Source: Acidobacterium sp. S8
GTDB lineage: Bacteria > Acidobacteriota > Terriglobia > Terriglobales > Acidobacteriaceae
Length of the DNA: 64,000 nt
Assembly (NCBI RefSeq): GCF_009765985.1
Contig: NZ_LMUM01000027.1
Location: 268,435 to 332,434, forward strand
Reading direction: 5' to 3'
Shown: positions 1-64,000 of the stretch, piece by piece
Layout: each line of letters opens with the position of its first letter
Position numbering within the stretch: position 1 is the first letter of the stretch
Notes under the pieces: model-generated
Told to the model about the DNA's origin: nothing
The model's database searches: none
The model's input: the letters and a program-made list of their open reading frames with translations, nothing else
Translations under genes and position numbers: made by a program

Positions 1-1
1 G

Positions 2-802
2 CCGCTTCTTGAGGCCGCGGTTCGTGCAAATCCCGCCGACGATAATGCCACGATGGTTCTTGTCCACACGCTGATCAATTTGAAAAAGTACGACGAAGCC
101 GCGCCGTACCTGAAGAGTTTTCTGGAGCGCAATCCAAAGGATCAGCAGGCGTGGTATCTCCTCGGCAAGACATATCTCCAGTTGTCAGAAGATGCGCTGG
201 GGCGTATCAATCAGATCGATCCGAATTCGCCAACAGCGCACATCGTTGCTGGTGAGATCGACGAGAGCATGCACAACTACGACGGCGCACTGGTGGAATA
301 CAAAAAGGCAATCGATGTTGATCCGCACCAGGCGGGTTCGCATGCGCACATGGGAAATACATTCTGGATGACAGGGAAGTGGGATTCTGCGGAAACCGAG
401 TTCAAAGCGGAACTTGCGATCGATCCAAATAACTGTACGGCTCGCTGGAAGCTTGCCAACTCCATGCTGGAGGCGAACGCCTCACCGCAGGACGCGCTTA
501 CCGAACTCAATAAGGCGATCGATGGCTGCCCGACGCTCATGCAGGCACGCGTGGATCGTGCCCGGGCGCTGGTGAAGCTGGGTAAAAGCGATGACGCTCT
601 GCCCGATCTGCTCATGGCCGTGAAGGCAAATCCGGATGAGCCGTCGATTCATTTTCTGCTGTCCACGGTTTATAAGTCACAGGGCAAGACCGCTGACGCA
701 CAGCAGGAAATGCATACCTATGCCCGGTTACAACGCCAGGCCAGCGAAGCTGTGGCAAGTCAGGCAAGCGATGCCATCAATATCAAAAGCACGTCTCATT
801 AA
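2..802 (+). CDS. TPR-repeat protein, 5'-partial
   Basis: Tetratricopeptide-repeat protein of unknown specific role, probably a protein-protein interaction scaffold. The frame is open to the left edge of the window, and the residues before the first ATG (position 53) already continue a TPR helix (LEAAVRANP), so the true start lies outside. About six TPR units can be read, with recurring patterns such as YDGALVEYKKAIDVDP and WDSAETEFKAELAIDP. The C-terminus is a polar Gln/Ala/Ser-rich tail. The end overlaps the start of the FG-GAP gene by 32 bp, which suggests translational coupling in one operon. TPR content is seen directly; any partner is inference. Confidence 0.85.
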   Translation, partial: PLLEAAVRANPADDNATMVLVHTLINLKKYDEAAPYLKSFLERNPKDQQAWYLLGKTYLQLSEDALGRINQIDPNSPTAHIVAGEIDESMHNYDGALVEYKKAIDVDPHQAGSHAHMGNTFWMTGKWDSAETEFKAELAIDPNNCTARWKLANSMLEANASPQDALTELNKAIDGCPTLMQARVDRARALVKLGKSDDALPDLLMAVKANPDEPSIHFLLSTVYKSQGKTADAQQEMHTYARLQRQASEAVASQASDAINIKSTSH

Positions 803-2678
803 AGTCGCGCTTTGGCCGGTATGTGGGGCAATGTTTCTGCCCATGGGGCTAGCTCTATCGAGCATAACCGTGCCGGAGCACGAAGACGCACAGGAACAGA
901 TGTCGTCTCAGCAGAGTGGTATGAGTACCGGCGGTACGCATTCGCCGGTGCATGATGAGGAACATCGTCCGATTACCGCTGGTGGATTTGTGAACGATGG
1001 GCCGGTGGTCTTCAAAGATGTAACCGTACAGTCTGGATTATCCGGATGGCGCTATGCCAGCGGGAATTCCGCAAAAGCATATATCGTCGAATCGCTCGGC
1101 AGCGGCGTTGCACTACTCGATTACGACAATGATGGCTGGCTCGATATTTACCTTGTAAATGGCATGACTTACACCGCCATGAGCGGAAAAGAGCCGGCAC
1201 CTCATTCTGCTCTCTTCCACAACAATCACGACGGAACCTTCACAAACGTTGCCGAAAAAGCCGGAGTGACAAACGATCGGTGGGGAGTGGGCGTGGCAGT
1301 CGGCGATTACGACAATGATGGCTGGCCCGATCTTTATGTGACAAACATGGGCAGAAATCGCCTCTACCACAATAACCACGACGGCACATTTACTGATGTG
1401 GCAGAGAAGGCCGGCGTGGAGTTGGGAACATGGTCTACAGGAGCGAGCTTCGGCGACTACGATGGAGATGGAAAACTCGACCTCTTCGTTCCCGGCTACA
1501 CCAAATTTGATTTCAACGATCTGCCCGCAGCGGATTCCAAATCAGTGGTTTCCAATACTTGTCGGTTTCGCGGCGTCAGTGTCTTCTGTGGACCGCGCGG
1601 ACTGAAGGGGGAGCATGACCATCTCTTCCATAACAACGGAGACGGGACGTTCACCGATGTAAGCGTGAAAGCTGGTGTTACCGATGTGCCGGGATATTAC
1701 GGCCTGGTTTCACTCTTCGTCGATCTGAATGGCGATGGCAAGCCCGATCTCCTCGTAGCCAATGATTCAACGCCGAATTATCTGTACCGAAACAAGGGCG
1801 ATGGGACTTTCGAGGATCTGAGCTTTGAATCCGGTTACGCCGTCAACCACGATGGGCGCGAGACAGCAAGCATGGGCATTGCTGTAGGCGACTACCAGAA
1901 CAACGGCCGCCTCGACATTCTCAATACGACGTTCTCTGACGATTACAAGGTCCTCTATCGCAACGACGGCGATCTCAGCTTCGCGGATGTCAGCTATGAA
2001 GCCGGTATTGCTGCTCCGACTATTCCATTTCTCAGTTGGGGAGATGGTTTCATTGATTACGACAACGATGGCTGGAAAGACATATTTATCGCCAGCGGCC
2101 ACGTATATCCCCAGGTCGATCAACACGATTGGGGAACCAGTTTTTCTGAGCGGCCTCTCTTGTTCAGAAATTTAGCGGGAAAGAAATTCGAAGTGATACC
2201 GCCAGTGAAAGAAACCGGACTGGCCAGGGTTATTTCTGCGCGCGGAGCAGCTTTCGGCGATCTCTGGAATGACGGAAAAATCAGCGTAGTGATGAATAAT
2301 ATCGATTCCCCGCCCACACTTTTGAAAAATGTGAACCCAGATCATCATCACTGGATCGCGTGTAAGCTCGTCGGTGCTGCGGCAAGCCCGCGAGACGCGA
2401 CAGGGACGACGGTCTTTCTCAGCGTTGGAGGGATGAAGCAGCGAGGAGATGTATTGAGCGGCGGCAGCTTCGCCTCTTCGAATGATCCTCGCGTGCACTT
2501 CGGTCTCGGCGATGCGACAGCTATCGATGCGCTGGATGTTCACTGGCCGGACGGCGCCGTAGAAAAGATCACCGTACCCGCGGTAGATCGAATTTACACA
2601 ATTGAGGAAGGCAAAGGCATCGTGGGTTTCTGTTGCAAAGCTTCCGAGTCCAAAGAAAGTAAACTGGAACGGAAGTGA
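771..2678 (+). CDS. Exported FG-GAP/VCBS repeat protein with C-terminal ASPIC/UnbV domain (CRTAC1 family)
   Basis: Predicted exported beta-propeller protein of about 635 aa. ATG 771 is chosen because it gives a basic then hydrophobic N-terminus (KARLIKVALWPVCGAMFLP); a longer frame begins at 636 but lies inside the preceding TPR gene. Six Ca-binding FG-GAP style motifs are visible, for example DYDNDGWLDIYLVNG, DYDNDGWPDLYVTN, DYDGDGKLDLF and DLNGDGKPDLL. The last 100 residues match the ASPIC/UnbV pattern (FGLGDATAIDALDVHWPDG). Family members are surface or periplasmic proteins, mostly of unknown function. The stop codon overlaps the GTG start of the heptaheme cytochrome, so the two are translationally coupled. 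Confidence 0.88.
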   Translation: MPSISKARLIKVALWPVCGAMFLPMGLALSSITVPEHEDAQEQMSSQQSGMSTGGTHSPVHDEEHRPITAGGFVNDGPVVFKDVTVQSGLSGWRYASGNSAKAYIVESLGSGVALLDYDNDGWLDIYLVNGMTYTAMSGKEPAPHSALFHNNHDGTFTNVAEKAGVTNDRWGVGVAVGDYDNDGWPDLYVTNMGRNRLYHNNHDGTFTDVAEKAGVELGTWSTGASFGDYDGDGKLDLFVPGYTKFDFNDLPAADSKSVVSNTCRFRGVSVFCGPRGLKGEHDHLFHNNGDGTFTDVSVKAGVTDVPGYYGLVSLFVDLNGDGKPDLLVANDSTPNYLYRNKGDGTFEDLSFESGYAVNHDGRETASMGIAVGDYQNNGRLDILNTTFSDDYKVLYRNDGDLSFADVSYEAGIAAPTIPFLSWGDGFIDYDNDGWKDIFIASGHVYPQVDQHDWGTSFSERPLLFRNLAGKKFEVIPPVKETGLARVISARGAAFGDLWNDGKISVVMNNIDSPPTLLKNVNPDHHHWIACKLVGAAASPRDATGTTVFLSVGGMKQRGDVLSGGSFASSNDPRVHFGLGDATAIDALDVHWPDGAVEKITVPAVDRIYTIEEGKGIVGFCCKASESKESKLERK

Positions 2679-4315
2679 TACGAAAATTCTTCATATATTT
2701 GACGCTGTTGCTGGTTCCCTTATCAGGCAGTGTTTCGATCCGAGCGCAGCAATCCGCATCGCCCGTTCGCGTAGCGGATGCTGTATGCGCAAATTGTCAC
2801 CGGGAGCTGTTTCAAAATTACCTCTCAACTCCTATGGCGAATGCCAGCGGCGCAGCGATGGATAAGTTTCAAGCTGGCGCCTTCACTCATAAGTCTTCCG
2901 GAGTGACCTACAAGGTCTTTGCCCGCGACAAGCAGGCGATGCTCAGTTTTCAAAGCGCGCGCGATCCACAGCTGAATACCGAACGGCAGCTCGATTATTT
3001 TCTTGGCTCCGGACATCTCGGCATTACTTACCTCTATTCAGTTCAGGGATATCTCTTCGAGTCGCCGGTCGCATATTATTCCGCATCGCAATCCTATGAC
3101 ATGAAGCCGGGTCTTGAGACTCTTACCGCACTGCCACCCGCGCTGCCCATGCAGTCGGCTTGCATGCGGTGCCATATGAGCGCTGTGCAGAAGAGTGATC
3201 CTGGCACGGTTCACCATTATCAAGGCCTGCCATTTCTGCATACGGGCATCACCTGCGAGGCGTGTCATGGAGATACCCGGCAACACGTCCTCACGGGTGG
3301 TAAGGCAGCTGTCGTTAATCCCGCAAAGCTGGATGTTCCGAGGCGCGATTCCGTATGTATCAGCTGCCATCTCGAGGGCGACATTTCCGTCGAGCGGCCG
3401 GGGCGTTCTGCCATTGATTACAAGCCGGGAGATTCGATCTCCGACTATCTCTCTTATTTTGTCTACGAAGGGAAAGACGCGACGAAGAGAGGCGTAAGTG
3501 AAATTGAGCAATTAAGCCTGAGCAAGTGCAAACGCATGAGCGGCGACAAAATGTCGTGCATGAGTTGTCATAATCCGCACTACACGCCCCGGCCGGAAGA
3601 GCGCGCATCGTTCTATCGCGCCAAGTGCCTCGCCTGCCACACGGACGCCGCATTTGCGGCAACCCATCATCCTGAAAATCCTGACTGCACCGCCTGTCAT
3701 ATGCCGCGCAGCGGGGCGGAGAATATTCCTCACGTGGCATGGACTGATCACCGCATCAGGAAAACGCCCGAGACCGCTCTTGCCATGCAGGACATAAATG
3801 ATGGAGATACGCTGACGGCGATTTTTTCTCCTCAGGCTGGCAATCGAGATCTCGCGCTCGCCTATTACAACGCAGTGCTTGATGGAAATACCGCGCTGCA
3901 GGACAAGTCGTATCAGTTGCTGGAAAGTTTGAAATCTGAAATATCGAATGATAAAGACGCGCTTGCAGCACTCGGCGTTCTTAGCGAGAAACGCGGCGAC
4001 TATAAAGAGGCTACGATGACATTTGAGCAGCTTCGAAAGCTCGATCCAGAGAATCTGATCGCGTTGCTGAACCTCGGTGTGTTGCGCGCAAAATCCGGCG
4101 ATCTGCAAGGTGCAGCGGCGCTGTTGCAACCGGCTTTTGAACGCAATCAGGATATCGTCGGCCTGGCAAAAAATCTGGCCACAATACAGTGCTCGCTGGG
4201 TGACGCAACCGCAGCACAGAAGACTCTTCAGACGACATCGCAGTACAATCCCGGACTTCAGGATGTGCAGAGATTGCTTGTCGAGTTCTCTTCATGCCCC
4301 GCTAACAAGCCATAA
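2675..4315 (+). CDS. Exported seven-heme cytochrome c with C-terminal TPRs
   Basis: Multiheme c-type cytochrome, 546 aa. It starts at GTG 2675, overlapping the upstream stop (GTGA). An N-terminal signal peptide (FFIYLTLLLVPLSGSVSIRA) precedes seven CXXCH heme sites: VCANCH near residue 38, ACMRCH, TCEACH, VCISCH, SCMSCH, KCLACH and DCTACH. After about residue 360 the hemes stop and TPR-like helices follow (NLIALLNLGVLRAKSGD). The architecture resembles cytochrome c554/NrfA-like proteins found beside CRTAC1 proteins in acidobacteria and planctomycetes. A periplasmic or surface electron-transfer role is likely; donor and acceptor cannot be read from sequence. Confidence 0.9.
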   Translation: MIRKFFIYLTLLLVPLSGSVSIRAQQSASPVRVADAVCANCHRELFQNYLSTPMANASGAAMDKFQAGAFTHKSSGVTYKVFARDKQAMLSFQSARDPQLNTERQLDYFLGSGHLGITYLYSVQGYLFESPVAYYSASQSYDMKPGLETLTALPPALPMQSACMRCHMSAVQKSDPGTVHHYQGLPFLHTGITCEACHGDTRQHVLTGGKAAVVNPAKLDVPRRDSVCISCHLEGDISVERPGRSAIDYKPGDSISDYLSYFVYEGKDATKRGVSEIEQLSLSKCKRMSGDKMSCMSCHNPHYTPRPEERASFYRAKCLACHTDAAFAATHHPENPDCTACHMPRSGAENIPHVAWTDHRIRKTPETALAMQDINDGDTLTAIFSPQAGNRDLALAYYNAVLDGNTALQDKSYQLLESLKSEISNDKDALAALGVLSEKRGDYKEATMTFEQLRKLDPENLIALLNLGVLRAKSGDLQGAAALLQPAFERNQDIVGLAKNLATIQCSLGDATAAQKTLQTTSQYNPGLQDVQRLLVEFSSCPANKP

Positions 4316-4334
4316 AATAATCAGCAGGGGAGAT

Positions 4335-5315
4335 ATGGGCAGCACTGTAACGGATTGCACAGGTTTATGGCGTGGGATGCGTCTGCTTGCAGGCTGCGCT
4401 CTATGCCTCATCGCCAGTTTATCCGTCTGGGGACAGACCTCTGCCGTAGAGGCCGATCCATTTCCAGCTGTCCACCAACTTCTGGATGAGAAGAAATATA
4501 GCGAAGCTGAGCAACTGTTGCGCTCATATCTTGAAAACCATCTCTCCTCTGCGGACGCACATTTTTTGCTTGGTTACGCGCTCTTCCGCGAAAACCGTCC
4601 TAAAGACTCCCTGGCAGAATTCACGCAAGGCGCGAAGTTTAAGCGGCCGAGCCCGGCGGATCTGAAGATTGTTGCATCGGACTATATCCTGCTCGATGCA
4701 TACACCGATGCAGATAAGTGGTTGACGATGGTCACAACCGAAACTCCTCTCGATGCGGAAGCCTGGTACATGCTTGGCCGAACGAAGTACAACGAGAATC
4801 GCTTCCAGGAGGCAGTGCAGGCCTTTCAAAAAGTGCTCTCTTTGAAGCCCCATGACATAAAAGCAGAGAATAATCTTGGCCTGTCTTATGAGGGACTTAA
4901 CCGCTTGGACGAAGCTCAGACTGCCTACGAAACGGCCATCGCCTGGCAAAAGGATGCGATCATTCGCGACGAGCAGCCTTATCTGAATCTGGGCAGCTTA
5001 CTTGCCGATCGGGATCAGCTTGAGCCTGCGCTCGCCAACCTGCAGCAGGCTGCCGCTCTTGCGCCGCACAATCCGAAAATACTGGAACAGCTTGGCCGAG
5101 TCTACGATCTGTTAAAAATGCCGGATAAGGCCGAAGCCAATCTCGTGCAGGCCATCGCGATCGCGCCGGATGTGCCCGGTCTCCATTTTCGTCTCGGCCA
5201 GATATACAAACAGCTTGGCAAACGCGATTTGGCACGTCAGGAGTTCGAAATCTGTCAGAAGCTGACCAGTACGCACTCTTCGAGCGAAACGCCGAACCCC
5301 TTCACTCGGAACTGA
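4335..5315 (+). CDS. Exported TPR-repeat protein
   Basis: Protein of 326 aa starting at ATG 4335, preceded by AGCAGGGGAG. The N-terminus (MRLLAGCALCLIASLSVWG) is a signal peptide. The remainder is consecutive TPR units, for example DAEAWYMLGRTKYNENRF, EAVQAFQKVLSLKP and IKAENNLGLSYEGLNRLD. It follows the heptaheme cytochrome by 19 bp and closes the exported TPR/FG-GAP/cytochrome operon. A scaffold role for the same periplasmic assembly is inferred from context only. A 104-bp gap separates it from the patatin gene. Confidence 0.85.
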   Translation: MGSTVTDCTGLWRGMRLLAGCALCLIASLSVWGQTSAVEADPFPAVHQLLDEKKYSEAEQLLRSYLENHLSSADAHFLLGYALFRENRPKDSLAEFTQGAKFKRPSPADLKIVASDYILLDAYTDADKWLTMVTTETPLDAEAWYMLGRTKYNENRFQEAVQAFQKVLSLKPHDIKAENNLGLSYEGLNRLDEAQTAYETAIAWQKDAIIRDEQPYLNLGSLLADRDQLEPALANLQQAAALAPHNPKILEQLGRVYDLLKMPDKAEANLVQAIAIAPDVPGLHFRLGQIYKQLGKRDLARQEFEICQKLTSTHSSSETPNPFTRN

Positions 5316-5419
5316 AACCCACAATCCTGTCATATGGCGGATGAGGTACCTCCAGCCACTTTTTCCGGTCGTTCTAATGGAAAACCTGATGGATATTTGA
5401 TGAGATATTAGGCATTGCC

Positions 5420-7630
5420 ATGATGAGACTGTGGAAGGCAGTTGTCAGCGGGTTCGCCATCGGATCATTGCTAGCAGTTTCCACGCAGGCTCAGAGCGAT
5501 GGCCCGCCTGCACACACCCGCCCGAAAATCGGACTGGTACTGAATGGTGGTGGCGCGCTCGGCCTCGCCCACATCGGTGTCCTGCGCTGGCTGGAAGAAC
5601 ACCACATACCCGTAGACATGGTCGCAGGCACCAGCATGGGTGGCCTTGTCGGCGGCGTCTACGCGACGGGTAATTCTCCAGCTCAGGTTAGACAATTAGT
5701 AGAAGGCATCGATTGGGACCAGATGCTGAGTGACGGCACGCCCTATCGCGACCTCTCTTATCGGCGAAAAGAAGACGCCGCCAACTATCCGATGGCTTTG
5801 CAGTTCGGCATCAAGAAAGGACTGGTCTCGCAGGGCGGATATAAAGCCGGTCAACAGGTACAACTACTGCTGGATAAGATAGCGCTGCCTTATTCCAACG
5901 TACAAAACTTCAACGACCTGCCCATACCCTTTGCCTGCGTAGCAACCGACCTCGTTTCGGGCCTTCCGCATGTCTTTCATTCCGGTTCCCTCGGCATGGC
6001 TTTGCGTGCAACCATGTCGCTGCCCGGAGTTTTCGCTCCGGTTCGGACCAAGGATGCCATTTACGCGGACGGCGGCCTGGTGGACAATCTCCCGGTCGAC
6101 GTAGCCAAAGAGATGGGAGCCGATGTAACGCTGGCCATCTATCTGGAAACTGCACCCATCAAGCCTACGGAACAAATGTCTGCGGTGGGTGTTCTCGGTC
6201 GCGGCATCAGCGTCATGATCGCGGCCAACGAGCTGAGAAGCATGCAACAGGCCGATGTGCTCGTGAGCATCCCTTTGCAGGACTTCACAACACTCGATTA
6301 CAGCAAGTCTAATGATCTGATCCAGAAGGGGTATGACGCCGCTCAGAGCAAAGCAACGATTCTCGAAAAGCTTTCTGTAGACGATGCGACCTGGCAGCAA
6401 TATCTGGCGCAACGGGCAAAGCGCATGCGCACGTTACCCATTCCGCAATTTGTGGAAGTAACCGGCATTTCGCCGCATGATACGGAACAGATAAAAAAGC
6501 AGCTTGCTCCGACCCTGCAAAAGCCAATCGACTCTGACGAGCTCGCGCGCCAGTTGACGACCTTCGCCAGCGATCAACGGGTTTCTAACCTGGACTATGG
6601 ATTGACCACCAATCTCTCAGGCGTCCCCGGTCTCGTCGTCGCCGGACAGCCAGAAACCTTCGGACGCAACATTCTGCGTCCTCTCATCGTCGTGAACGGG
6701 TGGGATTACAAGAACGTGACGCTCAGTGTCGGCGCGCGCCTCACCACGCTCGATCTCGGAAGGTACGGCGCCGAGTGGCGCAACGATATTCTGCTGGGAT
6801 CGGAATATCAACTCTTCTCGGAATATTTCAGGCCGCTGTCGTCATCGCGTAAATGGTTCGTCGCTCCGTCTTTCTTCGGTGACAACGCGCCACTGAATCT
6901 CTATTCCAGCGACGGACTGATCGCTGAATATCGCAATCGAATCGTCGGCGGCAGAGGCGACGCGGGCTATCTGTTTGGTCGCTCTGCCGAGTTGCGGGTG
7001 GGCTACGAGGCAGGCATTCAGCGACTTTATCCGAACGTGGGTGATCCCACCCTCTATCCCCGCGTCGATGGCAGGGTAGGCGACACCCATGTCCGTTTCA
7101 ACTTTGACCACATCGACAATCCAATCACGCCCATGAGTGGTTTTCGTCTGCAGGCCAGGAGCGAATGGTGGGATGCGAAGCCTGATTCAGGTGAGGCATT
7201 CCCCCTGGCGGAGCTTTCCATGCTCGGCTTTAAGCCACTCACACCAAGGTCATCCGTATATCTGGGAGCCGCGGGCGGCAGCACTCTCTGGCAGAATCCA
7301 GGCGGTCTGCCGCCATTCTCTCTGGGCGGCTCCTTCCGCCTTCCCGCCTATAACACAAACGAGCTTCTCACCAACCAGTACTTCGTCTTTCAGGGTGGCT
7401 ATGTGAGGAAACTCGGCGCGCTCTCTCCGTTGGTTGGAGGAAAAGTATTGTTCTTTGCTGGAGCGGATATCAGCAAGGCCTACTATGTAGAGAATGCATC
7501 GCATCTCCCATCTGATGGGTCCGCCGGCATCATCATCAACACGCTGCTTGGTCCCATCGTTCTTGGAGGAGCAATCGGAGACGCCGGCCACTACAAGTTC
7601 TACTTTGAAATAGGTCGCGCCTATTTCTGA
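5420..7630 (+). CDS. Patatin-like phospholipase with POTRA and outer-membrane beta-barrel (type Vd-like)
   Basis: A 736-aa exported lipid acyl hydrolase fused to a barrel. The signal peptide covers residues 1-24. The patatin domain (about 35-240) carries the oxyanion motif GGGALGLAHIGVL (43-55), the nucleophile elbow GTSMGG (Ser72) and the catalytic Asp in DGG (Asp217). A short POTRA-like segment follows near 340-400 (FVEVTGISPHDTEQIKKQL), then a surface-antigen/BamA-like barrel to an aromatic C-terminus (FYFEIGRAYF). This order is that of PlpD-type type Vd autotransporters, which secrete or display a lipase. The catalytic dyad looks intact. The stop lies 8 bp from the stop of the convergent GH95 gene. 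Confidence 0.9.
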   Translation: MMRLWKAVVSGFAIGSLLAVSTQAQSDGPPAHTRPKIGLVLNGGGALGLAHIGVLRWLEEHHIPVDMVAGTSMGGLVGGVYATGNSPAQVRQLVEGIDWDQMLSDGTPYRDLSYRRKEDAANYPMALQFGIKKGLVSQGGYKAGQQVQLLLDKIALPYSNVQNFNDLPIPFACVATDLVSGLPHVFHSGSLGMALRATMSLPGVFAPVRTKDAIYADGGLVDNLPVDVAKEMGADVTLAIYLETAPIKPTEQMSAVGVLGRGISVMIAANELRSMQQADVLVSIPLQDFTTLDYSKSNDLIQKGYDAAQSKATILEKLSVDDATWQQYLAQRAKRMRTLPIPQFVEVTGISPHDTEQIKKQLAPTLQKPIDSDELARQLTTFASDQRVSNLDYGLTTNLSGVPGLVVAGQPETFGRNILRPLIVVNGWDYKNVTLSVGARLTTLDLGRYGAEWRNDILLGSEYQLFSEYFRPLSSSRKWFVAPSFFGDNAPLNLYSSDGLIAEYRNRIVGGRGDAGYLFGRSAELRVGYEAGIQRLYPNVGDPTLYPRVDGRVGDTHVRFNFDHIDNPITPMSGFRLQARSEWWDAKPDSGEAFPLAELSMLGFKPLTPRSSVYLGAAGGSTLWQNPGGLPPFSLGGSFRLPAYNTNELLTNQYFVFQGGYVRKLGALSPLVGGKVLFFAGADISKAYYVENASHLPSDGSAGIIINTLLGPIVLGGAIGDAGHYKFYFEIGRAYF

Positions 7631-7638
7631 TTCGCAGA

Positions 7639-10167
7639 CTACACACTTGCTGCAGTGAAGTGCAGGCTGTAGCTGCGCCCCTTTTCTAGCTGTGCAGAGA
7701 CACTGTTGTCGGCTTGTTTCGTCAGGGGCACTTCGCCCGCTTTCGACCGGATCGCGGCGAGTGTCTGTCCCGTCGGTGCCCGAAATCCATAGTTGCCGGA
7801 TGCATATGGCCGCACTGAACACTCCGTGACCTTATCCTGTTCCCATCGCAGATCGATTTCCGCACCGGGACGTACGCGCAATCCCTTCACGCTTCCCGTT
7901 GCCCATGCCGATGGAACCGCAGGCAGCAAGTCGATCGTGTCATGGCTCTGCACTACCATTTCTGCAATCGCCGCAGTTGTCCCGAAATTTCCATCGATCT
8001 GAAAGATTGGCGCCTTGGATGTGGGGTGCGTATCGAAGAAGTTGATGTTCGTACTATGCTGCATCAGCATGGAAAGCGATTCCCACGCTTTATCGCCATC
8101 GCCGAGGCGGGCCCAGAAACCAATCGCCCATGACCGGCTCCAGCCTGTATACGCTCCGCCATGCGCCAGTCGTCGCTCCAGCGATACGCGCATTGCCTTT
8201 GCCAGCTCAGGTGTGCCGCGCGGCGTGATCGCGTCGCCGGGATAGAGCGCATACATGTGTGACATGTGCCGCTGTCCGGGCTCACTCTCTTCAAAGTCGA
8301 TACACCACTCCTGCAACTGCCCGTACCTGCCGACCTGGTAAGGAATCAACCGCTTACGCGCGGCATCGAGCTTCGCGGCAAAATCACTATCTACGCCCAG
8401 TTCCTTCGAGGCAGCAATACAGTTGGAAAACAATTCGCGCATCAACGCCATATCCATCGTGCAGCCTGCGCTTGTCATCGCAGGTTTGCCGTCTGGAGCC
8501 ATAAAATCGTTCTCTGTAGAAAATGATGGGCAGGTCGTAAGCCGTCCATGTTTGTCTTCGATGAGCCACGCAAGGCAGAACTCCGCCGAGCCCTTCATCA
8601 GCGGATACGCGCGCTCGCGCAGGAATTCGCGGTCCTGCGTGAAGCGGTAATGCTCATAAAGATGACCGCAAAGCCACGAGCCGCTCATGCCCCAATTCGC
8701 CCATGTCGGAGCGCCAACTCCTTCACCAACCGGGTTGGAGGCGCGCCAAAGATCGATGTTGTGATGCGACACCCATCCCGGAAGCCCATAGTGCTCCTGC
8801 GCGGTGCGCGCTCCATTCTCGCTAAGGTCCTTCATCCAGCTGAACAGCGGCTCGGCACATTCGCTCAGGTTGCAGGTTTCTGCCGGCCAGTAGTTCATCT
8901 GGACGTTGATATTCGAAGTCCAGTTGCTGCTCCACGGCGGTGTCACTTCGTAATTCCAGATACCCTGGAGGTTTGCTGGCTGCGTACCCGGTCTTGAACT
9001 GCTGATCAGCAGATAGCGTCCATATTGAAAATACAGCGCAAGCAGTGACGGATCAGGAGATGCCGCGAACTGCTTCAATCTGCGATCCGTTGTAAGCGAC
9101 AGATTCTGTTTTCCTAAATCAAGAGACACACGCTCAAAGAATTTTTGATGATCGGCGATATGACGCTGACGCAATTCATGAAACTGTCTGGACGTGGGTG
9201 CTCGCAATCCTTCCTGAGCTTTGGCGATGACATTATCGAGCGGCATGTCAGGCTTTGATCGATAACCCTGAAAACCTGTCGCGGCAGAGATGAGCAGCGT
9301 GATCGCGTTCGCCTGCGAGACGGCCAGTTTCATTCCCTCGGAGTGGACGCTGCCTCCTTCAGTTTGTGCGTGAAGGATAGCCGCGAAATACATGCCCTCG
9401 CCCGGCGTGTCTGAAAGAACAACCGGCTTCTCACCGCCCGGATGCCCTGCTCCGGCAACGTGTGCCGCTGCCTTACCGGTAAGCAGCAGCTGGTTTTTTG
9501 CCAGAGCCTTCACTTCCTTCTGCAATGGCCCATCCAGAGAAATGCTGCAATTCAGTTGCCCCGGTTTGCTCGCCGTTATCCGCAAAACAATTACCTGATC
9601 GGGAGCCGAAACAAACGCCTCGTGTTCATACTGCACATCGCCGATGCTATAGCGAGTTCGCGCAATCGCCGTATGCAGATCAAGCTCTCGGCGATAGCTG
9701 GTGGCGTCACCCGAGTGCGGGAAATCGATTCTCAGGTTGCCGAGAGGCTGGTAAGCTTCCGCAAACCTGCCCTGCATTTTTTGGCAGATCTGATCGGCGA
9801 GATGGTAATCCTGCTTCTCTAGCACGGCACTTCGCACGGCAGCCAGATGATTCTTCGCGTCAGGATTGTTGCCGTCTCGCGGCTGCCCTGACCATAGAGT
9901 GTCTTCGTTGAACTGCAGCATCTCCTGGAATAGCGCGCCGTCCTCTCCGCCGCCGAAGACCATCGCACCCAGCCGTCCGTTGCCGATCGGAAGTGCATCG
10001 ACCCATTGCGCGGCAGGCTTGTCATACCACAGGACCAGGTCGCTGCCTTCGTCGGTGTGCTGTACCCCGTCACGATCGAGTGCCAGTGCAAAACGCTTGT
10101 TGAGAGAGAGCGCTCCGAGGGTCGCTGATGCAGAAGACAGAAAACGGCGGCGTGTAAACCTGCCCAT
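7639..10167 (-). CDS. Tat-exported GH95 family alpha-L-fucosidase
   Basis: Glycoside hydrolase family 95 protein of about 842 aa, removing terminal alpha-L-fucose (or alpha-L-galactose) from glycans. The start is placed at ATG 10167, which begins a twin-arginine leader (GRFTRRRFLSSASATLG); the frame stays open to 10227. GH95 features are the N-terminal LWYDKPAAQWVDALPIGNGRLGAMVFGG block split over residues ~45-75, the NVQMNYWPAETCNLSE core, LQEWCIDFEE followed by RHMSHMYALYPG, and GWSRSWAIGFWARLGDG. Length and order fit the family. It is transcribed divergently from kdgK, with shared control sequence at about 10170-10400, and converges on the patatin gene. Confidence 0.9.
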   Translation of the reverse strand: MGRFTRRRFLSSASATLGALSLNKRFALALDRDGVQHTDEGSDLVLWYDKPAAQWVDALPIGNGRLGAMVFGGGEDGALFQEMLQFNEDTLWSGQPRDGNNPDAKNHLAAVRSAVLEKQDYHLADQICQKMQGRFAEAYQPLGNLRIDFPHSGDATSYRRELDLHTAIARTRYSIGDVQYEHEAFVSAPDQVIVLRITASKPGQLNCSISLDGPLQKEVKALAKNQLLLTGKAAAHVAGAGHPGGEKPVVLSDTPGEGMYFAAILHAQTEGGSVHSEGMKLAVSQANAITLLISAATGFQGYRSKPDMPLDNVIAKAQEGLRAPTSRQFHELRQRHIADHQKFFERVSLDLGKQNLSLTTDRRLKQFAASPDPSLLALYFQYGRYLLISSSRPGTQPANLQGIWNYEVTPPWSSNWTSNINVQMNYWPAETCNLSECAEPLFSWMKDLSENGARTAQEHYGLPGWVSHHNIDLWRASNPVGEGVGAPTWANWGMSGSWLCGHLYEHYRFTQDREFLRERAYPLMKGSAEFCLAWLIEDKHGRLTTCPSFSTENDFMAPDGKPAMTSAGCTMDMALMRELFSNCIAASKELGVDSDFAAKLDAARKRLIPYQVGRYGQLQEWCIDFEESEPGQRHMSHMYALYPGDAITPRGTPELAKAMRVSLERRLAHGGAYTGWSRSWAIGFWARLGDGDKAWESLSMLMQHSTNINFFDTHPTSKAPIFQIDGNFGTTAAIAEMVVQSHDTIDLLPAVPSAWATGSVKGLRVRPGAEIDLRWEQDKVTECSVRPYASGNYGFRAPTGQTLAAIRSKAGEVPLTKQADNSVSAQLEKGRSYSLHFTAASV

Positions 10168-10265
10168 ATAGATGTATAGATCCTTTGAAAGTCTGGTCAG
10201 GAAACATTGTAGGGGAGAATGCGACAAACACTCACTCCCTTACGTCATGAATTGAGGGCGTCCAC

Positions 10266-10279
10266 TGGCAAAATTGCCA
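10266..10279. promoter_or_regulatory. Palindromic operator candidate upstream of kdgK and GH95
   Basis: Perfect inverted repeat TGGCAA-AA-TTGCCA in the divergent region between the GH95 and kdgK genes. It lies just before a consensus -35 box TTGACA (10287-10292) on the + strand, a common place for an activator or repressor site. The matching -10 element is poor (TATCTA at 10311), so the promoter assignment is tentative. The cognate factor is unknown; the IclR or GntR regulators of this region are candidates. Confidence 0.4.
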
Positions 10280-10341
10280 AGTCCGGTTGACAGGCCATGA
10301 TGGCGTGCTTTATCTATGCGCGCGGATCGAAAGATGAAACG

Positions 10342-10365
10342 CCGTACCGGATTGCGGTATAACGG
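10342..10365 (+). promoter_or_regulatory. kdgK promoter -10 overlapped by CGTACCG dyad operator
   Basis: The site reads CCGTACCG, spacer GATTG, then CGGTAT. It has the same CGTACCG half-site, 5-bp spacer beginning GAT and CGGTA half as the perfect dyad at 12166-12192. A good -10 box, TATAAC (10358-10363), overlaps the right half and would give a leader of about 30 nt to the kdgK start. A regulator bound here would block polymerase. Repeated use in one pathway supports a real operator; the binding protein is inferred to be local. Confidence 0.5.
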
Positions 10366-10400
10366 ACTGCAACGATCAAAATCAATATCAAGGAATGGTA

Positions 10401-11498
10401 ATGCAGCCGATTGTTTTGAAAACTGAAGCGTGCCGATGGGACAGCGTGAGCTTAGGCGAAGTGATGCTCCGGCTTGATCCCGGCGAAGGACGAGTTCACA
10501 CAGCCCGCCAATTTACCGCATGGGAAGGCGGCGGCGAGTACAACGTGGCACGCGGTCTACGCCGCTGTTTCGGACTCAAAACTGCCATCATCACTGCTCT
10601 GGCGGAGAATCCCGTTGGCCGGCTGGTGGAAGACTTCATCCTGCAAGGTGGCGTCGACACCTCACTGGTTCGCTGGGCGAAATACGACGGCGTGGGCCGC
10701 ACCGTCCGCAATGGCCTGAATTTTACCGAGCGTGGATACGGCGTACGCGCAGCTGTTGGCTGTTCGGACCGTGGCCACACGGCCATTTCGCAGGTGGCAA
10801 AAGGTGATTTCAACTGGCAGGAAATTTTTGGCTCGCAAAATGGATCGAAATGGTTCCACACCGGAGGCATCTTCGCTGCGCTTTCTGAAACAACTCCCGG
10901 CGTTGCGGACGAAGCAATGGACGCTGCGAAAGCGGCAGGAACTATCATCTCCTACGATCTGAATTATCGCGACTCCCTCTGGAAAGCGATCGGCGGAAAA
11001 GCCAAGGCGCAGGAAGTAAACCGGGAACTGGTGCGCAAAGTTGATCTGCTACTCGGCAACGAAGAAGATTTCTCGGCAATGCTGGGAATCGCTCTTGAAG
11101 GCGTTACCGAAGACTTTGACGAGCTGCCGATCGCGAGCTACGAAAAAATGCTGCGCGACGTAGCTGCCGCCTATCCCAATCTGAAAATGGTCGCTACCAC
11201 TTTGCGCACTGCGCACACTGCAAGCCGCAATGCCTGGGGTGCCATCGCCTTGTATCAGGATGAGATCGTGCACGTCCCGCAGCGCGATATCGACATCCTT
11301 GATCGCGTCGGTGGCGGCGATTCCTTCGCATCGGGATTGATTTATGGATTCCTTGCCGGCAAGCCCGTAGAGTGGGCCGTTCGCTGTGGAGTAGCCCACG
11401 GCGCTCTGGCCATGACGACCCCCGGCGACACCAGCATGGCTACCTACGCAGAAGTCGAACGCGTGATGAAAGGCGGCTCGGCGCGAATCGCGCGATAG
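10401..11498 (+). CDS. kdgK: 2-keto-3-deoxygluconate kinase (PfkB family)
   Basis: Phosphorylates 2-keto-3-deoxygluconate to KDPG in the cytoplasm; 365 aa. ATG 10401 is preferred over ATG 10395 because AAGGA (10390-10394) sits 6 nt upstream. PfkB features are the N-terminal substrate block (LGEVMLRLDP, WEGGGEYNVARGLRR) and the C-terminal signature DRVGGGDSFASGLIYGFLAG with the catalytic Asp. The eda gene follows 15 bp downstream, which fixes KDG rather than fructose or ribose as the likely substrate. It heads a + strand series reaching to about 16.8 kb. Confidence 0.9.
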   Translation: MQPIVLKTEACRWDSVSLGEVMLRLDPGEGRVHTARQFTAWEGGGEYNVARGLRRCFGLKTAIITALAENPVGRLVEDFILQGGVDTSLVRWAKYDGVGRTVRNGLNFTERGYGVRAAVGCSDRGHTAISQVAKGDFNWQEIFGSQNGSKWFHTGGIFAALSETTPGVADEAMDAAKAAGTIISYDLNYRDSLWKAIGGKAKAQEVNRELVRKVDLLLGNEEDFSAMLGIALEGVTEDFDELPIASYEKMLRDVAAAYPNLKMVATTLRTAHTASRNAWGAIALYQDEIVHVPQRDIDILDRVGGGDSFASGLIYGFLAGKPVEWAVRCGVAHGALAMTTPGDTSMATYAEVERVMKGGSARIAR

Positions 11499-11513
11499 AG
11501 CTAGGAGAAAAAA

Positions 11514-12158
11514 ATGTCAGCAGAGATTAAAGCAGAAATCGAACGTGTAGGGTTGGTTCCCGTCCTGAGGGCGCAGTCGGAAGAAATAGGTCATGCCCTT
11601 GTGGAAGCCATGCTCGCCGGAGGTGTTACCGTTGTCGAAGTCACGATGACAGTGCCGGGAGCAGTTGACCTTCTCCGCGCCCTCAAGAAGCAGCATGGCA
11701 GCAAGCTCCTTCTTGGCTCGGGCACAGTAACCACCGCAGCCCAGGCAGCCGCGACCATCGAAGCCGGGGCGGAGTTTGTCGTCAGCCCAAGCTTTCATCC
11801 GGAAGTGATTGCCAAAACAAAAGAACTCGGCAAAGTCTCTATTCCCGGCGCGCTCACGCCAACAGAGGTGATCACCGCGTGGAATGCGGGTGCCGACTAT
11901 GTCAAGATTTTCCCCTGTTCAGCCATGGGCGGTGCAAGCTATCTGAAATCCCTGCTGGCTCCATTTCCTCACTTGCAGCTCATCCCCACCGGCGGGGTTA
12001 CACAGCAGACAGCTGCAGACTTCCTGAAGGCGGGCGCACGCGCGCTGGGCGTGGGTGCCGACCTCGTCAACACCCAGGCTATTGCTGACGGCAAGCCGGA
12101 AACCATCACCGCAGCAGCTCGTGCTTATCTGGAAATCATTCAGCAGGCGCGGAAGTAG
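11514..12158 (+). CDS. eda: KDPG (2-dehydro-3-deoxy-6-phosphogluconate) aldolase
   Basis: Cleaves KDPG to pyruvate and glyceraldehyde 3-phosphate, the last step of uronate degradation. The 214-aa protein has the class I aldolase residues: Arg19 in PVLRA, Glu42 in VVEVTM and the Schiff-base Lys131 in YVKIFPCSAMGG. The IPTGGV phosphate-binding turn follows. An AGGAG ribosome site precedes the ATG. The 15-bp spacing from kdgK indicates co-transcription. Confidence 0.93.
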   Translation: MSAEIKAEIERVGLVPVLRAQSEEIGHALVEAMLAGGVTVVEVTMTVPGAVDLLRALKKQHGSKLLLGSGTVTTAAQAAATIEAGAEFVVSPSFHPEVIAKTKELGKVSIPGALTPTEVITAWNAGADYVKIFPCSAMGGASYLKSLLAPFPHLQLIPTGGVTQQTAADFLKAGARALGVGADLVNTQAIADGKPETITAAARAYLEIIQQARK

Positions 12159-12165
12159 CAATCGG

Positions 12166-12192
12166 TCGGCGTACCGGATATCGGTACGCCGA
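12166..12192. promoter_or_regulatory. Perfect 11-bp dyad with CGTACCG half-sites between eda and kduD
   Basis: An 11-bp inverted repeat (12166-12176 and 12182-12192) around the spacer GATAT. The core CGTACCG-GATAT-CGGTACG matches the site over the kdgK -10 box at 10342. No T-run follows on either strand, which argues against a plain terminator and for an operator. It starts 7 bp after the eda stop and lies 122 bp before the kduD start, so it may control a second promoter for kduD and the genes after it. A lone half-site CGTACCG occurs at 12286-12292. Confidence 0.5.
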
Positions 12193-12314
12193 ACCCCAAA
12201 ATGCCCGGCCAGCGCCGTTGTCTGATTGACAACCGTTTCCTTCATAAAAAACAATCCAGACGATAGAGTGCGCTACACGGAACGACGTACCGCTTACCAA
12301 GACAAACAAAATCC

Positions 12315-13079
12315 ATGGGAATCCTTGACCGTTTTCGTTTAGAGGGAAAAACTGCTTTGGTTACGGGGGCTGCCGGCGGATTGGGCGGGGCAATTGCCAT
12401 CGCGCTCGCAGAAGCGGGGGCCGCCGTGGCATGTCACGGAAACCGCAGACCCGCCGATGCAACGGCAGAGAAAATTCGTGCCGCTGGAGGTAAGGCCGTA
12501 AGCCTGTCCGCAGACCTGAGTCTGTCTGATGGCGCGGGTAAACTATTCAGCGCCGCTCAATCCGCAATGGGCTCTCCCGACATCCTCGTGAACAACGCCG
12601 GAATGATCCATCGCGACGCAGCAGAGAGCTTCGATTTAGAGGCATGGAACACGGTGCTGCAGGTGAACCTGACAAGCGTATTCCGTCTCTCGCAACTTGC
12701 AGGCACAGAGATGTTGAAGCGGCGAAACGGAAAAATCATCAACATCGCGTCGTTGCTTTCTTTTCAAGGCGGCATTCGCGTGCCTGCTTACGCAGCTTCG
12801 AAAGGAGCCGTCGCGCAACTCACTAAAGCACTCGCCAACGAGTGGGCAGGTCGCAACGTGCAGGTCAATGCAATCGCACCCGGCTACTTTCGAACCGAAA
12901 ACACGTCGGCGCTGCAGAACGATGAAACCCGCAATCGCCAGATTCTGGAGCGTATTCCAGCACAGCGCTGGGGGGAGCCAGAAGATTTGGCTGGCGCGGC
13001 TGTTTTCCTCTCCTCTGCCGCAAGCGACTACATAAATGGCGAAGTGCTGGTGGTTGACGGCGGCTGGATGGCCCGCTGA
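12315..13079 (+). CDS. kduD: 2-dehydro-3-deoxy-D-gluconate 5-dehydrogenase (SDR family)
   Basis: Short-chain dehydrogenase of 254 aa that reduces 4-deoxy-5-ketouronate to KDG. Visible are the NAD-binding TGAAGGLGGAI (18-28), NNAG, the catalytic Ser in NIASLLS and YAASK, and the KduD-typical C-terminus (IPAQRWGEPEDLAG and VDGGWMAR). With an alginate lyase in the same series, it could also reduce alginate-derived DEH, as related SDR enzymes do. The kdgF-like gene begins 8 bp downstream. Confidence 0.87.
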   Translation: MGILDRFRLEGKTALVTGAAGGLGGAIAIALAEAGAAVACHGNRRPADATAEKIRAAGGKAVSLSADLSLSDGAGKLFSAAQSAMGSPDILVNNAGMIHRDAAESFDLEAWNTVLQVNLTSVFRLSQLAGTEMLKRRNGKIINIASLLSFQGGIRVPAYAASKGAVAQLTKALANEWAGRNVQVNAIAPGYFRTENTSALQNDETRNRQILERIPAQRWGEPEDLAGAAVFLSSAASDYINGEVLVVDGGWMAR

Positions 13080-13087
13080 GGAGCCCA

Positions 13088-13420
13088 ATGGAAGAAATTA
13101 AAATATCGCATCAGAAGGCTGTCGCCACCACTGATCCTGAGGCCGGCCTCAAGCGCCAGGTGCTGGCTTACAACCCAAACCTGATGCTGGTGCGGCATGT
13201 CATGCAGGGCGGCTGGCAGGGAACTCGCCACAGCCACCCGCACGATCAACTGGTGTACGTCATCCGCGGCCGCCTGCGTTTCACAGGTGGCTCATCAACA
13301 TTCGAAATCGCTGCCGGTGACAGCTTTGTAGTTCCGGGCAACATGGAACATCAGGCATCCGCGCTTGAAGATTCCGAAGTTCTTGACGTTTTCAATCCAT
13401 ACCGCGAGGACTATGCGTAG
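13088..13420 (+). CDS. kdgF: KdgF-like cupin, unsaturated uronate ring-opening protein
   Basis: A single cupin of 110 aa. It has the metal-binding pattern HSHPHDQLVYVIRG with a downstream His in VPGNMEHQA, plus the KdgF-like N-terminus (LKRQVLAYNPNLMLVRH) and C-terminus (LDVFNPYREDY). KdgF proteins convert 4,5-unsaturated monouronates from pectin or alginate to the linear keto form used by KduI/KduD. The position between kduD and an alginate lyase supports this. Cupins are diverse, so the symbol rests on end motifs and context. Confidence 0.8.
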   Translation: MEEIKISHQKAVATTDPEAGLKRQVLAYNPNLMLVRHVMQGGWQGTRHSHPHDQLVYVIRGRLRFTGGSSTFEIAAGDSFVVPGNMEHQASALEDSEVLDVFNPYREDYA

Positions 13421-13441
13421 GCTAAAAGGATTTCGCAACCA

Positions 13442-14521
13442 ATGAACGCGTCGCTATGTTTTCGTAAGATGCAATATTTAACGGCACTCTTATTCTTCTC
13501 GGCCATCCCGCTGCATGCCGAAAAGAAACTGCGCTCACCATGGGATAGCCATCGCATCAAGCTCACAACAGAGTCGTATGCATGCCCTGCTGTTGAGCAT
13601 CTCTCTCCCGACCTGACTACCAGCGGCTTCTACTCTGACAGCAAATCCTCGATCATCGATCCCGAAAAATGGAAGGCTTACGCAGCATCTTCCGGGCCGT
13701 ATAAAGCGCTCGGTGATCGAGTCGTAGCCGCTGCCGATACCTATCAATCTACCGGAAGCCGTGAAGCAGCAACATGCGCTCTAGAGCACATGGATGCTGC
13801 GGCGAAGGACGCTGTCTTCACCGGGAAGATGTCGTCCAATCAGGCATGCTACGTGCAAGGCTGGGTTATTGGCGCTGTATCGATCGCATATTTGAAAGTG
13901 CGCGACAGCGGATTAGTTAGTAAGAGCCAGAAAGAAACGATTCTTCCCTGGATCGAGAAAGTCGTTTCTCAAAGCCAGAGCTACTACGACGCACATCGAC
14001 AGAAATCCTCCGGCGATGCGCAGAATAATCATCTCTACTGGGCTGGCGTTGAAGTTGCAGCCGCAGGTATAGCGACGAACAATCGACAACTCTTCGATTG
14101 GGGCATGGACACATATCACGCCGGCATATCGCAGATACAGCCCGATGGCTCGCTCGCGCAGGAGATGCGACGCGGTCAGCGCGCGCTCCACTATCATCTC
14201 TACGCCCTGGCTCCGCTGATTTACCTGGCCGAGTTCGGTGAAGACAATGGACTCCACTCCTATGCCGAGCGCGACTACGCCATCAAGAAGCTCGTAGACC
14301 TTTGTACCGCGGGACTCGAAGACAACAGCTTTTTTGTAAAAGCTACCGGCATTGCGCAGGACACGCCAAACGGACCGCCAGCAGCCGAACAGATCAGCTG
14401 GGCCAAAACGTATCTAACACGTTTTCAAAATCCCCAACTAACAAAACTATTAGAGCAGGCAACATCCCTGAGCTATATGTACCTGGGTGGGTTGCCGCCG
14501 GCCCCACACTCGCAAGGGTGA
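13442..14521 (+). CDS. Exported alginate lyase-like protein (PL5/AlgL family)
   Basis: Polysaccharide lyase of 359 aa with an alpha/alpha-toroid. A signal peptide ends near PLHA. The PL5 active-site segments are present: NNHLYWAG (Asn/His pair) and RRGQRALHYHLYALAPL (catalytic Arg and Tyr region). Known members cleave beta-1,4-mannuronate by beta-elimination, giving 4,5-unsaturated ends, the substrate type KdgF handles. It sits 21 bp after kdgF and 24 bp before the IclR gene. The family assignment is good; substrate (algal or bacterial alginate versus another mannuronate or glucuronate polymer) is open. Confidence 0.85.
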   Translation: MNASLCFRKMQYLTALLFFSAIPLHAEKKLRSPWDSHRIKLTTESYACPAVEHLSPDLTTSGFYSDSKSSIIDPEKWKAYAASSGPYKALGDRVVAAADTYQSTGSREAATCALEHMDAAAKDAVFTGKMSSNQACYVQGWVIGAVSIAYLKVRDSGLVSKSQKETILPWIEKVVSQSQSYYDAHRQKSSGDAQNNHLYWAGVEVAAAGIATNNRQLFDWGMDTYHAGISQIQPDGSLAQEMRRGQRALHYHLYALAPLIYLAEFGEDNGLHSYAERDYAIKKLVDLCTAGLEDNSFFVKATGIAQDTPNGPPAAEQISWAKTYLTRFQNPQLTKLLEQATSLSYMYLGGLPPAPHSQG

Positions 14522-14545
14522 AATAAAAATTTTCGGAGGACCAGT

Positions 14546-15403
14546 ATGAGCACTGCCATCGCGTCGCAAACGTTAGTCGATATCAGCAAGCAGGCAGACC
14601 CGTACCAGTTGCAGAGCATCGATCGCGTCGTCGCCCTGCTCGATATGTTGAGCGAAAGCGATGTTCCGCTCAGTCTGGCCGAGATCTGCGCGAGAATGGG
14701 CCTACACAAGAGCACAGCGCATCGATCCCTCATTGTGCTCGAGCGCACATCGATGATCGAGCGAACTCCAGAGGGCCGTTTCCGCCTTGGTTTGAAGCTT
14801 TATGAGCTGGGGAATCGCGCTGTAGAACAAGTGGATCTTCGCGAGCGTGTACAACCCTTCTTTCGTCGCCTTTCAATGGACGTAGGCGAGACGGTCCATC
14901 TCAGCGTCCTGCAAAAAACAAAAATCGTTTATCTCGATAAAGTAGAACCGAACCGCAGAGTCTGCATGACGTCGAAGTCAGGTACATCCAATCCTGTCTA
15001 TTGCACTTCGATGGGCAAGGCGATGCTGGCTTTTCTGCCCGATAACACACGCGAAGAAATCATCAGCAAGATCAGGTTCACGCGCTTTACCACTAAGACA
15101 TTGTGCACACGCGAGGCGCTGCTCAAGTCTTTGGAACGGGTAAAGAAACGCGGCTTCGCAATTGACGACGAGGAAATAGAAATCGGAGTACGCTGCGTCG
15201 GCGCGCCCATCTTCGATACCAACCGGCATCCTATCGCCGCCGTCAGCGTTTCAGGCCCAGCCTCGCGCATTACCGTCCAGAGCGTGCCTGGAATCGCGGA
15301 GCGCCTCATACGCTGCTGCAATGAGATTTCGCGCAGCCTCGGTATTCACGAGAGACGTCGCTCAAAGTACAGCTCGCCGCTGTTTCATCATTACAGCAAC
15401 TGA
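14546..15403 (+). CDS. IclR-family transcriptional regulator
   Basis: A 285-aa regulator with a strong GGAGGA site before ATG. The N-terminal winged helix (residues ~25-90: SLAEICARMGLHKSTAHRSL) is followed by the IclR effector domain (~100-270), with the family pattern YCTSMGKAMLAFLP and GVRCVGAPIFD. IclR proteins of the KdgR type respond to KDG in uronate pathways, and this gene lies inside the uronate operon, so it is the prime local regulator. A dyad shared by the kdgK and kduD upstream regions is a possible target; this is inference. Confidence 0.9.
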   Translation: MSTAIASQTLVDISKQADPYQLQSIDRVVALLDMLSESDVPLSLAEICARMGLHKSTAHRSLIVLERTSMIERTPEGRFRLGLKLYELGNRAVEQVDLRERVQPFFRRLSMDVGETVHLSVLQKTKIVYLDKVEPNRRVCMTSKSGTSNPVYCTSMGKAMLAFLPDNTREEIISKIRFTRFTTKTLCTREALLKSLERVKKRGFAIDDEEIEIGVRCVGAPIFDTNRHPIAAVSVSGPASRITVQSVPGIAERLIRCCNEISRSLGIHERRRSKYSSPLFHHYSN

Positions 15404-15431
15404 TCGAGTCCAAAAACAGGAGTCTCTCCAA

Positions 15432-16787
15432 ATGCCTCATTCCATATCACGGCGCGACATGCTGAAGGCAACAGGAGCGTCGGTCGCAGCGCTCGGTATT
15501 CCCGGTAGCCCGCTCGCCATCTCCGCATCCGCACAGGAAGCAGAATCGGCCCAGGCCACAGACAAGACGCAGGAAGACACCCGTGCCAGGCGAATGGAAT
15601 GGTGGCATGCTGCGAAGTTCGGCATGTTTATTCATTTCGGTGTCTACAGCTCCATCGAACGCCACGAATGGGTCATGGAAGATGAGGCATGGCCTATCGG
15701 CCCATACACACAGCACGCCGCAAACTTCAAGCCCGCGCACAATTGCCCTCAGGCATGGGCAAAGCTGGCCAAGCAGGCAGGAATGAAGTACATGGTGCTT
15801 ACCACCAAGCATCATGAGGGCTTCTGCAATTTCGATACGAAGCTCACGAATTATTGTGCTCCCAAACAGGGCCCGGGACGCGACGTCGTGCGCGAATATG
15901 TAGACGCCGCGCGCGCGGAAGGCCTGCATGTCGGCTTCTACTATTCGCTCATGGATTGGCATCATCCCGATGGAGCGTGCTGTGCGACTGACGAAGCGGC
16001 ACGCCGCCGCTTTGTCGATTACACCCACGGCCTCATCCGCGAGATATTGACCAATTACGGAAAGATCGATGTCCTCTGGTACGACGTTGCCTGGCCTCTC
16101 GATGCAGCCGGATGGGAATCAGAGAAGATGAATCAGATGGTCTTCCAACTCCAGCCTGAGATCATCGTGAACAATCGTAATAAGCTGCAAGGCGATTTCT
16201 CGACGCCGGAGCAGAAGATTGTCGCTGAAACCAACGGCCGCGCATGGGAATCGTGCATGACCCTCAATGACAGCTGGGGATATCAACGTGCCGATGACAA
16301 CTGGAAGTCGTCGCGAACTGTGATCCGCAATCTGATCCAATGCGTGCGCGATGGCGGCAACTACCTGCTGAACATCGGACCCAAACCAGATGGAAGCATT
16401 CCGGAAGAATCAGTAAAGATTCTGAGCGAAGTTGGTCGTTGGATGGATTCCAATGGGCATACGATTTATAAGTCTGACTTGTGCCAGATGAGGCGTTCCA
16501 ACTATGCAAGCTTCACCCGCACCGGAAATACGCTCTATATGCATGTCCACTTCTGGCCGGGTGAGTATGTTGCGATCAGCGGCTTAAAATGCAAGGTCAT
16601 TTCTGCGCGCATATTGAAAACCGGAGCAGAAGTGAAATTCACGCAGGACGATTTCCAGACAAAGTTTACCGGTCTTCCAGAAAAGGCCCCGGATTATCCG
16701 GTAACGACAATTGCAATCGAATGCGACGCGGAACCTACTCAGGATACGGATTACGTTAGAAAAAACAAACCGCGCGATGGAGTGTAG
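15432..16787 (+). CDS. Tat-exported GH29 alpha-L-fucosidase
   Basis: Retaining alpha-L-fucosidase of 451 aa. ATG 15432 is chosen because it starts a twin-arginine leader (SISRRDMLKATGASVAALG); the open frame extends to 15321 inside the IclR gene. GH29 motifs are WWHAAKFGMFIHFGVYS (~55-71), LTTKHHEGFCNFDT, and DVLWYDVAWP with the Asp nucleophile, then GGNYLLNIGPKPDG. The gene follows the IclR gene by 28 bp and is closed by a terminator, so fucose removal and uronate degradation are likely co-expressed. Confidence 0.9.
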   Translation: MPHSISRRDMLKATGASVAALGIPGSPLAISASAQEAESAQATDKTQEDTRARRMEWWHAAKFGMFIHFGVYSSIERHEWVMEDEAWPIGPYTQHAANFKPAHNCPQAWAKLAKQAGMKYMVLTTKHHEGFCNFDTKLTNYCAPKQGPGRDVVREYVDAARAEGLHVGFYYSLMDWHHPDGACCATDEAARRRFVDYTHGLIREILTNYGKIDVLWYDVAWPLDAAGWESEKMNQMVFQLQPEIIVNNRNKLQGDFSTPEQKIVAETNGRAWESCMTLNDSWGYQRADDNWKSSRTVIRNLIQCVRDGGNYLLNIGPKPDGSIPEESVKILSEVGRWMDSNGHTIYKSDLCQMRRSNYASFTRTGNTLYMHVHFWPGEYVAISGLKCKVISARILKTGAEVKFTQDDFQTKFTGLPEKAPDYPVTTIAIECDAEPTQDTDYVRKNKPRDGV

Positions 16788-16796
16788 AACGGGGAA

Positions 16797-16829
16797 CGCG
16801 GTGAGAGTGAATCCTCTCACTGCGTTTTT
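16797..16829 (+). terminator. Rho-independent terminator after the kdgK-GH29 series
   Basis: An 11-bp stem (16797-16807 with 16814-16824, one G-U pair) and loop TGAATC, followed by TTTTT (16825-16829) on the + strand. It overlaps the last codons of the convergent cupin gene, whose strand has no T-run after the stem. Confidence 0.85.
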
Positions 16830-17293
16830 ACTTTAATAACGATCGCGCTATACGTCGTTCCCTTAGCAATCTTCAATTGATGGGGCGTTCCCGGCGGAAT
16901 ATTCACAACATCGCCGACAGAGATCACTCGCGTTGATCCTCCCGTGATCTCATTGCCTTTTGTCTCGCCGCTATCATCCGTCTTCGCGTCTGTGATGGTG
17001 CCGCCGGTAATCAGCGTAGCCTTGCCCTGCGTCACATAGAATACATCCGCATAGTGCGCGTGCATTTCGGCTCCGCCGCTCGACGAGCGCACTGACAACT
17101 TCAACTGATGATTTGCATATTCTCCCAATGTCGATCCGCTGCCTCCGGAAGCTTCGGCCTTCGCATCAAGATCAGCCAGTTGCTTCTGAATGTCTTGCGC
17201 GGAGAAATAATCGATCTTCGCAGCGCTGCTTTGAGCGTAAGCGGTAAATCCTGAAACCAATACTAGGCACGCCACTGAAATAGTTCTCTTCAT
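16817..17293 (-). CDS. Exported cupin-domain protein
   Basis: A 158-aa protein with a clear signal peptide (MKRTISVACLVLVSGFTAYA). A cupin fold is indicated by HAHYADVFYVTQGKATLITGG and VVNIPPGTPHQLKIAKG, which supply His ligands. It is the last gene of the GH105-kduI-cupin set, 12 bp after kduI. A role in binding or isomerising a released sugar acid in the periplasm is possible but not shown by sequence. Confidence 0.82.
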   Translation of the reverse strand: MKRTISVACLVLVSGFTAYAQSSAAKIDYFSAQDIQKQLADLDAKAEASGGSGSTLGEYANHQLKLSVRSSSGGAEMHAHYADVFYVTQGKATLITGGTITDAKTDDSGETKGNEITGGSTRVISVGDVVNIPPGTPHQLKIAKGTTYSAIVIKVKTQ

Positions 17294-17305
17294 TGAGGTC
17301 TCCTC

Positions 17306-18136
17306 TTACAGCATTCGTTCAACTGAAACCGGATCCATATCACTGTAATCCTGGTTTTCACCACCCATGCCCCAGCAAAAGCTATAGGCTTCGGTTCCAA
17401 CGCCAGCGTGAATAGACCATCCCGGAGAGACGACGACATCGTGATTCTCCATGACCAAATGGCGCGTCTCATCGCCTGGCCCCATGAGGTGAAAGACACG
17501 CGCCTCCGGAGCAAGATTGAAATACATATATATCTCAGATCGCCGCATGTGCGTATGAGCCGGCATCGTGTTCCACGCGCTGCCGGGTTGCAGATGAGTT
17601 ACGCCCATCACCAGCTGGCAACTCGGAGCTCCATCAAGAAAGATGTACTTGTACACAGTCCTGCGATTGCAGGTTTCCGTGGATCCAAGTTCCATCGGAT
17701 TGGCGTCAGTCTTGCGCACGATCGCCGTTGGATAACTTGTGTGCGCCGGATAACTCAGTAGATAGAAGAGTGCGGGGGACGAGTTATCTTTCGACGCAAA
17801 GGAAATATGCGGATTGCCGCGCCCGATGTATAGGCAATCAAGGTTCTCCGTCTCATAAGTTGTGTCGCCAACAGATAGGCTGCCTGCGCCGCCGATATTC
17901 AGCACTCCCAGTTCGCGTCGCTCAGTAAAGTACGTTGCCTTCAGTGCCTCATCGGTCTGCAGTGTTAGGGGTTGCTCTCCAGGCGAAGCCATGCCGACCA
18001 CGGCACGATCAAGATCTACGTAAGCGAGTTGAATCGATCCAGGTTGATGGAGCGAGTCGATCAAAAAAGATTCCCGCAACTCAGAGGTCGTCATCCGTTG
18101 ATAACGAACTGGATCGGCAAGCAAGTGCATTCTCAT
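17306..18136 (-). CDS. kduI: 5-keto-4-deoxyuronate isomerase
   Basis: Isomerises 5-keto-4-deoxyuronate (DKI) to the 3-deoxy-2,5-diketo acid (DKII) that KduD reduces. The 276-aa length is typical. Family features include the Zn-binding PAHTHMRRSEIYMYF block, HLMGPGDETRHLVM and the terminal SIHAGVGTEAYSFCWGMGGEN. It is 21 bp downstream of the GH105 gene. Together with kduD, kdgK and eda on the other strand it completes the pectin/uronate route. Confidence 0.93.
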   Translation of the reverse strand: MRMHLLADPVRYQRMTTSELRESFLIDSLHQPGSIQLAYVDLDRAVVGMASPGEQPLTLQTDEALKATYFTERRELGVLNIGGAGSLSVGDTTYETENLDCLYIGRGNPHISFASKDNSSPALFYLLSYPAHTSYPTAIVRKTDANPMELGSTETCNRRTVYKYIFLDGAPSCQLVMGVTHLQPGSAWNTMPAHTHMRRSEIYMYFNLAPEARVFHLMGPGDETRHLVMENHDVVVSPGWSIHAGVGTEAYSFCWGMGGENQDYSDMDPVSVERML

Positions 18137-18157
18137 GAAATAGTCCTGACAAGTGAA

Positions 18158-20152
18158 TCAAAAGTATGAGTGTGCCTTAGGAAGTTGTTCGAGCAGCCAG
18201 CGAACATATTCTTTACCGCCGTCAAAGTTGTCATAAGGCTTCGGAAGTTTTCGCCCATCTGCGTATTCGTTATAGAGCCAGGGATCTACAAAGCCGATCA
18301 CTCTCCCTTTACCGTATTTCGCTTCAGCAAGAAGTACATCGCCTTTATTGCTCCAGACCGCTGTCGCCGGCTCCTTCAATGTCAACGTGCAGATTTCCTT
18401 CATGAATAGGACATGTGGAGCGTGGAAAACCTGCCCGTCGCCGCTTACATCGATTCTTCCCATTTCATACTTTTCGCCGTCCACAGCATTGCGAAGAACG
18501 CTGTTGAAGTGCATACCAAAATGCTCAGCGAGTATATTGAAGTGGTCAAGATCAGCGTGAGTGGTGTCGTTCTCCATCATGACTAGTGTGCCACCCTGCT
18601 TCACCCAATCGGCAATCTGCGTTGCATCCGGCTCATTCATGTAGTGCGGGTTCTTATTCCAGTCAATGTTGTCTGGAGAAACAATCAGGTAAATCTGCGC
18701 CTTATTCAGATCCTGTATGGTGGGTGCTTTGTAAAGCGTGTCAGTAGTGAGCCCGTATTCGCGCAGAAGGTGCCCAAAGAGCGAATACCCGCTGTTGCTG
18801 TAGTCATCCCATTTGTAGTGGTACGAAACCACTTGCCCGGCAGCATTCTTGCGCGTCTGGCTGTTAAACCACGCATCCAGCAGAATCGTCTTACCCCGAC
18901 CTAATCGGGCAGTGTCAGCAGCTTCCATCTCGGTGCTCGCCATCAGAAATGCGCCAACGCCCTTCGGATCGTTGCTCACGACATCCTGGCTCACATAATA
19001 TTTGTAGCTTCCATCATGAACCGCATCCGTGCCCAGGCCGATAGCCTTCACCGTTTTCGAGAGCGTGACCGCACCATCTGCATCGACAGAGACAAATTGT
19101 TTCAGGATGCCTGCATAAGCGCGCGAAGCGTTAGCGGAGTAGCTTTGCGGAAGATAGCCAAGCCGTACGCCCTTTGCCAAAGCATAAGTAAACATGCAGG
19201 CAGCCGAGGATTCCAGGTAGTTATCTTTCTCCTTCGGCTTATCAACAACCTCGTACCAAAGCCCGCTCTTCTTATCCTGATACTTGGCAACAGCAACCGC
19301 GAGCCGTTGCAAAATCGCAAGCAGCTTCTCGCGTCCCGGATCATCTTGTGAGTAATAGGGAAGCGTATCGACCAGCGCCATCATGTACCAGCCCATGCCG
19401 CGTGCCCAGAAATTCGGAGAGATGCCCGTACTCTTGTCTGCCCATCGTTGCTGCTTTGTCTCGTCCCATCCGTGATACAAGAGGCCCGTCTTCGCATCCC
19501 GTGAATGTTCTTCCATCAACACAAACTGCTTTGTGATGTCTGCGAAATCCTGTGGCTCATGAAACGTAACCGCGTACTGCGCGTAAAAAGGTTCGGCCAT
19601 GTACAGGCCATCGAGCCACATTTGCTGCGGGTAACGCTGCTTATGCCAGAATCCTCCATCCGCTGTGCGAGGATGCGTATTCAATTGCTGCCGCAGAAGA
19701 ACTGCCGCCTTGTAATATTTTGCGTTTTGCGTAACGCCATAGAGCAAAAGCAACTCACGCCCGAGCACCAGATCGTCCAGTGCATTGTTTCCGGCGTTGT
19801 AGGTGGAAATAGAGCCATCCGCATTGATAAATGGATCGATGGAATCCTTGATGTACGAGTAATAAGCGCCATCCGCCGTGTGATACCACACATCGTCCAT
19901 CCCTTGCAGCAGCACGCCTAGCTCGTAGTTCCAGGCCCACGGCTTGTCTTTCGGCAGGTAATTACCGTTAGGCCACCGCTTGATCGTTGTATCCGACATC
20001 CGCTGCGACCATGGCAGCGACTGCGCCTCCAATGCATCGAAAGCCACGCAGCAAGGCAACAAAAACAGAAAGCAGACGAAGACGCGCCGCAATAAACTGC
20101 GGGAAAAAATTGCTCGATGAACCGATATGCAAATCGACATGAAGAATTCCAT
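18158..20152 (-). CDS. GH105 unsaturated glycuronyl hydrolase fused to a C-terminal GATase-like domain
   Basis: Exported hydrolase, about 664 aa, starting at ATG 20152 with AGGG 5 nt upstream. The signal peptide (RRVFVCFLFLLPCCVAF) precedes a GH105/YteR-type alpha6/alpha6 barrel (~50-400): NNALDDLVLGRELLLLYG, PQQMWLDGLYMAEPFYAQY with the catalytic Asp, and GISPNFWARGMGWYMMALVD. Such enzymes remove unsaturated galacturonate from rhamnogalacturonan oligomers. Family members are usually about 350-400 aa; here some 200 further residues (AQIYLIVSPDNIDW, IADWVKQGGTLVMMEND, KYGKGRVIGFVDPW) look like a ThuA/DUF4350 class I glutamine-amidotransferase-like fold. It is followed closely by kduI. Confidence 0.88.
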   Translation of the reverse strand: MEFFMSICISVHRAIFSRSLLRRVFVCFLFLLPCCVAFDALEAQSLPWSQRMSDTTIKRWPNGNYLPKDKPWAWNYELGVLLQGMDDVWYHTADGAYYSYIKDSIDPFINADGSISTYNAGNNALDDLVLGRELLLLYGVTQNAKYYKAAVLLRQQLNTHPRTADGGFWHKQRYPQQMWLDGLYMAEPFYAQYAVTFHEPQDFADITKQFVLMEEHSRDAKTGLLYHGWDETKQQRWADKSTGISPNFWARGMGWYMMALVDTLPYYSQDDPGREKLLAILQRLAVAVAKYQDKKSGLWYEVVDKPKEKDNYLESSAACMFTYALAKGVRLGYLPQSYSANASRAYAGILKQFVSVDADGAVTLSKTVKAIGLGTDAVHDGSYKYYVSQDVVSNDPKGVGAFLMASTEMEAADTARLGRGKTILLDAWFNSQTRKNAAGQVVSYHYKWDDYSNSGYSLFGHLLREYGLTTDTLYKAPTIQDLNKAQIYLIVSPDNIDWNKNPHYMNEPDATQIADWVKQGGTLVMMENDTTHADLDHFNILAEHFGMHFNSVLRNAVDGEKYEMGRIDVSGDGQVFHAPHVLFMKEICTLTLKEPATAVWSNKGDVLLAEAKYGKGRVIGFVDPWLYNEYADGRKLPKPYDNFDGGKEYVRWLLEQLPKAHSYF

Positions 20153-20294
20153 CACTGCCCTGTACCGCCGAAACTTTCAGCAGCTACATGAATGATGTAT
20201 CAAATGCGCATGCCTTGTGTCTGCATTGCGCGGCGTTCGCGTCTCGCTGGGGGAGACATACGGTTTGAATCGCGATGAAGAAAAGTCCTATCGC

Positions 20295-21035
20295 CTAAAC
20301 AGCGGAGCCTTTACCGGAGATGAAAGTGCCGCTGTTTTTAGCCAGTACCATCTCCACGCTTTTCAAATGCCGCCGCATCGCTGCGCGTGCTCCCACTGGA
20401 TCATGCGTCGCCAGCGCGGCAAAAATCGCCTTGTGTTCTGCCAGGGCCAGTTCCTGGTTCGCGATCAGACCAGTAAGCTCGCTCATCTTGTAAAACATGG
20501 GAGAAAACATTCCCTGCCACAGGTTCGAAACCAGTTCGGCCAGAACGCTGTTTCCCGACACGTTCGCAATCAGTACATGAAACTTCTGGTCGGCTGCGCG
20601 GCTATGCTCTCCAGCAAGAATCATCGTTTCCATCTCACGGATCGTCGCCTCAACCGCGGCCAGATCGCTATCTGTCATCCGGATCGCCGCTTCAGACGCC
20701 ACTTCTCCCTCAATCAGCAACCTAGCATGCAGCAGCTCAAACGGGCCAGGGCCGGCATCCAGCATCGGAGGCAGGAGCCTTCCGCGTTGGATGATATAAG
20801 TCCCCGAGCCGGTGCGGATCTCCACAAATCCTGCAATTTCCAGCGCCACTAAGGCCTCGCGCACAGTCGGCCTGCTGACGCCGAGTTGGTGCGCCAGGTC
20901 TTTTTCCGCGGGCAGCCGATCTCCCGCCGAGAGTGTCCCCGTCTCTATCTGGCGTCGAATTCGCTCGGCCACCTGCTGATAGAGGCGCTTATTGATAATC
21001 GGATCGAGCATCGAAACCTCGCCGTGATAATTCAT
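20295..21035 (-). CDS. GntR/FadR-family transcriptional regulator
   Basis: Regulator of 246 aa. ATG 21035 is preceded by AGGA with 6-nt spacing, and upstream sequence in the same frame to 21254 lacks a domain. The N-terminal winged helix (~15-85) has LPAEKDLAHQLGVSRPTVREALVALE, followed by an all-helical FCD domain (DQKFHVLIANVSGN, EHKAIFAAL and a C-terminal AMRRHLKSVE) that binds a metal and carboxylate effector. FCD-type GntR proteins such as UxuR/ExuR/KdgR control hexuronate genes. It is read divergently from the TonB-dependent receptor and toward GH105-kduI, so both are candidate targets. Confidence 0.9.
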   Translation of the reverse strand: MNYHGEVSMLDPIINKRLYQQVAERIRRQIETGTLSAGDRLPAEKDLAHQLGVSRPTVREALVALEIAGFVEIRTGSGTYIIQRGRLLPPMLDAGPGPFELLHARLLIEGEVASEAAIRMTDSDLAAVEATIREMETMILAGEHSRAADQKFHVLIANVSGNSVLAELVSNLWQGMFSPMFYKMSELTGLIANQELALAEHKAIFAALATHDPVGARAAMRRHLKSVEMVLAKNSGTFISGKGSAV

Positions 21036-21184
21036 TCCAGTTCCTGCTAAATAGCCCTTTGATAAACGGCTGTCAGGCAGCTTTACCGGATGCGAATCTA
21101 CTCTACCACGCTGATCTACCTTTAGAATCATCGGCTGTTTCCTGATAAAACCGAATGTTTGCTCCAGAAAATCTGCCTTACAGC

Positions 21185-21212
21185 TTGACAACAATATCAC
21201 CACGCAGATAAC
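21185..21212 (+). promoter_or_regulatory. Candidate promoter of the TonB-dependent receptor gene
   Basis: TTGACA (21185-21190), 16-bp spacer and GATAAC (21207-21212), about 100 nt upstream of the receptor start. The -35 box is a perfect consensus match and the -10 matches four of six. No long dyad was seen in the 280-bp divergent region. Confidence 0.4.
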
Positions 21213-21317
21213 TTTCGCGTGTTTTGTAAATGACTTCTTTTGTGGACCCAACATTGATGTCCTTGTTTCGCCCGGGCCTCAAAGAAGCAGCCGGCTTCAC
21301 ATTCGGGGAGGATAGAC

Positions 21318-24300
21318 ATGCAGCCCAAGTTTTCTCGTTTGCGAGTTTCTCGCAATCGCAGGCATAACTTTTCAACCTCATCGAAGTTCAACCGCATCGC
21401 ACTTCTCCTGCTGCTCGCCGTCCTTTTCAGCGGCACATGGTCAGCAGCAAACGCTCAGGCAGTCTCGGCAACGCTGCTCGGCAGCGTAAGTGACAAGTCA
21501 GGCGCCAGCGTCAACAGCGCCAAAGTGAGCATCCTGGAATTGGCCACAGGGATCAGCCACATAGCCAATACCAACGAGAGCGGCAATTACACCTTTCCTG
21601 ACCTGCCTCCTGGCGCATATTCCGTTACCGCTGAGGCCTCCGGCTTCAAAAAAGAGACACGCGCCCGTGTGGACGTGATCGTCAACACGGCCACCCGCGT
21701 CGATCTTTCACTTGAGCCTGGAAGCGCTTCCGAAACCGTGACCGTGACCGACGCGCCTCCCATCCTGCAGACCGACCGTGCCGACGTGAGCACGAAGTTC
21801 GAGGCGCGCCATATCGAGGACATGCCGCTCAGCGTAAACCGCAACTTCCAGGGCATGCTGAACCTCGTGCCCGGCACCACGCCAGCCACCTTCCAGCACT
21901 CGCAGTTTTTTAATGCGCAAAGCTCACTGCAGACCGAAGTCAACGGTGTCCCGCGTATGGGCAACAGCTATCAGATCGAGGGAATCGATGATGACGAGCG
22001 CACCGGGCTGTTGCAGATCATGATTCCGCCAGCCGACGCCATCCAAACCGTCGACATCTCGACCAACAACTTTGAAGCCGAGCTTGGCCGAGCCATTGGC
22101 GCCGTCACCAATGTGACCTTGAAGTCCGGAGCCAATGCCTTCCACGGTTCCGCGACAGAGTATCTGCAGAACAGCGTCTTCGATGCGCGTCCGTATTTCG
22201 CCAAGAGCGTGGGGCACGTGGCCTACAATTACTTCGGCGGCAATGTCAGTGGACCGATTATCCGCAACAAGCTCTTCTTCTATGGCGACTACTACCGTAC
22301 CTCCGACCACGAAGCCAACTCCAACACCCTGACCATTCCTCCCACGCAGTTCTATACCGATAATGGCAGTGGATACGTCGACCTCAGCGCACCTCTCAAG
22401 GCCGACGGAACCGGCCAGATCTACGATCCCTCAACCGGAAACGCCGATGGCAGCGGAAGAACTCCGTTTCCTAACAACCAGATTCCCGTCGGTCGTATAA
22501 ATCCTGTGTCGCTGAATCTGCTTCATCTCCTGCCTGCACCCAACACGCCATCGAGCCTGGCATCACCCACCAACAACTACTTCGCCGTCCTGCCATTCCA
22601 GAAAACCGCCGACACCTACGACGCAAAAATTGATTGGCAGATCACCGAGAAAGACCACCTCAGCGGACGCTACAGCTATCAGAAGGTAAATACTTTCCAG
22701 GCGCCAGTATTCGGTTCCATGGGCGGCGGTCCTGCGCAGGGCGCATTTCAGGGAACTGGCTTGCAGAACGCCTTCAGCACCGGTTTGAATTACGACCGCG
22801 CATTCTCGCCAACGTTGTTGACGGAAGTCCGTTTCGGCGTTGCTCATTATCACAGCGATGCCCAACCCAGCGATTACGGCTCCGATGATGCAACCGCCAT
22901 CGGCATCCCCGGCGTAAACATCAGTCCGTTCACCAGTGGACAGGTGGGCATCAGCCTCGGCTCTTTCAGCAGTCCCATCATCGGCTACTCTGCCTCCGTA
23001 CCGTGGCGTCGCGGCGAAGCCAACATCGACTTCGTCAACCACTGGACGAAGATCATCGGCAATCACACCATAAAGTTCGGTGGCGATCTCCGCCGTATCC
23101 AGGACAATCTCCTGCAGGACCAGACCTTTAGCCCGCGCGGCGTCATTACATTTGCTGAGGACCAGACCTCGATTCTCGGTGGAAAAACGAACCTCGCAAA
23201 TGACATGGCCAGCTTCCTGCTCGATGTTCCCAGCCAGGTAGGCCGCGACGTCAATACTTATTCGCCCGCATACCGCCAGTGGTGGTTCTTCGCCTTTGCC
23301 GGAGACAAGTGGCAGGCTTCCTCTAAGCTCACTCTCGATCTTGGCGTGCGCTGGGAATTCTATCCGCCGGCAACTCCGGGCAAATCCGGAGGCTTCTCCA
23401 ACTATGATCCGACCAACAACACGCTGGTCATCGCCGGCGTCGGCGGCAATCCTTCCAATCTCGGCATGGAAACCCGCTACCGCTACTTCGCCCCACGTCT
23501 TGGCTTTGCTTACCGCGCCAGTGAACAGACAGTCGTCCGCGGCGGCTTCGGCATCAGCTACATGCCGTTTCCCGATAACACTTACGCCTATAACTACCCA
23601 GTGCGCGCCAACAACAGCTACCAGCCCATTGGCTCGTACACCGCTGCTGTTCTCGATGACGGAAGCATAGCCACCTTCCAGGCAGGCTTCCCGGCTCCTA
23701 AGCCCATTGACGTTCCCACGAGCGGAATCCTCCCCGCACCCATCAGCCAGTCCTATATCGTCATTCCGCAAAACTATAAAAATCCCTACGTGGAATCGTG
23801 GAATCTCGTCGTGCAACAGGCATTGCCCGCGCAATTCAACTTGCAGCTTGCCTATGTAGCCAACCACGGCGTCGACATCGGTACCGCGCAGAACATCAAC
23901 CTGCCTCCAGCCCTGAACCTTGGAACGAAAGGTGAACCCGAATACATTGCCTTCGGACGCAGCGCCAGCACCACCGCACAGTTCCTTGGTTACTCGTCCA
24001 ACTTTCAATCGCTGCAGGCCCAGCTGACGCGCCGCTTCACCAACGGCCTTGCCACAAGCACGGCTTTTACCTGGGGTAAAGGACTCGGCTATCAGAGTGG
24101 TGACGATGGCGGCCTGACCTTCTGGCTCGATCAGCACCGCAACTATGCTCCCAACGATTACGACCGCCGTCTCAACTTCGAAGAGAGCTTTACCTATGAG
24201 CTGCCCTTCGGAAAAGGGAAGCGTTGGCTGAGCAGCGGCGTTACCTCTGTCGCGCTCGGTGGCTGGAAACTCTCAGGCATTATCTCCGTTGTCTCGGGTA

Positions 24301-24761
24301 TTCCGTTTACGATGACGGCAAATGGAGGCACCATCAACACGCCTGGACAGCAGCAGACCACGAACCTGGTAAAGCCATTCCACGTGCTGCATGGCATCGG
24401 CACAGGAAACAACTGGTTCGATACCAGCAGCTTTACGCAGCCGGCCGGTTGCACAGGTACTCCATGCCCGATTCAATATGGATCGGTCCTCGGAAACACC
24501 GGTCGCAACGAGTTCTATGGTCCCGGCTTCATCCAGGACAATATTTCAGCCTTCAAAACATTTCCTATCTGGGAGAGCCTCTCGCTTGAAACCCGCGTCG
24601 ATGCCTTCCAGCTGAGCAACACTCCACAATTCGCCAACCCGAGCAATTCCATCACCAGCAGCACCTTCGGTCAGGTCACGGCGACAACCGGCAGCGGCTC
24701 CGGCGTGAACGGCACAGGAGGCGGAAGAGCACTGCAACTCTCAGGCACCATCCGCTTCTGA
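21318..24761 (+). CDS. TonB-dependent receptor with carboxypeptidase-regulatory-like plug (Oar-like)
   Basis: Outer-membrane receptor of 1147 aa with GGGGAGGA before ATG. A long signal region (to about ANAQ, residue 47) precedes a carboxypeptidase-regulatory-like domain (VSATLLGSVSDKSGASVNSA to DLPPGAYSVTAEASGFKK). The plug follows (~120-260), then a beta-barrel with repeated aromatic strands (RYRYFAPRLGFAYRASEQ, LTLDLGVRWEFYPP), ending ALQLSGTIRF. Acidobacteria carry many of these. No SusD partner is present. Location beside a GntR regulator and sugar genes suggests oligosaccharide uptake, with substrate unknown. Confidence 0.9.
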   Translation: MQPKFSRLRVSRNRRHNFSTSSKFNRIALLLLLAVLFSGTWSAANAQAVSATLLGSVSDKSGASVNSAKVSILELATGISHIANTNESGNYTFPDLPPGAYSVTAEASGFKKETRARVDVIVNTATRVDLSLEPGSASETVTVTDAPPILQTDRADVSTKFEARHIEDMPLSVNRNFQGMLNLVPGTTPATFQHSQFFNAQSSLQTEVNGVPRMGNSYQIEGIDDDERTGLLQIMIPPADAIQTVDISTNNFEAELGRAIGAVTNVTLKSGANAFHGSATEYLQNSVFDARPYFAKSVGHVAYNYFGGNVSGPIIRNKLFFYGDYYRTSDHEANSNTLTIPPTQFYTDNGSGYVDLSAPLKADGTGQIYDPSTGNADGSGRTPFPNNQIPVGRINPVSLNLLHLLPAPNTPSSLASPTNNYFAVLPFQKTADTYDAKIDWQITEKDHLSGRYSYQKVNTFQAPVFGSMGGGPAQGAFQGTGLQNAFSTGLNYDRAFSPTLLTEVRFGVAHYHSDAQPSDYGSDDATAIGIPGVNISPFTSGQVGISLGSFSSPIIGYSASVPWRRGEANIDFVNHWTKIIGNHTIKFGGDLRRIQDNLLQDQTFSPRGVITFAEDQTSILGGKTNLANDMASFLLDVPSQVGRDVNTYSPAYRQWWFFAFAGDKWQASSKLTLDLGVRWEFYPPATPGKSGGFSNYDPTNNTLVIAGVGGNPSNLGMETRYRYFAPRLGFAYRASEQTVVRGGFGISYMPFPDNTYAYNYPVRANNSYQPIGSYTAAVLDDGSIATFQAGFPAPKPIDVPTSGILPAPISQSYIVIPQNYKNPYVESWNLVVQQALPAQFNLQLAYVANHGVDIGTAQNINLPPALNLGTKGEPEYIAFGRSASTTAQFLGYSSNFQSLQAQLTRRFTNGLATSTAFTWGKGLGYQSGDDGGLTFWLDQHRNYAPNDYDRRLNFEESFTYELPFGKGKRWLSSGVTSVALGGWKLSGIISVVSGIPFTMTANGGTINTPGQQQTTNLVKPFHVLHGIGTGNNWFDTSSFTQPAGCTGTPCPIQYGSVLGNTGRNEFYGPGFIQDNISAFKTFPIWESLSLETRVDAFQLSNTPQFANPSNSITSSTFGQVTATTGSGSGVNGTGGGRALQLSGTIRF

Positions 24762-24855
24762 TGAAGGGAACTAAAGAAAGTAATAGGAACGACGTAGGAG
24801 CCTCAGGTCTCGCTTCTGAGACCTGGGATCCCGTGAGCGTAGTGAAGAATGCCAC

Positions 24856-24898
24856 CCGGGTGCCCCATCCTTTCGCGTTCTTCGCGAAAGGGTGGGAG
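24856..24898. repeat. Family A intergenic repeat, complete hairpin copy
   Basis: Begins CCGGGTGCCCCATCC and ends AGGGTGGGAG. The stem CCTTTCGCG/CGCGAAAGG around loop TTCTT extends to about 14 bp through CCCA/TGGG. Related copies are at 47791-47828 (different stem tip) and 55708-55729 (left arm only). Confidence 0.75.
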
Positions 24899-24945
24899 AG
24901 CAAGCCCTCAGCAAATCGAAGGTCTCAAAGACGCAACGATCACAG

Positions 24946-25010
24946 GGTAGAAGCACCGGGCTTTAGCCCGGTGAAAAGCACGAAACATCTGAGGGCTTTA
25001 GCCCCGGGCA
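24946..25010. repeat. Family B intergenic repeat, copy 1
   Basis: Starts GGTAGAAG and holds two hairpins: CACCGGGC-TTTA-GCCCGGTG (24954-24973) and GGGC-TTTA-GCCC (24993-25004). The arrangement recurs at 53841-53905 with the same order and spacing. Confidence 0.75.
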
Positions 25011-25067
25011 ACCCGTGAATGCAAGCTTCTCAAACACAACGTATTCTTATCAACGGAGGAATGATCG

Positions 25068-26030
25068 ATGTCCGTGTCCCGTCGTGAATTTGTGCTGGGT
25101 ATGGCAGCCGCAGGTATGACTGCGAGCTTGCCATCGTTTGCAGCAGACAGCAGCTGCCCCTTTCGGTTGTCGGTGATCAACGACGAGTTGACGCAGGATT
25201 TCGACCGCGCCTGCCAGATCGCTTCTCAGGACTTCGGCCTGAGCTGGATCGAGCTTCGTGCCATGTGGAACAAGAACGTTACCGAGCTCGATGCGAACCA
25301 GATTGTTGAAGCACAGAAAATTCTTGCGAAATACAAGCTCCGCGTTACGGATATCGCCAGCCCGCTCTTCAAGGTCGATTGGCCCGGAGCGCCGCTCTCC
25401 AAGCACAGTCCCAGTCGCGATCAATTCCACGCCGATTTCGACTTCAAGCAGCAAGACACGCTGCTCGACCACTGCATCGAGCTCGCCAAAAGCTTTAACA
25501 CCGACCGCGTCCGCTGCTTCGACTTCTGGCGGCTCGACGATCCCAAGCCTTACCGTGCGGCAATGAATGCAAAACTGCGCGAAGCGGCAGATAAATGCGC
25601 GAAAAGTGGCGTAATTCTGCTCCTGGAGAACGAAATGGCCTGCAATACCGGCACCGGAGAAGAGGCAGTCGAAGTCCTGAAGGCAATTCCCAACAAAAAC
25701 TTCATGCTCAACTGGGACCCAGGGAATGCTGGAACCTTCCCCGGCAACGTTCCCTATCCTGACGCCTACAACAAGCTGCCGAAAGACCGCATCGGCCACT
25801 GCCACTGCAAAGACGTAAAACGTCAGGCCGACGGCAAATTCGAATGGGAGCCCGTAGGTGGAGGCATTATCGATTGGGTGGGCCAGTTCAAGGCTCTAAA
25901 ACGCGACGGCTACCACTACGCCGTAAGCCTTGAAACCCACTGGCGTGGCGCCGGAACTCCAGAGGCATCGACCCGCATCAGCATGCAGGGCCTGAAAGAC
26001 TCACTCAAAAAAGCCGGAATCAGCTGCTGA
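25068..26030 (+). CDS. Tat-exported sugar phosphate isomerase/epimerase-like TIM barrel
   Basis: A 320-aa xylose-isomerase-like (AP endonuclease 2 superfamily) protein. It starts MSVSRREFVLGMAAAGM, a twin-arginine leader, with GGAGG upstream. Barrel signatures are ELRAMWNKNV, the metal-site ILLLENEMACNTG (Glu), FMLNWDPGNAG (Asp), HCHCKDV (His/Asp) and YAVSLETHW (Glu). Family members epimerise or dehydrate free sugars; the exact substrate is not predictable. It follows the receptor gene after a repeat cluster and may act on imported sugars in the periplasm. Confidence 0.85.
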   Translation: MSVSRREFVLGMAAAGMTASLPSFAADSSCPFRLSVINDELTQDFDRACQIASQDFGLSWIELRAMWNKNVTELDANQIVEAQKILAKYKLRVTDIASPLFKVDWPGAPLSKHSPSRDQFHADFDFKQQDTLLDHCIELAKSFNTDRVRCFDFWRLDDPKPYRAAMNAKLREAADKCAKSGVILLLENEMACNTGTGEEAVEVLKAIPNKNFMLNWDPGNAGTFPGNVPYPDAYNKLPKDRIGHCHCKDVKRQADGKFEWEPVGGGIIDWVGQFKALKRDGYHYAVSLETHWRGAGTPEASTRISMQGLKDSLKKAGISC

Positions 26031-26070
26031 TTCATGGATTCGTCAGGCACGAGGGAGCCATCCCCGTGGC

Positions 26071-26219
26071 GTCATTCTGAGGAGAGAAGCGACGAAGAAT
26101 CCAGAGAATATTTCGTGTGCTGTGGCTGGTTAAGGTTTCTCATGAGAAACCTTGGCGTCACGACAGCCGCCCGCTATCTGTGGATTCTTCCCCTTCACTG
26201 CGTTCAGGGTCAGAATGAC
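26071..26219. repeat. Family C MITE-like inverted repeat, long copy
   Basis: A 149-bp element bounded by GTCATTCTGA and TCAGAATGAC, with inner inverted arms GAAGAATCCA (26094-26103) and TGGATTCTTC (26181-26190). A perfect 22-bp palindrome occupies 26132-26153 near the centre. It fills most of the gap between the isomerase and pntB stops, so it could also act as a bidirectional transcript end. A 77-bp relative is at 55552-55628. Confidence 0.8.
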
Positions 26220-26229
26220 GGATTGTGCG

Positions 26230-27609
26230 CTAAGATCCCGCTGCAACCGCATTCAGCTCTTTCACAATGCTTGATACAAAAGCCTTGGCATCGCCAAACA
26301 GCATCAGGGTTTTATCCATGTAGTACAGATCGTTATCGATTCCGGCAAAGCCCGGACTCATGCTTCGTTTGATCACCATCACCGTCTGCGCTTCATAGAC
26401 ATTCAGGATAGGCATACCGGCGATGGGACTGTTTGCCGTAAACCGCGCCGCAGGATTCACCACGTCGTTCGCGCCGATCACCAGCACTACATCTGTTCGC
26501 GGAAACTCTGGATTGATCTCGTCCATCTCAATCAACCGGTCGTAGGGAACGTCAGCCTCCGCCAGCAATACATTCATATGTCCTGGCATGCGTCCCGCAA
26601 CTGGATGTATGGCAAAGCTCACTTCGATGCCGCGCTTGGTGAGAATATCGTGCAGTTCCCGAAGCTTGTGCTGCGCCTGCGCAACAGCCATCCCGTAGCC
26701 GGGTACGATGACGACCTTGCGCGCCGCATCCAGAATCTCCGCAGCCTCTTCGGCAGAAGCTGAGCGAACAGGCCGCTCCGTCGTCTTCGTTACCGCTGTC
26801 TGAATCGTTCCAAACGCGCCGAAGAGTACGTTGCTGAACGAGCGATTCATCGCCCGGCACATGATCACGGCAAGAATAAATCCGGAGGAACCATCCAGTG
26901 CTCCGGCAACGATCAGAAGCTTGTTATCGAACGCAAACCCCATCGCGCTGGCCGAAAGTCCTGCATAAGAATTAAGCAGCGCAATCACCGTCGGCATATC
27001 TGCGCCGCCGATGGGAATAATCAGCAACACACCAAAGGCTAGTGACAGCACCGCAAAGATCGGAAAGAGCCAGGTACGCTCTGGTGAAAGAATGAGCATC
27101 ACGCCTATCACGACAGCGGCAAGAAGGATCCCAAGGTTTACAAAATTCTGTCCGCGAAAAGTGATGGGACGCTGCGGCAACGTCTCCTGCAGTTTGCCGA
27201 AGGCCATCATGCTGGCTGTAAATGTCAGGAATCCGAGCAGCATCTCGACGATCAGCGCGATCATGACGACGCCGTGCGGCTTCTGCCGGTAATATTCGGC
27301 TGCGCCGATCAGTGCTGCCGCCAGCGCGCCGCAAGCATGCGAAAAAGCGGTCCGCTGCGGCACCGCCGTCATCGGCATGTAATACGCGATAGGAACGCCG
27401 ATCGCCGCGCCAATGAAGAACGCGATGAATATCCATTGATAGTTGACAACCTCGGCCCGCAGCAGTGTTCCCACAACTGCCAGCAGCATGCCGATTTCCC
27501 CAACGAACACGCCCCGGCGCGCAGTCGTGGGAGAACTCATCCACTTGATTGCAAGAATGAAGCTGGCCGAAGCCAAAAGATAAAGGACAGGGAAGATGCT
27601 CTCCATCAT
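26230..27609 (-). CDS. pntB: NAD(P) transhydrogenase subunit beta
   Basis: Membrane and NADP(H)-binding subunit of proton-translocating transhydrogenase, 459 aa. The N-terminal half has about eight membrane helices. The C-terminal domain III holds the NADP fold (VIVPGYGMAVAQAQHKLRE), AIHPVAGRMPGHMNVLLAEA, DVVLVIGANDVVNPAA and the end KRSMSPGFAGIDNDLYY. The ATGATGG start overlaps the pntA2 stop, so all three subunits are coupled. Confidence 0.95.
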   Translation of the reverse strand: MMESIFPVLYLLASASFILAIKWMSSPTTARRGVFVGEIGMLLAVVGTLLRAEVVNYQWIFIAFFIGAAIGVPIAYYMPMTAVPQRTAFSHACGALAAALIGAAEYYRQKPHGVVMIALIVEMLLGFLTFTASMMAFGKLQETLPQRPITFRGQNFVNLGILLAAVVIGVMLILSPERTWLFPIFAVLSLAFGVLLIIPIGGADMPTVIALLNSYAGLSASAMGFAFDNKLLIVAGALDGSSGFILAVIMCRAMNRSFSNVLFGAFGTIQTAVTKTTERPVRSASAEEAAEILDAARKVVIVPGYGMAVAQAQHKLRELHDILTKRGIEVSFAIHPVAGRMPGHMNVLLAEADVPYDRLIEMDEINPEFPRTDVVLVIGANDVVNPAARFTANSPIAGMPILNVYEAQTVMVIKRSMSPGFAGIDNDLYYMDKTLMLFGDAKAFVSSIVKELNAVAAGS

Positions 27610-27902
27610 TTCTTTTCAGCCCCCCGCTTCTTGAACATCTTCAGCATGCGGTCGGTGATGAGATAGCCGCTGACCACGTTAATCGTCGAGAGCACCACCG
27701 CTGTGAATCCAAGCACTCGCGTGAGCATCGAAGCATCTTTCGATCCGGTTATAAGAATCGCGCCAACGACCGCAATCGCTGAGATCGCGTTGGTTAACGA
27801 CATGAGCGGGGTATGCAGCAAAGGCGAGACGCGCCGTATCAACTCGAAGCCGAGGAACGCCGCCAGCATGAACACCCACAGAGCAACTTCATATGAACTC
27901 AT
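27606..27902 (-). CDS. pntAB: NAD(P) transhydrogenase subunit alpha, membrane part (PntA2)
   Basis: A 98-aa subunit with three to four membrane helices (YEVALWVFMLAAFLGFELI, TNAISAIAVVGAILI, TAVVLSTINVVSGYLI), corresponding to the C-terminal part of E. coli PntA. It overlaps both neighbours by 4 bp. A three-gene split is known in Rhodospirillum and many other bacteria. Confidence 0.93.
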   Translation of the reverse strand: MSSYEVALWVFMLAAFLGFELIRRVSPLLHTPLMSLTNAISAIAVVGAILITGSKDASMLTRVLGFTAVVLSTINVVSGYLITDRMLKMFKKRGAEKK

Positions 27903-29080
27903 GTCTTCACCTCGCCCGTAAGTTGCGACGCGCCCAGCAGTTCAACAACTTTCGGATGCACGATCTTTCCCGCATGTGTGACCAGGGATTCGCGAATGAT
28001 TTCATCCTCAAGATTCAGCGAAATATTGCCGTCGCGCAGCAGCAGCTTTACCACCGCCGTGATATTAGTCGAGAGCATCTGGCTGGCATGATAAGCAACG
28101 GTGGAAGGGATATTCAGCGGGCCGAGAATGCTGACGCCATTATGATCTACGGTTTCGCCGGGCCTGGTGAGTTCGCAATTGCCGCCGCGTTCAGCAGCAA
28201 TATCCACGATCACTGAGCCTGCCGGCATAGCCTCAACCATCTCCGCCGTAATAAGAATCGGAGACTTGCGCCCTGGTACTGCCGCCGTGGTGATGACGAC
28301 ATCCTGCTCCCTCAGCACGTCGGTCAGCAATTCGCGCTGTCGCCGATAGAAATCCTCATCCATCGCCTTGGCATAGCCGCCCTTGTCTTCCGAGGACTTC
28401 GCATCCACGTCGAGCATCACGAATTTGGCGCCGACGCTCTCCACCTGCTCCTTGACCGCAGGACGCACATCGTACGCGCAAACCACCGCACCCAACCGCC
28501 GCGCCGTGGAAATGGCCTGCAGTCCGGCCACACCCACGCCCAGAACAAAGACCTTCGCCGGAGTAATCGTTCCGGCTGCCGTCATCAGCAACGGAAACAT
28601 CTTCGGCAATTGCATCGCGCCAATCAGCACGGCGCGATATCCTGCGATGGTTGCCATCGCAGAAAGAGCGTCCATGCTTTGCGCACGTGTAATGCGGGGA
28701 ATCAGCTCCAGCGCCAGCATCGAAACACCTGCAGATGCCAGCTGCGAGGCTTCCTGCAGCGCCGTCAACGGCTCACCAAAGCCAATCAGCGTCTGTCCCG
28801 GTCTCAGAAGTGGAAGGTCGGCACGACCAGCGTCGGGGTTCGCCCCCAGGCAGCGCACCTGGGCGATGATATCGGCCTCGCGGAACACATCTTCGCGGCT
28901 TCCGATACGTGCCCCGCGCGCGATGTACATCTCATCTGGAAAGCCGGCTGGCACGCCCGCCGACTGCTCAATCACAACCTCAAGTCCAGCTTTCTTCAGC
29001 GCCTCGCACTGGCGGGGAACAAGGGCAACGCGCCGCTCCTGAGGATAGGTCTCACAAAGAGCTCCAAGGGTCCCGGGCAT
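27899..29080 (-). CDS. pntAA: NAD(P) transhydrogenase subunit alpha, NAD-binding part (PntA1)
   Basis: The NAD(H)-binding domain I subunit, 393 aa. ATG 29080 is chosen because GGAGG lies 4 nt upstream, while the longer frame needs a TTG at 29107. Features are YPQERRVALVPRQCEALKKAG at the alanine dehydrogenase-like N-terminus, AMDALSAMATIAGYRA, the Rossmann VFVLGVGVAGLQAISTARRLGA and TTAAVPGRKSPILIT. The enzyme couples proton flow to NADPH formation. Confidence 0.95.
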   Translation of the reverse strand: MPGTLGALCETYPQERRVALVPRQCEALKKAGLEVVIEQSAGVPAGFPDEMYIARGARIGSREDVFREADIIAQVRCLGANPDAGRADLPLLRPGQTLIGFGEPLTALQEASQLASAGVSMLALELIPRITRAQSMDALSAMATIAGYRAVLIGAMQLPKMFPLLMTAAGTITPAKVFVLGVGVAGLQAISTARRLGAVVCAYDVRPAVKEQVESVGAKFVMLDVDAKSSEDKGGYAKAMDEDFYRRQRELLTDVLREQDVVITTAAVPGRKSPILITAEMVEAMPAGSVIVDIAAERGGNCELTRPGETVDHNGVSILGPLNIPSTVAYHASQMLSTNITAVVKLLLRDGNISLNLEDEIIRESLVTHAGKIVHPKVVELLGASQLTGEVKT

Positions 29081-29098
29081 CCAACCTCCGGCAGCCAA

Positions 29099-29126
29099 AG
29101 TATTCAAGATGCCCTACAATTGGCAA
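29099..29126 (-). promoter_or_regulatory. Candidate pnt operon promoter
   Basis: On the - strand, TTGCCA (29121-29126), a 16-bp spacer and AATACT (29099-29104). Transcription would begin near 29092, leaving a leader of about 12 nt that still includes the GGAGG before ATG 29080. Confidence 0.4.
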
Positions 29127-29236
29127 GCTTTTCTTATCACTCAGCTGCATTTTCCACGAAAGGCCGCACTAGCATCCATAGAAATAGACGAATGTAAAGG
29201 CTCATGAAGTTGCGTCCTTGAATGAAGGGGGCCGAA

Positions 29237-29875
29237 ATGTTTCGGGACAGAAGGGAAGCCGGCCAACTCCTCGCCATGAAATTATCCCGGTATGCCGACC
29301 GTAACGACGCCGTCGTCCTCGGGCTGCCCCGAGGCGGCGTTCCGGTAGCTTATGAGATCGCCAAGGCCCTGAATCTTCCGCTGGATGTCCTGCTCGTGCG
29401 CAAGTTGGGAGCGCCCGCTCAGCCCGAACTCGCTATGGGTGCTATCGCCGGAAACGGAGTCAAAATTCTCGACTACGCATTGGTGCGCGAACTCGGCATC
29501 AGCGAAGGCGAGCTATCCGCTGCGATCCAAAGAGAAGAAGGCGAACTTCACCGCTGCGAATCCATTTACAGGAAAACAGGATCACCCTCGAGTCTGGCAA
29601 GCGCTTACGTGATTTTGGTCGACGATGGAATTGCCACAGGTTCCAGTATGCTCGTCGCCATCCAGGTTGTGCGGGCACGAAATCCTGCCAGAGTCATCGT
29701 AGCAGTCCCTGTGGCGCCGTCGGCAGCGCGACAGCAGATCGAGGCACACGCAGATGAATTTGTCTGCCTGCGTCTTTCCGAGCATTTTCCTGCTGTCAGT
29801 TCTTTTTATCGCGATTTTTCGCAGATCGGTGAAGATGCTGTACGCGAACTGCTGGCGCGTTCGAAGAACGCCTGA
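29237..29875 (+). CDS. Phosphoribosyltransferase-family protein
   Basis: Type I PRTase-fold protein of 212 aa. ATG 29237 has AGGGGG upstream at good spacing, unlike ATG 29222. The N-terminal FRDRREAGQLLAMKL and LGLPRGGVPVAYEIAKAL, then the PRPP loop VILVDDGIATGSSM (~130-143), match the uncharacterised PRTase family often found beside dienelactone hydrolase or stress genes in bacteria. Substrate base is unknown. It is divergent from the pnt operon. Confidence 0.85.
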   Translation: MFRDRREAGQLLAMKLSRYADRNDAVVLGLPRGGVPVAYEIAKALNLPLDVLLVRKLGAPAQPELAMGAIAGNGVKILDYALVRELGISEGELSAAIQREEGELHRCESIYRKTGSPSSLASAYVILVDDGIATGSSMLVAIQVVRARNPARVIVAVPVAPSAARQQIEAHADEFVCLRLSEHFPAVSSFYRDFSQIGEDAVRELLARSKNA

Positions 29876-29897
29876 TCTTCAAGCGTTCGAAAAATCG

Positions 29898-30113
29898 TCA
29901 GCTATGGGTTAGACCGGGCATCACGTTCGGGGCTACAAAACAGGCTGGATATCTGTCCAGAAATTCAAGAATTTGTTCGACCAGAGAAACGTTTTCACCC
30001 TCTCTACAACCGTTTGTGACTCGATCTTCTTGCAACTCTGCGAAATCCTGGGAAGTAGGCTGTTCGGAATTCTCCGAATGGCTTGCCTGAGTAAGATCCT
30101 TGCTACGCGACAT
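29898..30113 (-). CDS. Small hypothetical protein (71 aa)
   Basis: Unrecognised. The support is a strong ribosome site, GGAGGAGAA directly before ATG 30113, and an uninterrupted frame. The protein is polar (MSRSKDLTQASHSENSEQ at the start) with a short amphipathic helix (VSLVEQILEFLDRYP) near residue 50. No membrane segment. It converges on the phosphoribosyltransferase gene, 22 bp from its stop. Confidence 0.5.
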   Translation of the reverse strand: MSRSKDLTQASHSENSEQPTSQDFAELQEDRVTNGCREGENVSLVEQILEFLDRYPACFVAPNVMPGLTHS

Positions 30114-30317
30114 TTCTCCTCCGATCAACATATTCAAGTTGGGATGAAAAGCCGAGAAATCCTATCGGATTCCAGGAGCATTTAACATACTCCGTCGTGC
30201 CAGCGTCTGAGCAGGCGCCCGAGGCACCGCCGGATGCGAATTTTGCAGTTACAACTTTATGGTGACGGAAGTAATACCACCGTTACATAGGATTCGTAAA
30301 GAAAATACCAGGCGCTC

Positions 30318-32807
30318 TCAGGTTCCGCCATAGAGTTGGAATGTTGCCCAATATAGGGGCTTACGAAAGACACCTTGGGAGTGCAGCATTGCGAGTTTGG
30401 CATCGCGCAATGCAATGTCCGGCGAGCGTCCTGCAGCCAACTCGCTATACATTCTGTCCATGAGTTGGGGAGCCGCGGCGTCGCTGACCTGCCACAAGGA
30501 ACCCACTACATAATGGGCGCCGGCTCGGAGGAATGCCCACGAAAGGCCAACCAGACCCTCGCCACCGTAGACACGTGATCCCGAGCCATAGCAGGCCGAA
30601 ATGGTCACCATGTCTGCGTGAAGAGGGTGCCGGATCACGTCGCGCGCATAGAGCTTAAAAGCATCAGGATTCGATGGCGTGCGCGTCAGCACAATTGCCG
30701 AATCGAGCGGGCTGGCGCTGCTGCTCGTACCGTGCGCAACAAAATGAATATAGGAAAACTGCCCGGGATCGCTGCCGGCGTAGATCGACGGAAGCGCCTG
30801 CTTTTGGGTAAAAACGTCTTCCTCCGCGGTTTGAAAATGTCGAGCCACGTCGCTTACTTCTGCCTGAGCATTAGGCAGGTCCGGGAATTTCTCGTCCGGT
30901 GAAACAGGGTTCCCGATCAGCAATAGCTTCTTCGCTGTTTTCTGGCGGCTCTCCGGATGAAACGCCGCAAGAAGCTTCATTGAGCTGGCATCGGTAATGG
31001 TCGCATCTTCAAGCCAGTAGTGAATGCCGCCGCCTGGTGCGAGCAATGTCTCAAAATTCAGAGTCGTCAGGCTTCCGTCAGGGATGATGTAAACCGTAGA
31101 GTCTTTTGGAATGAATGAAGCTGCAGGCTCTACCAGAATCCGGTAAAGCGCCATTCCATCTGTGTAAGAACTGGCCAACGTGTCGCGGGAATCGAGAATG
31201 GCGCGCTGGTAGTTTTCGACATGCTTATTGATTTCAGCCTGAGGCGGCAGCTTAAAGAAACGCGTACCTGCAGGAGTAACTACCCAAAGGTATGACTCCT
31301 CAGACGCCAGGTTATAGACCAGAATCGTGCCATGCAGCCTGCGAGCAATCGCAGGGGCATCCAGTTTCTTTAGTGCCGCAGCCTTGAAATTCGGAGAAGC
31401 GACGCCAAGCCCTTCCTCAAGTGTCCGCGCCCGTCCAAGATCGAGCCATTGAAGCGCTTCATCGGTTCGTTTCTGATTTATGAGGAAGCGAATGAAGTCG
31501 TCATAAAGCTGGTTTGCATTTGTTGAGAACGGCAGTTTCGACTCTTCCTGCTTGATAGTTTCTCTCTGAGTCTCAAACGTCGTTATAGATTGGCGGTACC
31601 ACTTATCTGCAGCTGCTGGCCGATTGGTTACCGCGTAAACATTTGCGAGCGAGCCTTCCACCTGCCAGCGTTGTGATGGCTGTAACGTAGTGATAGCTGC
31701 TAAATTTCTGAAATTATCTAATGCTTTATCTGCCTCATTTTTGCGAAAAAAAATAAGACCCTGAAGGAACAGCGCATCAATTTCATCAGTCTTCCTCTCG
31801 GAGGACTGAGCAAGTGTAAGCGCTTCTTGCCCGTGTTGAATTGCCGCATCTAGCTTTCCAATTTGCAGATAGAGAAAACCAAGAGCTAAATGTGCTTCTA
31901 TTGTTTCGTCCAGATAGCGATTAGTATCAGCAATCTGCAATGCGCGCTTATAACAGTCTTCCGCCTGGCTGTATTCGTCCAAACGGTATAGAGACAAGCC
32001 TGCATTATTGAGCCATTCGACTTCATCATTTGGTGATCCGAGGACCTCAGCTTCTCGTTGTGCCTCTCGAAAGCGATTCAATGCTTCTTCAAAATCACCT
32101 AAAGCATAGTCCGCATAAGCGATATTGCCTTGAGATTTTTCCTGGATGAGCCGCTCGCCAATCAATCGAGCTTCGTCCGCTGCTAATTTTGACCACTCGA
32201 GTGCTTCGTCAAAGTGTTCTTGCTGTAATGCAATAACCCCCAGATTGAGAAGGGCAGAGGTTTGCATATGACGATCTGTTTGCTGTCGTGCAAGATCGAG
32301 CGATCTGCGGAACATTTCGCTTGCAAGGGGGAGATCGTTTTGTTCAACGGCAACCACCCCTCGTGTTCTAAATAGCTCGGCAGCTAATGAAGAATGCTGC
32401 TCATCCGAGATTTTTTGGGCGTCCTTTAGCTCCTGATTGGCAAGGGTTGTTTGTCCCAATCGTGCATACGCCACCGCCCGAATCGTCGATCTTTGAATGG
32501 CAATGTCCGTGTTAGCTAAGTTTGGCTGGAGATTGCTTGAAAGAAGGGAAAGTGCTTTAGCGTTAAGCCCTTGAAGGAGATTAAGATTTGCTTCGAGCAG
32601 GCGAAACTTCCAATCCCAGGGTTGCGGCTGCTCAGGATGGGATTGAAGGAATGCCTGCAGTCGTTCTTGCGCCCCGGCCAAATTTCCGCGGGTGAGCTGA
32701 TTTTGAATATCTGTGTAGGCTGCCTGGGGACTTGAATATCGCCGTGCGTGGCAGCCTAATACAGTAGTCAAAATAAAGAGAAAAACTATTATGGATAAGT
32801 TTTTCCA
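30318..32807 (-). CDS. Exported TPR-CHAT protease (start uncertain)
   Basis: A caspase-like protein of about 830 aa. The N-terminal hydrophobic stretch SIIVFLFILTTVLGC carries a lipobox (LGC), so a lipoprotein is predicted. About ten TPR units follow (WLNNAGLSLYRLDEYSQAE, AIQHGQEALTLAQ). The C-terminal CHAT domain has the His of IHFVAHGTSS (codon 30732-30734) and the Cys of ISACYGSGS (codon 30591-30593), then the family block GEGLVGLSWAFLRAGA, VVGSLWQVSD and YWATFQLYG. The catalytic dyad is intact. The frame is open to ATG 33011, but no ATG/GTG/TTG lies just before the signal segment; the given end marks where that segment begins. Last gene of the sigma/anti-sigma island. Confidence 0.85.
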   Translation of the reverse strand, partial: WKNLSIIVFLFILTTVLGCHARRYSSPQAAYTDIQNQLTRGNLAGAQERLQAFLQSHPEQPQPWDWKFRLLEANLNLLQGLNAKALSLLSSNLQPNLANTDIAIQRSTIRAVAYARLGQTTLANQELKDAQKISDEQHSSLAAELFRTRGVVAVEQNDLPLASEMFRRSLDLARQQTDRHMQTSALLNLGVIALQQEHFDEALEWSKLAADEARLIGERLIQEKSQGNIAYADYALGDFEEALNRFREAQREAEVLGSPNDEVEWLNNAGLSLYRLDEYSQAEDCYKRALQIADTNRYLDETIEAHLALGFLYLQIGKLDAAIQHGQEALTLAQSSERKTDEIDALFLQGLIFFRKNEADKALDNFRNLAAITTLQPSQRWQVEGSLANVYAVTNRPAAADKWYRQSITTFETQRETIKQEESKLPFSTNANQLYDDFIRFLINQKRTDEALQWLDLGRARTLEEGLGVASPNFKAAALKKLDAPAIARRLHGTILVYNLASEESYLWVVTPAGTRFFKLPPQAEINKHVENYQRAILDSRDTLASSYTDGMALYRILVEPAASFIPKDSTVYIIPDGSLTTLNFETLLAPGGGIHYWLEDATITDASSMKLLAAFHPESRQKTAKKLLLIGNPVSPDEKFPDLPNAQAEVSDVARHFQTAEEDVFTQKQALPSIYAGSDPGQFSYIHFVAHGTSSSASPLDSAIVLTRTPSNPDAFKLYARDVIRHPLHADMVTISACYGSGSRVYGGEGLVGLSWAFLRAGAHYVVGSLWQVSDAAAPQLMDRMYSELAAGRSPDIALRDAKLAMLHSQGVFRKPLYWATFQLYGGT

Positions 32808-33631
32808 TTGGATCGAGCAGTAGCCGCCGAGATAGCTCCACCCACGGGAGAGCCAAGCTTTACTCGAATCATCGAAAGTGAATAGGTTCCCCCCTGCACG
32901 ATGACTTCGCCGAAGAAGATCCTTCCAAAGTCGCGTACATAAATGGAGTGCGCAAACACTTTGCCGGGAAAGTTCTTCGGTACTCCTTCGAAGCCGTCGA
33001 CGATTGAGCATACGATGCCGTCATTAGTATTGCTTTTCTCACCGGATTCGAGCCAGTGGAAGTGATGTCTTACCCAGTCCGGGGTCTCCTCTTTGCCACC
33101 GCCGGCCTCTTGGTACTGCCTTTCGACATGCTTCCGCAGGCTTTTCTGCTCATCCCAGGGCTTTCCTGGATATCCGGTTGGCGCGGCTTCAAAGCCTTCA
33201 AAAAGGTCATAATTGAGAATTGGCGTTATCGGGATGCCACTGATACGCAGATCAACAAACTGCGAGCCGGTTAGATAAATCTTTGGCGTATGGCCTTCAT
33301 GTGGGTGCTCCACAGAAAGCTGAGCGACAATGCGCTTCGCTGTGATAATTTCCCGGATGTTGAGGTCATCGATCGCGGCTGTCACCTCCGTGATCCAGGG
33401 GCCGGTTGTGTCCTGCTTTTTTCCCGATACAGTGGTGCTGGTATTGGAATAGTTGACCGTGTTCTTCCACTTGCGGCCCTTATGTTCTCTTTCAATGACC
33501 CCTCCTACCAGCGGGAGCGAAACTGAAGATTGGGAGGGAACAAAGCCTGTAAAAGGACGGGTGATGTAGCCGCCGATAGCGCTGGCGTCGGCGTGGTAAT
33601 AATGAGTCCTCTCAATCGTATTTTCTGCCAT
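32789..33631 (-). CDS. Conserved-looking protein of unknown function in the CHAT island (280 aa)
   Basis: Not recognised to a named family. ATG 33631 has GGAG 6 nt upstream. No signal peptide or membrane segment, so it is probably cytoplasmic. The sequence is mixed alpha/beta with regular beta-rich parts: ASAIGGYITRPFTGFVPSQ near the N-terminus, PWITEVTAAIDDLNIREI, IYLTGSQFVDLRISGIPI at ~120-137 and VRDFGRIFFGEVIVQGGTY near the end. It lies 37 bp after the anti-sigma gene, and its 3' end overlaps the start region of the TPR-CHAT gene. Possible effector, sensor or substrate of the protease; function unknown. Confidence 0.8.
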   Translation of the reverse strand: MAENTIERTHYYHADASAIGGYITRPFTGFVPSQSSVSLPLVGGVIEREHKGRKWKNTVNYSNTSTTVSGKKQDTTGPWITEVTAAIDDLNIREIITAKRIVAQLSVEHPHEGHTPKIYLTGSQFVDLRISGIPITPILNYDLFEGFEAAPTGYPGKPWDEQKSLRKHVERQYQEAGGGKEETPDWVRHHFHWLESGEKSNTNDGIVCSIVDGFEGVPKNFPGKVFAHSIYVRDFGRIFFGEVIVQGGTYSLSMIRVKLGSPVGGAISAATARSNGKTYP

Positions 33632-33668
33632 GAAATCTCCGTTATGGGGCATGTTTGTGGATGAAAAG

Positions 33669-34364
33669 TTAACGAATCTGCAAGAGAAAACGGTACTTCA
33701 CGAGATCGACGGGCGTTTTCGGCGCGTCAGCGGAAACTCCCTGAACAAGCAGTGTATTGACACCTGCTTCCGCATTTTCTGCAGGCACCTGAATCGGCAC
33801 TGTGTTCATAGCTTGCGACGGCGGGACCGTGATCTGCCAGATCAGCTTGCCGGAAGGAGCATACAGCGAGCAGAGATATCCTGAAAAGCGGGTATCAGTC
33901 GGCACATCTACAAAGAGCAGGAATGACTTTTGCGCGCTGGCGATAACGGTGCGAATCTCCGCGCCGCGGCTCCCTCCATCCGCCAGATTCACCGAGGGCA
34001 AAATCTGCGGCTGCGATGCAATGGAAGCCTCCTGCCTCAGATGGGGAACCGTGACAACGTTCTGGAATGCAATCACCAGCAGCATGGCCGCCATAGCCGG
34101 GACAGCGAAGGCGGGGCGCAGAATCGAAGGAAAATTAAATAATTTGCGCTTTTCCTTAACCGCAGCCACTGGCATGGTGATGACGTTCGGGCGCGCCAGT
34201 TCTTTCTTTGCCTGGGCGATAAAGATGGTAGCCATCTTCAAATCGGCAGCGCATTCCTCGCACCCGAAGTAATGCTCCTCAAAGGCGTCGCGAGCCTCCG
34301 GGCTCAACTCCCCGAGTAGATATTTCTCTACCGCGTACTGATTTACTGCCTCAGCGTGTTCCAT
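33669..34364 (-). CDS. Membrane anti-sigma factor with zinc-finger-like N-terminus
   Basis: A 231-aa protein. The N-terminal anti-sigma domain has the HX3CX2C motif (His31, Cys35, Cys38; HYFGCEECAADL). A single membrane helix (FAVPAMAAMLLVIAFQNVV, ~85-103) follows a basic linker. The C-terminal 120 residues would be periplasmic and beta-rich (KSFLLFVDVPTDTRFSG, GKLIWQITVPPSQ). It starts 12 bp after the ECF sigma gene, the standard arrangement. Release of the sigma factor would need cleavage or a signal in the periplasmic part; the neighbouring CHAT protease, predicted to be exported, is a candidate. Confidence 0.88.
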   Translation of the reverse strand: MEHAEAVNQYAVEKYLLGELSPEARDAFEEHYFGCEECAADLKMATIFIAQAKKELARPNVITMPVAAVKEKRKLFNFPSILRPAFAVPAMAAMLLVIAFQNVVTVPHLRQEASIASQPQILPSVNLADGGSRGAEIRTVIASAQKSFLLFVDVPTDTRFSGYLCSLYAPSGKLIWQITVPPSQAMNTVPIQVPAENAEAGVNTLLVQGVSADAPKTPVDLVKYRFLLQIR

Positions 34365-34376
34365 GGATTTCGAGCC

Positions 34377-35009
34377 TCAACAGAATAGTGCAGGAAAAAG
34401 CCAAACGTATCGCCCGAAATTGCCGCCGCCTCCACCTGAAGGCCCGGATGACGCCATGTGTTTGACATAAAAAGACTTGAAGGATAGTTTCGCGCGGTGC
34501 AGAAGGACTCTTAGATACTCCCTGTCAACGCCGAATTCCGCGCAGACCTCGTCTTTGTCGCGATCCTCGAGAAAAACTCTCTTCAGGAGCTGGCGGTCAC
34601 GCTCGCTTAGTTTTTCCAGAATCTGACGCACGGTCTTCTGCGTATCTTTGGTAACCATCTCGTCCAGCACATCTGTATTCTCTGCAACTATGTCGATTTC
34701 CGAAGTGTCTTCCATCGCTTCGCTTCTTGAATGCGACCGATAATACTCGAGCAGAACGTGATTGCAGATGGAATTTACCAGCGCTCCGAGTGCGGAGGCA
34801 TTGCGCACGCCTTCTTTGCCCCTCAGTAATACGAAAACGCGGGCAAAGGTCTCCTGTCGGAGATCCTCGACGGCATCTTTGGAGTGCAGTCGTGAGCGCA
34901 ACTTCAGATGAATCAGTTCGCTGAAGTATTGAACGAAGTGCTCTTCGGTGCGGGGATCGCCGGTGCGAAGTTTTTCGAGGTAAGCATCATCGAACTGTTG
35001 GAACTGCAA
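34377..35009 (-). CDS. ECF-type RNA polymerase sigma factor
   Basis: A 210-aa sigma-70 family protein. TTG 35009 is proposed as start: GAGGA lies 7 nt upstream and the product begins QFQQFDDAYLEKLRTGDP, usual for acidobacterial ECF factors; the frame continues open to 35174 without domain sequence. Region 2 (EEHFVQYFSELIHLKL, DAVEDLRQETFARVF) and region 4 (LSERDRQLLKRVFLEDRDKDEVCAEFGVDREYLRVLL split over ~140-190) are visible. A Gly-rich tail (SSGPSGGGGGNFG) ends the protein. First gene of the island. Confidence 0.88.
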   Translation of the reverse strand: MQFQQFDDAYLEKLRTGDPRTEEHFVQYFSELIHLKLRSRLHSKDAVEDLRQETFARVFVLLRGKEGVRNASALGALVNSICNHVLLEYYRSHSRSEAMEDTSEIDIVAENTDVLDEMVTKDTQKTVRQILEKLSERDRQLLKRVFLEDRDKDEVCAEFGVDREYLRVLLHRAKLSFKSFYVKHMASSGPSGGGGGNFGRYVWLFPALFC

Positions 35010-35220
35010 TCCATCGTCCTCAAAATAAAGTGCTTTTCGACTAAGACAGCAAACACCCAATGGCAAAACTATACATGGCCGAGAGCAAAATCGTTGCGAA
35101 ATAAGTGCAAAATCGGGACATTTTCGCGTTGTTTTAAGCGCTTTTGGCGACATTAGCGATTGCGGTATGATCACGTCCAGGCATCAGTAGGTAAATCCTT
35201 CATTTCACGGAGCCAGCTCC

Positions 35221-37449
35221 ATGCAGACGCCAGAAACCCAGCCATCCTCTGTAATCGGTACGGCCGTACCCCGTGTCGACGGCCGACTGAAGACGACCGG
35301 GGCGGCCATGTATTCGTCGGACTATAGCTTTCCGGGAATGGTTTACCTGGTGCCGGTTTGCAGCCCGATAGCCAAGGGCAGGATCACGAAACTGGATGCG
35401 TCGGCGGCCGAGAAGATGCCGGGCGTACTGCGCGTGATGTACCACGGCCACGCTCCGGTAATGTACCGGCCGATTCCCGGCAGCGACGACGCCTTTGTGG
35501 ATGAAACCCGTCCTCCGTTTGAAGACGAGGTGATTTATTACAGCGGGCAATTTGTCGCGGCGGTGGTCGCGGAAACCGTAGAACAGGCAAGAGCCGCTGC
35601 CGAAACCGTTCAGGTGGAATATGCCTCTGAGTCACCGAATGTCGCGACCGATCTCAGCGATGGATGGGGCAGTCTGGCTGATACGAGTCATCGGGGCGAT
35701 GCAGGCAAGGCTTTCGCTGCCGCTCCCGTTCAAATCGACGAAACATACGTCACCCCGGTCGAGACGCATAACCCTATCGAGCTGCACGCCTCTGTTGCCG
35801 TGTGGGACGGAAAGAAATTCACGCTTTATGAAACCACTCAGTCACTCCTGAATCACCAGGCGGTGATGGCGCAGTTTCTCGGCGTTCCTAACGAAAATGT
35901 GCAGATTGTGATGAAATTCCTGGGCTCCGGTTTTGGAGGCAAGCTCTGGCCGTGGACGCACGCTCCGCTGGCTGCGGCGACTGCCCGCGAGCTGAACCGG
36001 CCCGTCAAAGCTGTCGTTACGCGCAAGATGATGTTCAGTAACGTCGGCCATCGCCCCCGCACGCAACAACGCATCCGCCTGGGAGCCACGCACGACGGCA
36101 AGCTTGTCTCGCTGCAGCACGACTACGTCAATCACACGTCGATGATCAGTGACTACGATGAGGGCTGCGGCGAAGCCACGCCCTACATCTACAGCACGCC
36201 AAACCTGTTGCTGCGTGCCGCCAAAGCTCAACGCAATATCGGTCCGCCGACTGCGATGCGCGGACCCGGAGCGGTGCCCGGGCTTTATGCGCTCGAATCT
36301 GCAATGGATGAGCTGGCTATCAAGTTGAAGATGGATCCGGTCGAGCTGCGCCTGCGCAACGAGCCGGAAAAAGATGAGAGTAACGGAAAGCCGTTTTCTT
36401 CGCGGCACCTGAAAGAGTGCCTGACCACAGGCGTGGAAAAGTTTGGCTGGGCGAAGCGTAACCCTGCCGTCGGCTCCATGCGCAAGGGCGATCTAGTGCT
36501 GGGCTGGGGCATGGCCTGCGCCTCATGGGGAGCTTTTCGGATGGCGGCCCAAGTCTCCGTGGCGCTAAACAACGACGGTACGGCACGCGTCAGCTGTGCT
36601 ACGCAGGATATCGGGACCGGCACCTATACCATTTTTGCCCAGGTTGTCAGCGACAAGACCGGAATTTCTGTCGATAAGGTTCAGGTGGTGCTCGGCGATA
36701 CCAGCTTGCCTGCCGGCCCGCTTTCGGGTGGCTCGTGGGTCACGGCTTCGGTGGTTCCGGCCATCGCCGCTGCTTCGAATGCGGCGGTTCATACGATGCT
36801 CGGCATCGCTGCCAGTACAGCCGGGTCGTCTTTCCATGGACGGAAACCCGATGACCTGGCATATACTGCCGGACGCATCCACGCCAAAGATCAGCCGGCG
36901 ATGCAGGGGGTTCCGTTTGAGGATCTTCTGAAGCAGGCCAACATCCGCAGTGCTATCGGCAACGGTAAATCGCTCGCGGCATCTGATGATCCCAATGCGC
37001 AGAAATATTCGCAGCATTCCTACGGCGCTCAGTTTGTGGAAGTTACCTGGGATCCTGGCATTGCGCGTTTGCGTGTGAGCCGCGTCGTTTCGGTCATCGA
37101 CGTGGGACGCGTCATTAACCTGGGACCTGCTCGAAATCAGGTGCAGGGTGCGATTGTGATGGGCGTAGGCATGGGCATCTTTGAAGAGACGCGTTATGAC
37201 CCGCGAAACGGCAACCCGATCAACAGCAATTTCGCCGACTATGTTGTATCGACCAGCGCCGACGCACCGGAGATCGACGTCACTTTTCTGAATTACCCGG
37301 ATCTGACGCTGAATGAATATGGAGCACGCGGAGTGGGTGAGATTGGGCTCGCGGGAATTGCTCCAGCCATCACCGCTGCTGTTTATCATGCAACTGGTGT
37401 GCGTGTGCGCGAGCTGCCGGTAAAGATCGAAAACCTGATGATGGCATAG
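35221..37449 (+). CDS. Molybdopterin-binding subunit of a xanthine/aldehyde oxidase-family enzyme, orphan
   Basis: A 742-aa Mo-cofactor subunit like PaoC/YagR. Features: the N-terminal a/b hammerhead (GTAVPRVDGRLKTTGAAMYSSDY, split), the Mo-binding block FLGSGFGGKLWPW, AMRGPGAVPGLYALESAMDE, and GVGEIGLAG carrying the likely catalytic Glu. These enzymes hydroxylate aldehydes or N-heterocycles and need 2Fe-2S and FAD subunits, which are absent next door: the upstream gene is a divergent sigma factor and the downstream gene a peptidase. No signal peptide is seen. GGAG precedes ATG. Confidence 0.88.
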   Translation: MQTPETQPSSVIGTAVPRVDGRLKTTGAAMYSSDYSFPGMVYLVPVCSPIAKGRITKLDASAAEKMPGVLRVMYHGHAPVMYRPIPGSDDAFVDETRPPFEDEVIYYSGQFVAAVVAETVEQARAAAETVQVEYASESPNVATDLSDGWGSLADTSHRGDAGKAFAAAPVQIDETYVTPVETHNPIELHASVAVWDGKKFTLYETTQSLLNHQAVMAQFLGVPNENVQIVMKFLGSGFGGKLWPWTHAPLAAATARELNRPVKAVVTRKMMFSNVGHRPRTQQRIRLGATHDGKLVSLQHDYVNHTSMISDYDEGCGEATPYIYSTPNLLLRAAKAQRNIGPPTAMRGPGAVPGLYALESAMDELAIKLKMDPVELRLRNEPEKDESNGKPFSSRHLKECLTTGVEKFGWAKRNPAVGSMRKGDLVLGWGMACASWGAFRMAAQVSVALNNDGTARVSCATQDIGTGTYTIFAQVVSDKTGISVDKVQVVLGDTSLPAGPLSGGSWVTASVVPAIAAASNAAVHTMLGIAASTAGSSFHGRKPDDLAYTAGRIHAKDQPAMQGVPFEDLLKQANIRSAIGNGKSLAASDDPNAQKYSQHSYGAQFVEVTWDPGIARLRVSRVVSVIDVGRVINLGPARNQVQGAIVMGVGMGIFEETRYDPRNGNPINSNFADYVVSTSADAPEIDVTFLNYPDLTLNEYGARGVGEIGLAGIAPAITAAVYHATGVRVRELPVKIENLMMA

Positions 37450-37499
37450 CCGTCCAACCCGGTGATCAAGTCTCAATATGTATCGTGAAACAAATTTCA

Positions 37500-37524
37500 G
37501 GTGCCACACGTCTTCCGTGGCACC
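37500..37524 (+). terminator. Terminator-like hairpin after the oxidase subunit
   Basis: Perfect 8-bp stem GGTGCCAC/GTGGCACC around a 9-nt loop, followed by AACCCTTTT. The T-run is short and delayed, so termination is likely but not certain. Confidence 0.5.
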
Positions 37525-37565
37525 AACCCTTTTAAAAATTGAGTACATTTCTGGAGGAAAGTGAA

Positions 37566-39122
37566 TTGAACAGGCTTCCACGCAGGCTGGCGACGCTCTC
37601 ACTTGGAGCACTGTTGCTGGGGACTCAGGCCATTGCCCACGCACAGGATAAGAAACCGGACGATGCCAAACAGCATGACAACGAAAAAGAGCAGCCTATT
37701 CCGCCGGAAAAAAGCTCGGTCACGCATCACGAGATCACGCTCGATGGCAAGACGATTCACTACACTGCCACGGCAGGAACGCTGTTGATTCGTGACGAGG
37801 AAGAGAAGCCCTACGGAAGCATCTTCTACATCGCTTATACGCAAGACGGAGTGGACGCAAAGAGCCGTCCGGTTACCTTTCTCTATAACGGCGGACCCGG
37901 CGCGGCGACCCTGTGGCTGCACATGGGCTCGGTAGGGCCGGTGCGCGTCACGACTTCCAGTCCGGCAGCGACAGGAGCCGGGCCTTATCAGGTAGTGCCA
38001 AATCAATACAGCCTGCTGGATAAGACCGACCTCGTCTTCATCGATGCGCCTCTGACCGGCTACTCACGCGCCGTGGGCAAGTCGACCCCGAAAGACTTTG
38101 CCGGAGTGGATCAGGATCTGAAGGCTTTCGACAAATTTATTGAACGCTATCTTGTAGTGAATCAGCGCTGGAACTCACCCAAGTTTCTCTTTGGCGAGTC
38201 CTATGGAACCACGCGCTCTGCTGGACTTTCAGCAGTGCTGCAGGAAAATGGCGTCTCGCTGAATGGCATCGTTCTGCTCTCGTCGATTCTGAATTATGGT
38301 GAGCTAGCCGCGGGCATGGACACGCAGTACATCAATAACCTGCCGAGTTATGCCGCGATTGCCTGGTATCACAACAAGCTGCAGAATAAGCCTGCCGATC
38401 TCAAGCCTTTCCTTGAAGAGGTTCGCGGCTTTGCGCGCGGCGATTACTCCGAAGCGCTGGCGGAAGGCGACCAGCTTCCGCCCGCCAAGCTTGATGCCAT
38501 TGCGGCAAAGGTTAACCAGTACACCGGGCTTAGTGTGCAGTACGTGAAAGACGCGAAGCTGCGTGTCTCTCCCACGCGCTTTCGAAAGGAGCTGCTGCGC
38601 GGCGAGGGTGACATTCTTGGCCGCTACGATGCTCGTTTTGAGGGAACCGACGTCGACAACGCAGGCGAATATCCCGGCTACGATCCTTCCGACACTGGCA
38701 TCTCCGGAGCATTCGTCGCCGCGGAGAATGACTATCTTACGCGCGAGCTGAAATATGAGACCACGGATACTTATCGTCCCAGCGCGAACTCCATTGGCGA
38801 ATGGGACTGGAAGCATCGCGGAGCGGGTGCCGGGCGCGGCTTTGGCGGCCAGCAGGCGATGCCTTACGTTGCAGGCGATCTGGCGGACACTATCCGCAAA
38901 AACCCCAAGCTGAAAGTCATGTCAGCAAACGGCTACTTCGACCTGGCAACGCCCTTCTTCGCCACCGAATACGACCTCTCGCACATGATGCTGACGCCCG
39001 ACCTGGCAAAGAATGTTGAGTTCACCTACTACCCATCGGGGCACATGGTGTATCTCAATGTAGACGCGCTGAAGGACTTCAAGCACGACCTGGATAATTT
39101 CTACTCAGGCGCTGCAAAATAG
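37566..39122 (+). CDS. Exported serine carboxypeptidase (peptidase family S10)
   Basis: A 518-aa S10 peptidase that removes C-terminal residues from peptides. TTG 37566 is chosen: GGAGG lies 8 nt upstream and the product then starts with a signal peptide (RRLATLSLGALLLGTQAIAHA). Family signatures are FLYNGGPGAATLWLHMG (oxyanion region), the Ser nucleophile in FGESYGTTRS, Asp in ANGYFDLATPF and His in YPSGHMVYL. All three catalytic residues are present. It stands alone between two terminator-like hairpins. Confidence 0.9.
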   Translation: MNRLPRRLATLSLGALLLGTQAIAHAQDKKPDDAKQHDNEKEQPIPPEKSSVTHHEITLDGKTIHYTATAGTLLIRDEEEKPYGSIFYIAYTQDGVDAKSRPVTFLYNGGPGAATLWLHMGSVGPVRVTTSSPAATGAGPYQVVPNQYSLLDKTDLVFIDAPLTGYSRAVGKSTPKDFAGVDQDLKAFDKFIERYLVVNQRWNSPKFLFGESYGTTRSAGLSAVLQENGVSLNGIVLLSSILNYGELAAGMDTQYINNLPSYAAIAWYHNKLQNKPADLKPFLEEVRGFARGDYSEALAEGDQLPPAKLDAIAAKVNQYTGLSVQYVKDAKLRVSPTRFRKELLRGEGDILGRYDARFEGTDVDNAGEYPGYDPSDTGISGAFVAAENDYLTRELKYETTDTYRPSANSIGEWDWKHRGAGAGRGFGGQQAMPYVAGDLADTIRKNPKLKVMSANGYFDLATPFFATEYDLSHMMLTPDLAKNVEFTYYPSGHMVYLNVDALKDFKHDLDNFYSGAAK

Positions 39123-39128
39123 ATGATC

Positions 39129-39160
39129 GAGGGGCCGGGGAATCGGCCTCTCAGTTCTTT
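39129..39160 (+). terminator. Terminator-like hairpin after the S10 peptidase
   Basis: Stem GAGGGGCCG/CGGCCTCTC (one G-U pair) with loop GGGAAT, then AGTTCTTT. Located 6 bp after the stop codon on the same strand. Confidence 0.55.
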
Positions 39161-39234
39161 CGCCGGTTCGCAATCTGACTGCCGCAAATGCGATGATATT
39201 TCTGTAGGGCTTTATGCCTGAAAGGAATAGAAGT

Positions 39235-40581
39235 ATGGCAGATGTGGTAACAAGCGAGGCGTCCCAGTTCACACAAAAAGTTGAGAACCGCTCCGCCCGT
39301 ATCGGCATCATCGGAATGGGGTATGTGGGCCTTCCGCTGGCACTTCTCTTCAGCGAAGAGCGCTTCGCCGTGACGGGCTTTGATATCGATGCGAAGAAGG
39401 TCTCATCTCTCAACTCCGGCGGCTCCTACATCGTGCGTATTCCGGGAACGGAGATTCAGGCAGCTCAGAAGCACGGCTTCCGCGCCACTTCTGACTACTC
39501 TGAGATCGCGAGTGTGGATGCCGTCATCATCTGCGTGCCAACGCCGCTCAATGAGCACCATGAGCCAGACCTGAGTTATATCCGCGATACGGCGAGCGCC
39601 ATTGCACCGCATTTGCGTGAAGGCCAGATCGTTATTCTTGAAAGCACGACGTATCCCGGCACTACGGAAGAAGTTCTAATCCCCATTCTCGAAGAAGGAA
39701 ACAGCCGTCAGCTTCGCGTAAGCAGAGACGCCGCTTCCAAGGGATTTTACGTAGCGTTCTCCCCGGAACGAGAAGATCCGGGAAATGACACTGTCGCGCG
39801 TCGCGATATACCGAAGGTTGTCGGGGGTGTGGGTTCACGCGCTCTTGAAATGGCTTCTTCGGTCTATGGAAGTATTTTCAATCGCACCGTGCCTGTATCG
39901 ACACCGGCAGCAGCGGAAATGACCAAGCTGCTCGAAAACATCTATCGCTGCGTGAACATAGCGTTGGTAAATGAGCTGAAACAGCTCTGCCATCGCATGG
40001 ATATCGATATTTTTGAAGTGATCGATGCGGCGAAGACCAAGCCCTTCGGCTTCCAGGCATTTTATCCCGGTCCGGGATTGGGTGGTCACTGCATCCCAAT
40101 TGACCCGTTCTATCTTTCGTGGAAGGCGAAGCAGTATGACTTCCGTACGAAGTTCATTGAGCTTGCCGGTGAAGTGAATGTCGCAATGCCATACTACGTC
40201 GTCGATAAGACGGTTGAGGCACTGAACGAACAATCAAAGGCGATGAAGGGCGCGAAGATATTGGTTCTTGGCCTTGCTTACAAGAAGGACGTCGATGATC
40301 TGCGTGAATCTCCTTCACTTACGATCATCGAGTTGCTGAAGGATCGGGGGGCTGTCGTCGCCTACAACGATCCATATTTTCCTTATGTAGGACGGGGTCG
40401 CCATTACGATCTGGAGATGCATGGAGTGTCGCTCGACAATCTGGCGCAATATGATTGCGTGCTGATTGTGACCGATCATTCTGACTACGATTATCAGCGC
40501 ATCGTGGCCGATTCGAAGCTCGTTGTCGATTCAAGAAATGCGACCAAAGGGATTCGTTCAGAAAAGATAGTGCGCTGCTGA
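39235..40581 (+). CDS. UDP-sugar (UDP-GlcNAc type) 6-dehydrogenase
   Basis: Nucleotide-sugar dehydrogenase of 448 aa. ATG 39235 has AAAGGA at 8-nt spacing; ATG 39214 in frame is an alternative. The NAD-binding RIGIIGMGYVGLPLALLFSEE spans ~23-44 in parts. The catalytic Cys lies in GLGGHCIPIDPFYLSWK, and the C-terminal domain holds GLAYKKDVDDLRESP. The sequence type resembles WbpA/TviB enzymes that oxidise UDP-N-acetyl sugars to uronic acids for surface polysaccharide. No other polysaccharide genes are nearby. Confidence 0.88.
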   Translation: MADVVTSEASQFTQKVENRSARIGIIGMGYVGLPLALLFSEERFAVTGFDIDAKKVSSLNSGGSYIVRIPGTEIQAAQKHGFRATSDYSEIASVDAVIICVPTPLNEHHEPDLSYIRDTASAIAPHLREGQIVILESTTYPGTTEEVLIPILEEGNSRQLRVSRDAASKGFYVAFSPEREDPGNDTVARRDIPKVVGGVGSRALEMASSVYGSIFNRTVPVSTPAAAEMTKLLENIYRCVNIALVNELKQLCHRMDIDIFEVIDAAKTKPFGFQAFYPGPGLGGHCIPIDPFYLSWKAKQYDFRTKFIELAGEVNVAMPYYVVDKTVEALNEQSKAMKGAKILVLGLAYKKDVDDLRESPSLTIIELLKDRGAVVAYNDPYFPYVGRGRHYDLEMHGVSLDNLAQYDCVLIVTDHSDYDYQRIVADSKLVVDSRNATKGIRSEKIVRC

Positions 40582-41060
40582 GGCAGCGCACGGTCAATCG
40601 TTGTCAGCGGGTGTCTGTGTGAGTAGATGACGCGCCAGCCAGCGTCTTTCCAGACATACACGTCCGATGATCGGGTCGTCATCTGTTTGCCGTCAGGGCC
40701 GGGATAGCTGAAACGGCCGTGCGCGACAGCCACATCTCCGTACATGGACACTTCGCTTTTTGCGCCGGACGGCGTGTAGGTCTTTCCCTTGTTCTTCGCA
40801 GCTCCATTCAGCTCATCGGTCAGATTGCCAACCTTCCCGTTACGCTTTACTTCGCTATAGCTGGGTAGAAGCAGGCAGCGTTCGAACTCCACATCGCCGG
40901 TGCTGTACGCTGCCGACCACGCATCTTCCAGCCGCTGGATAGTGGCTTCGTCATGGTCTTGATTCAACAGCGAAGGGGAGTTGCAACTATCGTCGGCAAA
41001 GAGCGACGGATGTGTGGAGAAAGCCAGTCCCGCGCACAGCACGAAAAAGCGAATACGCAT
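40494..41060 (-). CDS. Exported SnoaL/DUF4440-like protein with frameshifted C-terminal tail
   Basis: A 188-aa protein with a signal peptide (RIRFFVLCAGLAFSTHPSLFA) and an NTF2-like domain (HDEATIQRLEDAWSAAYSTGD, VYVWKDAGWRVIYSH). It is a paralog of the adjacent upstream gene. The two align to about codon WRVIYSH, where this copy has one base fewer; reading the other frame gives TPADND then a stop at 40594-40596, matching the paralog's end TPADNN. The current frame instead runs about 35 residues further and overlaps the UDP-sugar dehydrogenase gene by 88 bp tail to tail. The tail is therefore a mutation product. Function unknown. Confidence 0.75.
   Translation of the reverse strand: MRIRFFVLCAGLAFSTHPSLFADDSCNSPSLLNQDHDEATIQRLEDAWSAAYSTGDVEFERCLLLPSYSEVKRNGKVGNLTDELNGAAKNKGKTYTPSGAKSEVSMYGDVAVAHGRFSYPGPDGKQMTTRSSDVYVWKDAGWRVIYSHRHPLTTIDRALPQQRTIFSERIPLVAFLESTTSFESATMR
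40570..40591. terminator. Hairpin between convergent genes
   Basis: Perfect 9-bp stem GTGCGCTGC/GCAGCGCAC with loop TGAG, overlapping the dehydrogenase stop codon. On the - strand it is followed by TATCTTTTC, so it looks like the original terminator of the DUF4440-like pair, now inside the extended reading frame. Confidence 0.55.
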
Positions 41061-41078
41061 GTCGAATCTCCTGATGGC

Positions 41079-41558
41079 CTAGTTGTTGTCTGCGGGTGTC
41101 TGCTGCGTGTAGAGGACGTGCCAATTGCCATCTTTCCACACGTAGGTGTCAGAGAAACGAGTGCTGTGGGATTTGCCATCTGCGCCGGGAGCAGTGAACA
41201 CTCCGTGCGCGATCGCCACATCATCCTGCAGGATGACGTCTACTTTCGGCATTTCCGGAACCGACAAATTTTTGCCGCGATTCTTTTCGGTGATTTCCAG
41301 CTCGCGAGAAAGGTCAAGCCATTTGCCGCTGCGGGATATCTCGGCGTAGTTAGGCAGCAGCAGGCACTTGTCGAAGTCCGTATCGCCCTTGAGAAATGCA
41401 TTCATAAAGGCCGATTCAAGTTTCTGAACGGTTTCTGCGTCGTGGTGCTGATCGGCTAAGTCCGGATACGAGCAGCCCTCTGCGAATAAGGAGTGAGAGC
41501 TGAGAGGAAGAGTAATTCCAACAAGTAAGGTGAGTGATTTTAAAGCCCGCAAGTGCAC
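41079..41558 (-). CDS. Exported SnoaL/DUF4440-like protein
   Basis: A 159-aa NTF2-fold protein starting at GTG 41558, with GGGAG 7 nt upstream. The signal peptide (LKSLTLLVGITLPLSSHSLFA) precedes HHDAETVQKLESAFMNAFLKGD and DTYVWKDGNWHVLYTQQTPADNN. Members of this superfamily include isomerases, dehydratases and ligand-binding proteins, so no reaction can be assigned. It lies 18 bp upstream of its paralog on the same strand: a tandem duplication. Both keep a Cys near the LLLP segment (KCLLLPNY, RCLLLPSY). Confidence 0.82.
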   Translation of the reverse strand: MHLRALKSLTLLVGITLPLSSHSLFAEGCSYPDLADQHHDAETVQKLESAFMNAFLKGDTDFDKCLLLPNYAEISRSGKWLDLSRELEITEKNRGKNLSVPEMPKVDVILQDDVAIAHGVFTAPGADGKSHSTRFSDTYVWKDGNWHVLYTQQTPADNN

Positions 41559-41596
41559 AGCGTATCTCCCGATAAGATTTATCTGGAAGATACGCT
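41559..41596 (-). promoter_or_regulatory. Leader hairpin abutting the GTG start of the DUF4440-like gene
   Basis: A 9-bp stem AGCGTATCT (41559-41567) with AGATACGCT (41588-41596), enclosing a smaller stem GATAA/TTATC (41571-41575 with 41579-41583). On the - strand mRNA the structure ends one base before the start codon, and the ribosome site GGGAG falls partly in the stem. It could hinder initiation until unfolded, or be a protein-binding dyad. Confidence 0.45.
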
Positions 41597-41668
41597 GTCG
41601 GTTATCTCAATTGAGCCATGAATCGGCTACTTCTGGCTTATCCGCGCTGAGACGCTGGTGCGATGCGG

Positions 41669-41881
41669 TTACTCGCGTTGCCCGCTGTGTTCGGGGGTGC
41701 CGCTCTGTTCAGGGTAATCTGTGTCGTTGTCAGTGTCATGATCCTTGATAAACGGATCGGCATTGCGGTGCGGGAGCTGTCCGGAGAGGCTGGTGTTTTG
41801 ATCGCGCTGCTTGGAAGCGTCTGCAGGGGACTCGCTCTCCACCGCACCTTTATGAGTATCGCTATCGTGATGTGTAGGCAT
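41669..41881 (-). CDS. Small hydrophilic protein, probably disordered (70 aa)
   Basis: Unrecognised. ATG 41881 has GAGGA 4 nt upstream. The product is rich in Asp, His, Gln, Ser and Pro (MPTHHDSDTHKGAVE, IKDHDTDNDTDYPEQSG) with almost no hydrophobic residues, so a folded domain is unlikely. It is 52 bp downstream of cpoB on the same strand and may be read through from the tol-pal locus. Confidence 0.55.
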   Translation of the reverse strand: MPTHHDSDTHKGAVESESPADASKQRDQNTSLSGQLPHRNADPFIKDHDTDNDTDYPEQSGTPEHSGQRE

Positions 41882-41933
41882 AAGTCCTCTTCGATGATGC
41901 TGAGCCGTCTTATGTTGCCAGCCGGCCAATGTT

Positions 41934-42857
41934 CTACTGCGGCTTCGTGCTGTAGGCCGAGGGTTTCGGCGCGATAATACGCACGCCCATACCATTCAGG
42001 CGGCTGCGTGCCTGGGCTGCTTCAGGAGTCTGCGGATAGCGCTGGATGAGATTGCGCAGGTCGCGGACACCCGCGTCGCGCTGATTCATCGCCAGCTCCG
42101 CTTCTGCCTTGTGGAGCTGCGCAGCCGGGGCTTTCGGATTTCCGGCAAACTGTTCCAGGACAGCGTCGTAATTCTGGATCGCCGTCTTGTAGTCGCCCTG
42201 ACGATAGGCAATTTCGCCAAGATAGAACTGCGCGTTTCCAGCGAGATTGTCCTGCGGGTAGTATTTCAACACGTCGCTGAACTCGCCTGCGGCCACGTCG
42301 TACTTAGCGCTGTTGAGGTCACGCAGTCCGCCCTGGTAGAGCTGATCGACAGGCGGGGCCGGAGGCTGCGCCGGAGGGGCGTTCGCCTCGGGGCCGGAGT
42401 TTGGCATCGGCTGGCCGGCTGGAACATTGTTCTGTGGAACGCCACCGCCTGCAGGCTGGCTGCTCACGTTCTGCAATTGAGCCTGGATGCTCTGCAGTGT
42501 CTTGTCCAGATTTGAGATGCGCGACTTCAGCTCGTCGACGGAATCGTTCATGCTCTGCATCTGGCCGGACATTTGATCGATCTTGTTGCCGCCTTCGCCC
42601 TGAGACTTGATCTGCTCCTGCAGCGTGTTCATCGTCTGCGACATGCGGTTGACGTTGTCGGCAGTCTGCTCGACAAGGTGCTGCAACACGCCCATGCGCT
42701 CGTCATTCGATTGCTGCAGACGCTGCAGCATATCCTGCAGATTCTGCACCTGCGTCTGCAACTGAACCATTTCTTTGGAGACGGCATGTGCCCTGGGCAC
42801 CGGGCAGAGAAGCGCAAGTGTGGCAACGGCGGTAAGGTGAATCAGAGTCTTTCGCAT
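41934..42857 (-). CDS. cpoB: Tol-Pal system protein CpoB (YbgF)
   Basis: Periplasmic coiled-coil/TPR protein of 307 aa linking the Tol-Pal machine with peptidoglycan synthesis during division. ATG 42857 starts a signal peptide (KTLIHLTAVATLALLCPVPRAHA). A long coiled coil follows (VQLQTQVQNLQDMLQRLQQ to about residue 125), then a Pro-rich linker, then three TPRs (NAQFYLGEIAYRQGDYKTA). It is the last recognised gene of the tol-pal locus, separated from pal by a hairpin. Confidence 0.9.
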   Translation of the reverse strand: MRKTLIHLTAVATLALLCPVPRAHAVSKEMVQLQTQVQNLQDMLQRLQQSNDERMGVLQHLVEQTADNVNRMSQTMNTLQEQIKSQGEGGNKIDQMSGQMQSMNDSVDELKSRISNLDKTLQSIQAQLQNVSSQPAGGGVPQNNVPAGQPMPNSGPEANAPPAQPPAPPVDQLYQGGLRDLNSAKYDVAAGEFSDVLKYYPQDNLAGNAQFYLGEIAYRQGDYKTAIQNYDAVLEQFAGNPKAPAAQLHKAEAELAMNQRDAGVRDLRNLIQRYPQTPEAAQARSRLNGMGVRIIAPKPSAYSTKPQ

Positions 42858-42907
42858 AGAAAAATCCCCAGCTCTTGGCAAAAACATCTTGAGTGCAGTG
42901 CAAATGC

Positions 42908-42940
42908 AAACGGCAGCATCGCTTAGCAATGCTGCCGTTT
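42908..42940 (-). terminator. Hairpin between pal and cpoB
   Basis: A perfect 12-bp stem (42908-42919 with 42929-42940; AAACGGCAGCAT) with a 9-nt loop. On the - strand the descending arm ends GTTTGCATTTG, a weak T-rich tail. It may act as an attenuator that lowers cpoB expression relative to tolQRAB-pal. Confidence 0.5.
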
Positions 42941-42953
42941 ATTGTAGAAGGAT

Positions 42954-43694
42954 TTAGCGGTCCACGCCGAACTGAGCACGGCGGTTCTGCTGCCAGCACT
43001 GTTCTGAGTGGTCAGTGCAGAACTGCTTTTCCTTGCCGTAACTCACGGTGCGGAGACGATCCGGGCTCACGCCGGCGTTCACCAGCGCCTGCTTGGCCGC
43101 GTTGGCGCGGTTCTCACCGAGGCTCAGGTTGTACTCCGTTGATCCGCGCTCGTCGCAGTATCCGCCAATCACAACCTTGATGCCGGTGTGCTGGTTCAGG
43201 AACGCAGCGTCCTTCGAGATGATGGGCGATGCATCGGGGCGAATCTCGTAGCTGTCGTAATCGTAGAAGACATCCTGAACATTCTGATGGAAGAGCTGAT
43301 CATCCATGTCGCTCTCGTTCATATTGCTTGGCGGAGCGGCTGTGTTCACGGTCAACCGTGCGGTTGCATCCGTCGATCCGCCATCTCCACGTGCAATCAG
43401 ATGATAGTTGGTCGACTGAGTCGGTTTCACATTCATCGTGCCGGCGCTGGCAACCTGTCCGACGCCTTCGATTGAAATATCGGTAGCCCCGTTTGTTTTC
43501 CAGGTCAGCACGGCGCTGTCGCCGGGATTGATCGCCGTGGGATTCACGTTGATCTCAGCCGTCGGCGCAGGTGCGGAAACGGTGGGTGGCGGCGGCGGTG
43601 GCGGCGCGGGCTTTTTCTTGTGGCATCCGGCAATTGTTACCAGAGCTGCCAAGCTGACTACGGAAACAATGTACTTACGATGAAGGTGTTGCAC
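42954..43694 (-). CDS. pal: Peptidoglycan-associated lipoprotein Pal (OmpA family)
   Basis: A 246-aa outer-membrane lipoprotein. It starts at GTG 43694 with AAAGGAGG upstream. The lipobox is VTIAGC (Cys24), followed by KKK and a Pro-rich run. A middle beta domain (INPGDSAVLTWKTNGATD) precedes the OmpA-like domain (~145-246): YDYDSYEIRPDA, IGGYCDERGSTEYNLSLGENRA and the Arg of RRAQFGV that with Asp binds diaminopimelate. The extra middle domain makes it longer than the 173-aa E. coli Pal. Confidence 0.93.
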   Translation of the reverse strand: MQHLHRKYIVSVVSLAALVTIAGCHKKKPAPPPPPPPTVSAPAPTAEINVNPTAINPGDSAVLTWKTNGATDISIEGVGQVASAGTMNVKPTQSTNYHLIARGDGGSTDATARLTVNTAAPPSNMNESDMDDQLFHQNVQDVFYDYDSYEIRPDASPIISKDAAFLNQHTGIKVVIGGYCDERGSTEYNLSLGENRANAAKQALVNAGVSPDRLRTVSYGKEKQFCTDHSEQCWQQNRRAQFGVDR

Positions 43695-43803
43695 GGTCTC
43701 CTCCTTTGGGAGCTGATTGTAAATGCTCTCGAACGAGCGTTAGTTCCACCAAGACAGGGTAGACGAGGAGTCGTTCCCTCACTACCAATTAAAAAACTGC
43801 AAC

Positions 43804-45159
43804 TTACTTCCAACTCCAGTTCGGCATGGAATTAGAGCCGCTGTGGGTTAGTGTGTGCTGCTCAGTACCGTCTGACAACATGGTCCAGATCTGCGAGCCT
43901 CCGTCTTCACGCTGGAAGACGATATGGCGGGAATCCGGTGACCATGAAGGAAAATCGTTGCGGCCAGCATCGTGCGTGAGCTGGGTCCACCGCTTGCTGG
44001 CGATATCCATGATATAGATATCCTGGCCGCCGGGGGCGCCGGGCCCATACTTGCGGTTCCATGCGAAAGCAAGATACTGCCCGTTTGGCGACCACGACGG
44101 CGACGTGGCATAGCCGCCATCCGTCATTCGCTGCACATTGGCGCCATCGGAGTCCATGATGTAGATCTGCGGCAATCCGGTGCGGCCGCTTACCCAGGCA
44201 ATCTGCGCGTTCGTCTTCGGATTCCACACCGGTGAAACATCGGGACCGTGAAACGCTGTCAGCCGGCGTGCACCGCCGCCACTGGCATCCGTCGTATAAA
44301 TCTCCGAATCACCATCACGCGCGGAAGAGAAGGCAAGCTTTCCGCCGTCGCTCGACCACGCTGGAGAGATCGTCGTGCCGCCGGGAGAATTGAACCCGAC
44401 AGCGCGGTTCAGCAGCAGCGAATACATGTGGATGGACCAGCCATTTTTGCCGAGGCTGGAAAATGCAACGCGGGAATTGTCCGGAGCGATACGCGGCGAG
44501 AGCGAGATGGTTCCGAGGTGTGTAATTGCATGCTCGTTTTGACCGTCATAGTCCATCACCCAGATCTCTTTATTGCCGCCACGGGCGGAAACGAAGTAGA
44601 TCTTCGTTTCGCAAATGCCGGCGATGCCACCCAGGCGTGCGATGATTTCATCGGCAAAGCGGTGCGCGATCATACGCGCATTGTCCACCGTCGCGTTATC
44701 GCTGTACTGCTTGCCGAGAATCTGTGGAGACTGCTGGTTCTTGGCGTCGAAGAGGTAGCCATAAGCTGTTACCTTGCCATCCGCTACACTGATCGCGCCA
44801 AACGCAACCATGTCCGCATTTGAGGGAGCACCAGACCACTGTGCGAGCTGGATCTCCTGCGGCGAGCCAGGCATGATCGGCGGAGCCATGCTCTTTGAAA
44901 CCATGTCAAAGATGCCAGCGTTCGACAAGTCGTTGAACAGCGTCGTATCAAATGCGCTCTTCAGCGATCCTGTCTGAGGATCATTGGATGTCGGCTTGAA
45001 ATCGGCGGCGGCTAAGCGAATCTTCGTAGCGCCAAGATTGGTACCGGTGCGGACCCAGTCTTGTGCTTCTATCTGATAAGAACCGGCGAAGATAAAAAGT
45101 GCCGCCAAAAAGAGGAAACAACGCGAGGTCAACAAATCTAGCTTCTTACTAATATTCAT
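43804..45159 (-). CDS. tolB: Tol-Pal system protein TolB
   Basis: Periplasmic beta-propeller of 451 aa that binds Pal and TolA. ATG 45159 gives a signal peptide (RCFLFLAALFIFAGSYQIEA). The N-terminal domain (~35-170) precedes the six-bladed propeller with WD-like repeats such as PAWSSDGGKLAFSSARDGDSEIY, split across blades, SPSWSPNGQYLAFAW and FPSWSPDSRHIVFQR. Length and neighbours (tolA upstream, pal downstream) fit. Confidence 0.95.
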   Translation of the reverse strand: MNISKKLDLLTSRCFLFLAALFIFAGSYQIEAQDWVRTGTNLGATKIRLAAADFKPTSNDPQTGSLKSAFDTTLFNDLSNAGIFDMVSKSMAPPIMPGSPQEIQLAQWSGAPSNADMVAFGAISVADGKVTAYGYLFDAKNQQSPQILGKQYSDNATVDNARMIAHRFADEIIARLGGIAGICETKIYFVSARGGNKEIWVMDYDGQNEHAITHLGTISLSPRIAPDNSRVAFSSLGKNGWSIHMYSLLLNRAVGFNSPGGTTISPAWSSDGGKLAFSSARDGDSEIYTTDASGGGARRLTAFHGPDVSPVWNPKTNAQIAWVSGRTGLPQIYIMDSDGANVQRMTDGGYATSPSWSPNGQYLAFAWNRKYGPGAPGGQDIYIMDIASKRWTQLTHDAGRNDFPSWSPDSRHIVFQREDGGSQIWTMLSDGTEQHTLTHSGSNSMPNWSWK

Positions 45160-45211
45160 TCTTCCGTCCCGCAGACTGATTTGCGAAAACTGGATTCCGC
45201 AGACAAAAACA

Positions 45212-46066
45212 TCAATGTCCCGGCTCCTCACAATAGTACGACACTGAGAGCGAACTTCCGTTGTATCCCGCAGGAAGCGGACCATAGGAATCAACTCTTT
45301 GCACTGCTCTTAGACACGAAGTGTCCAGACTCGGTGACCCGCTCGATTGAGCGATGCGTACCTGACTCGGCGAGCCATCACGCGAAACCACAAACGAGAG
45401 GTACACCTTCGACCCTGCAGGCGTGCCTGGCGAAACCTCCTGCACAAGCCAATTCTGCGCGGTTTTTCTTCGTATCAATTCCACATACCAGGGAAAGCGA
45501 GAACCAAAGTCCCCGCCATTGACTGCGACGGGATTATTCCCGTTTGGGTTGCTCGCCGTCGAGCGCGGAATATTGGTCTGCGCTGCTTCGCCGTAATTCG
45601 CACGATTTTGTTGATTCGGAATCGGTTGAGCGTGCTTGGTAGAGCTTTGCGTCACCGGCTTCTTTGGTTCCGGCTTCACAGGCGCTTCTGTTTTCTGCGG
45701 AGCCTGCTTCACTTTGGGCTGCGGCTTTTCTTTTTCCGGAATCGGAATCGCATCCGGCGGCGGCGCTTGCACTGCCTTCTCCGGTGCAGGCGGAGCCGGT
45801 GCCGGACTTGGCGTCTGTGTGGCTAATACGTTCTCGGTGGGCTTGTTTTCGCTGGGCAACGGAATCGTGGGCGCCGCACTCACCAACGTCGCCTGAATCG
45901 CGCCCTGGGAGGATTCATTGTTGCCCCATATGCCGCCATGAAAGCGGCCGATGAAAAAGACATACAGCGCTATGGCTGCTACCACGCCCAGGTGCAGCAT
46001 GATCGAGCCAACCGCAGGCGCGCCTATGCGATCGGATTCCAGCTCGATTCTTGCGCTCATCCTCAT
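45212..46066 (-). CDS. TolA/TonB-like energy transducer
   Basis: A 284-aa protein with an N-terminal membrane anchor (GSIMLHLGVVAAIALYVFFIG, ~20-40). A long Pro/Lys-rich periplasmic stretch follows (TPSPAPAPPAPEKAVQ, KPEPKKPVTQ). The C-terminal TonB-like domain is at ~190-280 (FPWYVELIRRKTAQNWLV, YLSFVVSRDGSPSQVRIAQS, CLRAVQRVDSYGPLP). Position between tolR and tolB assigns it the TolA role, coupling proton flow through TolQR to the outer membrane. Confidence 0.88.
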   Translation of the reverse strand: MRMSARIELESDRIGAPAVGSIMLHLGVVAAIALYVFFIGRFHGGIWGNNESSQGAIQATLVSAAPTIPLPSENKPTENVLATQTPSPAPAPPAPEKAVQAPPPDAIPIPEKEKPQPKVKQAPQKTEAPVKPEPKKPVTQSSTKHAQPIPNQQNRANYGEAAQTNIPRSTASNPNGNNPVAVNGGDFGSRFPWYVELIRRKTAQNWLVQEVSPGTPAGSKVYLSFVVSRDGSPSQVRIAQSSGSPSLDTSCLRAVQRVDSYGPLPAGYNGSSLSVSYYCEEPGH

Positions 46067-46076
46067 CGAAACGCCC

Positions 46077-46502
46077 TTACTTCGCTGTGCCGTTATTGAG
46101 CGGCTGCGTCACAATGCTGATATTCGTAATCCCCGACTGCTTCACCGCGTCCATCACGGAAGCAAACGCGCCGAAGGGAACGCGCTCATCGGCGCGCAGA
46201 TAAATAATCCGGTGCGCAGGATCGCTGTTCGGCTGCTGCAGACGAGAAGGCAGGTCGGCGAGGTTGATGGGTTGATCGCCAAGAAAAACACGCTGGTCCT
46301 TGTCGATTGTCAGCACCGTGCGCTGCTCGGTGATTTCCTTCACCGTCTTCGTCTTGGGTACAGCCACGTCAATCCCTGACTGCAGGACGGGTGCCGTGAG
46401 CATGAAGATCACCAGCAGCACCAGCACCACGTCCACCAGCGGAGTGATGTTGATCTCGGCCAGCGCCGTCTGCGTGTGCCCGCTTCTACTTGTGAAGGCC
46501 AC
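46077..46502 (-). CDS. tolR: Biopolymer transport protein TolR (ExbD family)
   Basis: A 141-aa inner-membrane protein. The single helix INITPLVDVVLVLLVIFML (~17-36) carries the proton-channel Asp at residue 24. The periplasmic domain (VLTIDKDQRVFLGDQPI, IIYLRADERVPFGAFASVMDA, split) completes the ExbD/TolR pattern. It overlaps tolQ by 17 bp and precedes the TolA-like gene by 10 bp. Confidence 0.94.
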   Translation of the reverse strand: MAFTSRSGHTQTALAEINITPLVDVVLVLLVIFMLTAPVLQSGIDVAVPKTKTVKEITEQRTVLTIDKDQRVFLGDQPINLADLPSRLQQPNSDPAHRIIYLRADERVPFGAFASVMDAVKQSGITNISIVTQPLNNGTAK

Positions 46503-47268
46503 GCGCGGCCTGCCTTTCCAGTGGGTCTTCGTTGGCTGCGACGGTAAACTCTTCCATGCTATTCAGCAGTTCGCGGGAAAAATCATCCATGCGCGCGCCA
46601 AACTCACGGCAGCGCGCCGTGAACTGGTTGTAAGCCACCACCGCGGGTACAGCGACGATAAGTCCAGCCGCCGTTGTAATCAGCGCCTCCGAAACCCCCG
46701 GAGCCACCGCCCGCAGCGTTGCCGCGCCCGCCGTGCCTAATCCATGGAAGGCATTCACAATGCCCATGATAGTTCCGAACAAACCGATGAACGGCGAGAT
46801 CGCGCCAATGGTTGCCAGCCAAGTCAGTCGCTCTTCGAGCACAGTCAACGATTCGCTCGAAGCTGTCTGCGCCGCGCGCTCCAGCGCCGTAATGTTCTTC
46901 GGCGGACCGTATCCGCCGGTCTGGCGTTTGTATGTCTCGTACACCTCGTCAAAGACATTCACGAGCGGACTGGGCTTGAACTGCTCGCTGACCGCGGCAA
47001 TTTCCTGCAGCCGCGTAGCTTTGCGGAAGGCACGGAGAAAGCGCGCGCTCTGCGTCCGGGCGCGCTTGAATGCGCCCCACTTGCCGAGAATGATTGCCCA
47101 CGAATAAAGGCTGGCAATCAACAACAGGCCGAGCACGGCAAAAGCCACCGGGCCGCTGTTCTGCAGCATCTCCCAAATCGCGCTACCGCTCGGAGGCGCA
47201 GGCGCCCCAGCTGCATCGGGATCTGCCTGAAAGAAAATAAAAGCTAGTGCAAAAAAAAGGTGTGTCAT
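46486..47268 (-). CDS. tolQ: MotA/TolQ/ExbB proton channel protein TolQ
   Basis: A 260-aa inner-membrane channel subunit, first gene of the locus. Three helices: ~40-62 (GPVAFAVLGLLLIASLYSW), ~150-175 (WLATIGAISPFIGLFGTIMGIV) and ~195-220 (ALITTAAGLIVAVPAVVAYN). The GLFGTVxG-type motif and Thr/Pro residues of the channel are present. The N-terminus has a hydrophobic lead (HLFFALAFIFFQ) that may be an additional segment; ATG 47169 is an alternative start. Confidence 0.93.
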   Translation of the reverse strand: MTHLFFALAFIFFQADPDAAGAPAPPSGSAIWEMLQNSGPVAFAVLGLLLIASLYSWAIILGKWGAFKRARTQSARFLRAFRKATRLQEIAAVSEQFKPSPLVNVFDEVYETYKRQTGGYGPPKNITALERAAQTASSESLTVLEERLTWLATIGAISPFIGLFGTIMGIVNAFHGLGTAGAATLRAVAPGVSEALITTAAGLIVAVPAVVAYNQFTARCREFGARMDDFSRELLNSMEEFTVAANEDPLERQAARGLHK

Positions 47269-47560
47269 CGCCTGGTATTAACGTTAGCAGACGCAGAACC
47301 GGGCGACCAAGTTGTCTGGAGAAGGGAATTGAGCTGGTTACGTTGGATTGACGTATGGTTATTGCGAACTGACTTGCTGTCATTCCAGGTCGTAGAGCGA
47401 TAGAATTCCGACCGATGTGGTCTTGTTTAACTCTCAGAAAAAAAACAAGATACGCGAGAAAACCGGATGCAAAATTTGAACGTCAGACGTATTATGCTGC
47501 GTAGTTATAGGGCGTTGGAAATTTCTCAACGTGAATTCATAAGCGGCAAAGGAGCACTGT

Positions 47561-47770
47561 ATGATCGCAATCAATCAAGGTCAATGCGGACTTTGTGTTC
47601 ACTTCGGTGAGCCCCATCCAGCAACCCCTACGCTGACGCAGATACACACCAGCAAGCAAGCTCCGGAAACATTCCTCGATGACTGCGGTCATCCGAAGCA
47701 TGCTCCGCTTCACCTCAAAGTGAGCGCCATGAGCGGATGCGACGGCTTCACACCGACCGCACAGGCATAA
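47561..47770 (+). CDS. Small Cys/His-rich protein (69 aa)
   Basis: Unnamed small protein with AAAGGAG 6 nt before ATG. Cysteines at 9, 12, 42 and 60, with His at 14, 19, 44, 47 and 51 (GQCGLCVHFGEPHP, LDDCGHPKHAPLHLK, SGCDGFTP), suggest one bound zinc or iron. No signal peptide. The gene stands alone between the tol-pal locus and recN; the upstream 292 bp hold its own promoter region, with TATTAT at 47490 as one possible -10. Function unknown. Confidence 0.75.
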   Translation: MIAINQGQCGLCVHFGEPHPATPTLTQIHTSKQAPETFLDDCGHPKHAPLHLKVSAMSGCDGFTPTAQA

Positions 47771-47790
47771 TTCGATTCCAAACAACAACT

Positions 47791-47828
47791 CCGGGTGCCC
47801 CATCCTGAGCGCAAGCGAAGGGTGGGAG
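47791..47828. repeat. Family A intergenic repeat, copy 2
   Basis: Shares CCGGGTGCCCCATCCT and AGGGTGGGAG with the copy at 24856, but the stem tip differs (GAGCGCAAGCGA), leaving an 8-bp outer stem. Located 20 bp after the small Cys-rich gene. Confidence 0.75.
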
Positions 47829-47935
47829 TTTCCCATGATGCAGTAGTCCCATCTCCGCAACGCCAATCCCACTGGTAACGCTTTGCTGACGGGCGCGTTT
47901 CGCTGAACGCGCAGTCCTGATATTCTGCGCGCAGC

Positions 47936-49624
47936 ATGCTGCTTGAATTGCGCGCGGAAAACTACGCTGTCATTGATCACGCTATCGCCGTCTTCGGTCC
48001 GGGCCTTAATCTGCTTACAGGCGAAACGGGAGCAGGCAAGTCCATCCTCGTGGATGCGCTTGCTCTGTTGATGGGCGATAAAGCTTCCTCTGATATGGTG
48101 CGACATGGCGCAGATCGCGCTGTAGTGTCCTGCGTCTTTGAAGGAACGCCCCCCGCTGAATCCGTGCTCGAAGCGAACGGTATCGACAGCGAGGGCCACG
48201 AGATTATCCTGCGCCGCGAAATTCTTTCTAACGGCAAGGGGCGCGTCTTTATCAATAATCAGCCTGCGACGGTGGCAGCTTTGCGCCAGCTCGCACCTGA
48301 ACTGGCCCTGGTTCACGCACAGAGCGAGACGTTGGGGGCCTTCGATCAGCTACAGCAACGCAGCCTCCTTGACCGTTTCGGTAGCATCTCGTCAGAAAAT
48401 GTGGCTGCCGCGCACGAGCAATGGCGAGCAGTGCAGGAAAAGCTCGACGAGCTTGAACGAGATGAACAGGACCGCCTGCGCATGGTCGATCTTTGGAGCT
48501 TTCAACGTAAGGAGATCGACACCGTAAGTCCGTCAGAAGGCGAGGACGAAGCTTTAGAGACGGAGCGCCGTGTCCTGTCGAATGCGGAGAAGCTTTACGC
48601 CGCGGCCATGAGCGCGCATGAGTTGCTTTATGAAGGAGCAAGCTCTGCCGAGACTTCTTTGCGTGCTGCCGAAAAACACATCGAAGAATTAGCTCACTAC
48701 GATCCAAAATTTCAGGAGCCTGCCCAACAGCTGGCTTCCGCCCGTGCCGTGGTGGAAGACGTAAGCGCTACCGTGCGCGACTATGCCGAGAATATCCAGG
48801 CATCGCCCGAACGGCTTGCGGAGATCGAAGATCGACTTGCGGCCCTCGGAAGATTGAAGCGCAAATATGGCCAGACGCTCGCTGAAGTCATTGCCTATGG
48901 CGCAGAGGTAGCCGCAAAGCTGAATGAAATTGAGAATCGTGACGAGATACTGAAGATGCTGCGAGATGATTTGAAATATGCTGCTGATGCCTATCGCAAA
49001 GCGGCGCAGTCACTCAGCGCAGAGCGGACAGCAGCAGGGAAAAGGCTCGAAAAACTCGCTGAGGCCCAGATCAATGATCTCGCCATGAAGGTGCGTTTCG
49101 CCGTAGCCGTGAAACCGAACGAAGAACCGTCACACTGGACCTCGCACGGCTGGGATGCCATCGAATACCGAATCGCCACCAATGCAGGCGAGCCGCTCAA
49201 GCCGCTGGATGAGATTGCATCGGGAGGCGAAATGTCGCGCGTGCTACTCGCACTCAAAGTCAGTGTGGAAGAGGGTGCAGGCAAGGCGCAGAACAAGAAG
49301 AAGACGCAGGTGCCGCGCACGCTCGTCTTCGATGAAATCGACATCGGCATCGGAGGCCGCGCCGCTGAAGCCGTCGGACAGAAGCTAAAGACACTTTCGC
49401 GCGCGCAGCAGGTTTTGTGCGTCACGCATCTGCCACAGATTGCAGCCTTCGCCGATCAGCATTTTCTCATCGAGAAGAGAGAGCATAGCGGACGTACCAA
49501 GACCTCGGTCCGCCTGCTCGAATCTGCCGACCGCACTGAAGAGATTGCCCGCATGCTTAGTGGCGCAACTGTTACCGATACGTCGCTCAAGCATGCGGAG
49601 CAGATGATCAAGTCCAGCCGATAA
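47936..49624 (+). CDS. recN: DNA repair protein RecN
   Basis: SMC-like ATPase of 562 aa acting in recombinational double-strand break repair. Walker A GETGAGKS is near residue 30, within NYAVIDHAIAVFGPGLNLLT context. A central coiled coil spans ~150-370, the ABC signature is IASGGEMSRVLLALK, Walker B is LVFDEIDIGIGG, and the H-loop is VTHLPQIAAFAD. Length is typical. No LexA-like box could be pointed out upstream. Confidence 0.95.
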   Translation: MLLELRAENYAVIDHAIAVFGPGLNLLTGETGAGKSILVDALALLMGDKASSDMVRHGADRAVVSCVFEGTPPAESVLEANGIDSEGHEIILRREILSNGKGRVFINNQPATVAALRQLAPELALVHAQSETLGAFDQLQQRSLLDRFGSISSENVAAAHEQWRAVQEKLDELERDEQDRLRMVDLWSFQRKEIDTVSPSEGEDEALETERRVLSNAEKLYAAAMSAHELLYEGASSAETSLRAAEKHIEELAHYDPKFQEPAQQLASARAVVEDVSATVRDYAENIQASPERLAEIEDRLAALGRLKRKYGQTLAEVIAYGAEVAAKLNEIENRDEILKMLRDDLKYAADAYRKAAQSLSAERTAAGKRLEKLAEAQINDLAMKVRFAVAVKPNEEPSHWTSHGWDAIEYRIATNAGEPLKPLDEIASGGEMSRVLLALKVSVEEGAGKAQNKKKTQVPRTLVFDEIDIGIGGRAAEAVGQKLKTLSRAQQVLCVTHLPQIAAFADQHFLIEKREHSGRTKTSVRLLESADRTEEIARMLSGATVTDTSLKHAEQMIKSSR

Positions 49625-49646
49625 GCATGGTAAGACGTCGAATCAA

Positions 49647-50114
49647 TTACCCGTGGTTCGCCAGCTTCGGATTATGGAAGAATCCTTCACGAAGATTGAT
49701 GCCGTGTTCCAGGTAAGCCTTGAGGCAGCAGCTCATGTGCATCCATCCGTAGCAATTTCCGTAGGAAGCATTCAGCCCTTTCTGGTTCTCGCTCCAGTTG
49801 CCCTCTGAGATTGTGATCAACGTTTCATTCTTGCTCAGGGCTTCAAAGCGCATTTCTACATGCGTGTTATATCCGCCGTCGCCTGCTTCCCATTCGAGCA
49901 GAATCAGCTCATTCGGAACCATCTTCTTCACCGAAACTGGCACGTCGCCCGGATAATCGGCAAAACGCCAGATCACCTTCGTGCCTTCGTCGAGCGGGGC
50001 GCTTGCCGACCCGGTTGCAAAATACTGCGTGATCTTCTTCGGGTTGTAGACGGCGTCAAAGACCTGGTCGATCGGCTTCTGAATTTTCACGTGAAGCTGA
50101 AACTTTAGTTCCAT
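49647..50114 (-). CDS. SRPBCC/AHSA1-domain protein
   Basis: A 155-aa START/Bet v1-like helix-grip protein (FQLHVKIQKPIDQVFDAVYNP at the start, WEAGDGGYNTHVEMRFEA in the middle) with a hydrophobic ligand cavity. AGGAGG precedes ATG. It is divergent from an ArsR gene, a common pairing in which the regulator controls the SRPBCC gene. Ligand unknown. Its stop is 22 bp from the recN stop. Confidence 0.85.
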   Translation of the reverse strand: MELKFQLHVKIQKPIDQVFDAVYNPKKITQYFATGSASAPLDEGTKVIWRFADYPGDVPVSVKKMVPNELILLEWEAGDGGYNTHVEMRFEALSKNETLITISEGNWSENQKGLNASYGNCYGWMHMSCCLKAYLEHGINLREGFFHNPKLANHG

Positions 50115-50153
50115 GGTTCCTCCTTCGCGTTTCCGCGATGCAGGGAAAAATAT

Positions 50154-50173
50154 ATGTTGTATTTTTATAACAT
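50154..50173. promoter_or_regulatory. Inverted repeat between divergent SRPBCC and ArsR genes
   Basis: Imperfect AT-rich dyad ATGTT-N10-AACAT whose right arm runs into the ArsR start codon at 50172. ArsR proteins bind such 5-10-5 dyads. It is the only dyad seen in the 57-bp divergent gap. Confidence 0.45.
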
Positions 50174-50510
50174 GTCAATCGGGAAAACTGCCACCCAACA
50201 GGAAGCGGTCTTCAAGGCCCTGGCCGACTACCGTCGGCGTGAAATGCTTGATCTGCTGAAGAATCGGCCGCTGACCACGGGAGACATTTGCGGGCACTTC
50301 AAGAAACTCGATCGCTGCACGGTGATGCAGCACCTTGGAGTTCTCGAAAGAGCTGAGTTGATCATTGTGCGGCGTGAAGGTCGTATCCGCTGGAACTATC
50401 TCAATCCGCTTCCGATCAAAGAAATCTATGATCGCTGGATCAGCGGCTATGCTACGCATGCCATCGATATTCTTACCCATATGAAGCATGATCTGGAAGG
50501 GGAAGGTTGA
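50172..50510 (+). CDS. ArsR-family winged-helix regulator
   Basis: A 112-aa regulator; ATG 50172 is preferred because the longer frame (50154) adds only a short extra piece. The winged helix (~10-80) reads ALADYRRREMLDLLKN, TTGDICGHFKKLDRCTVMQHLGVLERA (recognition helix, in parts) and IIVRREGRIRWNYLN. No metal-binding Cys pair (CVC motif) is present, so metal sensing is unlikely. No ribosome site is visible before ATG. Confidence 0.87.
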   Translation: MSIGKTATQQEAVFKALADYRRREMLDLLKNRPLTTGDICGHFKKLDRCTVMQHLGVLERAELIIVRREGRIRWNYLNPLPIKEIYDRWISGYATHAIDILTHMKHDLEGEG

Positions 50511-50677
50511 TTCATCGAGAGTCTGGATGAAGGTTGTGCCATGTCATCGTATTTTTCGAGCATGGGTTACACCTGCGATTTTGAAGATTACGGCATGTAC
50601 TGTAACCCTTCTCGGTACCCCGTCCGGCTCCGGACTGCCCTATCCCCCGCCGCCCGTCCCACGGTATACTGGTAAAT

Positions 50678-51703
50678 GTGACAGCGACCACATTTGACAC
50701 CCTTTCCGTAGAGCCTGGTAATGGCTCGGCGTCTTCCGACAAGCGCGTTCTACTGCTCAAGCCCCGAGGCTTCTGCGCAGGCGTTGTTCGCGCGATTGAT
50801 ATCGTAAGGATTGCACTCGAGACCTTCGGCGCGCCGATCTATGTGCGTAAGGAAATCGTCCACAATCGGTTTGTAGTCAACGAGTTGGCGGAAAAGGGTG
50901 CGATCTTTGTCGATGAGATCGACCAAGTCCCCCAAGGCATGCGCGTCATCTACAGCGCTCACGGCGTTTCGCCGGCTGTTCGCGAGCGCAGCAAAGACCT
51001 GAAGCTTAAGGTCATTGATGCCACCTGCCCGCTGGTCACGAAGGTTCACGTAGAAGCGGTGAAGTTTGCCAAGCAGGGCTATTCTCTTGTGCTTGTGGGT
51101 CATCGCGATCACGATGAGATTGAAGGCACCTTTGGCGAAGCGCCGGACGTGACTCAGATCGTTTCGAGCGCGCAAGAGGTAAGCACGCTTGAGGTACCTG
51201 ATCCGAATCGCGTTGCCTATCTCACGCAGACGACGCTTTCGCTGGACGAGGCGCGCGATATTATTCACGCGCTGAAAGAAAAATTTCCGAACATCGTAGG
51301 CCCACATTCGCAGGACATCTGCTACGCGACAGAAAACCGTCAGACGGCGGTCAAGAATGTTGCTCATAATGCCGACCTCGTGCTGGTCGTCGGTTCAAAC
51401 AACAGCTCGAACTCGAATCGTCTCGTCGAAGTGTCGCGCAACCTTGGAACGAATGGCTATCTCATTGATAACTCCGAGGCTATTGATCCGGCATGGCTTG
51501 AAAGCGTGTCAACTGTCGCCATTACTGCAGGCGCTTCTGCTCCAGAAGTGCTGGTCGAAGACGTCGTAAATTATTTGCGTCAAAAAGGTTTTGGCAGCGT
51601 CGAAGAAGTAGAAGTAATGCCCGAGAATGTGCGGTTTGGGCTTCCGCCTGAGATTGTGCAGGCCATTGCATCGGCACCAGCGCAGACGCCTGCGTCCGTT
51701 TAA
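50678..51703 (+). CDS. ispH: 4-hydroxy-3-methylbut-2-enyl diphosphate reductase
   Basis: Last enzyme of the MEP isoprenoid pathway, giving IPP and DMAPP; 341 aa, GTG start at 50678. The three 4Fe-4S Cys lie in PRGFCAGVVRAI (Cys33), DATCPLVTKVH and QDICYATENRQ. Further motifs are AHGVSP, GHRDHDEIEGTFGEAP and VVGSNNSSNSNRL. A TATACT box ends 9 nt before the GTG and no ribosome site is clear, so a very short leader is possible. The squalene-hopene cyclase gene follows 63 bp later, linking precursor supply with hopanoids. Confidence 0.95.
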   Translation: MTATTFDTLSVEPGNGSASSDKRVLLLKPRGFCAGVVRAIDIVRIALETFGAPIYVRKEIVHNRFVVNELAEKGAIFVDEIDQVPQGMRVIYSAHGVSPAVRERSKDLKLKVIDATCPLVTKVHVEAVKFAKQGYSLVLVGHRDHDEIEGTFGEAPDVTQIVSSAQEVSTLEVPDPNRVAYLTQTTLSLDEARDIIHALKEKFPNIVGPHSQDICYATENRQTAVKNVAHNADLVLVVGSNNSSNSNRLVEVSRNLGTNGYLIDNSEAIDPAWLESVSTVAITAGASAPEVLVEDVVNYLRQKGFGSVEEVEVMPENVRFGLPPEIVQAIASAPAQTPASV

Positions 51704-51766
51704 GTAGTAGCGCAAACATAAGAATTCCTGCTTGCCAGGAACGAATAGTAGAGCTTTAGCGACAGC

Positions 51767-53791
51767 ATGAATCCAATTTCCGGAACTGCAAAACGCGACG
51801 TTTCAAAGAGTGATACCCCCAGATTCGGCAGAATTGACGCCGCATTGGCATCCGTTGAAGCCGCTATTAAGCGTTCCCGTGATTACATTTTCTCAATCCA
51901 GGATCGGGAAGGGTTCTGGTGTGGCGAGCTCGAAGCCGACGGCATGCTCGAAGCCGATTACATCTTCGTGCACCGTTTCCTCGGCACTGGAGATGAAGGC
52001 AAGTTGCAGCGCGCGCTCACCGAGATGTTGCGCTACCAAAAGGAAGATGGGAGCTGGAGCATTTATCCCGGCGGACCCGGCAACATCAGTCTTTCGGTAA
52101 AGTGCTACTTCGCCGGCAAGCTCATGGGCATGACCCCTGATGAGCCGATCCTTGCCAAAGCACGCGAGTGGATTCTGGCGCATGGTGGCGTAGTAGAGTG
52201 CAACACCTTCACCAAGATTTACCTCTGCGCTCTCGGGCAATACGAGTACGACGCTGTTCCGGCGGTTCCGCCGGAGATCGTACTTTTCCCAAAGTGGTTC
52301 TATTTCAATATCTATGAGATTTCTTCGTGGTCGCGCGCCATCCTTGTTCCGCTTTCGATCGCATATGCGAAGAAGCCTTTCAAGAAAATTCCAACGGAAC
52401 AGGGAATCGACGAGCTTTTCGTTGGCGGGCGCGAGAATGCCAATCTGCATCTCCGTTGGGATCATAAGAACTGGATCAGCTGGCGGAACTTCTTCCTCAT
52501 GTGGGACCGCATTGCCCACTGGGCTGAGCGCGTTCATATCCGTCCCTTGCGCAAGATCGCTCTAAAGAAAGCCGAAAAATGGATGCTGGAGCGCTTCGAG
52601 ATGTCCGACGGTCTCGGCGCTATCTATCCAGCCATGCTCAACGCTATTGTTGCGCTGCGGTGCCTCGGCTATTCGCTTGATGATCCGCAGGTCATCCGCG
52701 CAATGGACGAGTTTGAGAAGCTGGGCATCGATGAGCCGAACGGCTCTGCCGACTATGCCGATCCGACGTTTCGCATGCAGCCTTGCATGTCTCCTGTATG
52801 GGACACCGCGCAGGCTGTCTTCGCTCTTGGCGAAGCGGGTGTGGACCGCAACGATCCGCGCATGCTCAAGGCTGCCGACTGGATGCTTTCAAAAGAAGTA
52901 CGCCACAAGGGCGACTGGGCCATGAAGGTGCGCAACGCCGAGCCGGGTGGCTGGTACTTCGAGTTTAACAATGAGTTTTACCCGGATGTCGATGATACGG
53001 CACAGGTTCTGCTTGCGCTGAATAAGGTTGATAACCCTCGCGAACGTTATCAGCATGACGTCTGCCTGCGCGCCATCGACTGGATTTTCGCCATGCAATG
53101 CCGCAACGGCGGCTGGGCCAGCTTCGATAAAGACAACACGAAGATGATCTTCCAGTACATTCCGTTTGCCGATCACAACGCGATGCTTGACCCGCCGACG
53201 GTCGACATCACCGGGCGCATTCTGGAAATGTTGGCGATCTATGGCTACACGCGCAAGGACAAGCGCGTTGAAAAGGCCATCAAGTTTATCTATGACGAGC
53301 AGGAGCCGGACGGCAGCTGGTTCGGACGCTGGGGCGTCAACTACATCTACGGAACATTCCTCGTCCTGCGCGGCCTCGAGGCCATCGGCGTCTGGAACCA
53401 CGAGCCGCAGATTCAGCAGGCCGCCGAATGGATCCGCATGGTGCAGAACTCTGATGGCGGCTGGGGCGAGAGCTGCGGCAGCTACGACGATCCCAACACT
53501 CGCGGTGTCGGAATAAGTACGCCCTCGCAGACTGCATGGGCCATCCTCGGGTTGCTCTCCGCAGGCGACAATCGCAGCGACAGCGTAGCTAAGGGAGTTC
53601 GCTGGCTGCTTGAGCACCAGATGGAAGACGGTAACTGGGACGAAAGCACCGGCGAGGGGATGGAGCGTCAGGCCATCTATACCGGCACTGGTTTCCCGCG
53701 AGTCTTTTACCTCGCTTACCACCAATACCGGAACTACTTCCCGCTGCTGGCGTTGACGAACTACAAGAAGGCCATGGAACGGAGCAATTAG
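51767..53791 (+). CDS. shc: Squalene-hopene cyclase
   Basis: Membrane-associated class II terpene cyclase that converts squalene to hopene/hopanol; 674 aa. The catalytic DXDD motif is D407-V-D409-D410 (FYPDVDDTAQ). QW repeats include QEPDGSWFGRWGV, QNSDGGWGES and QMEDGNWDES, and the N-terminal part has EDGSWSIYPGG. All are intact and length is typical. It lies between ispH and hpnH on the same strand. Confidence 0.96.
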   Translation: MNPISGTAKRDVSKSDTPRFGRIDAALASVEAAIKRSRDYIFSIQDREGFWCGELEADGMLEADYIFVHRFLGTGDEGKLQRALTEMLRYQKEDGSWSIYPGGPGNISLSVKCYFAGKLMGMTPDEPILAKAREWILAHGGVVECNTFTKIYLCALGQYEYDAVPAVPPEIVLFPKWFYFNIYEISSWSRAILVPLSIAYAKKPFKKIPTEQGIDELFVGGRENANLHLRWDHKNWISWRNFFLMWDRIAHWAERVHIRPLRKIALKKAEKWMLERFEMSDGLGAIYPAMLNAIVALRCLGYSLDDPQVIRAMDEFEKLGIDEPNGSADYADPTFRMQPCMSPVWDTAQAVFALGEAGVDRNDPRMLKAADWMLSKEVRHKGDWAMKVRNAEPGGWYFEFNNEFYPDVDDTAQVLLALNKVDNPRERYQHDVCLRAIDWIFAMQCRNGGWASFDKDNTKMIFQYIPFADHNAMLDPPTVDITGRILEMLAIYGYTRKDKRVEKAIKFIYDEQEPDGSWFGRWGVNYIYGTFLVLRGLEAIGVWNHEPQIQQAAEWIRMVQNSDGGWGESCGSYDDPNTRGVGISTPSQTAWAILGLLSAGDNRSDSVAKGVRWLLEHQMEDGNWDESTGEGMERQAIYTGTGFPRVFYLAYHQYRNYFPLLALTNYKKAMERSN

Positions 53792-53840
53792 TATTCGTTG
53801 TTGTTCTGTGCGCAGCGAAGGATCTGTTTTTAGGCATTTA

Positions 53841-53905
53841 GGTAGAAGGACCGGACTTTAGCCCGGTGAAATATATATCAAGATCAGGGCCTTCAGGCCC
53901 GGGCT
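53841..53905. repeat. Family B intergenic repeat, copy 2
   Basis: Aligns with 24946-25010: GGTAGAAG, then hairpin ACCGGACTTTAGCCCGGT, an AT-rich spacer and a second hairpin GGGCCTTCAGGCCC. It fills the shc-hpnH gap just before the hpnH ribosome site. Confidence 0.75.
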
Positions 53906-53929
53906 TTGCCAAGCCCCTCAAGGAGGAAA

Positions 53930-55069
53930 ATGGCTGTACCAGTTTCCCAGGCATGGACCGTAGCCAGCTACGTCCTCAAGCAAAAGATCAAGGGCCGCAA
54001 GCGGTATCCGCTTGTGCTGATGCTGGAGCCGCTCTTCCGCTGCAATCTGGCCTGTGCCGGCTGCGGCAAGATTCAGTATCCCGCCCACATCCTCAAGCAG
54101 GACCTGACCCCGGAGGAATGCTTCCGTGCAGTCGAAGAGTGCGGCGCGCCGATGGTTTCCATCCCCGGTGGAGAGCCGCTGCTGCATCCCAAGATGCCGG
54201 AGATCGTAGCCGGACTTGTCGAGCGCAAGAAGTACGTTTATATGTGCACGAATGCGCTGCTCCTTAAGGAAAAGCTGCACCTCTTTAAGCCGAGCAAGTA
54301 TCTCTCGTTCTCGGTCCACGTTGATGGCCAGCGCGAGCACCATGACTTCTCTGTCTGCCGCGAAGGCGGATATGACATCGCGATGGAAGGCGTTCATGCC
54401 GCCGTGGCTGCAGGCTTCCGCGTCACGACCAATACGACCCTCTTCGATGGTGCCGATCCGAACTCTGTGCGCGCTCACTTTGACGAGCTCATGGAAGCAG
54501 GCGTAGAGAGCATGATGGTGTCGCCGGGCTATACCTACGACAAGGCTCCCGATCAGAACCATTTTCTTGGCAAGGCAAGATCGCGCAAGCTCTTCCGCGC
54601 CATTCTTTCCAACCGTAAAAAGAGCTGGCAGTTCAACACCCATCCCCTGTTCTCAGAGTTTCTGATGGGCAAGCAGAACTTCGAGTGCACGCCCTGGGGC
54701 ATGCCCACGTTCTCCATCTTCGGCTGGCAGAAGCCCTGCTATCTGTTGCAGGACGGCTATGCTGATACCTTCGAAGATCTGATGGAAGCGACCAACTGGG
54801 AAAACTACGGTGCGAAGAGCGGCAATCCGCAGTGCGCCAACTGCATGGTGCATTCCGGCCATGAGGCTAGCGCTGTTGACTACAACTTCAGCTCGCTCAA
54901 AGGCTTTCTTGTAACGGCGAAGAAGTACATGTTCCCGTCGCTTTACCCGGATGCGGGAGCGCAGAAGCTGCTGAACGAGTGGAAGCCGGAGCATACGAGT
55001 CCGCTGGTTCAGATACAGTCTCCCTCCACCACATCTGACAAGAGCCTGCAGACCGTTTCAGGAGATTAA
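53930..55069 (+). CDS. hpnH: Hopanoid biosynthesis radical SAM protein HpnH
   Basis: Adds 5'-deoxyadenosine to hopene, giving adenosylhopane, the first step to side-chain-extended bacteriohopanepolyols. The 379-aa protein starts at ATG 53930 behind AGGAGG. The radical SAM CX3CX2C motif is in RCNLACAGCGKIQYP (~40-50), followed by PGGEPLLHPK and, further on, LSFSVHVDGQREHHD. A Cys-rich C-terminal part (PQCANCMVHSGHEASAV) fits the family. Confidence 0.95.
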   Translation: MAVPVSQAWTVASYVLKQKIKGRKRYPLVLMLEPLFRCNLACAGCGKIQYPAHILKQDLTPEECFRAVEECGAPMVSIPGGEPLLHPKMPEIVAGLVERKKYVYMCTNALLLKEKLHLFKPSKYLSFSVHVDGQREHHDFSVCREGGYDIAMEGVHAAVAAGFRVTTNTTLFDGADPNSVRAHFDELMEAGVESMMVSPGYTYDKAPDQNHFLGKARSRKLFRAILSNRKKSWQFNTHPLFSEFLMGKQNFECTPWGMPTFSIFGWQKPCYLLQDGYADTFEDLMEATNWENYGAKSGNPQCANCMVHSGHEASAVDYNFSSLKGFLVTAKKYMFPSLYPDAGAQKLLNEWKPEHTSPLVQIQSPSTTSDKSLQTVSGD

Positions 55070-55074
55070 GAAAT

Positions 55075-55521
55075 ATGGCGACAGAGCAGCAGGAACAATC
55101 GAGAATCGAACAGCTGCGGCACCAGAATGCAGATGAGCTGGAGCATATAGCAGGACGCGAAAAGGAAAATCTTGAGGGCTGGATACCGAATCTAGCTTCG
55201 GATGCAGAAGTACGCGAAGCGCTGGAGAAAGCCTTCGATTATCGCGGTGACATTACGGTTACCCGCAAGGACGGTTCACAGGTCACGGGTTATCTCTTCG
55301 ATCGTCGCACTGGTACGTCGCTGGCCGACTCAGCGGTACGCATCATTCCATCGACCGAGCGCACCAAGCTGACCATCCCATACTCTGACATTGCAGCTCT
55401 GGCTTTTACTGGCCGCGACACCGCTGCCGGAAAGAGCTTTGAAGCGTGGGTCAAAAAATATTGGGAGAAAAAAGCGGCAGGCGAAAAGAACATCGCCATC
55501 CAGCCGGAAGCTTTGGACTAA
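55075..55521 (+). CDS. Hopanoid-linked protein of unknown function (148 aa)
   Basis: Unrecognised. It begins 5 bp after hpnH, with GGAG upstream of ATG, so it is surely co-translated with it. The N-terminal 50 residues are helical and charged (RIEQLRHQNADELEHIAGRE). The rest looks beta-rich, like a small barrel (DITVTRKDGSQVTGYLFDRR, LTIPYSDIAALAFTGRD). No signal peptide or membrane helix. The central part suggests an Sm-like or PRC-like fold, a weak impression only. Confidence 0.8.
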   Translation: MATEQQEQSRIEQLRHQNADELEHIAGREKENLEGWIPNLASDAEVREALEKAFDYRGDITVTRKDGSQVTGYLFDRRTGTSLADSAVRIIPSTERTKLTIPYSDIAALAFTGRDTAAGKSFEAWVKKYWEKKAAGEKNIAIQPEALD

Positions 55522-55551
55522 TTTTCTAAATCACTAAGCATTCTACTTGCC

Positions 55552-55628
55552 GTCATCCTGATGACTAACGGGAGGAAGAATCTCAAGCCAAGTTGGTTTA
55601 AGATTCTTCGCCTGCGGCTCAGAATGAC
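55552..55628. repeat. Family C inverted repeat, short copy
   Basis: Ends GTCATCCTGA and TCAGAATGAC with inner arms GAAGAATCTCAAG and TTAAGATTCTTC, the same plan as 26071-26219 but 77 bp and without the central 22-bp palindrome. It lies 30 bp after the 148-aa gene stop and may end transcripts. Confidence 0.75.
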
Positions 55629-55637
55629 GTTTTGTTT

Positions 55638-56006
55638 TCATGGAATGAAGAATGAAGTGGATGACCCACATCTCGAAGAGATGTGGGTTTCAAAAGTCAG
55701 GATTTCACCGGGTGCCCCATCCTTTCGCGCTGTCCGGTGTTTAGCAAGAAGGGCGCGCTGCATATACCATCCTGCAAGCAACACCATCGCTCCGACACAC
55801 AAAACTATCATCGCTTCTCTTAAATAAGCAGCAGTTGAAACCGAAACTCCGACTCCGCCAATCAACGCAACATAGGCGGCAATGCACATCGGGCATTTCG
55901 GAATCAACACCAGCAGCACGCCGGAAATGACACCACCCGAGGCGGATCGCCAGAGACCGCGCCGCGCTGCTGCGGCCTTGTGACCGCAGCAGGCATGCGC
56001 GTTCAT
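55638..56006 (-). CDS. MerC-like small membrane protein with repeat-derived C-terminus
   Basis: A 122-aa protein with three hydrophobic segments (GVISGVLLVLIPKCPMCIAAY, in parts; ALIGGVGVSVSTAAYL; MIVLCVGAMVLLAGWYMQ). The CPMC pair in the first helix and the N-terminal ACCGH motif recall MerC/MerT-type metal transport proteins, but identity is uncertain. The last 30 residues (after ALLAKHRT) are encoded inside or beside family A repeat DNA, so the original stop was probably lost. The start overlaps the DUF899 gene stop by 4 bp. Confidence 0.65.
   Translation of the reverse strand: MNAHACCGHKAAAARRGLWRSASGGVISGVLLVLIPKCPMCIAAYVALIGGVGVSVSTAAYLREAMIVLCVGAMVLLAGWYMQRALLAKHRTARKDGAPGEILTFETHISSRCGSSTSFFIP
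55708..55729. repeat. Family A repeat, left-arm fragment
   Basis: CCGGGTGCCCCATCC followed by TTTCGCG, identical to the left arm of the copy at 24856; the right arm is missing. It falls within the 3' end of the MerC-like reading frame on the other strand. Confidence 0.7.
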
Positions 56007-56800
56007 TCGTCCCCCTCGCAGCCGCAGGCCATCTTCTTCGGTGCCGCTACATAACGCCCCTGCTCATTTACTGAGCCGCCGGCTTCATAACGATCATGGT
56101 GCCGCACCCAGTCCGTCAGGTTGTAGCGAGGCCCATTTTCATTGCGGCCCTTCGGCGTAATGTCGAGATACATGTAGGCTCCCACGAACATCTCATCTCC
56201 ACGCCCATGCGTCGAGTAGGTATGGAAGATGTCGCCACTTGAATCGCGATAAAAGACGCTGTCGCCGGAAAGCTCTTCGCTGAATGCGGAAATGAAATTG
56301 TAGTTGTAAGAGACTTGTCCGCTTGCGATTTGCTCTGGCGTATATGACACATGAAAGTCATAGTTGAAATCGCTGCCGAACGACGATACCCACTTGAAAT
56401 TCCAGCCCATGCGCTTTCTGAATGCCTCGATCTCGGGAATCGGAGCCCGCGATACAGAAACGAAGCTCACGTCATGGTGTTCCAGGTGTGCAAGCGTCCC
56501 ATCGATATGGTCCGACTTGAACGAGCACCCGACGCAGCCTTCTTTCCATCCCGGGCCGAGCATGAAGTGTTGAACAATGAGCTGACTGCGCCCATCAAAC
56601 AAATCCGCCAAAGTCAGCTTGCCATCTGGCCCTTCGAATTCGTAGCTCTTTTCAACACGCACCCACGGCAACTCGCGCCGTTCGCGCCGCAGTGCATCGA
56701 GTTCGCGGGTTAACTCTTTTTCCCGAGCCAGCAGTGCTCTGCGGGCTGCCAGCCATTCCGTTTCTGACACTATTTTGTGGCTTACGCTCATCGTGGTCAT
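56003..56800 (-). CDS. DUF899-family thioredoxin-like protein
   Basis: A 265-aa DUF899 protein. The N-terminus is a charged helix (ARRALLAREKELTRELDALRR, in parts) followed by a thioredoxin-like domain with CX2C (GCVGCSF, ~90), SDHIDGTLAHLEHHDVSFV and GWNFKWVSSFGSDFNYDFHVS split. The end has an extra Cys cluster (KKMACGCEGDE) absent from the paralog. No signal peptide. It is coupled to the MerC-like gene by ATGA overlap, suggesting a redox or metal-handling role together; not proven. Confidence 0.85.
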   Translation of the reverse strand: MTTMSVSHKIVSETEWLAARRALLAREKELTRELDALRRERRELPWVRVEKSYEFEGPDGKLTLADLFDGRSQLIVQHFMLGPGWKEGCVGCSFKSDHIDGTLAHLEHHDVSFVSVSRAPIPEIEAFRKRMGWNFKWVSSFGSDFNYDFHVSYTPEQIASGQVSYNYNFISAFSEELSGDSVFYRDSSGDIFHTYSTHGRGDEMFVGAYMYLDITPKGRNENGPRYNLTDWVRHHDRYEAGGSVNEQGRYVAAPKKMACGCEGDE

Positions 56801-56893
56801 TCGCAGATTCTCCTTTTAGGAACTTATTCAGATTTGTGATCCTCTCCGCAGTGCTAAAGCATCACGGAGAGGCGATCTCACAGGTTTTCATCT

Positions 56894-57622
56894 CTATCTA
56901 CTGGTTTTGTAGCGGTCGTGATGCCGAACCCACGCCATCGGGTCGGGGCGCAGGTGTTCTTCATCGCGGCCCTTCGGTACTAGATCAAGGAAGTGATAGG
57001 GCAGCAACATCCCTTCGCCACCGCGCGCATAAGAAGAGTAAGTGTGAAAGACATTTCCCGCTTCGTCTTTGTAAAAGACGCTGGTGCCGGTCGCCTCATC
57101 GGCAGGGAAGCCTTTCGTATTGTAGTTGTAATCAAATTGGCCGCTCCGCATCTCCTCCGGCGTAAAGGAAACGCGATAATCAAAGTTGAAATCGCTGCCG
57201 TACGACGAAGCCCATTGAAAGCTCCATCCCATGCGTTTTTTGAACTCGGTGATCTTCTCAAGCGGCGCGCGTGAAATCGCCATCAGCGTCACATCGCGCT
57301 GCGCCAGATGTACCACCGCGCGATCAAAGTGATCGGCTGCCATCGAGCACCGCGGGCATCCTGCGTCCCACTCCGGCCCGAACATGAAGTGATACACAAT
57401 CAACTGACTCCGCCCATCAAAAAGCTCAGCTATCGTCTTTTGACCTTCAGGTGTTGCGAAGAGGTAGTACTTTTCAACCTTTACCCAAGGCAATGCAAGC
57501 CGTTTCTTGCTTAACGCATCATGTTGTCGTAAAAGTGCTTTTTCTTCGGCCAGCAGGGCCTTGCGTGCTTCGACCCAATCCTGCTCTGAGACGATTTCGT
57601 GATTTTCCGTAACTACACTCAT
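56894..57622 (-). CDS. DUF899-family thioredoxin-like protein, paralog
   Basis: A 242-aa paralog of the next gene downstream. ATG 57622 has GGAG at 6-nt spacing. It shares LPWVKVEKYYLF, FDGRSQLIVYHFMFGP and the CX2C in GCPRCSMAADHFD, then GWSFQWASSYGSDFNFDY. It lacks the Cys-rich tail. The 93-bp gap between the two genes suggests one transcript. DUF899 proteins have no settled function. Confidence 0.85.
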   Translation of the reverse strand: MSVVTENHEIVSEQDWVEARKALLAEEKALLRQHDALSKKRLALPWVKVEKYYLFATPEGQKTIAELFDGRSQLIVYHFMFGPEWDAGCPRCSMAADHFDRAVVHLAQRDVTLMAISRAPLEKITEFKKRMGWSFQWASSYGSDFNFDYRVSFTPEEMRSGQFDYNYNTKGFPADEATGTSVFYKDEAGNVFHTYSSYARGGEGMLLPYHFLDLVPKGRDEEHLRPDPMAWVRHHDRYKTSR

Positions 57623-57732
57623 GACATTCTCCATAAGATAGATAAAAATCCACAGTTTAAGACCAAGCGGTGCCTACATTAGCTTTCGCTGTTGTATGGC
57701 CCGTCTCTCATCCTTTTCGAAGACGATTGCTG

Positions 57733-58440
57733 TTACTTTAGCTGCGCCTTTACCGCCAGCGTGCGATCCACAGGAATCACCGTGATGGCGAATGGCGTTC
57801 CCGCATCGTCGGAAATGACTGGCAAGCCGCTGTTTCCCTCATTGCCGCCAAGCATGGCGTTTGTGTAATACGGCGTGTAGACCATCATGTGTGGACGCCA
57901 TGCCCCTGCAGGTCCCAGCTTCTGGTCTGCAGAGAGCATGTAGGCAAAGCCGACGGTCTCCATTCGTGGCAATTCGCCGCGGGAATAGGCTGCCTCAATC
58001 GCATCTGCGATTTCGTCAGGTCCTTTGCCTTCCATGGCAAGGCGTGCCCTCATTTCCTGGTATGGCATGACCGTGCGGACCGCCACCGGGTTGAAGCAGA
58101 TGGGCGCGCGCGTCTGCGGATCATACACAAGATTGCGATTTGCTGACGGCGTAAACGTCGGCGCCCCCCAGCCGCGCATCACCATGCACACAAAACCGTT
58201 GTCTCCTTCTTTGGCAACTTTATAACCAGACGCCGTAAGTAATTTAATCGTCGCGTGCGCTGAAATATTATCTGGAGCTGCGCTTCTCGCCAGTGCTATT
58301 TCGGCTTCTGGCGACATCATGTACTCAGGTAGCGGAGGATACTTCGGAGCCTGTGCCAGTGCGCCTGCAATCCAGAAACAGGTCATCAGGGTGACCGGCA
58401 GAACGGCGCGCATTATATTTCTCGTGGCGTTGTGCCTCAT
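57733..58440 (-). CDS. Exported protein of unknown function (235 aa)
   Basis: Unrecognised. It has a signal peptide (MRAVLPVTLMTCFWIAGALAQ) and no membrane helix after it. The mature part is mixed (EAEIALARSAAPDNISAHA, DNGFVCMVMRGWGAP, AAYSRGELPRMETVGFAYML). Two Cys (FVCMV, PICFN) may form a disulfide. It overlaps the SRPBCC gene by 4 bp and so belongs to the ArsR-SRPBCC operon. Confidence 0.78.
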   Translation of the reverse strand: MRHNATRNIMRAVLPVTLMTCFWIAGALAQAPKYPPLPEYMMSPEAEIALARSAAPDNISAHATIKLLTASGYKVAKEGDNGFVCMVMRGWGAPTFTPSANRNLVYDPQTRAPICFNPVAVRTVMPYQEMRARLAMEGKGPDEIADAIEAAYSRGELPRMETVGFAYMLSADQKLGPAGAWRPHMMVYTPYYTNAMLGGNEGNSGLPVISDDAGTPFAITVIPVDRTLAVKAQLK

Positions 58441-58904
58441 ATCCTCTCCATTCGCCGCTCAATACCAGCCGTTACATTGCTGAAGAAGTTGTCCCAGCCC
58501 TTATTCACCTCAAGGCCGTCCATCAGATGGTGTGGAATCAATCCAATCGCACGGTGCGAAAACTCGATGCGCGTAAGGCCGCTCTCTTCGTTCAGCCGGA
58601 AGATCACGTGGTTGACCGCAGGCGCTGACATGAACATGGGTCCATGCATCTCCAACAGCTCAGGCGGTTTGATTGACTGGACGATACCCCAGCAATGTCC
58701 AGTGTTGCTGCCGAAATCGCGATACCATCGCCCACCTGGCCACGCTTCCAGAGTCAGGTTGTGACGCTCTTTGGTTGGCGACTCATTCAGAGGACCCATG
58801 TTTTCTAACACCGTCTCCCAGACGATATCGATAGAAGCGGCAATCTCGATCTCGCGAACAACCTCAAGTATTTCCACCGCTTGCTCTGATACTTTCGTGC
58901 TCAT
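58437..58904 (-). CDS. SRPBCC-domain protein
   Basis: A 155-aa START-like protein (VREIEIAASIDIVWETVLEN at the start; GPMFMSAPAVNHVIFRLNE). AAGGAGGAG precedes ATG, and it overlaps the ArsR stop by 4 bp. Arrangement: ArsR, SRPBCC, exported unknown, all coupled. Only about fold-level similar to the SRPBCC protein at 49.7 kb. Ligand unknown. Confidence 0.85.
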   Translation of the reverse strand: MSTKVSEQAVEILEVVREIEIAASIDIVWETVLENMGPLNESPTKERHNLTLEAWPGGRWYRDFGSNTGHCWGIVQSIKPPELLEMHGPMFMSAPAVNHVIFRLNEESGLTRIEFSHRAIGLIPHHLMDGLEVNKGWDNFFSNVTAGIERRMERI

Positions 58905-59278
58905 TTCTCCTCCTTGTCTCTTCCGATCTGATTTTCGCGGGCAATCCGCTCCGCCATCTTCTGCTCGGCGCGTATCTTGATCCTGTCGAGCTGATGGGTC
59001 CAGTAGCGCTCATATACCTTCACCCAGTCATGCACAGGCTTCAACTCCTTTGCGTTAAGACGGTAAAGGCGCATCTGTCCGCGCTTGCTCACTGTCACCA
59101 CGCCCACCTTGCGCAACACGCCAAGATGCTTCGAAACGGCAGGCTGCGGCAGCTTGAGTCGCAGCACAACGTCGCCCACAGCATGCTCTCCGCCGTCTGA
59201 CAGCATGCCGATAATCTCCCGCCGGCGCGGTTCAGCAATCGCGTTAAAAACATCGGCGGTAGTTGCTGCTCTTGCCAT
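58901..59278 (-). CDS. ArsR-family regulator, autoregulated operon head
   Basis: A 125-aa winged-helix regulator (DVFNAIAEPRRREIIGMLSD, DVVLRLKLPQPAVSKHLGVLR, VTVSKRGQMRLYRLN). No CVC metal box. The charged C-terminus (YWTHQLDRIKIRAEQKMAE) is typical of ArsR proteins paired with SRPBCC domains. Its promoter contains a perfect 20-bp palindrome between and over the -35 and -10 boxes, indicating repression by its own product. ATG lies only 9 nt after the -10 box and has no ribosome site. Confidence 0.9.
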   Translation of the reverse strand: MARAATTADVFNAIAEPRRREIIGMLSDGGEHAVGDVVLRLKLPQPAVSKHLGVLRKVGVVTVSKRGQMRLYRLNAKELKPVHDWVKVYERYWTHQLDRIKIRAEQKMAERIARENQIGRDKEEK

Positions 59279-59287
59279 GAAGAGAAC

Positions 59288-59315
59288 TGTATATTCCTAT
59301 ATAGGAATATGTCAA
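59288..59315 (-). promoter_or_regulatory. ArsR operon promoter with embedded perfect palindrome
   Basis: On the - strand, TTGACA (59310-59315), 16-bp spacer and TATACA (59288-59293). A perfect 20-bp palindrome (59291-59310, half ATATTCCTAT) covers the whole spacer and touches both boxes. Transcription should start within a few nt of ATG 59278, predicting a leaderless or nearly leaderless mRNA. Confidence 0.8.
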
Positions 59316-59419
59316 GTTGATTGAAGAGATTTTTTTGGAGCGTAAAAGTGCATAGATTAGATAGGGAAACCGATACTAATCCGGTGGAAAAATGCTGCGA
59401 GACGCAACGCTTTTTCCGG

Positions 59420-60133
59420 CTAGTCAGCGACCATCAACTCGCCGGGCAAAATCGGTCTTGTGCGAGGCAACAGCCCAAAGACGGCGGCCATTCCAACCCC
59501 GCCAAGCATAAGGATATAAACCACCAGCTTCGTGACATCGGTGGTGTGTGTTTTAGGCAGCGCCTTCCAGAGAACTAGCAGTACCGCCTGCGCCAGCGTC
59601 ACTGCCCAGACCGTTCCGTAGAAATAACGCCGCTCCGTGCCTTCGCCCTTTGTGGAACGCCGGACACGCGGAAGCATAGCCAACAATCCAAGCAGCAGAA
59701 TCAACCCGCAAAGAGGGAAATACCCGTACCGGTAAATCTGCATCATGTGCCAGCGCCGATTCACAGCCGCATCCACCAGTCCCGCCAGATTCAGCAGCGC
59801 AAAGCTGAGTGCGGCATTCCAGGCAAATGTGTAGCAAACCCGGCGATAGAGCGGGTTTGACCGGTCCTCATCGAAACGCAGTATGTAAGGTGCAGGCTCA
59901 GCGCCTGGCAGCTTGCCGCGGTACGCAGCAATCCCGGTACCGACTAACACCACACCCAGCCATAGGACGTTCCTCACGCTTCCGCCAGCAGCAAATAAAT
60001 CAAACATCAGCCATCCGGGAGCAAGGAAGAAGACCCAGATCCATATCGGCCAGTGTGCCAGCCGGTAAATCCGCGTATTGCGTTCGCGTATCCTGCGATG
60101 CGCCGCATATTCCACTTTGATCGAATAGGCCAT
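59420..60133 (-). CDS. Integral membrane protein of unknown function
   Basis: About 237 aa. ATG 60133 is proposed (AYSIKVEYAAHRRIRERN); ATG 60214 and a longer frame to 60283 are alternatives, none with a clear ribosome site. Around six hydrophobic segments are visible: WPIWIWVFFLAPGWLMFDLF, VLWLGVVLVGTGIAAY, FAWNAALSFALLNLAGLV, YFPLCGLILLLGLLAML, GTVWAVTLAQAVLLVLW and LVVYILMLGGVGMAAVFGLL. No family recognised. Confidence 0.75.
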   Translation of the reverse strand: MAYSIKVEYAAHRRIRERNTRIYRLAHWPIWIWVFFLAPGWLMFDLFAAGGSVRNVLWLGVVLVGTGIAAYRGKLPGAEPAPYILRFDEDRSNPLYRRVCYTFAWNAALSFALLNLAGLVDAAVNRRWHMMQIYRYGYFPLCGLILLLGLLAMLPRVRRSTKGEGTERRYFYGTVWAVTLAQAVLLVLWKALPKTHTTDVTKLVVYILMLGGVGMAAVFGLLPRTRPILPGELMVAD

Positions 60134-60377
60134 GGGTGAAAGCGGTCTCCGGACCGAGGTCGAGGAAAAGAGTGTCTTCTGATCGAGTGCTGTCTTAGAC
60201 GTTTGACACGACATCAGTCGATAGATCTTGTTTGCCAGCCATCGTACTTGCTCTGCCAACCCGGAGCAAGCTGCGTTGTCCATGGTCGCTGAGCGGCACG
60301 ATTACGTGGTTGGTACATGGACGGCGATACGCTGAATGCCGACCACAGAATTTGCTCATCAGACGCTAAAATGACTT

Positions 60378-61685
60378 GTGCGAAAAATCCTTCTTATTGT
60401 CCTTGTCCTCGTAATTTTGCTGCCGATTGTCCTTATCTTTGCGCGTTCAGCTACGCCAGTAGTCGACGTGCCGACGCCTATGGTCTCTCTCGGTCAGGCC
60501 ACTCCCATCACCGTGCGCGTGCGTGATCCACGCGGAATTCGGAGTCTCGCTGCATCTGTCGAGCAGAATGGTGTGCGTTATTCCGTCTGGAAAGCCGATC
60601 AGCCTTCACAGGCCACGGACAGCACCTGGAACTTCACTGCCGGAGTAAAGACCACACCGCAGCTGAAAGATGGCAAGGCTAAACTGATTCTTGAAGCTAC
60701 ATCGAACGATCTGCTCCGGAAGACCGGACGATGGGAGCATGAGCTCACCGTAGTAACGCAGCCGCCCAGCGTCAGCGTCGATTCCGAGCAGCACTACCTG
60801 TATCTTGGCATGGCTGATCTGGCTACGTTCAACATCTCCGGTGCATGGACGGAAGCAGGCATGCGTGTCGGCGATCAGACCTTCCGCGCATGGCCCATGC
60901 CTGGTGGCAAGCCCGGCTATTTTTCGCTCTTCGCTTTCGCGTGGAATATGCCGCCGGATACGGTTCCCGTGGTCTACGCTTCAAATGGTGCGGGAAACGA
61001 TGTAACCAGCCCGATCGTATTCCAGTTCCCTAAAAAGGAGCAGCCGAAGTACACCGTTCACGACCTGCAGATCACCGATGCCTTTGTCCATAAAGTGGTG
61101 AATGAGCTTGATCCGAACGGCTCCGGCGATCCTGTGGCGCGCTTCGTAAAGATCAACAACGAAATGCGTCGCGCGAACAATAAGGTGCTCGCAGATCTGC
61201 GGCTCAAAACCGCCGATAAGTTTTTGTGGTCGCAGCCTTTCGCGCGCCAGGCCCATGCTCAATCAGAGGCGACTTTCGCCGACCTGCGAAATTACATCTA
61301 TCAGGGGAAGAAGATCGATCAGCAAGTGCATCTTGGATACGACCTGGCAGTTACTCAGCATGTGGGTGTAGAGGCATCGAACGATGGCCGGGTAGTATAC
61401 GCGGCGCCGCTTGGCATCTATGGTAACTGCATTGTGGTCGACCATGGCTATGGACTGCAAACGCTTTACGGTCACCTGAGCCATATCGATGTGCATGAAG
61501 GCGACATGGTGAAACGAGGGCAGGTAATGGGCACTAGCGGACAGACAGGAATGGCCGGAGGTGATCACATCCACTTCGGCATGCTGCTCGATGGCGTGCA
61601 GATCGATCCCAAGGAATGGTGGGACAGTCATTGGATTAAGGATCACATCGCAAAGCGCATCGATTTGCCTGGCTTCCATGACTAA
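60378..61685 (+). CDS. Exported M23-family metallopeptidase
   Basis: A 435-aa peptidoglycan endopeptidase-like protein; GTG start at 60378. N-terminal anchor ILLIVLVLVILLPIVLIFA, then about 280 residues of beta-rich sequence, then the LytM/M23 domain (~315-420). Zn ligands are seen in VHLGYDLAV (His, Asp) and HIHFGML (second His of HXH), with YGHLSHIDVHEGD before. All ligands are intact, so active hydrolysis is likely. It stands between a divergent membrane protein and the ligD-like gene. Confidence 0.9.
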   Translation: MRKILLIVLVLVILLPIVLIFARSATPVVDVPTPMVSLGQATPITVRVRDPRGIRSLAASVEQNGVRYSVWKADQPSQATDSTWNFTAGVKTTPQLKDGKAKLILEATSNDLLRKTGRWEHELTVVTQPPSVSVDSEQHYLYLGMADLATFNISGAWTEAGMRVGDQTFRAWPMPGGKPGYFSLFAFAWNMPPDTVPVVYASNGAGNDVTSPIVFQFPKKEQPKYTVHDLQITDAFVHKVVNELDPNGSGDPVARFVKINNEMRRANNKVLADLRLKTADKFLWSQPFARQAHAQSEATFADLRNYIYQGKKIDQQVHLGYDLAVTQHVGVEASNDGRVVYAAPLGIYGNCIVVDHGYGLQTLYGHLSHIDVHEGDMVKRGQVMGTSGQTGMAGGDHIHFGMLLDGVQIDPKEWWDSHWIKDHIAKRIDLPGFHD

Positions 61686-61803
61686 GTAATTGCGATTCTT
61701 CATATGGTGATTAGTCGATCGCAGCGGATGGAAGGATATTCCTGCGATCGACCTTGGTCCGTGGATCGGCATCTATTCAGTTGGCTGGAGGGAAACAGAT
61801 CCC

Positions 61804-63126
61804 GTGAGCAAACAGGAAGATGTCGAGATACTTTCGATCGATGGCTACGAGGTGCGCGTCACTCATCCCGGGAAGCTCTATTTTTCGAGAGAGGTAAAGC
61901 TCTCGAAACTCGAACTCGTGCGGTATTACCTTGCAGTTGCACCAGGGGCTCTCAACGGCATTCGCGACCGGCCAATCGTACTCAAACGCTTCGTCAACGG
62001 AGCGGAAGGCGAAGCTTTCTATCAGAAGCGAGCACCTTCCGAACATCCGGAATGGCTCCAGACCGTGACGCTATCGTTTCCTTCGGGAAGGACAGCCGAA
62101 GAACTTGTTGTAGAAAATACCGCGGGTCTTGCATGGATCGTCAACCTTGGATGCATTGAGCTTCACCCTCACGCCATTCGTTCCAAAGATCTGAACCACC
62201 CCGATGAGCTGCGTATCGATCTGGACCCGGGGCCGGGAATAGGCTGGGCAGACGTACGGCGAGTCGCTCTTGAGGTGAATGCGTTTCTCGAAGAGCTCGG
62301 GCTTCGCGGGTGGCCCAAGACGAGTGGTTCGCGCGGGATGCATATCAACGTGCGCATCGAGCCACGCTGGACCTTCGACGAAGTCCGCCGCGCGGCGCTC
62401 GCGCTGTCGCGTGAAATCGAACGTCGCGCTCCTGCTCTGGCCACTTCGAAGTGGTGGAAGGAAGAGCGGCATGGCGTCTTTCTCGATTACAACCAGAATG
62501 CAAAAGATCGCACCACTGCGTCGGCATATTCGGTCCGACCGCTTCCTGATGCCCGCGTCTCGACTCCGCTCAGATGGGATGAAGTGGCAGAGTGTGACCC
62601 CGCCGATTTCACTGTGCTGACGGTGCCAAAGCGCTTCGCAGAAATCGGAGATCCGCATGCGAACATGGACTCCGACGCAGGTTCTCTGGAGAAGCTTCTG
62701 GATTTCGCAGCCAGAGACGACGCCGCAGGGCTGGGCGACGCGCCCTGGCCTCCGCACTTCAAAAAGACGGCTGATGAGAAATCGCGAGTAGCTCCCTCCC
62801 GCGCCAAAAAAGCGACGACAAAGCCAAGAGAAAAAATGCCGCTTCTGGTTGTAGCGAATTCGCCTGATAAAGCAGCCGCTATCGCCGGTTTGGAAAGATG
62901 GAAAGCCAGCTATCCAAAAGCCGCCCAATTTTTAGCGGTGGAAGATGTGCTGATCGATTCCATGCGCGGCCGATCTTCTACATGGACACGAGTTCGTGTA
63001 AACCTGCGCAACGTTCCGGAAGATCTGCGACCGGATCAGGGGACTCCCGATCCTGACGATGATCCCACGCGAAAGCAGCGCGCCGAGCGTCCATCGCGAA
63101 AGCGGAAGGCAGTTACCGGTTCTTAG
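61804..63126 (+). CDS. LigD-type polymerase/primase domain protein
   Basis: Non-homologous end-joining primase-polymerase, 440 aa; GTG start. The core (~1-300) has THPGKLYFSREVKLSKLELVR split, the catalytic LRIDLDPGPG (two Asp), KTSGSRGMHINVRI and the third acidic site in HGVFLDYNQNAKDRT. A basic, low-complexity C-terminus (~320-440) with KRKAVTGS may bind DNA. It is a stand-alone polymerase: no ligase or nuclease domain is fused. It converges on a separate ligase gene with a 14-bp overlap. Confidence 0.9.
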   Translation: MSKQEDVEILSIDGYEVRVTHPGKLYFSREVKLSKLELVRYYLAVAPGALNGIRDRPIVLKRFVNGAEGEAFYQKRAPSEHPEWLQTVTLSFPSGRTAEELVVENTAGLAWIVNLGCIELHPHAIRSKDLNHPDELRIDLDPGPGIGWADVRRVALEVNAFLEELGLRGWPKTSGSRGMHINVRIEPRWTFDEVRRAALALSREIERRAPALATSKWWKEERHGVFLDYNQNAKDRTTASAYSVRPLPDARVSTPLRWDEVAECDPADFTVLTVPKRFAEIGDPHANMDSDAGSLEKLLDFAARDDAAGLGDAPWPPHFKKTADEKSRVAPSRAKKATTKPREKMPLLVVANSPDKAAAIAGLERWKASYPKAAQFLAVEDVLIDSMRGRSSTWTRVRVNLRNVPEDLRPDQGTPDPDDDPTRKQRAERPSRKRKAVTGS

Positions 63127-64000
63127 GAAAGATAGCCATCAGCTCTTCCGGCGGCACTACTTCCAGTTGCGCGTAGGTGCAATCCTTCGGAGGCTTATCG
63201 AAACGCCATCTGAGAAACTGCGCCATATGTCGAAAGCGCCCGCTTTGCATGTGCTCATAAGCGACTTCTGCCACCAGCTCAATCCGCAATGGTTCCCAGG
63301 AGAGATCCTTGCCTTGGCTCCAGCGGCTTTGGCCACCGGGCATTCTCTGCGGCCCATCACCGCTTGCGGTTTCGTCATCCGTCGAGTTGTTCCAGGGATG
63401 ATCGGCAAGAGCATTCTCTCGATAAGGCGCCAGGTAATTCACCAGCTCATAACGCTTTTCAAGAGGAAAGCTCCCGCATACGCCGACATGTTGCAACGAG
63501 CCCGCATCATCGTAAAGGCCGAGCAGCAACGAGCCTACAGCAGGGCGGTCGCCCTTCCGATACCAGCGAAAGCCTGCAACCACGCAATCACAATCGCGCT
63601 CGTGCTTGACCTTGAACATCACCCTTTTATCCGGTTCATAAACGCCGCTCTTCGGCTTCGCCATTACGCCATCCAATCCAGCGCCCTCAAAACGGCGAAA
63701 CCAATCCAGAGCCATCTTCGGATCATCGGTCGCTGGAGTGATATTCAGCGGCGGGGAGGCCGACGACAGAATGGACTCCAGCTCGCTTCGCCGCTCGATG
63801 AAAGGCTTCTCTCTAAAATCGTGGTGGTCCTTTGAAAGCAGATCGAAAAATACGATAGAAGCCGGCATCTGATGGCTGAGAAGCTTTACTCTCGATGCCG
63901 CCGGATGAATGCGCAGTTGAAGAGCATCGAAATCCAGCGCGCCACGATTTGCTATGACGATTTCGCCGTCGAGAACGCATCGATCAGGCAACTGTGAGCG
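63113..64000 (-). CDS. ATP-dependent DNA ligase, LigD/LigC type, 5'-partial
   Basis: The frame is open to the right edge of the window; the start and the active-site Lys motif lie outside. Visible are adenylation-domain motif III (CVLDGEIVI), IVFFDLL, motif IV (EGAGLDGVMAKP) and motif V (FKVKHERDCDCVVAGFRW), then the OB-fold domain (PLRIELVAEVAYEHMQSGRFRH). This pattern is that of NHEJ ligases. The 3' end overlaps the polymerase gene by 14 bp tail to tail. A ku gene may be nearby outside the window. Confidence 0.9.
   Translation of the reverse strand, partial: RSQLPDRCVLDGEIVIANRGALDFDALQLRIHPAASRVKLLSHQMPASIVFFDLLSKDHHDFREKPFIERRSELESILSSASPPLNITPATDDPKMALDWFRRFEGAGLDGVMAKPKSGVYEPDKRVMFKVKHERDCDCVVAGFRWYRKGDRPAVGSLLLGLYDDAGSLQHVGVCGSFPLEKRYELVNYLAPYRENALADHPWNNSTDDETASGDGPQRMPGGQSRWSQGKDLSWEPLRIELVAEVAYEHMQSGRFRHMAQFLRWRFDKPPKDCTYAQLEVVPPEELMAIFPKNR

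Follow-up and report, generated by a model that had tools for sequence, protein, structure and literature searches.

A conserved palindrome inside an arsR promoter predicts a self-repressed operon with a leaderless first gene in Acidobacterium sp. S8

The lambda cI gene transcribed from PRM and the tetR gene of Tn1721 are leaderless autoregulated repressor genes, in which the mRNA begins at the start codon. Within the ArsR family, Rv2034 of Mycobacterium tuberculosis is an autorepressor that acts through a 20-bp palindrome by its start, where the dimeric protein leaves a footprint printed as -30 to +3 (PMC3338718). The available portion of the same paper reports that Rv2034 does not respond to the metals tested, that half a palindrome still binds and that there are other targets; a leaderless start is not discussed in that portion (PMC3338718). 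Surveys of leaderless genes recognise them by a TA-like signal some 10 bp upstream of the start (PMC3160421, PMC12340547), and such genes account for 13.3% on average in three acidobacterial genomes, with the word Planctomycetes not found in the accessible main text of that survey (PMC3160421).

The DNA analysed here, referred to as the window, is a stretch of 64,000 nucleotides from Acidobacterium sp. S8 (contig NZ_LMUM01000027.1, positions 268,435 to 332,434). It contains an arsR-family gene with the following features, listed from the promoter into the downstream genes:

59310-59315, minus strand: -35 hexamer TTGACA, from direct reading and a promoter scan
59291-59310: perfect 20-bp palindrome ATATTCCTATATAGGAATAT, the proposed ArsR operator, conserved at homologous loci
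59288-59293, minus strand: TATACA, the -10 hexamer of a preliminary description of this DNA, with a 16-bp spacer and 9 nt to the ATG
59286-59291, minus strand: TACAGT, the likeliest -10 hexamer, 18 bp after the -35 and 7 nt before the ATG
59278-59281, minus strand: predicted transcript start, at the A of the ATG or no more than 3 nt ahead of that base, placed from the -10 position and the start spacing of homologues
58901-59278, minus strand: arsR-family repressor gene, 125 aa, above cut-off for HTH_5 and NF033788
58437-58904, minus strand: AHSA1/SRPBCC gene, 155 aa (AHSA1, 25.4 bits; cut-off 22.1)
57733-58440, minus strand: gene for a 235-aa protein, probable third operon gene, its start overlapping the AHSA1 stop
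56894-57634, minus strand: DUF899 gene, 246 aa (308.8 bits), possible operon member
56003-56800, minus strand: second DUF899 gene, 265 aa (323.2 bits), possible operon member

The -35 element, palindrome, -10 element and ATG are packed into 38 bp of the minus strand. The preliminary description had placed a perfect 20-bp palindrome over the arsR promoter, and re-cutting the minus strand returns the same coordinates exactly. Direct reading likewise confirms that TTGACA and TATACA are separated by a 16-bp spacer (TATTCCTATATAGGAA, 59309-59294, minus strand) lying entirely within the palindrome, and that 9 nt (GTTCTCTTC) separate TATACA from the ATG (59278-59276), with no SD-like run found upstream of that codon in the window. 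The choice of promoter elements holds for the -35 and gives way for the -10: the promoter scan retains the same TTGACA and prefers TACAGT to TATACA, each of which is an imperfect -10 box. With TACAGT 7 nt before the ATG and no SD, the gene has the arrangement of a leaderless gene, in which the -10 sits about 6-7 nt before the start, and at the sequence level the palindrome overlaps the gene's own promoter, as expected of an ArsR/SmtB operator. An in-frame TAG forms the seventh codon upstream of the window's arsR ATG and no ATG, GTG or TTG lies between the two, so this ATG is the first possible start. The palindromy by itself is just mildly unusual, because, of 100 copies of the window generated by a first-order Markov model, 3 contain a perfect palindrome of at least 20 bp, and the window itself holds a second, longer one; at the local scale, 4 of 20000 Markov copies of the surrounding 180 bp reach a 20-bp palindrome. 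That other palindrome, 22 bp at 26132-26153 (AAGGTTTCTCATGAGAAACCTT), lies in a frame reading HSEERSDEES, a stretch that resembles a dispersed repeat element. For a putative arsR-promoter element, the decisive support is conservation.

Conservation was assessed in 94 homologous loci, comprising the best 80 of 441 loci from a scan of genome contigs and 14 from whole genomes (about 50% identity or more, the window included), from which L081, L100 and L106 were left out as lacking an aligned start. The operator consensus ATATTCC-N-ATAT-N-GGAATAT, allowing up to five mismatches in 18, is present in 90 of the remaining 91 loci (L096 is the sole miss), a raw count of related homologues that does not represent independent events. 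No two of the 90 share an identical 60-nt upstream sequence; L004, L118 and L119 are repeats of loci already counted, and L017-L032, at 46% identity or less, stand outside the counts and carry, by eye, mostly other promoter sequences. The same mismatch limit is reached by 25 of 4700 mononucleotide-shuffled copies of these regions, a control that somewhat favours the consensus because the consensus was derived from the same sequences; a pattern search on DNA alone, presented below, is the fairer test. According to their record titles, which can err for metagenome bins, the loci come from Acidobacteria, Planctomycetes, Chloroflexi (Anaerolineales), Fibrobacteres, Actinobacteria and others, and include the cultured Edaphobacter modestus (L037), E. 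aggregans (L039) and E. lichenicola (L048), as well as cultured strains of Blastopirellula marina (L068), Zavarzinella formosa (L079), Gemmata sp. (L094) and Gordonia zhenghanii (L109).

The promoter is conserved together with the operator. An exact TTGACA at 16-18 bp is found in 64 of the 90 operator loci, and one with at most one mismatch in 81, while the -10 at its fixed position has both A2 and T6 in 69 and lacks A2 or T6 in 21. Among the 87 loci with a -35 within two mismatches, the spacer is 16 bp in 77, 17 bp in four, 18 bp in five and 20 bp in one; the other three (L107, L110, L111) keep the palindrome and have no good -35 (3-4 mismatches). Because spacer lengths vary while the palindrome stays put, both operator and promoter appear to be under selection. 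Conservation is high from the -35 through the -10 and low outside, with hardly any upstream of the -35. Between the two arms, matching is clearly above expectation at position 5 alone (77 loci against 68.2 expected), and L065, L066, L076 and L113 carry ATATGCC-type half-sites, with G in place of T at this position in both arms.

The start codon, ATG in 86 of the 90 loci and GTG in four, is locked to the -10 element. Counted from the fixed-position -10, the start follows after 5-11 nt, with 7, 41, 16, 10, 10, 5 and 1 loci at 5, 6, 7, 8, 9, 10 and 11 nt, respectively (mode 6, 41/90). Where the ATG is 8-11 nt away, 21 of 26 loci have a TAnnnT shifted by 2-4 positions, compared with 12 of 64 others (Fisher p 5e-8), and the difference persists when one protein is kept per cluster at 90% (19/24 vs 9/59, p 5e-8), 75% (10/12 vs 6/48, p 6e-6) and 65% identity (4/5 vs 4/27, p 0.009). 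Since most loci with a distant ATG carry the shifted TAnnnT, the start codon moves with the -10, which initiation of transcription at this point would predict. When the -10 is allowed to slide, TAnnnT is found in 86 of 90 loci, with a gap of 6 nt in 45 and 7 nt in 24; these gaps lean towards 6 nt through the picking of the TAnnnT nearest to that distance, and the unbiased figures are the fixed-position distances and the comparison of 21/26 with 12/64. In 42 of the 90 loci, the reading frame upstream of the aligned start holds a further ATG, GTG or TTG before it reaches a stop (the window has none), and because of these codons the annotated start there rests on protein alignment. The first and second genes of the loci also differ in how they meet the ribosome. 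Pairing to the anti-SD reaches -4.4 kcal/mol or better in 12 of 85 first genes and 78 of 85 second genes, the latter with starts picked purely by nearness to the arsR stop; gene 2 pairs more strongly than gene 1 in 76 of the 85, and the median gain over each sequence's own shuffles is 0.9 kcal/mol for first genes and 3.6 for second genes.

These observations bear on the best surviving alternative, namely that the palindrome is an operator and the main transcript starts upstream, giving an ordinary leader and translation without an SD. There is room for such a promoter in the 141 bp of intergenic DNA upstream of arsR, and the imperfect -10 of the window also speaks for it. An upstream start would, however, leave unexplained why the start codon moves together with the -10 in 90 loci, why hardly any sequence is conserved above the -35 and why gene 1 mostly lacks the SD pairing that gene 2 has, and we consider it unlikely. 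The leaderless start predicted in the preliminary description, in comparison, gains support from both the spacing of 5-11 nt and the SD contrast.

The product of the window's arsR gene is a member of the ArsR/SmtB winged helix-turn-helix proteins, scoring 40.5 bits for HTH_5 (cut-off 22) and 74.8 bits for NF033788, an NCBIfam ArsR/SmtB subfamily model (cut-off 55); for the SdpR autorepressor subfamily NF033789 it reaches 54.7 bits, below the cut-off of 100. Membership in this superfamily would fit a metal-responsive operon of the ars/smt type, but the 125-aa protein contains no cysteine, as is true of 78 of the 90 homologues, which excludes a cysteine metal site for the window ArsR. It is also far under the cut-offs of the metal-sensor equivalog models, the genes downstream encode AHSA1 and DUF899 proteins and no metal exporter or reductase, and the analogue Rv2034 is unresponsive to tested metals in the available text of its description (PMC3338718), making a metal-responsive operon very unlikely. 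The operon structure previously described is borne out at the first junction, where the AHSA1/SRPBCC gene overlaps the arsR stop by 4 nt (ATGA) and has the SD AAGGAGGAG ahead of its start. The window gene order is arsR, AHSA1, the 235-aa protein, DUF899 and DUF899. The 235-aa protein has, by eye, a probable signal peptide and is probably secreted; it has no Pfam match, and in a search of the 94 loci its gene was found solely in the window's and in none of the other 93. A gap of 98 nt separates it from the first of the tandem DUF899 genes, which occupy 56003-57634 behind the operon. Across the homologous loci, an SRPBCC-like segment lies within 250 nt downstream in 80 of 94 and in 14 there is none, as judged by a profile derived from 67 of these loci. 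Flanks of about 1.5 kb show DUF899 downstream in at least 38 of 94, a minimum because the window's own copy lies beyond that distance, and no papers pairing DUF899 with ArsR were found in the open-access literature.

How specific the operator is to arsR genes was read from searches of whole genomes. The -35 plus palindrome pattern, applied to DNA alone with up to three mismatches, matches in 63 of 299 genomes of the class, and a reversed control pattern has no match in the same 299. All 30 of the sites taken as loci, from among those listed, directly precede an ArsR start: 29 were read with ArsR on the same strand, 28 of them 6-9 nt away and L160 14 nt away, and the thirtieth (L157) precedes an ArsR GTG. 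A degenerate palindrome with up to two mismatches gives 13 sites in 12 genomes hand-picked from 61, mostly for holding a close homologue, and 11 of the 13 lie immediately before an arsR homologue, with positions matched by eye; the reversed degenerate palindrome is absent from these 12. An extra site in one of the genomes (G003, two mismatches) reads by eye as coding sequence and was taken as chance. Together with the operator in 90 of 91 homologous arsR promoters, the 30 of 30 sites found from DNA alone support the predicted autorepression of the operon.

In its own genome, where the preliminary description had proposed searching for further copies, the palindrome occurs within three mismatches at the window and at one other place. 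This is an unlinked second operator-promoter (L002:1494-1576, G000:C29) with TTGACA, an 18-bp spacer and TATATA, its palindrome differing from the window's by two mismatches. It resembles the window site over about 34 bp only and is followed by a terminator-like hairpin with TTTT (fold z-score -1.9) and then a DUF1569/DinB_2 gene. Because of this hairpin, and because no such operator site lies upstream of the DUF1569 homologue in G031, no regulon is claimed. Five other ArsR hits are present in the genome. The paralogue on C26 has the ATATGCC variant with its start 9 nt after the -10; by eye, the one at C27:441285 (L116) has its ATG 6 nt after the -10-like TATGGT and, within its promoter, a perfect palindrome of different sequence, AACCATAACCATATGGTTATGGTT, and the one at C27:111415 has another perfect palindrome and, if the second in-frame ATG is used, a start 8 nt after a -10-like hexamer. 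Two own-genome paralogues thus appear to share the layout with different palindromes, and those on C17 and at C29:503097 show no clear fit to it by eye.

Binding of the palindrome by a regulator other than the adjoining ArsR draws on the recognition-helix comparison, in which no residue tracks the change at position 5 (four ATATGCC-type against 72 T-type proteins, 14 mixed ones set aside), a result that weighs neither way on the main reading. Against a separate regulator stand the placement of the site, which is mainly before arsR in both the 12 chosen genomes and the 30 loci, and Rv2034, which binds its own palindrome in the portion of PMC3338718 available; records from several phyla would also be unlikely to share another dedicated regulator. 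We judge a separate regulator to be very unlikely. Chance origin of the palindrome as a by-product of an AT-rich promoter, for which the Markov windows and the second long palindrome might speak, has a negligible probability and is refuted by operator conservation, given 90 of 91 loci against 25 of 4700 shuffled regions and no match to the reversed pattern in 299 genomes.

The palindrome is thus very probably the putative site at which the repressor shuts off its own operon. From the sequence evidence, we consider it highly likely that these 38 bp make up a full autoregulatory start cassette, with a self-repressed operator in the spacer, a leaderless arsR and a downstream operon. Mechanistically, an ArsR-family dimer would bind ATATTCC-N6-GGAATAT in the spacer of its own sigma70-type promoter and exclude RNA polymerase from it. 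A signal, probably non-metal, would release ArsR from the operator; our guess is an organic ligand or a chemical stress that the SRPBCC and DUF899 proteins deal with. We infer that transcription after release begins at the ATG or 1-3 nt before it and yields a leaderless repressor mRNA, and the AHSA1/SRPBCC gene, probably with the 235-aa and DUF899 genes, would rely for translation on SD sites of their own or on coupling.

A bolder reading, which we offer tentatively, is that about 45 bp of operator, promoter and start form an indivisible cassette in a cross-phylum ArsR-AHSA1 clade, and that starting without a leader belongs to the autorepression switch itself, in that transcripts reading through from upstream would not be translated. 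Selection would then preserve both the palindrome's place within the spacer and the coincidence of start codon and transcript start, and the cassette would have survived descent or transfer among bacteria that differ in their use of leaderless genes. The high-confidence reading of the element already provides a candidate operator for the widespread ArsR-AHSA1(-DUF899) operons, on which little was found in the open-access literature. The motif is specific enough to locate such regulators in DNA sequence alone and to verify the start codons assigned to them, and the loci, as a large natural collection, allow one to ask why the leaderless start of a repressor gene is kept across phyla.

No description of a conserved promoter-operator-start cassette was found in the open-access literature among the matches listed, and matches to fragments of the operator motif in PMC12457610 and PMC4509764 are primers. 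The leaderless-gene surveys are genome-wide, and their available text mentions no operator in the spacer (PMC3160421, PMC12340547). Rv2034-Rv2036 is the closest tested analogue of the window operon, as far as the available text of PMC3338718 describes it. Both have an ArsR autorepressor (predicted in the window), a 20-bp palindrome just before the start and an overlapping downstream gene on the same strand, with a polyketide_cyc2 domain in the Rv2034 operon and of the AHSA1/SRPBCC type, directly behind arsR, in the window. The Rv2034 half-site, CCGTAAGT-N4-ACTTACGG, differs from the window's, and, on the reading that the printed positions are numbered from the start codon, its palindrome sits closer to the start by about 9 bp (PMC3338718). 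SmtB, CzrA and NmtR belong to the same superfamily as the window ArsR with weak sequence similarity (E 2e-4 to 5e-4), and the window protein differs from them in lacking cysteine, in its operon partners and in falling far below the metal-sensor models. The lambda cI and tetR genes, in turn, have protein families and operator layouts unlike those of the window. The parts are therefore familiar, and among the matches listed it is the strictness and spread of the cassette that are unusual; the window operon itself is well supported as a predicted autorepressed ArsR-SRPBCC operon joined to a leaderless gene, both of known kinds.
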